A stretch of 25,230 bases of DNA from a virus. The stretch's first letter is position 1. Each line of letters begins with the position of its first letter. A program made the position numbers and the translations under genes. The notes beneath the pieces are model-generated. The model worked only from the letters and a program-made list of their open reading frames with translations, made no database searches and had not been told where the DNA came from. The stretch spans positions 1-25,230 of the IMG/VR virus record IMGVR_UViG_3300031951_001117; one strand, written 5' to 3'. This document shows positions 1-25,230 of this stretch, piece by piece.

Positions 1-562
1 CGATAGGGGCCGCAAGAGGCGCTGCAAGAGGCGCTGCAAGAGGCGCTACGGTTTCGGCCTCGATAGTCGCAGGTTCTACGGCCGGGGTGTAAACTGGTTC
101 TGGTGCGGGGGGAACAGCCGCAGCTTGGGCCTGTGCCGCAGCTTGAGCCTGTGCCGCAGCTTGAGCCTGTGCCGCAGCTTGAGCCTGTGCCGCAGCTTGA
201 GCCTGTGCCGCAGCTTGAGCCTGTGCCGCAGCTTGAGCCTGTGCCGCAGCTTGCTCCGCAGCCAACTGCTCTGCGGCGTAACGCTCAGCAGCCAACTGCT
301 CCGCAGATATTTGCGGTGTGTTAAAACGATTAGTAATTGCGCCGATAAGGCCGTAATCCTCGGCCATAAACTGCGGAATATCGTTGACGCTGGTGGGGCT
401 TTGGTAATCGTAAGTAGGGGTGGGTTCGGGTGAAGGCGCGTAATAAACCGGCTCTGCAACAGGCGGGAAATACCGCCCTACGGCAGCGGCAATACCTCTC
501 TGAAACGCAGGACCATCGAAATAGTCCGCGTTAAATTCCGGAAGATAAAAATCTTCAAACAT
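1..562 (-). CDS. Ala/Gln-rich repeat protein, partial (C-terminus off the left edge)
   Basis: The frame is open from an ATG at 562 to the window edge, about 187 codons with no stop. The start overlaps the portal stop as TAATG, so it is probably translated by re-initiation after the portal. The N-terminus (MFEDFYLPEFNADYFDGPAF) is acidic and aromatic, followed by a Pro/Tyr-rich stretch. From about residue 90 the protein becomes low complexity: AEQLAAE-type heptads, then seven AQAAAQ-type hexapeptides, a Pro/Val-rich linker, then three LAAP tetrapeptides near the edge. The Ala/Gln part could form a helical rod or coiled coil. I do not recognise a family. The place directly after the portal suggests a virion or assembly protein (scaffold, head-tail or fibre), which is inference. 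ORFs on the opposite strand here only reflect the repeats. Confidence 0.75.
   Translation of the reverse strand, partial: MFEDFYLPEFNADYFDGPAFQRGIAAAVGRYFPPVAEPVYYAPSPEPTPTYDYQSPTSVNDIPQFMAEDYGLIGAITNRFNTPQISAEQLAAERYAAEQLAAEQAAAQAQAAAQAQAAAQAQAAAQAQAAAQAQAAAQAQAAAQAQAAAVPPAPEPVYTPAVEPATIEAETVAPLAAPLAAPLAAPI
12..47 (-). repeat. Three tandem 12-bp coding repeats (LAAP)
   Basis: The 12-bp unit gcaagaggcgct is repeated three times without mismatch in the same leftward gene, encoding Leu-Ala-Ala-Pro each time. Its period differs from the 18-bp array, so the two arrays arose separately. Confidence 0.8.
130..255 (-). repeat. Seven tandem 18-bp coding repeats
   Basis: Unit cctgtgccgcagcttgag occurs seven times head to tail with an exact 18-bp period. 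Only the last unit diverges, at its end. In the leftward gene each unit encodes six residues built from Ala and Gln, so copy-number change would keep the frame. Near-identity at the DNA level indicates recent slippage or unequal recombination. Confidence 0.9.
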
Positions 563-2910
563 TACATGATACCTTCCGGCGGTATTTCAGGTTGCATCTG
601 CGCTTGTTGCACGGCCTGCGCCATCTGCGCGTTTTGCTGGGCCTGTTGGGCCTGCACAGCCGCACGTTCCATTTCGCCTTGCTGGCGTAGGAACTCACGG
701 TCGCGCTGCATCAACGCTTCGATGTTGGCCGTGTTGACTTGCGCGCCGTACTTGGCTTCGATCTCGGCTGCCTTAATCATCATGTCGGCGTCGAGTTTGT
801 CGCGCTCACGGTCGTCCTTGCGCAGCATCTCTTCGCGCTGCAACTCAAGTTCGGCTGCCTTCTTCTGGATGTCAGCGCGGATCGCTTCCATCTGAACCTG
901 CGACAGCATCTCTTCCGGTGTCGGCTGCGGTGGAGCAGGCGGCGGGGGAGGCGGCATCATGGCTGGGTCTTTGAAGAACACAGTCGGGTCTTTGTATCCA
1001 GCCAGCGCCATCATCTGCGCCAGCGTATTGTAGTAACCCTGCATGTCAACCAATGGAGCGCCCATCTGCATGAGCATCTCTTGCTTGGCGGCGACTTGGC
1101 CTAAGAACGCCATCTTCTCTTCGTTGCTGCCAGTGCCGAGAGCCACGTTCACTACAACGTCCATGTTCGCGTCCCATACACGCGGGTCAATCGGAACGAA
1201 TGTGTTGCGCAAACGCACCATGCGCGGTGCGTCTTGGTTCTTAGTGATAAGCTGTAACGACTTCTTGAACAGACCCTTCATGCCTGTCTCGGCGAAGATG
1301 CGGCAGATCAGTTCGATATGTTGCGCCGCAGCAGTAATCGTGGCTGCAACAGCAGCGCGGGTCGAAGACTGAAGCGCGTTTGCATCCAGACCGGCCGCAG
1401 CCTTGGAAATACCTGTGCGGTTCTCGCGCAGTTCGTCCATGTACTGCAACATCGGGAATGCTTGCTGTCCAACGAAGGGCATCGTGAACGGCTGCACCAT
1501 ACCCGGTGCGCGCATACGGATAATGCCACCGACTTCGGTGTTCATCACGTCTTCAAGATTGACTTGGCCTTCGACTACACCCGTGCGTGGGTGGATCGAC
1601 TGCGCCAAGCTGTCGAGCGTGTTGCGCAGGATATTCGACTTGATAAGCTGAATGTCCATCGTCACGTCGGCAATCGACATGCCGAAGAATGTGTGCGGCT
1701 CTGGATCAGGGCAGAAGTCTACGAACGGAATAAAGTCGCAGGGTTCGTAGTGAAGTATCTTGTTGGCCGTGCCAGCAACGCAGACGCGGCAAAGTTCCGC
1801 GATCCCGTCGCCGTCCATGTCAACATACACATAGCCCTCGATGTAAAGGACTTTGCGAGATGTCGTATCTGTGCGGCCTGTAATCTGAACGAAGGCTTGC
1901 GGGTTACGGTCGAAGGCTTCTTCGTTGCCTTCGAAGTCATCTAAGGTTTCGTAGCCAAGGTCTTGAACCTCATCGAAATCATAGCCCATCTTCACAAGAT
2001 CGGATACGGTAACGTAACGACGGTGGGCCACAAACTCGGCGGTTTCGATAGAGCGCGCACGGCGGTCAATTAGAAACTCTTCAGGCGGTACAGACTGAAC
2101 GCACAGACGGCCCTTCTCAACTGTACGGACTACTGTACAATCGTAGGTGGCTGGCTGCGTTTGGCCCATCATGCCCATCGGCGTTTCGACCATCATCTCG
2201 CCGTAGGTAATCTCTACGTCCTTGACTTCGATATTGACATCGGCCTGAAGGACGGAGAAGGTGGCTTCGTCCAGACCCGTGAAGTAGTGGGTCGTGACAT
2301 CTTTTTCGGTATCCCACCAGACTTTCATGATACCGTTCTTACGGATCAGCGCGTCCTTAAATGTGGAATAGCATTCGTTGAATAGGTTGTTGTCGCGTGT
2401 CAGGCAGTAGTTAACATAATCCGTCGCCTGCTGCGCGCTATCAATATCTTCTGGGCCGTTCGGCGCAAACTCGACGACGTTGTTCGCCGCGAAAAATACT
2501 TTCATAATCGACGGCATCATGGCCTGCACGGTGTCGCGCACGTCCATAGAGATTGCCTGAGAGCGGCCTTCCTCTTCGTTGCCGAAGGGTTCGCCCTTGT
2601 AGTACTGGCCCGCAAGCGCACGCTCCGGCGAGATCACATCGTCGATATAATCTTGCGCGTCGTCAATCTCGGCGGTGATAATGTTCTGAAGTTCTTCTTC
2701 CGATACAGGCTCTTCTACCTGCTCGTCTTCCATCTCTGGCTCTTCGATGGAAACTTCCGTACCATCGGCGAGTTCAATCTCGGTTTCTTTGGTCTTGTCT
2801 TCGCTATCGCCGTTTTCAGAGTTGGTGTTAGGAACCCCAGTATCTTGATACATACGGTTGTTCTTAGCCATCTCGGCCTTATTCGGCTTACGGTTATTGC
2901 GATATGCCAT
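562..2910 (-). CDS. Portal protein, P22-like
   Basis: 782 residues, close to P22-type portals (about 725) and larger than siphovirus portals. The portal forms the dodecameric ring at the capsid vertex through which DNA is packaged by the terminase and later ejected. Visible layout: an acidic, disordered N-terminus (about 1-75); a core beginning near DDVISPERALAGQYYKG and including a VRDTVQAMMPSIMKVFF segment typical of P22-like portals; a proline run at about 653-665; and a long Gln/Glu/Arg-rich coiled coil to the C-terminus (about 666-770), comparable to the helical barrel of P22 gp1. Start ATG at 2910 with AAGG about 8 nt upstream. It lies 10 nt after the DUF6496 gene and overlaps the next gene as TAATG. 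The family call is from recognition of the sequence pattern. Confidence 0.88.
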   Translation of the reverse strand: MAYRNNRKPNKAEMAKNNRMYQDTGVPNTNSENGDSEDKTKETEIELADGTEVSIEEPEMEDEQVEEPVSEEELQNIITAEIDDAQDYIDDVISPERALAGQYYKGEPFGNEEEGRSQAISMDVRDTVQAMMPSIMKVFFAANNVVEFAPNGPEDIDSAQQATDYVNYCLTRDNNLFNECYSTFKDALIRKNGIMKVWWDTEKDVTTHYFTGLDEATFSVLQADVNIEVKDVEITYGEMMVETPMGMMGQTQPATYDCTVVRTVEKGRLCVQSVPPEEFLIDRRARSIETAEFVAHRRYVTVSDLVKMGYDFDEVQDLGYETLDDFEGNEEAFDRNPQAFVQITGRTDTTSRKVLYIEGYVYVDMDGDGIAELCRVCVAGTANKILHYEPCDFIPFVDFCPDPEPHTFFGMSIADVTMDIQLIKSNILRNTLDSLAQSIHPRTGVVEGQVNLEDVMNTEVGGIIRMRAPGMVQPFTMPFVGQQAFPMLQYMDELRENRTGISKAAAGLDANALQSSTRAAVAATITAAAQHIELICRIFAETGMKGLFKKSLQLITKNQDAPRMVRLRNTFVPIDPRVWDANMDVVVNVALGTGSNEEKMAFLGQVAAKQEMLMQMGAPLVDMQGYYNTLAQMMALAGYKDPTVFFKDPAMMPPPPPPAPPQPTPEEMLSQVQMEAIRADIQKKAAELELQREEMLRKDDRERDKLDADMMIKAAEIEAKYGAQVNTANIEALMQRDREFLRQQGEMERAAVQAQQAQQNAQMAQAVQQAQMQPEIPPEGIM

Positions 2911-2919
2911 ATTTTAGCC

Positions 2920-3096
2920 TTACTTCTTTTTGGACTTGCCAGCTTCAGACAGAGCAATCGCTATAGCCTGTTTACGCGATTTAGCCAAGGGAGCCTTTGC
3001 AGGGCCTTTGGGATTTACGCCAGCGTGCAAAGTGCCACGCTTAAATTCGCCCATGACCTTGGCTACCTTCTTGTCGGCCTTAGTTGGCTTCTTCAT
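2920..3096 (-). CDS. Small basic DUF6496-like protein
   Basis: 58 residues, strongly basic, beginning MKKPTKADKKVAKVMGEF and ending in SKKK. The core KVMGEFKRGTLHAGVNPKGP...SRKQAIAIALSEAGKSKK matches what I know of DUF6496, a small family common in phage and bacterial genomes and without an assigned function. The start at 3096 is preferred over an upstream in-frame start: it has AAAGG about 8 nt upstream and lies 1 nt after the endonuclease VII stop (TGA-T-ATG), implying coupled translation. The lysine content and place between endonuclease and portal fit a DNA-binding or packaging accessory role, but this is inference. Confidence 0.8.
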   Translation of the reverse strand: MKKPTKADKKVAKVMGEFKRGTLHAGVNPKGPAKAPLAKSRKQAIAIALSEAGKSKKK

Positions 3097-3097
3097 A

Positions 3098-3523
3098 TCA
3101 TTTACCTTTCGGCGCATACGCGCCGCGCTCACTCAAATACACGATGGCCCTGTAAAGAATACTGGTGTTTTCTCTCGCGTGGCCTAGCATTAAATTACAC
3201 ATCGAACAAAGTATACCGCGAACATCACCCGTCTCATGGTTGTGGTCAACGGCAACTGGTCGCTTTCCCTTATACTCTATTGTATCAGATATTTCTACCT
3301 CACAAATAGGGCAAGAAAAATTCTGGTTGGCGAGGAGTGTTTGATACTCATCGACACTAAGGCCGTATCGCCGTTGGAGATTACGGGTATGGTTGTAGTC
3401 TGGCCGGGCGTTTCTGAAGAGGCGTTGGTGTTCACGCACGCATGGCTTACAGACGCGTCTTTGGAAATAAAAGTCGTCAATCGACTTTTCTTCGCCGCAT
3501 TTCGGACAAGTCTTTAATTCCAC
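3098..3523 (-). CDS. Recombination endonuclease VII-like (HNH) nuclease
   Basis: 141 residues. Endonuclease VII (T4 gp49 type) cleaves Holliday junctions and branched DNA, which lets concatemers be packaged. Cys pairs at about 71/74 and 106/109 form the zinc site, and the DHNH motif at 93-96 plus GDVRGILCSMCN is the beta-beta-alpha metal fold. An additional N-terminal Cys pair set (C6/C9 and C25/C28) looks like a second zinc ribbon. The segment LQRRYGLSVDEYQTLL is a typical family lead-in. GTG start at 3523 with GGGAG 8 nt upstream. It lies between TerL and portal, where either a packaging-linked debranching enzyme or a free-standing homing endonuclease could sit; the sequence alone does not decide. 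Confidence 0.88.
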   Translation of the reverse strand: MELKTCPKCGEEKSIDDFYFQRRVCKPCVREHQRLFRNARPDYNHTRNLQRRYGLSVDEYQTLLANQNFSCPICEVEISDTIEYKGKRPVAVDHNHETGDVRGILCSMCNLMLGHARENTSILYRAIVYLSERGAYAPKGK

Positions 3524-3670
3524 GGGTATGCTCCCTTTGGCCGTCTATAACCTAAAGTTCGCAGAAAAGCAAAAAAAGTGGGGTGGCGGCGCGGTTAGAA
3601 CGAAATGCAGGAGTTACATCATATCGTTCAGTCGCTATTACCGGTGGCAAAACCTCGCACACCCCATGAT

Positions 3671-3707
3671 GCCCGGCAGGAAGAGGGAGAGAAAAAACCT
3701 GCCGAGC
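3671..3707 (-). other. RNA hairpin in the TerL-endonuclease VII intergenic region
   Basis: Arms 3671-3680 and 3698-3707 pair over 10 bp in leftward RNA, with one G-U pair that would be an A-C mismatch in rightward RNA. This suggests the structure is selected in the leftward transcript. The 17-nt loop is pyrimidine rich (six U in a row). It begins about 30 nt after the TerL stop. No U-run follows, so it is not a classic terminator; partial termination, RNA processing or 3'-end protection are possible. The rest of the 214-nt gap (3524-3737) shows no gene that I can support. Confidence 0.5.
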
Positions 3708-3737
3708 AACACAAATATATCACATCTTTAGTCTATG

Positions 3738-5147
3738 TCAAACAATCCCCTTTATGTTCCGCCGTAAGGCCCCAGACTTGTTGGCCATCGAATATCCGTG
3801 CATGATAGTTGATATATCGGTGGCGAGGCACAGGCACAGCGCATCCGCCTTATCCGGCGATGAAAGCCCGCGCTTCTTCATGCTCTCCTTACTTTCGACC
3901 TGCATCTTGCCCGACGACGTAAAGGTGTACCGCGGACCCGCCAACTCGGCGAACAACTGTTCGTCCTTCGGTATCTTAACGTCACGGTTCGCCAGCCAGC
4001 CCTTACACTTGAACCACAACTCGGCGCGTAGGTTGGCGTAAGTCCCTTTCATCGCAGGACTTTCCGCGACGTTGATCCCACGCGCTGGCAGACCCAGTTC
4101 GCGCAGACGGTCAAGGACACCAGCACCCAATCCGATACTATCGACCAGTATCTCGACTGGCTGCTCCGATGGCGTCAGCGCCTCAAACTCGGCCACGACT
4201 GCGCCTGTTAACTGCATCAGGTCCAGACCTTTCCAAGTCTGTATCTCTTCAACAACCGGGCCGCGCCGCTTAGCGAGTGCGGAAGCATCCGAACCCATAC
4301 GCGCTACGTCTAGGCCCCATACGCTTTTTGTGGTTGGGCTAATCTTAATCTCGCGGTTCATGGCGCTGTCGATCAACTCAACCGGGATAACCGTATCTTC
4401 TTCACGCGGCGGGAAGTTACCAAGAACGCGAACATGGTACGCCGGGCTGTCTTCACCATAGCGCAACTGCATCTCTCGCACGAACGCATCGGACACACGC
4501 GGGCTGTCGAGGCAGCTAACATGGAAGGTTTTCCATTCGCCCTTCAGACGATTGTGCGTATCGTAGAATAATCCGGTGTTTCGCGTAGGGTTGCCGAGAA
4601 GAAGCGTCGTCGCATTGTGGCCGGACATAGAACCGGACGCAGCTTCATATACACTTTCAGGTATACCGGACGCTTCGTCTGCGACGAGCAGCACGTTGTC
4701 GGCGTGGATACCCTGCAAGGCTTCGGGCGTTTCGGCTCGGCTCGTTCGGGCGGAGATAAACGCTTCACTGGCTGCGGCCTTCAACTCAATACGGTCGGCC
4801 TTGACTTCGATCAGAACCTTCAAGACTTCAGGCAGTTCGTTCACCCATCGCTTCAGTTCCGCGAACATCGCATCGAACAACTGTGCGGATGTCGGCGCTG
4901 TAACAACTACCTTCACCGGATACCGCGTCAGGAAGTAATGCAGCATGGCCCAGCTTGCGGCTGTCGATTTGCCGACGCCGTGGCCTGATCGCACGGAGAT
5001 ACGGCGCTCGCCTGAACTAATCGCTTTGAGAAACTCGACTTGCCAAGGGTCTGGCTTCGTTCGTAGAATATCGCGCACGAACCCTACGGGATCATCGCGG
5101 TACTTCTTCAAAAACTCCAGAAAGAAGTTCGGCTCAGATTTCGTCAT
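3738..5147 (-). CDS. terL: Terminase large subunit (TerL)
   Basis: 469 residues, the usual length. TerL is the ATP-driven packaging motor that docks on the portal and cuts concatemers. ATPase domain: Walker A RSGHGVGKST at about 53-62, Walker B VLLVADEAS with D157/E158. Nuclease domain (RNase H fold): GLDVARMGSD with D280 and D287, ILVDSIGLG with D336, and PDKADALCL with D432/D435. All key acidic residues are present, so it should be active. ATG at 5147 has GGGGAG about 7 nt upstream. The first 14 nt overlap the recombinase gene, so the two are co-transcribed. Unusually, the small-subunit gene is not adjacent: it lies 3.4 kb away on the opposite strand. Confidence 0.95.
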   Translation of the reverse strand: MTKSEPNFFLEFLKKYRDDPVGFVRDILRTKPDPWQVEFLKAISSGERRISVRSGHGVGKSTAASWAMLHYFLTRYPVKVVVTAPTSAQLFDAMFAELKRWVNELPEVLKVLIEVKADRIELKAAASEAFISARTSRAETPEALQGIHADNVLLVADEASGIPESVYEAASGSMSGHNATTLLLGNPTRNTGLFYDTHNRLKGEWKTFHVSCLDSPRVSDAFVREMQLRYGEDSPAYHVRVLGNFPPREEDTVIPVELIDSAMNREIKISPTTKSVWGLDVARMGSDASALAKRRGPVVEEIQTWKGLDLMQLTGAVVAEFEALTPSEQPVEILVDSIGLGAGVLDRLRELGLPARGINVAESPAMKGTYANLRAELWFKCKGWLANRDVKIPKDEQLFAELAGPRYTFTSSGKMQVESKESMKKRGLSSPDKADALCLCLATDISTIMHGYSMANKSGALRRNIKGIV

Positions 5148-5814
5148 TCTTATCTCCCCTGATTACGCGTGCGATTGTTTGATGGCTGACCGTGATACCA
5201 TGACGCTTTGCTACGATAATAGCAATATCGCGGTAGCTATGGCCTTTAACGCGTGCGGCTTTCATTGTAATCAATGCGTCCTGCGCGTTTGGTTCTGGGT
5301 GCAGCTTGGCCTTGCGGCCTGTGCCTGACTTCTTAAATCCAAATGGCACTTTGCCACCGACGTATCCACCTTGTGACTTCTTCGCTCTCTTACCGGCGGT
5401 GACACGTTCTCTGATACGGCGGCGCTCTTCGCCGGAGAAGACGGCCATGATCTCTAGCATGAAGCGTCCGTTCGGGTTGGCCTTGTCCATCACATTGCCG
5501 TAGCCGTTGATGATGAGATTAATGTTCGCCGTCTCCCAGTCGGCAATCACGTTTAGTGCGTCCCGTGCGTCCCTGAACATACGGTCTAGCTTCGATACTA
5601 TAACGGTATCGCCGGGCCGGAGGAACGCCAGCTTGCAGCCTTCTTCTCGGCGCAGCAGTGGGACACCACCTGAGACGCCGCGTTCTTCATAGATGTGCAT
5701 CAGTTCCAAATTATGTGTGAGCGCGATGCCTTGAATTTGGCGGGCTTGGTCTTCGAGCGATGTGTTCTCAATCTGGTCTTCAGTCGAGACGCGAGTGTAT
5801 CCATAAACTGCCAA
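5134..5814 (-). CDS. Serine recombinase (resolvase/invertase type)
   Basis: 226 residues. Small serine recombinases cut and rejoin DNA at paired sites, giving resolution, inversion or (for some) insertion. The N-terminal catalytic domain starts VYGYTRVSTEDQ, with R8 and nucleophile S10; KLDRMFRD gives D77, R78 and R81, the same spacing as D67/R68/R71 in gamma-delta resolvase. EERRRIRERVTAGKRAKKSQGG is the long connecting helix. The C-terminal HTH spans about 180-220 (GHSYRDIAIIVAKRHGITVSHQTIARVI). Length fits a resolvase/invertase, not a large serine integrase. The start is TTG at 5814 with GGGAG about 8 nt upstream, suggesting low expression. It is the first gene of the leftward packaging operon and overlaps TerL by 14 nt, an odd place for such an enzyme. 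Confidence 0.9.
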   Translation of the reverse strand: MAVYGYTRVSTEDQIENTSLEDQARQIQGIALTHNLELMHIYEERGVSGGVPLLRREEGCKLAFLRPGDTVIVSKLDRMFRDARDALNVIADWETANINLIINGYGNVMDKANPNGRFMLEIMAVFSGEERRRIRERVTAGKRAKKSQGGYVGGKVPFGFKKSGTGRKAKLHPEPNAQDALITMKAARVKGHSYRDIAIIVAKRHGITVSHQTIARVIRGDKNDEI

Positions 5815-5845
5815 CGTATTTCTCCCGTTCTTTGTTGTCCATCGC

Positions 5846-5867
5846 TGTTACAATTTATTGTTACAGT
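5846..5867. promoter_or_regulatory. Tandem TGTTACA motifs upstream of the recombinase
   Basis: TGTTACA occurs at 5846-5852 and 5859-5865 (13-bp period, a little over one helical turn). The second copy extends to TGTTACAGT, which reappears inverted as ACTGTAACAGT, an odd-length palindrome, at 6064-6074. Sharing the motif between both sides of the divergent region suggests an operator for the leftward recombinase/packaging operon. The binding protein is unknown. Confidence 0.4.
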
Positions 5868-5921
5868 TTGGCAAGCAAAAAGTTAGAAATTTTTTGGACG
5901 GCATTATGTTAAATACAAGGG

Positions 5922-6031
5922 TATAGGGGGGTAGGGGCTACATTTCGGTGTCTATCAGGTTATACGCACACGCCCCCCGCGCAAGGGCGGGGGCGGGGGG
6001 GTCAAATTTAAAGCACCCCCTCCCCCCTATA
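5922..6031. repeat. Nested G-rich inverted repeat with possible G-quadruplex
   Basis: Outer arms TATAGGGGGGTAGGGG (5922-5937) and its near-perfect complement at 6016-6031 enclose an inner hairpin of CGCCCCC (5971-5977) and GGGGGCG (5989-5995). The G-run at about 5985-6001 (GGG-C-GGGGG-C-GGGGGGG) could fold into a G-quadruplex on the + strand. The role is unknown; termination, replication or transcriptional insulation are options. Confidence 0.65.
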
Positions 6032-6191
6032 TGTAATAAAGCACGCATTTCTGCGGGTTTCAGACTGTAACAGTGTTTTAGTAAGCGGACAAAGGGGTTC
6101 GGAGACGCACGAAAACGGAGACGCGGCGGTGCCTATCCACCACGGTAAAGCGGAACCATGTTCCGGATGCTTTATAATATATAGGCGAGGC

Positions 6192-6211
6192 AATCACATT
6201 CGAATGTGATT
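6192..6211. promoter_or_regulatory. Perfect 20-bp palindrome (candidate operator)
   Basis: AATCACATTCGAATGTGATT reads identically on both strands. It sits 31 bp upstream of the -35 candidate at 6243 and 10 bp from the second palindrome. A symmetric site of this size is typical for a dimeric HTH regulator. The XRE protein encoded at 8258-8437 is a candidate partner by position only. Confidence 0.65.
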
Positions 6212-6221
6212 TCATTGTTGA

Positions 6222-6237
6222 CAATTGTTAACAATTG
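6222..6237. promoter_or_regulatory. Perfect 16-bp palindrome (candidate operator)
   Basis: CAATTGTTAACAATTG is a perfect dyad ending 5 bp before the promoter candidate. It overlaps a TTGACA hexamer (6218-6223), so a protein bound here could block RNA polymerase. Its sequence is unlike the 20-bp palindrome next to it, so two different regulators, or one regulator and a host factor, may be involved. Confidence 0.6.
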
Positions 6238-6242
6238 AGTGA

Positions 6243-6271
6243 TTGACGACACCGGCACATTGTTCCTATCA
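6243..6271 (+). promoter_or_regulatory. Candidate promoter for the rightward small-gene cluster
   Basis: TTGACG (6243-6248) and CTATCA (6266-6271) are separated by exactly 17 bp, a good match to the TTGAC-N17-CTATAT form used by housekeeping sigma factors of alphaproteobacteria. Transcription would begin near 6278 and leave a short leader before the start at 6303. An alternative -10, TATAAT at 6173-6178, lacks a clear -35. Confidence 0.5.
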
Positions 6272-6302
6272 ATACCTGGTCACAACAAAAGAGGGAATGA
6301 CA

Positions 6303-6488
6303 ATGCGACTAGCTAACCTTACAGCGTTTCAACGTTACACCGCTAACCTTGAACGCCATAACATACCTTTCGCCGATAGGCTGGCCCGCCTTGACGTAGC
6401 AATCGACCATTCGGCGCTGTGGCTATCGGCCCGCGAATATAAGCGGTGCAACGCTTTCGTCTCTAACTATGCAACACAAGGGGAGTAA
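6303..6488 (+). CDS. Unrecognised small protein (61 aa)
   Basis: First gene of the rightward cluster, beginning MRLANLTAFQRYTANLERHN. The ATG at 6303 is chosen because GAGG lies about 8 nt upstream; an in-frame ATG at 6297 has the same purine tract touching it. The protein is soluble-looking, mixed basic and aromatic, probably helical. I recognise no family. As the promoter-proximal gene of an early-looking cluster it may act on the host, but that is inference. Confidence 0.7.
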   Translation: MRLANLTAFQRYTANLERHNIPFADRLARLDVAIDHSALWLSAREYKRCNAFVSNYATQGE

Positions 6489-6492
6489 CCAA

Positions 6493-6606
6493 ATGGCTTT
6501 TGATTTATCACAGTATATACCGTTTAACGCATTCGCGTTTATATGGTTAGTGAGTATGTTGGCGGGTTTCGCCTATGCTTGCCGCAACAATAAAGAGGGG
6601 AAGTGA
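6493..6606 (+). CDS. One-helix membrane peptide (37 aa)
   Basis: Starts MAFDLSQYIPFNAFAFIWLV and ends CRNNKEGK. A hydrophobic stretch of about 18-20 residues (from IPFNAF to FAYAC) is followed by a basic tail, consistent with a single inner-membrane helix, N-terminus outside. It begins 4 nt after the preceding stop with GGGAG about 8 nt upstream, and the next gene starts 1 nt after its stop. The tight spacing supports reality despite the short length. Function unknown. Confidence 0.65.
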   Translation: MAFDLSQYIPFNAFAFIWLVSMLAGFAYACRNNKEGK

Positions 6607-6607
6607 C

Positions 6608-6868
6608 ATGAACGCTTGGCTACATTTCGGCGCGGGCAATGAACCGCGTCAAACTATTAACGTTGACGTTATTGAAGCGCCGCTGCCACATCACAAGCGC
6701 GGCCTTAGCTATACCGCCACAGGCTACGGGTCGCAGATACCGACAGTCTATAAGGTCAAGTGGCAAGGCAAGTGGCGGCGCGTTTACGCGGCTTGCTACA
6801 GCAACGTAGCGTCAACCTATATCGGCAAGGCTAACGCTTGGCTGGCAACTGTAGACGTGGAAAGGTAA
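6608..6868 (+). CDS. Unrecognised basic protein (86 aa)
   Basis: ATG at 6608 with GAGGGG 7 nt upstream; earlier in-frame starts lack a ribosome site and run into the preceding gene. The sequence has many Trp/Tyr and basic residues (KVKWQGKWRRVYAACYSN) and a beta-rich look, which could suit nucleic-acid binding. No family recognised. It is 1 nt downstream of the membrane-peptide gene and 4 nt upstream of the next. Confidence 0.75.
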   Translation: MNAWLHFGAGNEPRQTINVDVIEAPLPHHKRGLSYTATGYGSQIPTVYKVKWQGKWRRVYAACYSNVASTYIGKANAWLATVDVER

Positions 6869-6872
6869 AGAG

Positions 6873-7061
6873 ATGATTACATTCACGCATAACGATTGGC
6901 ACGGCTGGCAAAGCAACGGGCAATTCTTGCTAAGCGATGAAAAGGTGAAACACCTTCGATACTTCGCAGACACCGATGCCGCTATTACTTGGCTGTATCT
7001 CGAAGGATACCGCGACGCGGCCCGCGCATTAAACACCGCGTCAAAATTAGTTGACGCCTAA
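6873..7061 (+). CDS. Unrecognised small protein (62 aa)
   Basis: Begins MITFTHNDWHGWQSNGQFLL. ATG at 6873 sits 4 nt after the previous stop with AAAGAG just upstream. The N-terminal half appears beta-rich with His and Trp residues; the C-terminal half (DAAITWLYLEGYRDAARALN) looks helical. I recognise no family. A GNRA-loop hairpin follows its stop. Confidence 0.7.
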   Translation: MITFTHNDWHGWQSNGQFLLSDEKVKHLRYFADTDAAITWLYLEGYRDAARALNTASKLVDA

Positions 7062-7071
7062 CACCACCGGA

Positions 7072-7089
7072 CGGCGGAGCAATCCGCCG
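7072..7089 (+). other. Small RNA hairpin with a GCAA tetraloop
   Basis: CGGCGGA (7072-7078) and TCCGCCG (7083-7089) form a perfect 7-bp stem closed by GCAA, a stable GNRA tetraloop, in a 66-nt gap between two genes of the cluster. No U-run follows, so it is not a complete intrinsic terminator. It may mark an RNA processing point or set the expression ratio of upstream and downstream genes. Confidence 0.55.
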
Positions 7090-7127
7090 CGAGGATGGCG
7101 CTAGTGCCAATTAGAGGGAGTAAGATT

Positions 7128-7391
7128 ATGACAGATATTTCATGCAACGGATGGCGCAATGCCAACACTTGGACAGTAAACGTATGGTTCGGCGACCAGT
7201 GGGCAGAATTGGCGGAGGATGGCTTTGACTTCTCCCCCGAATACTTGCGCGATATGGTCGAAGAGGATGTTTATAGCCTAATCGGTAAGGACAGCACCGT
7301 TGCCGGTTTCATTTGGGATATGCTTGACCTTAACACCGTCGATTGGGACGCGCTGCGCGACCATTACGCACCGGCGGAGGCTGTAGCATGA
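7128..7391 (+). CDS. Small acidic phage protein (87 aa) with a GWxNxxTWxV motif
   Basis: ATG at 7128 with GGGAG 8 nt upstream. The N-terminus MTDISCNGWRNANTWTVNVW recalls the small phage proteins that start with a GW-N-ETWNV-LWI pattern (DUF7249-type as I remember it); the match is by eye. The rest is acidic and helical. It has the first start after the hairpin and is coupled to the next gene by an ATGA overlap. Function unknown. Confidence 0.7.
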   Translation: MTDISCNGWRNANTWTVNVWFGDQWAELAEDGFDFSPEYLRDMVEEDVYSLIGKDSTVAGFIWDMLDLNTVDWDALRDHYAPAEAVA

Positions 7392-7624
7392 TTATCGACG
7401 GTATCAGATACGCCCGCAAGTGCGACGAATGCAAACAAGGCATGAATGAGGGATACGTCATTGAGGGCGGCGCAGAATATTATTGTTCCGACCCATGCTT
7501 ACACAAACACGTCACGCCCGAAGAGTTTTTAGAACTTTATGGCGAGGGCGACACGCAAACCTATTACACCGATTGGTCAGACGACCCCGACTCATGGGAC
7601 GACGAAGAGGAACTGGCAGCATGA
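7388..7624 (+). CDS. Small Cys-pair (zinc-ribbon-like) acidic protein (78 aa)
   Basis: The start ATGA overlaps the previous stop. Two Cys pairs, CDECKQG near residue 12 and CSDPCLHKH near residue 33, could bind one zinc ion as a short ribbon or treble-clef, with His residues as alternative ligands. The C-terminal third is strongly acidic (YTDWSDDPDSWDDEEE), which could imitate DNA or bind a basic host protein. Small Cys-pair proteins like this are frequent in phage accessory regions without known roles. Its stop overlaps the next start. Confidence 0.7.
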   Translation: MIIDGIRYARKCDECKQGMNEGYVIEGGAEYYCSDPCLHKHVTPEEFLELYGEGDTQTYYTDWSDDPDSWDDEEELAA

Positions 7625-7710
7625 TAGCCCACCTCGCCGCCCTAACCCTATTCGCTGGCGCTGGCGCGCTGGCGATATGGTCAATCATTCACACATTGAA
7701 AGGAAACTAA
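7621..7710 (+). CDS. One-helix membrane peptide (29 aa)
   Basis: MIAHLAALTLFAGAGALAIW is followed by SIIHTLKGN: essentially one hydrophobic helix with a short basic end. The start overlaps the previous stop as ATGA. It could be a tiny membrane effector or holin-like peptide, but it has only one helix and no lysis genes are nearby, so I do not call it a holin. The short length makes it less certain than its neighbours. Confidence 0.5.
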   Translation: MIAHLAALTLFAGAGALAIWSIIHTLKGN

Positions 7711-7714
7711 AATC

Positions 7715-7954
7715 ATGAACAAGGACATATTTCGCACCGTCAAAGAGCTACTACATAGCCGTGATTGCGTGATAATGGGTAACGCCGTCAATAATGAGGG
7801 CAGGCTATATGATGACAGCGTTGAAAACCTTCACGCGCTGGATATGCTGGAGCCGTCACTGCGCGGGCTTGTGGACGTATGCGTCGCAAGCGGCATGGAA
7901 TGCGCCGAACTGTATGAAGTCATTGGCCTGCTTGGCTTGGAGGTCGCAGCATGA
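7715..7954 (+). CDS. Unrecognised acidic helical protein (79 aa)
   Basis: ATG at 7715 with AAGGA about 10 nt upstream, 4 nt after the membrane-peptide stop. Begins MNKDIFRTVKELLHSRDCVI; overall acidic, predominantly helical, with three Cys that do not form a recognisable metal site. The stop overlaps the next start as ATGA. No family recognised. Confidence 0.7.
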   Translation: MNKDIFRTVKELLHSRDCVIMGNAVNNEGRLYDDSVENLHALDMLEPSLRGLVDVCVASGMECAELYEVIGLLGLEVAA

Positions 7955-8085
7955 TTAGACCACAAGCCGCGCCATTAGGCCGCAAGGGCCGCGTGTCCTC
8001 AGACAAGGCTTGGCCACTTCGAAACTCACAGGGCCTCACCTTCGCAGAAGCCAAGCGCCTTAGAGAGCAGGAGCAAAGCAAATGA
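7951..8085 (+). CDS. Unrecognised basic peptide (44 aa)
   Basis: Starts MIRPQAAPLGRKGRVSSDKA and ends in a charged helix (EAKRLREQEQSK). It is overlapped at both ends by neighbouring genes (ATGA at start and stop), which supports translation. Basic N-terminus and helical C-terminus could bind nucleic acid; no family recognised. Confidence 0.6.
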   Translation: MIRPQAAPLGRKGRVSSDKAWPLRNSQGLTFAEAKRLREQEQSK

Positions 8086-8261
8086 TAGACGACGACGAAG
8101 AGCCGTTTGAAAACTACACCGAACGCGCAAGCGCCACCTTGGCCTACCGCCTGATGGAATATCTGGAGTTTCTGGGCGTGATAACCGCCGAGCACGTAAA
8201 CTATCTGCGCTGGCCGCCCATTGAATTGATAGAAGATGCAGAAAAGGACATGCTGAAATGA
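8082..8261 (+). CDS. Unrecognised acidic protein (59 aa)
   Basis: Starts MIDDDEEPFENYTERASATL: strongly acidic N-terminus, then amphipathic helices (AYRLMEYLEFLGVITAEHVN). The start overlaps the preceding stop and its stop overlaps the next start, both as ATGA. It lies directly before the XRE regulator, so a co-regulator or antirepressor role is conceivable by position alone. Confidence 0.65.
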   Translation: MIDDDEEPFENYTERASATLAYRLMEYLEFLGVITAEHVNYLRWPPIELIEDAEKDMLK

Positions 8262-8437
8262 CAAGCGACGAATTTAAAGCAACACGCGAGACGCTCAAAC
8301 TGACGCAGGGCCAGCTTGCGTATAAGATTGGGCTGTCCGAAAGGTCGATCCGATACTATGAGCAAGGCGGTCGGTCTGTGCCCGCTCCGGTCTCTATCCT
8401 CTTAGAGACGTTTCTAAGGGGTCTGGAGCGTGCATAG
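8258..8437 (+). CDS. XRE-family (Cro/CI-like) transcription regulator (59 aa)
   Basis: A minimal helix-turn-helix protein: KATRETLKLTQGQLAYKIGL followed by SERSIRYYEQGGRSVPAPVS is the standard XRE pattern (LTQ..LA..IGLS...I..YE.G). It has almost no sequence beyond the DNA-binding domain, like Cro. It would bind symmetric operators as a dimer; the perfect palindromes at 6192-6237 upstream of its own operon, and the CCGTGCAYGG sites downstream, are the candidate targets. Coupled to the preceding gene by ATGA. Whether it represses or activates cannot be told. Confidence 0.85.
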   Translation: MTSDEFKATRETLKLTQGQLAYKIGLSERSIRYYEQGGRSVPAPVSILLETFLRGLERA

Positions 8438-8522
8438 CTACAATCGGGATAGTTACCTAGCAATCGCCCTCTATGCCTCTCTATGGGCTTTATATGGGCT
8501 TATAGAACTATACAAAGGATAA
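8430..8522 (+). CDS. One-helix membrane peptide (30 aa), GTG start
   Basis: Reads VHSYNRDSYLAIALYASLWA then LYGLIELYKG (first residue Met when initiated at GTG). It has a single hydrophobic helix with short polar ends. It overlaps the XRE stop by 8 nt, and AAGGGG lies about 8 nt before the GTG. The TerS gene follows 3 nt after its stop. The position is good for a gene but the size is at the limit, so certainty is modest. Confidence 0.45.
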   Translation: MHSYNRDSYLAIALYASLWALYGLIELYKG

Positions 8523-8525
8523 GAC

Positions 8526-9059
8526 ATGGCCGGACATATTAAACGACGCACGATTGCGTCGAACTTAGACAAGGTTGGCGAGACTGTTTTGCTGGAGAAG
8601 ATTGCATCCGGCCTGACAATGGCTGGCCTTGCCCGCGAACTGAACATCAGCAACCTGTCGCTCTATCATTGGATACGCAAAGACCCAGACCGAGAGGAAC
8701 GGTTCAGGCAGGCCCGGACAATCGCGGCTGACCAATGGGCGGACGAGTGCCTCGACATTGCCGACGCCTCGGACAGCACATCGGCCAACGCTGACAGGCT
8801 CAAGATCGAGACACGCAAATGGCTGGCTGGTGTTGCTGCTCCTGACAAGTTCCAAGCCAAGCCGACCACAGCGGTCCAAGTCAACGTGAACCAACTCCAC
8901 CTTGATGCACTGCGCCAGCTAAACTTGGCGTCCTCTAACCCACATGATCCTCATGAAGCCATAGACCAAGAAATAACCATAGACATCACACCCCCAAAGC
9001 AAGTCGGCTCGCATAACCTCGATGCGGACGACTTGCCGGGTGTGTTTGACGACGATTAA
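8526..9059 (+). CDS. terS: Terminase small subunit (Sf6 gp1-like)
   Basis: 177 residues. TerS recognises the packaging site on concatemeric DNA and hands it to TerL. The N-terminal HTH (about residues 25-55, IASGLTMAGLARELNISNLSLYHWIRKDP) is followed by FRQARTIAADQWADECLDIAD and, after a variable loop, RLKIETRKWLAGVAAPDKF. This order and spacing match the Sf6-type family (HTH, AR...AD...DIAD, then R...RKW...P.K). The C-terminal tail (about 115-177) is acidic and probably disordered, as expected for the TerL contact. ATG with AAAGGA 7 nt upstream. It is last in the rightward small-gene operon and divergent from TerL, an uncommon arrangement. The large palindromic region directly downstream could hold the packaging site. 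Confidence 0.82.
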   Translation: MAGHIKRRTIASNLDKVGETVLLEKIASGLTMAGLARELNISNLSLYHWIRKDPDREERFRQARTIAADQWADECLDIADASDSTSANADRLKIETRKWLAGVAAPDKFQAKPTTAVQVNVNQLHLDALRQLNLASSNPHDPHEAIDQEITIDITPPKQVGSHNLDADDLPGVFDDD

Positions 9060-9092
9060 CGGAAAACTGCCATCCGTGCATGGTTTGCCCTC

Positions 9093-9392
9093 TTCGGGCC
9101 GGGTTTAAAGAAATCCGTGCACGGTTTGGCCTTCTTAAAAATGGCTGTTTTCCGCCATCCGTGCATGGTTGGGCCAGAAGTGCATGGTTTTTCTAATAAC
9201 GTCCTATACATTTTGGGTATTTACTAATACTATATTATATACTATATATATAAATACCCCGTGTATAAGGGCTCTTGGTAGGAAAAGGTCGGCACTTCCG
9301 GCCCAACCGTGCACCGATGGCTGTTTTCTGCGGGTTTCCGCACACGCCAAACCGTGCACGGATTTTATAAACCCGGCCCAACCCGGCCCGAA
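9093..9392. repeat. Large imperfect palindrome with CCGTGCAYGG sites and AT-rich centre
   Basis: Non-coding stretch 9060-9402. Several arm pairs share one centre at about 9237.5: 9096-9107/9368-9379 (12 bp, perfect), 9111-9130/9346-9365 (20 bp, perfect), 9154-9175/9300-9321 (20 of 22), 9172-9183/9292-9303 (11 of 12) and 9215-9223/9251-9259 (9 bp, around a run of TA steps). The arms carry CCGTGCAYGG at 9074, 9115, 9159, 9307 (CCGTGCACCG) and 9352, plus a degenerate copy at 9178. CCGTGCACGG is itself palindromic. Arrays of sites around an AT-rich core are seen in replication origins and regulatory or packaging sites. The function here is unknown. Confidence 0.85.
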
Positions 9393-9402
9393 AGGATTTT
9401 GC

Positions 9403-9903
9403 GTGACCATATACCAGACTTTGAAAGAGACATTCGACTACGACCCCGACACCGGGGCGCTGACCTACCGCCAGCCAAGAGGATCACTCCCCGCCGGACG
9501 CCCAGCAGGCACGGCGGTAGCTAACGGCTACAACGTAAAGTTTAACGGTTCGTATATCATGGCCCATCGGATTATCTGGAACCTCGTAACAGGCGAATGG
9601 CCACAGCACCCTGTCCGCCATGTCAACGGCGACAAACTGGACAACCGCTGGGACAATTTAGCAGTCCACGCTCCGCTCCGTAACCGCGACCCAATCACGC
9701 GCAAGCCTGTGCCCCGTAACACTGACCGTGCTCCTGCGCATGGCGTTGGCCGTGTCTTTTTCGCCAAAGCAGGTGTGACGCTGTTTGAAGCTAACGCCAT
9801 TGTTAAGGGCGAGCGCGTATTCCTAGGCCGCTTTAAGACACCGGAAGAGGCACGAGCCGCTTTTAAGCACGCAACGGGCTACAACGCGCCGGGTTTACTA
9901 TAA
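9403..9903 (+). CDS. HNH endonuclease with AP2-like DNA-binding domain
   Basis: 166 residues from a GTG at 9403, with AAAGGA about 7 nt upstream. Earlier in-frame starts run through the palindromic region and are rejected. HNH_3 core: GSYIMAHRIIWNLVTGEWP, then VRHVNGDKLDNRWDNL, which supplies the His, Asn and metal-binding residues. The C-terminal part (GVGRVFFAKAGVTLFEANAI, then LGRFKTPEEARAAFKHA) resembles the AP2-like domain that binds DNA in phage HNH proteins. Such proteins are usually free-standing homing endonucleases that spread between phages and nick or cut near their own insertion site. It ends at the bidirectional terminator, so it could be an inserted cassette between TerS and the leftward early operon. 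Confidence 0.88.
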   Translation: MTIYQTLKETFDYDPDTGALTYRQPRGSLPAGRPAGTAVANGYNVKFNGSYIMAHRIIWNLVTGEWPQHPVRHVNGDKLDNRWDNLAVHAPLRNRDPITRKPVPRNTDRAPAHGVGRVFFAKAGVTLFEANAIVKGERVFLGRFKTPEEARAAFKHATGYNAPGLL

Positions 9904-9937
9904 AAAAAGAGGGGGCGCTATGCCCCCTCAATTTTAC
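9902..9937. terminator. Bidirectional intrinsic terminator
   Basis: GAGGGGGC (9909-9916) and GCCCCCTC (9922-9929) form a perfect 8-bp GC-rich stem with a 5-nt loop. Leftward RNA continues into seven U (9902-9908), a strong terminator for the early operon ending at 9962. Rightward RNA continues AAUUUUA, weaker but usable for the HNH gene, whose stop codon overlaps the A-tract. Confidence 0.88.
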
Positions 9938-9961
9938 AGCGCCAACATATATGTGCGCGTT

Positions 9962-10282
9962 TCAATCTTGGCTGCACATCTTTTCCTGCGCGGCTATGAG
10001 CCTATCGAGAAACCACCGGGCCTTTTTCAAGTCCTCTAACGGCTTCCCTTTCTTTTCATAGCGCCACAAATATTTTGTGACCGAACCTTTGAGGTAGCCA
10101 GCATATGCCTCCGGAGCCATCGACGCTTCGATCCCTTCGATAGCCTCGATGCCACCGGACTTATAGTGCGGAGGGCTATTGACCACATCGACCGCCTCGT
10201 CATCAACCCGAACGCGCTCGTTACACGTCTGATTAAGCGCATCCCTCACATCCTTATACCGCATAAAATCGTTCCCATACAT
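9962..10282 (-). CDS. DUF3310 family protein
   Basis: 106 residues. The core VVNSPPHYKSGGIEAIEGIE followed by YLKGSVTKYLWRYEKKGKPLEDLKKARWFLDRLI is the DUF3310 signature, a small phage family sometimes labelled nucleotide-kinase-like or SaV-like; its biochemistry is not settled to my knowledge. ATG at 10282 overlaps the primase-helicase stop (TAATG), so it is coupled. It is the last gene of the leftward early operon, before the terminator at 9902-9937. The replisome neighbourhood supports a role in nucleotide supply or replication. Confidence 0.88.
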   Translation of the reverse strand: MYGNDFMRYKDVRDALNQTCNERVRVDDEAVDVVNSPPHYKSGGIEAIEGIEASMAPEAYAGYLKGSVTKYLWRYEKKGKPLEDLKKARWFLDRLIAAQEKMCSQD

Positions 10283-12759
10283 TACACGTCCTCCCCATCA
10301 TCTGCTTTGAAGTTAATCTCAAGGCCGAAGAAATCCTCCGACTGCTCATCTATCATGGCGTTGATGACCATATAGTCTTCATCGCCAATGAGAAGTTCAA
10401 GGCCACGGAACACACGCTTCGTTCGTGTCGCCCGGTCCCTTGTGGGGTCATAGCCCCGTATCTTCATCTCGTTGTTGAACTTACGCTGCGACCAATCCTT
10501 GCCCTTTGCCTCGTTGCTATCCTTGCACCAGTCGCGGAAGTCGTTGAACGCCTCGATGGTAGTCATTTCATTGTCATCGCCAGCCACGCAACGCTCCGTA
10601 ATCCAGCGGGCCAATGCATCCTCTCCTGCGAGATACTCATCGGTAGCTTGGATAACGACCTTTGGCGGGTTCAACCCTTCAGACAGCCAAGCCTTAGCGC
10701 CTTCGATAATCCATGCTAGGATCGCGGGGTATTCCTCCTTCAGCTTATCGGGCAGGTCCATGTCCTTGACGATAGGCTTAGTCTCGAACGGGATCAGGTG
10801 CATACGCCGACGCATAGCGTCATCTACGTTAGTAATCTCTGGCTTCGTGTTGCCCGCAATCACAAGCGTGAACTGCGGCGTGAACTCAAAGTTATCCTGC
10901 CGCATGAAGCGGGCACTGATCTTGTCCCCGCCAGTAAGCGACTTCACCTTGGCTTCGTCCCACTTGCGCGACGGGTCAATCTCCTGCGCGTGCACGAGCC
11001 TCGCACCCATCAACGACGCCAACTCTGTGGGGTGTCGCTGATTGTTCGACGCCAAGAATACGTCCGCACTGGCCACGGTGGCATAATCGCCAAGGATATT
11101 GCCTATCGCTCCAAGGAAGGTTCCTTTGCCATTGCCGCCGGACCCGTGGGCGAAAGCAAGCACATGCTCCTTCGTAGATCCCGTCGCCGAATACCCAGCC
11201 AACCTTTGAAGGTAAGTGATTAACTCACTGTCACCGTTGCACGCCTCATTGAGGAACGCTTGCCATTGCGGGGCTGGCTTGCTGAAGTCCGCCTCGACCG
11301 ATGTGCATTTTGTGCACATGCGAGAACGGTCATGAGGAAGCAACTCCCCTGTCTTCAGGTCCACCATACCCGACCGGGTGTTGAGGATATAGATGTCCGC
11401 GTCTAGCTGCTCCGTCGTGGCCTGCATCGACGGCTCAACCGCAGCCAGCTTCGCCACGTTTGCAATCACATTGTATGACGCCACACGTTGAGCAATTCTC
11501 TCACCCTTTTGCGGGCTTTCAATGTTCTGCAACGCCTCGGCCGACGCGTTCGCGCAGACCTTGCGCACAATGGACAGGTGCTTGTTCGCCACGTCCTTGG
11601 CCCACTTGTTGCCATCCCATGCGACCCAGCCCATGCCGCCCACAACGTATCGGATGTCCGAAACGTGTAGCCGAGCAACGCGCTGCGCGAGAGCTATGTC
11701 GCTATACTCAATCGGCGTTTCACCCGCAGACGCCACCATGCCGAAGTCGTCGTCGTCAAAGTCCGTCACATCGAACTCATCGACCTCGCGTTTGTAGCCG
11801 AAGGCTACAGCCTTACCGGCCAGCCAATCCCAACCCAACTCATAGGGCGGGTGCATACGGCCGAAGTCCGCTTCGATAGTATCGAGCGAGTTAACCCCGT
11901 CTTCCCAACGCTCGGCCCAAGATGCGAATATCTCGAACGCGTCCGGCTCATGGTCTGGGCCACACGCCGCCTTGATGGCATAGCCCATACGGATATAGTC
12001 ATCGCGGTCAGGGAAATGCTCAGTCTTGTTTGGGATGGCAGCCACGGCAGCGGCCACATGTGTAATGCTTGGCGCGGTGAGCGACACCTGATCGACCGAC
12101 TGCCGCTCGACTGCCTTCTGCGCCGTCTTATCCGCGTGGATAATCTCGCAGCCCATCATCTCCAACGTCTCCGTCAGGTCCGCAAAGAACTGCTCAATCT
12201 TTTCCCGCGTGACCTTCTTCAACCCGGCAGGGCCACGTTGCGTCAGGTCCACATCAAGACTGTATGGCTCCTTGGTGATAGGGTGAATACCTGCGATGAC
12301 GTACTGCTGCCCGTCACCTAGAAATTCTACAAGCTGCTCGACGCCCCTGTCATCACGGAACCGCACCTGCATCCGGCCGATCTTTTCGTCGGTGCGATAC
12401 ATGAACAATCGCTTGGGGAAACGACCGATACGCATCGGGGCTTTGCCCAATGCCTTCACCGCCATATCACCAATGACCCTAGCCAGCCCCTCGTTAACAA
12501 CATCAATGTCAACCGCAGGATATTTGCTTGCCTTCAAGCCGATATTAGCGTGGCTGCGGTCCCACCGTTCAACATCATTCGGCGTCGGCACATAGTCCTG
12601 CCAGCCGTAGCCGCCCCATGTGCCCTGCGCATTCTGCCGACCGGGTGCTTTGCCTGCCTGATCCGCTTGGATTTTGGACATGGCAGATAGTTCCGCGTTT
12701 GGCGGAATTACCGACACAAGGTCGGTGAACCCGACCTCATACAGTGTCTTAAATTTCAT
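10282..12759 (-). CDS. Primase-helicase (prim-pol plus D5-like SF3 helicase)
   Basis: 825 residues. It should unwind the fork and lay down primers. Domains: an AEP/prim-pol primase-polymerase module (about 30-200) with the DID motif at 84-86 and GIHP near 157-160; a PriCT-2-like linker (about 235-325, HFPDRDDYIRMGYAIKAACG); a D5-N-like region (about 375-510); and an SF3/D5 AAA+ helicase (about 520-740) with Walker A GSGGNGKGT at 539-547, a HAQEID Walker-B-like segment and the VIAGNTKPEI sensor-1 region. The architecture matches P4-type phage/plasmid primases. ATG at 12759 overlaps the upstream stop as TAATG. It likely works with the family A polymerase at 14738. Confidence 0.92.
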   Translation of the reverse strand: MKFKTLYEVGFTDLVSVIPPNAELSAMSKIQADQAGKAPGRQNAQGTWGGYGWQDYVPTPNDVERWDRSHANIGLKASKYPAVDIDVVNEGLARVIGDMAVKALGKAPMRIGRFPKRLFMYRTDEKIGRMQVRFRDDRGVEQLVEFLGDGQQYVIAGIHPITKEPYSLDVDLTQRGPAGLKKVTREKIEQFFADLTETLEMMGCEIIHADKTAQKAVERQSVDQVSLTAPSITHVAAAVAAIPNKTEHFPDRDDYIRMGYAIKAACGPDHEPDAFEIFASWAERWEDGVNSLDTIEADFGRMHPPYELGWDWLAGKAVAFGYKREVDEFDVTDFDDDDFGMVASAGETPIEYSDIALAQRVARLHVSDIRYVVGGMGWVAWDGNKWAKDVANKHLSIVRKVCANASAEALQNIESPQKGERIAQRVASYNVIANVAKLAAVEPSMQATTEQLDADIYILNTRSGMVDLKTGELLPHDRSRMCTKCTSVEADFSKPAPQWQAFLNEACNGDSELITYLQRLAGYSATGSTKEHVLAFAHGSGGNGKGTFLGAIGNILGDYATVASADVFLASNNQRHPTELASLMGARLVHAQEIDPSRKWDEAKVKSLTGGDKISARFMRQDNFEFTPQFTLVIAGNTKPEITNVDDAMRRRMHLIPFETKPIVKDMDLPDKLKEEYPAILAWIIEGAKAWLSEGLNPPKVVIQATDEYLAGEDALARWITERCVAGDDNEMTTIEAFNDFRDWCKDSNEAKGKDWSQRKFNNEMKIRGYDPTRDRATRTKRVFRGLELLIGDEDYMVINAMIDEQSEDFFGLEINFKADDGEDV

Positions 12760-12980
12760 TAGTTTAAATCCCTCTTTTCAATTTGGTCCCGCTTCTGCAT
12801 CAGCATGTCTACCGCTGCGTCTATTATATAGAGTTCGGCATCATGCCCTGCTTCGGCTATCAGTTTATACACGGAGGTCGATATTATTACGCCGCGGTCA
12901 AACTCTTCTTCAAAACCGATGATGAATACTGGAACGAAGTCCACTTTTTGTTCTTCGTCTTTCCATCTTATCTTGTCCAT
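12759..12980 (-). CDS. Unrecognised acidic protein (73 aa)
   Basis: ATG at 12980, 2 nt after the preceding stop; its stop overlaps the primase start. Begins MDKIRWKDEEQKVDFVPVFI; alternating hydrophobic and acidic residues, with a C-terminal helix rich in Met/Lys/Glu. No family recognised. Its position directly before the primase-helicase suggests a replication accessory, by context only. Confidence 0.75.
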   Translation of the reverse strand: MDKIRWKDEEQKVDFVPVFIIGFEEEFDRGVIISTSVYKLIAEAGHDAELYIIDAAVDMLMQKRDQIEKRDLN

Positions 12981-12982
12981 TA

Positions 12983-13252
12983 CTAATCCCCTTCGGCGTC
13001 AGCGCCTTCAACCGCAATGTTGAGCGGAACGATGTCGGCGCGATCCAAGTAAGAACGGCCAGTGTAAATGATATTGTTGTCTGCATGGATTTGCGCCGTG
13101 GTTCTGTCAGCCAGAAGCGACTGTGCATAGAGCAGAAGGTCGTAGGCATCAATCTTGCCTTCGATATAAACTCTGTTAGCGATCCGTTTGGCGTAGCCAT
13201 GTGTGTTGTTGGCGATCCACTCGGCCAGTTGTGCTGCTAATACCTGTTTCAT
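12983..13252 (-). CDS. Unrecognised protein (89 aa)
   Basis: ATG at 13252 overlaps the Dam stop as ATGA. Begins MKQVLAAQLAEWIANNTHGY; the first two thirds (AKRIANRVYIEGKIDAYDLLLYAQSLL) look helical, with an acidic tail. No family recognised. An alternative frame over the same bases gives a Ser/Thr/Arg-rich product and is discounted. Part of the coupled early operon. Confidence 0.75.
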   Translation of the reverse strand: MKQVLAAQLAEWIANNTHGYAKRIANRVYIEGKIDAYDLLLYAQSLLADRTTAQIHADNNIIYTGRSYLDRADIVPLNIAVEGADAEGD

Positions 13253-13671
13253 TTGTTCTTCCCTTTGCTAAATACAACTAACGCGGACGGAAATGGTGCG
13301 CTGTTCTTGGCGCTACCAAACTTCAGCCGCCCACGGATAAATTCAATCTGCCCTTTCATGGCGTAGTCGTGCCACCATGCGGTGTCAGTCCGCGCCGGAA
13401 CGAGGCAGACGACGGTCGCGCCTGCTTGGCTGCTTTCGTATGCCTTCTTCATCCACCGCCCGATTGTGCGGCCGTATGGCGGGTTCATCCAAACAACGCC
13501 TGTCCACGGCTGCGCCAGCCCATCGTTGGCTTCAGAGAAATAGCGCGGGCATTTCGCGTTGTCAGCGGTCGCGCATACGTCCAGCGTAAAGCTATAGATT
13601 GCGTTCTGCTTGTCAAAGAAGTCCTGCGGCGTTGCCCACAAATCAGTCGCGCTGGAGAAGTGGACGCTCAT
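13249..13671 (-). CDS. dam: Phage N6-adenine DNA methyltransferase (Dam, PF05869-type)
   Basis: 140 residues, short compared with host Dam but usual for the phage Dam family. It transfers a methyl group from S-adenosylmethionine to adenine in DNA. LWATPQDFFDKQNAIYSFTL is the family's typical opening. The catalytic motif is NPPYG (63-67), a D/N-P-P-Y/F motif, and KCPRYFSEANDGLAQPW precedes it. No partner restriction gene is nearby, so it is probably an orphan enzyme protecting phage DNA or marking replication sites; the target sequence cannot be read from the protein. ATGA overlaps at both ends. Confidence 0.9.
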   Translation of the reverse strand: MSVHFSSATDLWATPQDFFDKQNAIYSFTLDVCATADNAKCPRYFSEANDGLAQPWTGVVWMNPPYGRTIGRWMKKAYESSQAGATVVCLVPARTDTAWWHDYAMKGQIEFIRGRLKFGSAKNSAPFPSALVVFSKGKNK

Positions 13672-13823
13672 TTCAAATGATCCCCTGCTTCAATCCGATC
13701 CGCCAGCCAACGTGTGCTGCGCTCAAACATATTCATCTTGCCAGTGCGAAGCCACGCAATGATTGCGTCTTTCTCGTTCACGACAGGCGGTTTCTCTTCA
13801 TTAGTTTTTGTTGGACGTGTCAT
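13668..13823 (-). CDS. Unrecognised small protein (51 aa)
   Basis: Begins MTRPTKTNEEKPPVVNEKDA and continues IIAWLRTGKMNMFERSTRWLADRIEAGDHLK. The start overlaps the regulator stop as TAATG, and its stop overlaps the Dam start as ATGA, strong support for translation. A polar N-terminus precedes an amphipathic helical region. No family recognised; it may assist the methyltransferase given the coupling. Confidence 0.65.
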   Translation of the reverse strand: MTRPTKTNEEKPPVVNEKDAIIAWLRTGKMNMFERSTRWLADRIEAGDHLK

Positions 13824-14593
13824 TAAGTTAACTCCTTCATTATGAAACCTTTTGTCTCAGCGTAGGCGATGAGGTCGTCGAGCCACATCACGCCTTTCCC
13901 TGCGACGTAATACTGATTGATGCCACGATGCGGCACATTCTTAACGTCGCCCCATGTGTGCGGCGAATGCTCATACATTTTTATATCCGCACGATGGACT
14001 GACGCATGGTAGCGGCGAAGAAAACGCGCAGCCTCGGCCGCAACTAATTTTGCCCGGCCGCTAAACTCACGCCGTGCAACTTCGCCGTCTTCCTCAATCT
14101 TGAGCGGAGTAGGCTTAGCGTTTTGTGCGAGCCAGTCCACCCTCGACATCGATGACAGCCCTGTTTCTTTAAGCCAACCCATAACGGTTAAGCGGTCGGT
14201 GTTATATAACCGCATCAGTTCGGCGCGGGTCATGGTCGGGGCCATCTTGCAGAAGTTATGCGGGATGGCCTTCACCGTTCCGCGTGGATCGACAACGATC
14301 TCCGTAAGTTCGAGTTCCTCCATCCAACGGGAAACCACCGACCTAGCACGACCGTAGTGCTTAACGAGTTGCGTCTGGTTCATGGTCTTCGCCAGTTCTA
14401 TTAAGTCATCCGGCGGTGGCATCCTGCGTATGACGACGCCACGCTTTAGCCCTAGCTTTCTACGCCGACCATCAATCGCGTCGATTGAACGGCCGAGCGC
14501 CTGCGCAATCTGCGCGTGCGTCAGCTTATTCTCGTAAAGTTCTATGAGTATGGCGTCCTCTTCCGACCGCCACGGGGTAAAACTATTGTCCAT
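13823..14593 (-). CDS. DNA-binding regulator with three HTH-like modules
   Basis: 256 residues from an ATG at 14593, with AAGGGAG directly upstream; a GTG at 14632 would add 13 residues without a comparable site. The N-terminal module WRSEEDAILIELYENKLTHAQ...GRSIDAIDGRRRKLGLKR is a Myb/SANT-like HTH that resembles the start of the alphaproteobacterial regulator GcrA. Two further HTH-like units follow: DLIELAKTMNQTQLVKHYGR...VVSRWMEEL and MAPTMTRAELMRLYNTDRLT...GWLKETGL. The C-terminus (about 190-256) is unrecognised and ends GVMWLDDLIAYAETKGFI. As first gene of the leftward early operon, divergent from the polymerase operon, it probably controls one or both; the inverted repeat at 14627-14691 is a candidate site. 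Confidence 0.75.
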   Translation of the reverse strand: MDNSFTPWRSEEDAILIELYENKLTHAQIAQALGRSIDAIDGRRRKLGLKRGVVIRRMPPPDDLIELAKTMNQTQLVKHYGRARSVVSRWMEELELTEIVVDPRGTVKAIPHNFCKMAPTMTRAELMRLYNTDRLTVMGWLKETGLSSMSRVDWLAQNAKPTPLKIEEDGEVARREFSGRAKLVAAEAARFLRRYHASVHRADIKMYEHSPHTWGDVKNVPHRGINQYYVAGKGVMWLDDLIAYAETKGFIMKELT

Positions 14594-14737
14594 GATCTCC
14601 CTTACTTCTTTGCTATCTCTCTTGGGTGGCACAGTTTGAATATCGAACGCAAGAACTTTTTTTAGTTGACGGCGCTATGCGTTTTGTGCCAGCTATAGGG
14701 AAAGCAAACGTGATACCGACAAAAAAGAGGGAAGAGC
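14594..14737. promoter_or_regulatory. Divergent promoter region with a spaced inverted repeat
   Basis: 144 bp between the leftward early operon and the rightward polymerase operon. TGGCACA (14627-14633) and TGTGCCA (14685-14691) form a 7-bp inverted pair 51 bp apart. TTGACG (14666-14671) and TATAGG (14694-14699) lie 22 bp apart, too far for a standard promoter, so I cannot place a -35/-10 pair with confidence. A strong AGAGGGAAGAG ribosome site precedes the polymerase ATG. Confidence 0.45.
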
Positions 14738-16645
14738 ATGGTAGTTAGCATCGACTTCGAGACGCGCAGCGCCGTCGATCTCCGCAAGACAGGCGTCTAT
14801 AAGTACGCCGCTGACCCATCAACCGACATCTGGTGCATGGCATACAAGGCTCCGTGGTCTGACGACGTGCTGGTATGGCAGCCGGGCGATGAACGAGATA
14901 CCTATCTTGAAGATTGGATTATGGCGGGCGGATTGCTCTCGGCGTGGAATAGTCAGTTCGAACGCACGATCTGGAACGAGATCATGGTCGGCCGTTATCA
15001 ATGGCCCCGCACCAACATTAAGCAATGGCGCTGCACGATGGCGCAGGCCAGCGCGATGGGTCTGCCTCGTTCACTAGGCCAAGCGGCTGCGGTCCTTGGC
15101 GTTGAAGAACAGAAGGACAAGACTGGCGCGGCCCTTATGCTCCGGATGGCACGGCCGCGTAAGGTGAACGCCGACGGCAGCTACACATGGTGGGACACGA
15201 AGGATAAACTCGATACGCTAATAGCGTACTGTCGCCAAGATGTACGAACGGAACTGTCCGTCGCCGAGACACTGCACGCGATGCCGGACGCGGAGCGTCG
15301 TCTTTATCAACTTGATCAGCGCATCAACGACCGAGGCGTGGCCCTCGACGTTGACCTTGTGAACCGCGTCAAGGCACTGGCTGAGAATGCCCGCGTAGAA
15401 ATTGATGCGGAGATACAGCGCCTCACTAAGGGGCAAGTCAAAGCCGCAACAAACGCTATGGAACTGACAGCGTGGCTCAACGCGCATGGCATTCAAGCCA
15501 AGTCCGTTGACAAGCAGACCGTTGGTCGGCTGTTATCCTTTGACCGGATGCACCCTGTTATCCGCGAGGTTCTGAAACTCCGGCAGAACGGAGCCAAGTC
15601 CAGCACGGCCAAGTATGACGCGATGCTGCACGCGGTCAACGCGGACGGACGGATGCGTGGCCTTCTTGTCTATCACGGCGCAGCAACTGGCCGCTGGTCG
15701 GGCAGGTTGGTGCAGCCGCAGAACTTCCCACGTCCGCAAAAGAAACAAGACGAGTTGGACGATATCATCGCCAAACTAAAAGCGGATGAGGATGTCTCGG
15801 AACATGGGGCGGGAACAGTTCTGGCGTCTGACCTGTTGCGTTCGATGTTGGTAGCCGACGAAGGCCACCGACTTATGTTCGCCGACTACTCAGCGATTGA
15901 AGCCCGCGTCCTTGCGTGGGTAGCGGGACAGCACGATCTCGTTGAGACGTTCCGAAATGGCGGAGACGTGTACAGAGAAATGGCGTCCGCCATCTACAAC
16001 ACACCGCCAGAGCAAGTAACTGATAATCAACGACAAATTGGTAAAATGGCCACACTAGGCTGCGGCTATGGCATGGGCGGCAAACGCTTCGCCGAGCAGT
16101 GCGCCAGCATGGGCATCAAGGTAGACGAGGACGAAGCCAAGCGCATTGTGTCCGTCTACCGTGAGAAGAACAATAAGATTGCGCAATACTGGCGCGATGT
16201 TGAACAAGACTTTGTAGAGATGGTGAAGGGGGCGGGCCGTGTTGGGACGGTCCCGCTTCTACTACCTAGCGGGCGGTCGCTTACTTACCACAATCCGCGC
16301 ATCATTCAGCGAGAGACACCTTGGGGCGCAATGCGCGACACAGCCCAAGTCGATACGCTGAATAGTGTGACGCGTCAGTGGGTATCCCAGATTATCTGGG
16401 GTGGCCTATTGACGGAGAACGTGGTGCAAGCAACCGCCCGCGACATGATGGCCACGGCCATGATGGCGTTGGAAGTCAAGGGCTACAATGTCATCCTGTC
16501 CGTCCACGATGAAATCATCTGCGAAGTGCCAGATAATTTTGGTTCGCTTGACGAAATGATTGACATTATGACACGAGTTCCGGCATGGGCGGAAGGCTGC
16601 CCGATAAATGCTGAGGGTAAGGAAGGGAAGAGATACCGCAAATGA
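14738..16645 (+). CDS. polA: Family A DNA polymerase with 3'-5' exonuclease
   Basis: 635 residues, phage type without a 5' nuclease domain. The DnaQ-like proofreading domain is N-terminal: DFET (D6, E8), WNSQFE (about 70-75) and AYCRQDV (Y164, D168), all acidic residues present. Polymerase domain: TGRWS at 317-321, motif A DYSAIEARVLAW with D383, motif B RQIGKMATLGCGYG with R432, K436 and Y444, and motif C VHDE with D591/E592. It should be the replicative polymerase. The residue two after the motif A Tyr region is hydrophilic/Ala-Ile-Glu as in most family A enzymes. ATG with GAGGGAAGAG upstream. Its stop overlaps the next start as ATGA. Confidence 0.95.
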   Translation: MVVSIDFETRSAVDLRKTGVYKYAADPSTDIWCMAYKAPWSDDVLVWQPGDERDTYLEDWIMAGGLLSAWNSQFERTIWNEIMVGRYQWPRTNIKQWRCTMAQASAMGLPRSLGQAAAVLGVEEQKDKTGAALMLRMARPRKVNADGSYTWWDTKDKLDTLIAYCRQDVRTELSVAETLHAMPDAERRLYQLDQRINDRGVALDVDLVNRVKALAENARVEIDAEIQRLTKGQVKAATNAMELTAWLNAHGIQAKSVDKQTVGRLLSFDRMHPVIREVLKLRQNGAKSSTAKYDAMLHAVNADGRMRGLLVYHGAATGRWSGRLVQPQNFPRPQKKQDELDDIIAKLKADEDVSEHGAGTVLASDLLRSMLVADEGHRLMFADYSAIEARVLAWVAGQHDLVETFRNGGDVYREMASAIYNTPPEQVTDNQRQIGKMATLGCGYGMGGKRFAEQCASMGIKVDEDEAKRIVSVYREKNNKIAQYWRDVEQDFVEMVKGAGRVGTVPLLLPSGRSLTYHNPRIIQRETPWGAMRDTAQVDTLNSVTRQWVSQIIWGGLLTENVVQATARDMMATAMMALEVKGYNVILSVHDEIICEVPDNFGSLDEMIDIMTRVPAWAEGCPINAEGKEGKRYRK

Positions 16646-17787
16646 CAGCACACGCAAAGTTTGGCGCGTCCAATGCGAAGCGCCGCATCAATTGCCCCGG
16701 CTCACTCAACGCCGAGGCTCCGTTCCCTAACGAGAGTTCACCTTACGCCGAACTTGGTACGGCTGCGCACGAACTGGGTGAGTTCTGCTTGGTCAATGGA
16801 CATGAAGATGCCTTCGCCTTCATTGGCCAAGAGCATAACGGCCACAAGGTTGACGACAACATGGCGCGTGCGGTGCAGGTCTACATCGACTACATTCGAG
16901 ATGTGGCCGCATCGGAACCAAGCATCTGCCGCTATGAGAAACGCTTCAGCCTAGATAAACTTGATCCGCCCATGCCGATGTTCGGCACGGCCGACTGCAT
17001 CATCTACGGCAAAGAGAGCGGAACGCTGTACGTCATCGACTATAAGCACGGCCAAGGTGTAGCAGTCGAAGTCGCGGACAACGAGCAGCTTAAATATTAT
17101 GCGCTCGGTGGCATATTAGAGATTGGCGAGAAGGCTCCGGTCAACAAGGTTGTGACGGTTGTGGTACAGCCACGCGCCATGCACCCCGATGGGCCTGTGC
17201 GGGAATACAGCTACAGCCGTGACGATATTATGGACTTCGGCACAGAACTTATTGACGCAGCGTATGCGTCGTTGAAGCCGGACGCACCACGCATCTCTGG
17301 CGATCATTGCAAGTTTTGTCTGGCAGCGGGGACTTGTTCGGCCCTGCGCAACAACGCCCTTGAAGTCGCACAAGACGAGTTCGGTACAGTACGAACCGTC
17401 AACGACCTAACCCCACAGGAAGTCGCGGACTATCTGCAAAGGGTTCCGCTGATCGAAGAGTGGATTAAATCTCTACGCCGCCACGCTAATAGCTTGTTGG
17501 AAACTGGTGGCGGTCTTCCCGGCTACAAGCTGGTTGAGAAACGACCGACCCGCCGCTGGCGTGTTGAAGAAGAGTTTGTGGCTTGGGCCACACAAGAAGG
17601 TCTCGATGACGACGACATCTACGAAAAGAAGTTGAAGTCGCCACCGCAGATCGAGCGTGTTGTGGGTAAGAAGAACTTACCCGCATCGCTCGTCATAGCT
17701 GTATCATCCGGCACATCAATGGTCGCTGATACAGATAACCGTCCGGCTGTAGCCTCGTTGGCCGCAGACGATTTCACCGTTGAATAA
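16642..17787 (+). CDS. DUF2800 Cas4/RecB-like nuclease with probable iron-sulfur cluster
   Basis: 381 residues. The sequence fits DUF2800, a PD-(D/E)XK nuclease family related to Cas4 and RecB. Visible elements: AAHELGEF (about 41-48), GTADCII with D118, VIDYKHG with D133 and K135, and NEQLKYYALGG with the Q149...Y motif. One N-terminal Cys (C19 in RINCPGS) and three C-terminal Cys (C223, C226, C232 in HCKFCLAAGTC) reproduce the one-plus-three arrangement that holds a 4Fe-4S cluster in Cas4 and AddB. It probably resects DNA ends for recombination during replication. Coupled to the polymerase by ATGA and followed 10 nt later by the ssDNA-binding protein, forming a replication/recombination cassette. 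Confidence 0.9.
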   Translation: MTAHAKFGASNAKRRINCPGSLNAEAPFPNESSPYAELGTAAHELGEFCLVNGHEDAFAFIGQEHNGHKVDDNMARAVQVYIDYIRDVAASEPSICRYEKRFSLDKLDPPMPMFGTADCIIYGKESGTLYVIDYKHGQGVAVEVADNEQLKYYALGGILEIGEKAPVNKVVTVVVQPRAMHPDGPVREYSYSRDDIMDFGTELIDAAYASLKPDAPRISGDHCKFCLAAGTCSALRNNALEVAQDEFGTVRTVNDLTPQEVADYLQRVPLIEEWIKSLRRHANSLLETGGGLPGYKLVEKRPTRRWRVEEEFVAWATQEGLDDDDIYEKKLKSPPQIERVVGKKNLPASLVIAVSSGTSMVADTDNRPAVASLAADDFTVE

Positions 17788-17797
17788 GGAAACACCG

Positions 17798-18358
17798 ATG
17801 TCAAAAGTTATTACACCAGAAGCAATCATCTCTTATCCGCATGTGTTCGAACCACAGACACCTCCGGGTGCAAGCGAGCCAGTATATTCTTGCTGCCTTG
17901 TATTCCCTGACGGCACTGACATGTCCGAACTCAAGGCAACGGCCGCTGCTGTGGCCAAGGAGAAGTGGGGAGACAAGACTAAATCGTTGATGGAAGGCGG
18001 CAAAATCCGTATGCCTTTCCGCAACGACGGCGAAGAGAAGGGCTATCCAGAAGGCTCGATCTTCATGAACGTCAAGTCGAAGCAGGCCCCCGGTGTTGTC
18101 AGCAAGTTTGCTGGCGAGAACGGCAAGCCCGCTCCGATTACAGACCCTAAAGAAATCTACCCCGGTGCGAAGGTCCGTGCCTCGCTGCGCGCTTATGCGT
18201 ACAGCGTGAACGGCAACAACGGTGTTGCGTTCTCTCTCGGCAATCTTCAGAAGGTGGCGGACGGTCCTCGTATGGATGGCCGTCTGTCCGCTGCGGACGA
18301 GTTCACTGCGACGGAGCGTCCGTCCGCAGACATCTCGGACCTTGACGATTTGCTTTAA
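17798..18358 (+). CDS. DUF2815 ssDNA-binding protein
   Basis: 186 residues. Starts MSKVITPEAIISYPHVFEPQ and matches DUF2815, a phage family with the OB-fold pattern of single-strand-binding proteins (YSCCLVFP, KIRMPFRNDGEEKGYPEGSI, PGAKVRASLRAYAYS). The C-terminus is acidic (ISDLDDLL), as in SSBs that recruit partner enzymes. ATG at 17798 has AAGGA 7 nt upstream; an in-frame TTG at 17780 lies inside the preceding gene and lacks a site. It would coat fork DNA for the polymerase and protect the substrate of the DUF2800 nuclease. Last gene before a terminator. Confidence 0.88.
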   Translation: MSKVITPEAIISYPHVFEPQTPPGASEPVYSCCLVFPDGTDMSELKATAAAVAKEKWGDKTKSLMEGGKIRMPFRNDGEEKGYPEGSIFMNVKSKQAPGVVSKFAGENGKPAPITDPKEIYPGAKVRASLRAYAYSVNGNNGVAFSLGNLQKVADGPRMDGRLSAADEFTATERPSADISDLDDLL

Positions 18359-18371
18359 GTGAAATGGAAGG

Positions 18372-18402
18372 GCCGGGGAGTTTGGAAGTCGCCCCGGCTT
18401 TT
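18372..18402 (+). terminator. Rho-independent terminator after the DUF2815 gene
   Basis: GCCGGGG (18372-18378) pairs with CCCCGGC (18392-18398), with a 13-nt loop and four U after the stem, 14 nt past the stop codon. It ends the rightward polymerase operon. Confidence 0.85.
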
Positions 18403-18407
18403 CTAGG

Positions 18408-18467
18408 TAGGGGCGGTAGGTCTGGGCTTTCCCGGGCGCTTACTTCGGTACGTTAAAGCCGCCCCTA
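18408..18467. terminator. Inverted repeat at the convergent junction
   Basis: TAGGGGCGG (18408-18416) and CCGCCCCTA (18459-18467) are perfect 9-bp arms 42 bp apart, the right arm touching the stop of the leftward helicase gene. A small internal CCCGGG lies in the loop. It may form a leftward terminator or transcription barrier, but there is no clear U-run, so the call is tentative. Confidence 0.45.
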
Positions 18468-19751
18468 TCAATCTAAAGCCTCAGAGATCATCTGGGCTTT
18501 CTTGGCTAAGGTCTTAGCTACAATCTCATCGACAGAATTGACAAGGCCAAACGTCCGCACGATGACGGGCTTTGTCTGGCCGATGCGATGGCAACGCTTA
18601 GCCGCCTGTGCGTTCACCGCCGGAACCCAGTCCATCTCGACAAACGCCACCTGACTTGCGGCTGTCAGCGTAATCGCCGTAGAACATGCGGTGATCTGGC
18701 CGATGAATACCCGCACCTTCGGGTCGGTCTGGAAGTTGTCAATCGCCGCTTGACGGTCGGCTGTTGGCATACCGCCTGCGACTACCACAGGGTTGAAGTC
18801 TTTCAGCCTATCGTAAAGCGTCTGTATCGCGTCGGTGTGGTAGGCGAAGATGACTATCTTGTCGTAGGCATCATCAGCCAATTCGCCCGCTATCTGTGCG
18901 GCGATGGGCGCTGCCTTGGCCACACCTGTTAGCCGTCTTAATGACGCGATATGCGGGGCGATGCTCTCGATCTCCGCAGCTAAGTCCTGATTAGTCAGCG
19001 AATGCGCGAGGATCATATCGACCGCTTCGGCTTGGCGTGGGTCGTCGATGTGTTTCCTGTCGCTCCAGTTATCTATCTCGACGGGTGCGGATTGCCACCA
19101 GATCGGGGGTAAATCCTTCAACACAACCTCACCCTTGCGGCGCAGCATGATTGCTTTCAGCACGGTCTTAAACTCTTCCATGCGTTCGGCCTTGTTGCCA
19201 AGGATTTGAAGACCGAACTGGCCGCTCCATGTCTTGCAGAAATACGTTGTGTATTCGGCGAAGTTCAGAGGATACTGCCAAATCGCCTTCAAGTGTGACC
19301 AAAAATCACTGACGTTGTTCGGAATTGGTGTGCCGCTGAGAAGCCAAACACGATCCGCAAAACGAACAAGACCGTCGCCGCGACAATACGGACCATAGAT
19401 ATATTTTGTTCGCTTTGCTTGGCGGTTCTTCAAAAAATGTGCCTCGTCTAGAACGAGAACGTCTGGCTCAAACTTGGCAATCTCATTGCGGACCTCCTTC
19501 GACTGTGTGATTTTATCATAGCTAAAGACTTTGACTTCGCGCTCGACGGTCCCCCATCGCTCGAACTCACGACGCCAGTTAATCTTGGCGATGGCGGGGC
19601 AGATCACGACGACCTTTGTCAGGCCGAGTGTATCACACGCTGCGATAACTTGAAGTGTTTTGCCAAGGCCCTGCTCATCGGCAAGGAACGCGGCGGGGTT
19701 CTTACAGAGAAAGTCTGCGCCGACCTTTTGGTAATCGAATAGATGGTTCAT
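18468..19751 (-). CDS. SNF2-type SF2 helicase/ATPase
   Basis: 427 residues. Motif I DEQGLGKT (25-32), motif II DEAH (102-105), motif III LLSGTP (about 138-142), motif V/VI region near VNAQAAKRCHRIGQTKPVIV. The RCHRIGQ box and overall order match SNF2/HepA/SMARCAL1-like ATPases, which translocate on duplex DNA, remodel forks and anneal or migrate branches. The start at 19751 has AGAGGGAAG about 5 nt upstream; longer starts lie inside the RuvC gene. It overlaps the RuvC gene by 50 nt and is last in the leftward operon. Pairing a branch-migration-like ATPase with a Holliday-junction resolvase fits joint processing of recombination intermediates. Confidence 0.9.
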   Translation of the reverse strand: MNHLFDYQKVGADFLCKNPAAFLADEQGLGKTLQVIAACDTLGLTKVVVICPAIAKINWRREFERWGTVEREVKVFSYDKITQSKEVRNEIAKFEPDVLVLDEAHFLKNRQAKRTKYIYGPYCRGDGLVRFADRVWLLSGTPIPNNVSDFWSHLKAIWQYPLNFAEYTTYFCKTWSGQFGLQILGNKAERMEEFKTVLKAIMLRRKGEVVLKDLPPIWWQSAPVEIDNWSDRKHIDDPRQAEAVDMILAHSLTNQDLAAEIESIAPHIASLRRLTGVAKAAPIAAQIAGELADDAYDKIVIFAYHTDAIQTLYDRLKDFNPVVVAGGMPTADRQAAIDNFQTDPKVRVFIGQITACSTAITLTAASQVAFVEMDWVPAVNAQAAKRCHRIGQTKPVIVRTFGLVNSVDEIVAKTLAKKAQMISEALD

Positions 19752-20229
19752 CGTCTTCCCTCTCGGCGGCGTAGCAAGCGATAAGCGCAGCTTCGGCCCG
19801 GCCGTCATCCTTTTTTCGTGCGAAGAGATGAGCGTAATCCGGGAACAACTCTTGTGCCCGCTGCCGACTACCGTCCTTCCCTCCGAACGTGCGCATAGAC
19901 TTAATCCAAGTCGCAGGCGGTATCAACTCAAAAGATACAGACAGGCCAGCAAGCACGCCTTCGACGATACCCGCTGCTCGGCCGAAGCTGAACATCGACG
20001 ACACACCTTGGCCCGGCATGGCGTGAACCTTCTCGATAAGGGCTTTGATCTCGCCAGTCATGTGCGGGCGCAGGCTATCGGCCAGCATGTGTGCATCAAC
20101 CTGATTGACGACACGCGGCCCGCGCTTGACCTTTAAGGTAGGCATGTCGATGATGACAAGTTCTCGACTATCCTTATCCAGAATAGCTACCGCCCCGAAC
20201 GCTCCAACGTCTACGCCCCATATTTTCAT
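19702..20229 (-). CDS. RuvC-like Holliday-junction resolvase
   Basis: 175 residues. The RNase H-like fold begins MKIWGVDVGAFGAVAILD with D7. EKVHAMP places E66 on the second strand, FGRAAGIVEGVL and PPATWIKSM follow, and KDDGRAEAALIA supplies the C-terminal acidic residues (about D141-E146). This is the usual set in bacterial and phage RuvC. It would cut four-way junctions before packaging. The stop lies 50 nt inside the helicase gene, so the two are translated together. No good ribosome site precedes the ATG at 20229; translation may depend on the upstream small gene 17 nt away. Confidence 0.88.
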   Translation of the reverse strand: MKIWGVDVGAFGAVAILDKDSRELVIIDMPTLKVKRGPRVVNQVDAHMLADSLRPHMTGEIKALIEKVHAMPGQGVSSMFSFGRAAGIVEGVLAGLSVSFELIPPATWIKSMRTFGGKDGSRQRAQELFPDYAHLFARKKDDGRAEAALIACYAAEREDDEPSIRLPKGRRRLSL

Positions 20230-20246
20230 GGGCGATGTGTATAGTA

Positions 20247-20378
20247 TTAGAAGCTAGTTCGCAAGTGACTGCGTGGCCCCAAAGACTTACGATGGCGAAG
20301 CCCGTCGGGTTTGTGGCGACGTTTGGACTTTGGCTGTGGACGCCATGACATATCTTTAACGCTAGTCTTCTTGGCCAT
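20247..20378 (-). CDS. Unrecognised very basic peptide (43 aa)
   Basis: Begins MAKKTSVKDMSWRPQPKSKR and continues RHKPDGLRHRKSLGPRSHLRTSF. The start overlaps the stop of the 981-residue gene as TAATG, the same junction used elsewhere in this genome. About a third of the residues are Lys, Arg or His, with almost no hydrophobic core, so it is probably disordered and nucleic-acid binding. Its N-terminus recalls the small Lys-rich DUF6496 gene beside the portal in style, not in sequence. Function unknown. Confidence 0.6.
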   Translation of the reverse strand: MAKKTSVKDMSWRPQPKSKRRHKPDGLRHRKSLGPRSHLRTSF

Positions 20379-23323
20379 TACTCGCCTTTCGTATACACCT
20401 TATAGTCGCCGGGATCGGTATACTTCGCGCCGTCGGGCAACGCATCAAACTGTTCTTGGCTCTTCATAAGGGGAGCCTTGCTCAACTGGCGAAGAAGTTC
20501 GGGCGCGCTCATGCCGGTGCGGGCTTGCACTTGTTGGCCTATCACAATCCGCTCTTCGCGTTTCATGGATTTGTACCGCTTCAGAATAGCAAGTTCGGGA
20601 TTTTCTGCGGTGAATTTAGCGTTGGCAGCTTCACGCGCTCTAGAATAAAGTTCTTTAATTGCTGCGGACTTGCCGACGTTATCGAGGCTTTGATACTCAG
20701 GAGACTGCAACAACGGTGCAATCCCGCGCTCGGCGATGATACCTAGATCGCGGTTAACAAGACGGTCGGTGTCAACATCCCCAGTATTTGACCCCATTTT
20801 ATAGGGCGCGATACCCAGACGATCCAACTCGCTTTCGACAATGTTCTTAGCCGGGCGGAGTGTAACGCCGAGAAGCTGACGCAGTGCTGGGTTATCCGTG
20901 GTCATCGGACCTTCGCGTGTCGGGCTTTCTGCTACGGGAATATCGAGAGCAGTTTGTGCACCCGGAATTGGTCGGGTTAGTGTCCCAAGAAAGCTGTCCT
21001 TTGTATCCCGGTAAATGGCTTCTTCTGGATTGTACTGGGCGTAAAAATCTTTAAGCGTCTGCATCGGGGTGAAGATGGCCGCGCCGTAATCAGCGGCAAA
21101 CTTACCGATAATATCCAGATATTTCTTGGAGTCTGAACCTGCGTCGGTAAGGTCTTTGATAAACTCATCGACAACATACAAGCCAGTACCCGCTCGAAAC
21201 TGAGAGCCAGTTATCGCTTGGAAAATTTCTTTAGCGTCGATTGCTTGGTCAAGCGTTTGGCCGTTTAGTTTGCCATCATTGTACCGCTTAACAAGGTCCG
21301 CGACGAGAAGGTACTGCGGGATTGGGAAGTATGCCTTCATGTCAATAACACGGCCATCCGGCAACTTGGCTTCGCTCCACTTCTCACCGGCTGCGTCGCT
21401 GTCACGGAACAGATACGCTGCGCCAAACAAGCCAGAACCAACGATAGCCTTGGACAAAACTTCAGGATCACCGGCACGCATAGCGTCGCGGTTCTTTTGC
21501 GATACAAGACGCATCACACCCAGTGGGTTATACTCGGCCTGAAAACGCAGAGCAGAAACCATAAACCGCGGGAACGGCGCAATGGTCACACCTGCTGGGC
21601 CAAGTGCCTCGACTGTACGGATAAAGCCATCCGCAACTTTACCCATAGCGTGATCAGTTTTTGGCGCGGCCCCGTAGGTAAAGTCCATCGTCTCCCGAAG
21701 CGCCGCGTCAATGGCGTCTTGCGGAATTTCGTCGAGACGTTGCGTGTCTACAATATCGTCGATGTTCATGTTACGACGGGTTAGTTCCCGGCGTAGATAA
21801 ACCGGGAACATCATGTTGCGTGTTGTTGTTTCGGTAACTCGGTTCACCAAGTTAAGGGTGTTAACGACTTTCTCGACTTTACCAAACTTGTCTTTAGCCA
21901 CACCCCCTGCAACATCCGCCGCGTATGTGGCGTTTAGGTCTTTAACAGTCTTTGGGTAGTATGTGCGAAGCTGTTCGTAGAACTGCTTATTGCGTGCGGG
22001 TTGGAACCGATCAGTAAGAACAGCAAATGCATCCATCGCACGCGTCCCAACCGGGTCGTTCCGAAATGGGTTTGTAGCTGCGTTGATTGCGGTCGATGTG
22101 AGTGAAGTAGCCATGTCGATTGGGAGGCGCGCAACGGAACCGATTGTGTTGCGCATGGTCGTCGCAAGCTGCGATACCATGAGGCCACGCGTTGCGTCGG
22201 TCGTGCGCTTCCACAAGCTAAGTTCATCCGGCGTTTTTACGCCAGCTTGCGCGACATCCGCCGCTTCTTTCGGGATATACCTACTCATCACCATGCGGGC
22301 GCGAAGAACACGCGCCGCTTCGGTTGCCGTTTGCTGCGAACCAGCCACGAAGTCCGTCAAATCTTCAGGATCAATCCCAGCCTGCTTCGCAAGTTCAAGG
22401 GTGCGCTCCATAGGAAGCGTACCCGCGTTGAAGTGCATGAAGAAGAAATCTTTAAGTGGAAGTTTTTCTGGCCGAGACAGGCCCGTCTCTTTGAGGTAGT
22501 CAGTCTCAAAGCGCAAAACTTTGTCTGTTACTTCTTGTGTAGCGATAGGCCGCGTCTGGCCTTTTTCGCCTAACGCTTCAATACCCGCGATGCCCTGTTC
22601 TTCGGGCATACGAGTACGAGGCACAACAGGGGCGGGAGTAACAGGCGTGGCGACTGCGGCCATCTCTGGGGTGAGCGCAGTCTCCGGAACCGCAGCCGCA
22701 ACTTCCTCTGCAACTGCGCCGGGGCCGGTAGCAAAGCGGCTAGCAGCCGCGTTAAATGCTGGCGCGACACGAGTGGCAACGGCCTGAAGTGGTTTAGCCA
22801 CAAACGGAAGAGCGGTAGCCCCCGCGATTAAATAATCCGTACCTGTTCCGCGACCTACTAAAACGTCACCGATAGCACGTTCGGTTTCTTCAACGCCGAG
22901 TAGACCTTCGGTAAAGGTTTTGAGATTTCGGACTACATCTTGGCCGTACAGGGCAGCGTCGCGTTCATCGAAACCGGGAAGCAGATCAGCTACAGTCGCA
23001 ACACCGGAAGCTAGTTTATCGTAGAGGCCCCCCGTAATTGTAGTCGGGGTATACGCGGTTAGTTCCGGTTGCCGGTTAGCAGTAACTCTAATCTCTTCGC
23101 CCGGTGCAACGCCTTGTACTTGGTCAAAAGGTACTGCTGGCGCACGCACGATATTCGGCGCTGCAAGTATGGGGCCTTTATAATTCTTTGCAATCCAAGC
23201 ATCGGCCGCAGCTTTAAGTTCGTCGTCATTGCTAAGCGACGTTACGCCGGGAAGAGTGATCGTCTCCCCAGTGGCAGGAATTTCCAGAAATACTGGTGCG
23301 CCTTTTGGCTTCACTTCAGCCAT
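20378..23323 (-). CDS. Large putative internal virion protein (981 aa)
   Basis: Begins MAEVKPKGAPVFLEIPATGE, with AGGA 7 nt upstream of the ATG. An N-terminal tail of about 110 residues is Pro/Thr-rich; a hydrophobic patch (TDYLIAGATALPFVAKPL, about 160-178) could be a membrane-interacting helix; the middle (about 300-800) is long and mostly helical. The C-terminus ends FDALPDGAKYTDPGDYKVYT, a motif I associate with the tails of phage structural and internal proteins. No enzymatic motif is visible. Its size and place after two smaller low-complexity virion-type genes resemble the internal core/ejection proteins of podoviruses (small, medium, large). Alternatives are a tail-tube lining or tape-measure-like protein. 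Confidence 0.7.
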   Translation of the reverse strand: MAEVKPKGAPVFLEIPATGETITLPGVTSLSNDDELKAAADAWIAKNYKGPILAAPNIVRAPAVPFDQVQGVAPGEEIRVTANRQPELTAYTPTTITGGLYDKLASGVATVADLLPGFDERDAALYGQDVVRNLKTFTEGLLGVEETERAIGDVLVGRGTGTDYLIAGATALPFVAKPLQAVATRVAPAFNAAASRFATGPGAVAEEVAAAVPETALTPEMAAVATPVTPAPVVPRTRMPEEQGIAGIEALGEKGQTRPIATQEVTDKVLRFETDYLKETGLSRPEKLPLKDFFFMHFNAGTLPMERTLELAKQAGIDPEDLTDFVAGSQQTATEAARVLRARMVMSRYIPKEAADVAQAGVKTPDELSLWKRTTDATRGLMVSQLATTMRNTIGSVARLPIDMATSLTSTAINAATNPFRNDPVGTRAMDAFAVLTDRFQPARNKQFYEQLRTYYPKTVKDLNATYAADVAGGVAKDKFGKVEKVVNTLNLVNRVTETTTRNMMFPVYLRRELTRRNMNIDDIVDTQRLDEIPQDAIDAALRETMDFTYGAAPKTDHAMGKVADGFIRTVEALGPAGVTIAPFPRFMVSALRFQAEYNPLGVMRLVSQKNRDAMRAGDPEVLSKAIVGSGLFGAAYLFRDSDAAGEKWSEAKLPDGRVIDMKAYFPIPQYLLVADLVKRYNDGKLNGQTLDQAIDAKEIFQAITGSQFRAGTGLYVVDEFIKDLTDAGSDSKKYLDIIGKFAADYGAAIFTPMQTLKDFYAQYNPEEAIYRDTKDSFLGTLTRPIPGAQTALDIPVAESPTREGPMTTDNPALRQLLGVTLRPAKNIVESELDRLGIAPYKMGSNTGDVDTDRLVNRDLGIIAERGIAPLLQSPEYQSLDNVGKSAAIKELYSRAREAANAKFTAENPELAILKRYKSMKREERIVIGQQVQARTGMSAPELLRQLSKAPLMKSQEQFDALPDGAKYTDPGDYKVYTKGE

Positions 23324-23334
23324 TTAAATTCCTA

Positions 23335-24249
23335 TTATTTAAAAACTCGTGTGTCGGTTTTTGGCGTAAGAATACCGCTAAAGATGTTGGCGGATGCTGG
23401 CGCTCTTTGGCCAGTCCTAACCTGCCGTGCTGGATTTTTAGGATCGAACCCAAGAATTTCGCCACCTTCAACTTCGCGGAACTGATACGACGGCGCGCTT
23501 CCACCGTCACCTCGGCCGTCACCGCGGGCAAAGCGTTTCTGGTCAAGCGCAAGACTGCTGGCTTGATAGGCTGTCATCTGTTTCGGTATCGAGATAACAA
23601 GTGCGTTCGTATCTTCGTCACGGATTTCAACCGCGTTGCCAACGTCAATCTCGCGTGTCTTGGATGGCATCTTCTGATCTGTAACGACAGACGAACCGTC
23701 GCCAAATGTCAGTCGCACATTGCCCGTTGCCGGATCGCGGTCACGGTTGAACACTTGTTTCGGACGGAACGCTTCTGTCTGCACCAGCTTAAATGCTTCT
23801 GCGGGGTCTGCATTCTCAAGAACGCCGCGCTGGCCCTCTGGCAAAGACGATGCGTATTGTTTGATAAATGCTTTTTGCTGTTGCTCTTGCTGCGTCTTCT
23901 GCTGCAACTGCGCAATCTGGTATTGCGTGTTCAGCTTTTGCATCTGCTGTTGGCGCACGTTCTGAAGAACAGCAGCCGGATCAGCAGCGCCACGGCTACC
24001 CGCAGCCTGAAGTACTTGGCCAAGCGCACTAATCTTTTCGCCGGTTGACAGGCGGCCAATGCCACCGCCCATGAGAGCCTGCATATCTGCAATGTACTTT
24101 GCCGTTGGCGAAAGCTGCGGCTGTGCCTGTGCGGCTGGTGCGATCTGAGGCATAGCCCCCGCCGTAGCAATAGTAGGCATAGCCGAGCCACTGGGAGGAG
24201 TGCGGTTTGGAACCAGCAAACGCATCAAGTTGTCCATTGGGAGCGCCAT
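23335..24249 (-). CDS. Gln-rich putative virion protein (304 aa)
   Basis: Begins MALPMDNLMRLLVPNRTPPS, 4 nt after the preceding stop, with AAGG upstream. A Pro/Ala-rich N-terminus (to about 48) precedes a helical region and a Gln-rich coiled coil (about 92-132: VRQQQMQKLNTQYQIAQLQQ). The C-terminal half is beta-like (VRLTFGDGSSVVTD, FREVEGGEILGFDPKNPARQ). No family recognised. The neighbours and the Ala/Gln-rich coiled coil suggest an internal virion or ejection protein; an assembly chaperone is another option. Confidence 0.7.
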   Translation of the reverse strand: MALPMDNLMRLLVPNRTPPSGSAMPTIATAGAMPQIAPAAQAQPQLSPTAKYIADMQALMGGGIGRLSTGEKISALGQVLQAAGSRGAADPAAVLQNVRQQQMQKLNTQYQIAQLQQKTQQEQQQKAFIKQYASSLPEGQRGVLENADPAEAFKLVQTEAFRPKQVFNRDRDPATGNVRLTFGDGSSVVTDQKMPSKTREIDVGNAVEIRDEDTNALVISIPKQMTAYQASSLALDQKRFARGDGRGDGGSAPSYQFREVEGGEILGFDPKNPARQVRTGQRAPASANIFSGILTPKTDTRVFK

Positions 24250-24253
24250 CTAG

Positions 24254-25102
24254 TTAGCCCTTCTTAGCAAACAGATCGAGAATAGTACCAATCGCGGACG
24301 CAGCCGTTCCAACTTGGCCGAGCGTTGACTGGCCGGGCTGAGTTGTCGTTTGCGTCATTGGCGACGGAAGACCCTGCGAACCCATGAGCAAAGTCTGAAG
24401 CTGCTGTTGCGGGAAGCCGCGCTGTTCGAGGAAGTCCTTGTAGGCCAGATCAAGGTTCTGCTGAGCCATGCCGCGCTGCGCTTGACCTGTACCCTGAAGC
24501 ATCGCTGCATACGCCTGCTGATTGCCAAGCGCCTGTTGGCCGAAGCCAGACAAGGCTTGTGCACCCGCAAGCTGCTGTGCTGGCAGACCCTGTGCAAACC
24601 CAGCGGCTTGCGTGTATCCCTGATTATACAGGTTCGCCAGCGTTTGAGCCGTATTCAAATCCTCTTGGCCTGCAAGCTGCGCTTCGTAAACACCACGACG
24701 TTCGTTACCGAATGCACGCGATGAGGCCATCTGGGCCTTGGTTGCAGCGTCACGCTCGGCGCGGTTCTGTGCCAATCGAGCCATCGTGGCGTCGATGACG
24801 TTGGTCTGGAACGGCGACATAAAGCCGGAGACATCTTGCTGAAACTGCTGTGGCGTATATCCGGCAGCACGCTCAGCAACTTGGGTGGCTTGCTGAAGTT
24901 GCGGCATCCCAACTTGCTGGGTTGCAGCGTTGATCGCGGTCTGAAACGCCTGCTCTTCAGCGGGGCGGAAGCCTGCAACACGCGGCCCTTGATATGCCTG
25001 ATAAGGGATAGCCGCGACTTGCTGTGCGGCTCCATAGTTACGCGCCAGAATATCCTGAATGAAAGGATTGAGTTGCTGAGCAGTTGTGGTAGTTGTCGCC
25101 AT
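24254..25102 (-). CDS. Ala/Gln-rich putative virion protein (282 aa)
   Basis: ATG at 25102 with GGGGA about 6 nt upstream; the TTG at 25114 would add only four residues. Begins MATTTTTAQQLNPFIQDILA. The body is rich in Ala and Gln with NPF/NYG turns and long helices (QVAERAAGYTPQQFQQDVSG, AQNRAERDAATKAQMASSRA), and the end is a hydrophobic AASAIGTILDLFAKKG helix that could touch membrane. I have seen similar Ala/Gln-rich proteins next to internal virion genes in podoviruses, but I cannot name a family. Its start overlaps the stop of the gene that enters from the right edge (TAATG). Confidence 0.7.
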   Translation of the reverse strand: MATTTTTAQQLNPFIQDILARNYGAAQQVAAIPYQAYQGPRVAGFRPAEEQAFQTAINAATQQVGMPQLQQATQVAERAAGYTPQQFQQDVSGFMSPFQTNVIDATMARLAQNRAERDAATKAQMASSRAFGNERRGVYEAQLAGQEDLNTAQTLANLYNQGYTQAAGFAQGLPAQQLAGAQALSGFGQQALGNQQAYAAMLQGTGQAQRGMAQQNLDLAYKDFLEQRGFPQQQLQTLLMGSQGLPSPMTQTTTQPGQSTLGQVGTAASAIGTILDLFAKKG

Positions 25103-25230
25103 TATATTCCCCAAGCGGACTGACCGCCTAATCGTTCGTTATTAACACAAAAATAAACCGATTGACAGCCCCTTACTACTGCACTTGCATCACAGACAAA
25201 AGGCAAGATGGCCCAGATGGCGCGAATGCC
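25102..25230 (-). CDS. C-terminal end of an unidentified gene (partial at right edge)
   Basis: Leftward frame open from the window edge for 42 codons, ending ERLGGQSAWGI then TAA, which overlaps the ATG of the next gene as TAATG. The other two leftward frames contain stops. The overlap repeats the junction found at several other gene pairs here, which is why I favour a real gene end over a non-coding leader. Too little is visible to name it. A competing reading is a rightward promoter-like TTGACA (25162-25167) and ATG at 25208, which would need a strand switch. Confidence 0.45.
   Translation of the reverse strand, partial: GIRAIWAILPFVCDASAVVRGCQSVYFCVNNERLGGQSAWGI

Follow-up and report, generated by a model that had tools for sequence, protein, structure and literature searches.

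A palindromic site array in an uncultured phage is probably a P4-type replication origin that switches specificity together with its primase-helicase

What is the role of a large palindrome lodged between the gene for the small terminase subunit (TerS) and an HNH endonuclease gene in an uncultured phage? The DNA analysed here (the window: 25,230 nucleotides, positions 1 to 25,230 of IMG/VR virus record IMGVR_UViG_3300031951_001117) carries such an element in the 343-bp stretch that separates the TerS stop (8526-9059) from the HNH start (9403). A first-pass annotation had offered five candidate roles: replication origin, packaging recognition site, operator array, recombination site, or remnant of an inverted duplication. 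Comparison with relatives supports the first of these, and the other four lose ground. The element is very probably a phage DNA replication origin of the P4/SaPI type, read by a winged helix at the C-terminus of the primase-helicase that the phage itself encodes.

The large dyad at 9093-9392 is real. The dyad score of the whole stretch (z 10.4, 164/330 positions) is reached by none of 1000 first-order Markov sequences (maximum 6.6), and the two top scores among 498 scanning windows of the record fall here (z 11.0 and 10.3, the third being 7.6), so that the annotation's description of one large imperfect palindrome is borne out. Its 20-bp arms at 9111-9130/9346-9365 are perfect, as it had reported, and are nested in a 34-nt pair (9097-9130/9346-9379, 82% complementary); further in lies a 30-nt pair (9154-9183/9292-9321, 90% complementary) and outermost a perfect 13-nt pair (9093-9105/9380-9392). 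The array comprises 6+6 sites, each short and asymmetric, which run forward in the left arm and in reverse in the right (CCGTGCAYGGTTT in the window, CGGGACGGGTTT in relatives). Cores start at 9076, 9096, 9117, 9161, 9171 and 9180 on the plus strand and at 9295, 9304, 9314, 9359, 9379 and 9389 on the minus strand, the site at 9295 being degenerate and recognised by eye. Two early claims need amending at this point. The common centre at about 9237.5 holds for five of six mirror pairs (9237.5-9238), but the outermost pair (9076/9389) misses it by about 5 bp; the outer arms of 13 bp, which match site L2 to site R6, are centred on 9242.5. The exact CCGTGCAYGG does occur on both arms and nowhere else in the record, but the repeat unit is asymmetric, not palindromic. 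The AT-richest 60-bp stretches of the record lie within 9194-9256 (82%, versus 46% record-wide). The features are as follows, with the basis for each in brackets.

9060..9402, no strand: whole candidate origin element (TerS stop to HNH start codon; arms and dyad)
9076..9083, plus: site L1 GTGCATGG (sequence match)
9096..9103, plus: site L2 GGGCCGGG (arm comparison)
9117..9124, plus: site L3 GTGCACGG (sequence match)
9161..9168, plus: site L4 GTGCATGG (sequence match)
9171..9178, plus: site L5 GGGCCAGA (arm comparison)
9180..9187, plus: site L6 GTGCATGG (arm comparison)
9191..9291, no strand: AT-rich centre, 69% AT, candidate melting region (base composition)
9288..9295, minus: site R1 GTGCCGAC, degenerate (by eye)
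9297..9304, minus: site R2 GGGCCGGA (arm comparison)
9307..9314, minus: site R3 GTGCACGG (arm comparison)
9352..9359, minus: site R4 GTGCACGG (sequence match)
9372..9379, minus: site R5 GGGCCGGG (arm comparison)
9382..9389, minus: site R6 GGGCCGGG (arm comparison)
8526..9059, plus: TerS, left neighbour, without class covariation (homology, MI)
9403..9903, plus: HNH endonuclease, GTG start; right neighbour, not always present and linked to layout B (homology)
9962..10282, minus: DUF3310 gene, between the element and the primase gene (domain match)
10282..12759, minus: P4-family (D5_N) primase-helicase, proposed site-binding initiator (TIGR01613, D5_N, class covariation)
10393..10617, minus: predicted C-terminal winged helix of the primase-helicase, residues 715-789 (AlphaFold2; 1ka8 likeness)

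The element thus lies downstream of the primase-helicase gene, with the DUF3310 gene and, in layout B, the HNH gene intervening. At the left end of the record, a minus-strand protein (2-562) carries a long AAAQAQ-type repeat.

The array is strongly conserved. Relatives were gathered by TerS and primase searches (the best 80 loci from each). They belong to a large family of uncultured phages whose TerS is 85-100% and whose primase is 72-99% identical; a genome scan gave two matches only, both in MAGs (L215 and L216). Counts below are of distinct relatives; a wider tally of 132/133 loci (layouts 86 and 45) includes window pieces and repeat contigs. The annotation had named related phages as a check on its proposal, and symmetry and sites are kept: of 77 distinct relatives covered from the TerS end through to DUF3310, 76 carry an array of 10 or more sites and the remaining one (L154) carries 9. 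GC skew, another of the checks proposed, does not change sign at 9237, where gene direction confounds skew. Elements come in two layouts (left unassigned for 3 of 77): layout A, with inner sites 9 bp apart, and layout B, which is that of the window. The HNH gene is present with 21 of 22 layout-B elements and absent from 49 of 52 layout-A elements (present with 3/52), and the endonuclease may home into or with the origin. Exactly 6+6 sites are recognised in 42/53 layout-A and 9/22 layout-B elements (75 in all); the others have 5 to 7 sites in an arm.

Further motifs occur in the two layouts. The direct repeat ATGGCTGTTTT, from which rearrangement of the arms had been deduced, belongs to a separate plus-strand-only motif, GCNGTTTTCNGC (9141-9155 and 9317-9331), and therefore gives no sign of rearranged arms. 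One or two copies of GCNGTTTTCNGC are found in 22/22 layout-B elements and in 0/53 of layout A; it could be a strand-specific signal, for example a priming site. The layout-A centre (e.g. in L007) holds another conserved dyad, GTAACA...TGTTAC, which accompanies both of the site classes described next and is thus perhaps read by a factor other than the primase-helicase.

Sites of the T class read GTGCA[CT], GTGCC or GGGCC, and those of the G class GGGAC[AG]. The two classes replace each other as whole arrays, each being found in both layouts, and none of the 77 elements has two or more matches of both kinds. A sister family, with a primase about 73% identical, adds a C class (CGGACG; L200 and L203) and an A class (AGGACG; L207). 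That the whole array changes together points to one protein reading it. Among 37 T and 16 G layout-A elements, the arm spacers are class-specific (T-T 0.94/0.99, G-G 0.84/1.00, T-G 0.47/0.57), the TerS-side flank is not (0.99/0.90/0.92), and the centre is intermediate (0.85/0.80/0.67). The mode of switching is thereby partly resolved: class-specific spacers beside a non-specific flank favour exchange of cassettes over stepwise mutation. Exact sites form one cluster only in the window record, in the record of each of 6 T-class relatives and in those G-class records, 2 of 4, that matched a stricter pattern, bearing in mind that records may be fragments.

Which protein follows the site class? Eleven window proteins were listed and ten were scored by column MI with site class, Dam (4 rows) being left out. 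Well-filled columns that track the class occur in the primase-helicase alone, at residues 774, 762, 763, 772 and 733, and more weakly at 735. These six columns (733-774) reach MI 0.42-0.83 over 65 sequences, while no primase column exceeds 0.26 in any of 200 label shuffles. Among distinct primase sequences, residue 774 is R in 42/42 of the T class and K in 23/23 of the G class; residue 762 is N in 42/42 T, and T, I, V or S in 22/23 G. Residue 772 also tracks a difference within the G class: H accompanies GGGACG (18/18) and other residues GGGACA (4/5; Fisher p 0.0006).

The association of residues with T/G class recurs independently on a tree. We built it from the DNA of primase codons 1-720, leaving out the winged-helix domain and dropping loci with fewer than 9 sites in 340 bp, incomplete primases and exact duplicates (L201 and L203 are among those dropped). 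On this tree the T/G class needs 18 changes, of which 15 are forced by well-supported branches. Among 15 independent pairs, residue 774 changes along with the class in 14 and against it in 0 (p 0.00012), and the same holds for residue 762; residue 772 goes with the class in 11/15, and residues 733 and 735 in 10/15. Linkage may contribute to the association of class and primase: on the tree of DUF3310, whose gene lies between element and primase gene, the class shows mild clustering (4 and 12 of 500 shuffles give a value as low). The class still needs 15 changes on that tree, and linkage alone thus does not explain the primase match; DUF3310 itself has no well-filled column above MI 0.25. The covariation of sites and winged-helix residues is a direct observation, as are the anatomy of the array and its conservation.

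Two loci are exceptions, and both may be recombinants or assembly chimeras: (i) L211 has a G-class array (L211:7697-8475) and a primase that matches the one of T-class L212 at every residue compared; (ii) L201 combines a collapsed T-class element of two sites with an L200-like (C-type) primase. L211 also has an extra small ORF between array and DUF3310. The C-class loci L200 and L203 keep R774 though A replaces the C of T sites, which indicates that the code is context-dependent and not one residue to one base. Between the near-isogenic primases of L209 (T array) and L204 (G array) there are 12 residue differences, of which 8 fall at 762-782. With the fifteen independent T/G pairs, these two make both the recognition code and the double-hexamer loading model set out below directly testable.

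The scores of the other proteins bear on the rival explanations. Site arrays also act as operators, and the element could be an operator or silencer array (for example of the HTH protein encoded at 13823-14632, which resembles a D5-like regulator, PHROG 323) or could serve iteron-type copy control without itself being the origin. We consider this very improbable: no column of the HTH protein exceeds MI 0.27 (34 sequences), and where HNH is missing (layout A), two gene ends converge on the element and a promoter is unneeded, which makes an operator unlikely. Copy control exerted through the primase-helicase remains conceivable. A role in packaging, as a pac/cos site to which the adjacent TerS would bind, is a shade less probable again. 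Pac sites are often located next to the TerS gene, and the element begins directly after that gene and is conserved with it, but none of the TerS columns filled in at least 40 sequences exceeds MI 0.20 (64 distinct sequences: 44 T, 20 G), the class being followed by the primase-helicase instead, and distant P4-family loci carry comparable site pairs behind the primase. Higher TerS values occur in a gappy loop near residue 138 (MI 0.56-0.72, 10-13 sequences) and at residue 142 (0.35, 18 sequences). Columns above MI 0.5 in TerS and in the ORF at 12983-13252 were set aside, having only 10-13 rows, as was one HNH column above 0.5 (at most 22 rows, only 3 of them G). Least likely of all is a target or by-product of recombination (a serine recombinase site, an HNH homing target or an inverted-duplication remnant), for which the tie between HNH and layout B and the cassette-like arm spacers speak, but the serine recombinase does not covary with the class (MI at most 0.20, 34 sequences), HNH accounts for the layout and not for the array, and a passive remnant would lose the conserved spacing and shared site class and does not explain why dozens of relatives retain the sites and switch them jointly.

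The domains of the primase-helicase fit the preferred reading, that of a replication origin of the P4 type. The protein matches TIGR01613 with 304.9 bits (cutoff 108.7), so that a P4-family SF3 helicase domain is present, and D5_N with 92.8 bits; the Pfam Pox_D5 match is not significant (E 0.058). An AlphaFold2 model of residues 672-812, made with 59 diverse rows, is a winged helix (mean pLDDT 83.5): helix 715-723, strand 724-733, helix 734-747, recognition helix 758-767, strand 772-774, wing 775-781 and strand 782-789. In this model, class residues 762 and 763 fall in the recognition helix, 772 and 774 in the wing strand, and 733 and 735 at the end of the first strand and the start of the next helix. 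A longer model (349-825, from a 23-row alignment of relatives) has a pLDDT of 37 and is the basis for no claim. A Foldseek search of the PDB gave nothing at E 0.001 or better, the best match being ASFV PrimPol (E 0.017), and the P4 domain is absent from the best 50 Foldseek matches and from the matches listed by PDB sequence searches. On a structural second look, the P4 origin-binding domain (1ka8) aligns with Z 7.5 (rmsd 2.5, 72 aligned), below the tool's caution level of 8, and ASFV PrimPol C962R (Z 9.2) and RFX (8.3) both score above it. The C-terminus is accordingly modelled as a winged-helix fold of the origin-binding kind.

How would such an origin work? The winged helix would bind the approximately 12 short sites, all of which point at the AT-rich centre. 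With six sites to an arm, each arm would attract six subunits and so carry one helicase hexamer. The two hexamers, facing each other, would melt the centre to initiate two forks, and the primase-helicase itself would also prime. Across specificity classes, arm cassettes and winged-helix residues have been swapped or altered together. We infer binding, hexamer loading, melting, priming and origin activity from the sequence comparisons. Several short repeats and an AT-rich stretch, as in iteron origins, are both present in the element. Origins of this kind are known; the new part is the repeated, concerted switching of site class and winged-helix residues. Among the titles and abstract openings listed by literature searches, which covered few subscription papers, none concerned the element, the co-switching or the 9-bp rule discussed below; all of these may nevertheless be published. 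How self-loading viral helicases choose an origin, and how the specificities of an array and its reader change jointly, can rarely be seen, and the question raised is an ecological one: why do phages keep switching specificity?

Known systems offer close parallels. The closest solved sequence relative of the primase-helicase in the PDB sequence search is 7ola, a 'DNA primase', which we take to be SaPI5 Rep. SaPI Rep and SCCmec Cch2 are similarly described as combining a Primase_Cterm/D5_N helicase with a C-terminal domain that reads short repeats just downstream of the gene (for the domain content of SaPI5 Rep, see PMC10061031). Cch2 has three iterons (AAGTG), whereas the window element has 6+6 inverted sites around an AT centre; in the window, moreover, the DUF3310 gene (and optionally HNH) intervenes, SaPI being compared by description only. 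In P4, the alpha protein is a P4-family helicase with a winged-helix origin-binding domain (1ka8), and crr lies just downstream of alpha, where the annotation places type 1 repeats 9 bp apart (4314+ and 4323+) and, after them, inverted ones at 4366 and 4384. P4 differs in that its sites are irregularly oriented and TGTTCACC-like and its ori is a second region some 4.5 kb distant, while one cluster is seen in the window record. The replication protein of pRN1 is annotated as a P4-family primase and has a C-terminal winged helix; the essential downstream element is described in PMC4234260 as having a 21-nt stem and a 58-nt loop. The essential stem holds TGTCCA twice, 9 bp apart, and inverted on the other side, and scores only 26 of 32 in the looser pair test that follows. 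It differs from the window element in having one pair per arm, and its description is that of a stem-loop and not of protein sites.

Is the 9-bp spacing more general? In 82 distant P4-family loci with at least 200 nt after the primase stop, we searched for two 8-mers, with a spacing of 8-12 allowed, and their inverted pair 61-74 nt on. Such pairs start 8-69 nt past the stop in 26 of the 82 loci, all 26 using a spacing of 9; they were not found in the other 56. As controls, 0/410 mononucleotide shuffles passed, and 6/320 windows drawn at random from these loci did. In a looser test, on 600 nt, the layout-A relatives L007 and L008 reach 26 of 28; the window's own layout-B element, P4 crr and P4 ori score 0, because their spacings or inner sites deviate. 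Among 11 named phages in the looser test, three are perfect (Malthus with 10-bp spacing, AcaML1 and 4316), two are weak (L311 with 8-bp spacing, and L312) and six are without inverted pairs in this test. One of these six, L305, has TGTGACGGATG repeats in both orientations visible by eye. These mixed outcomes suggest a 9-bp grammar that is common, not universal.

It is conceivable, though we lean slightly against it, that P4-family origins of phages, satellites and an archaeal plasmid share one grammar of head-to-head, 9-bp-spaced pairs around a meltable core, with here one site for each subunit of a double hexamer, and with arm cassettes and residues R/K774, N/T762, 763, H/P772 and 733 exchanged together. 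The exchange might then recur because co-infecting phages or satellites of the same specificity would fire or poach each other's origins, an explanation that we hold just as tentatively. If the shared grammar were true, the 'stem-loop' of the pRN1 origin would be paired protein sites, not a DNA hairpin. The pattern also provides a lead for locating origins in uncultured phages with P4-family primases. Among cultured phages, Mycobacterium phage Malthus (L304:2902-3110) has several GGGGACAT copies, a centre and then three inverted copies behind its primase gene, apparently an origin array.
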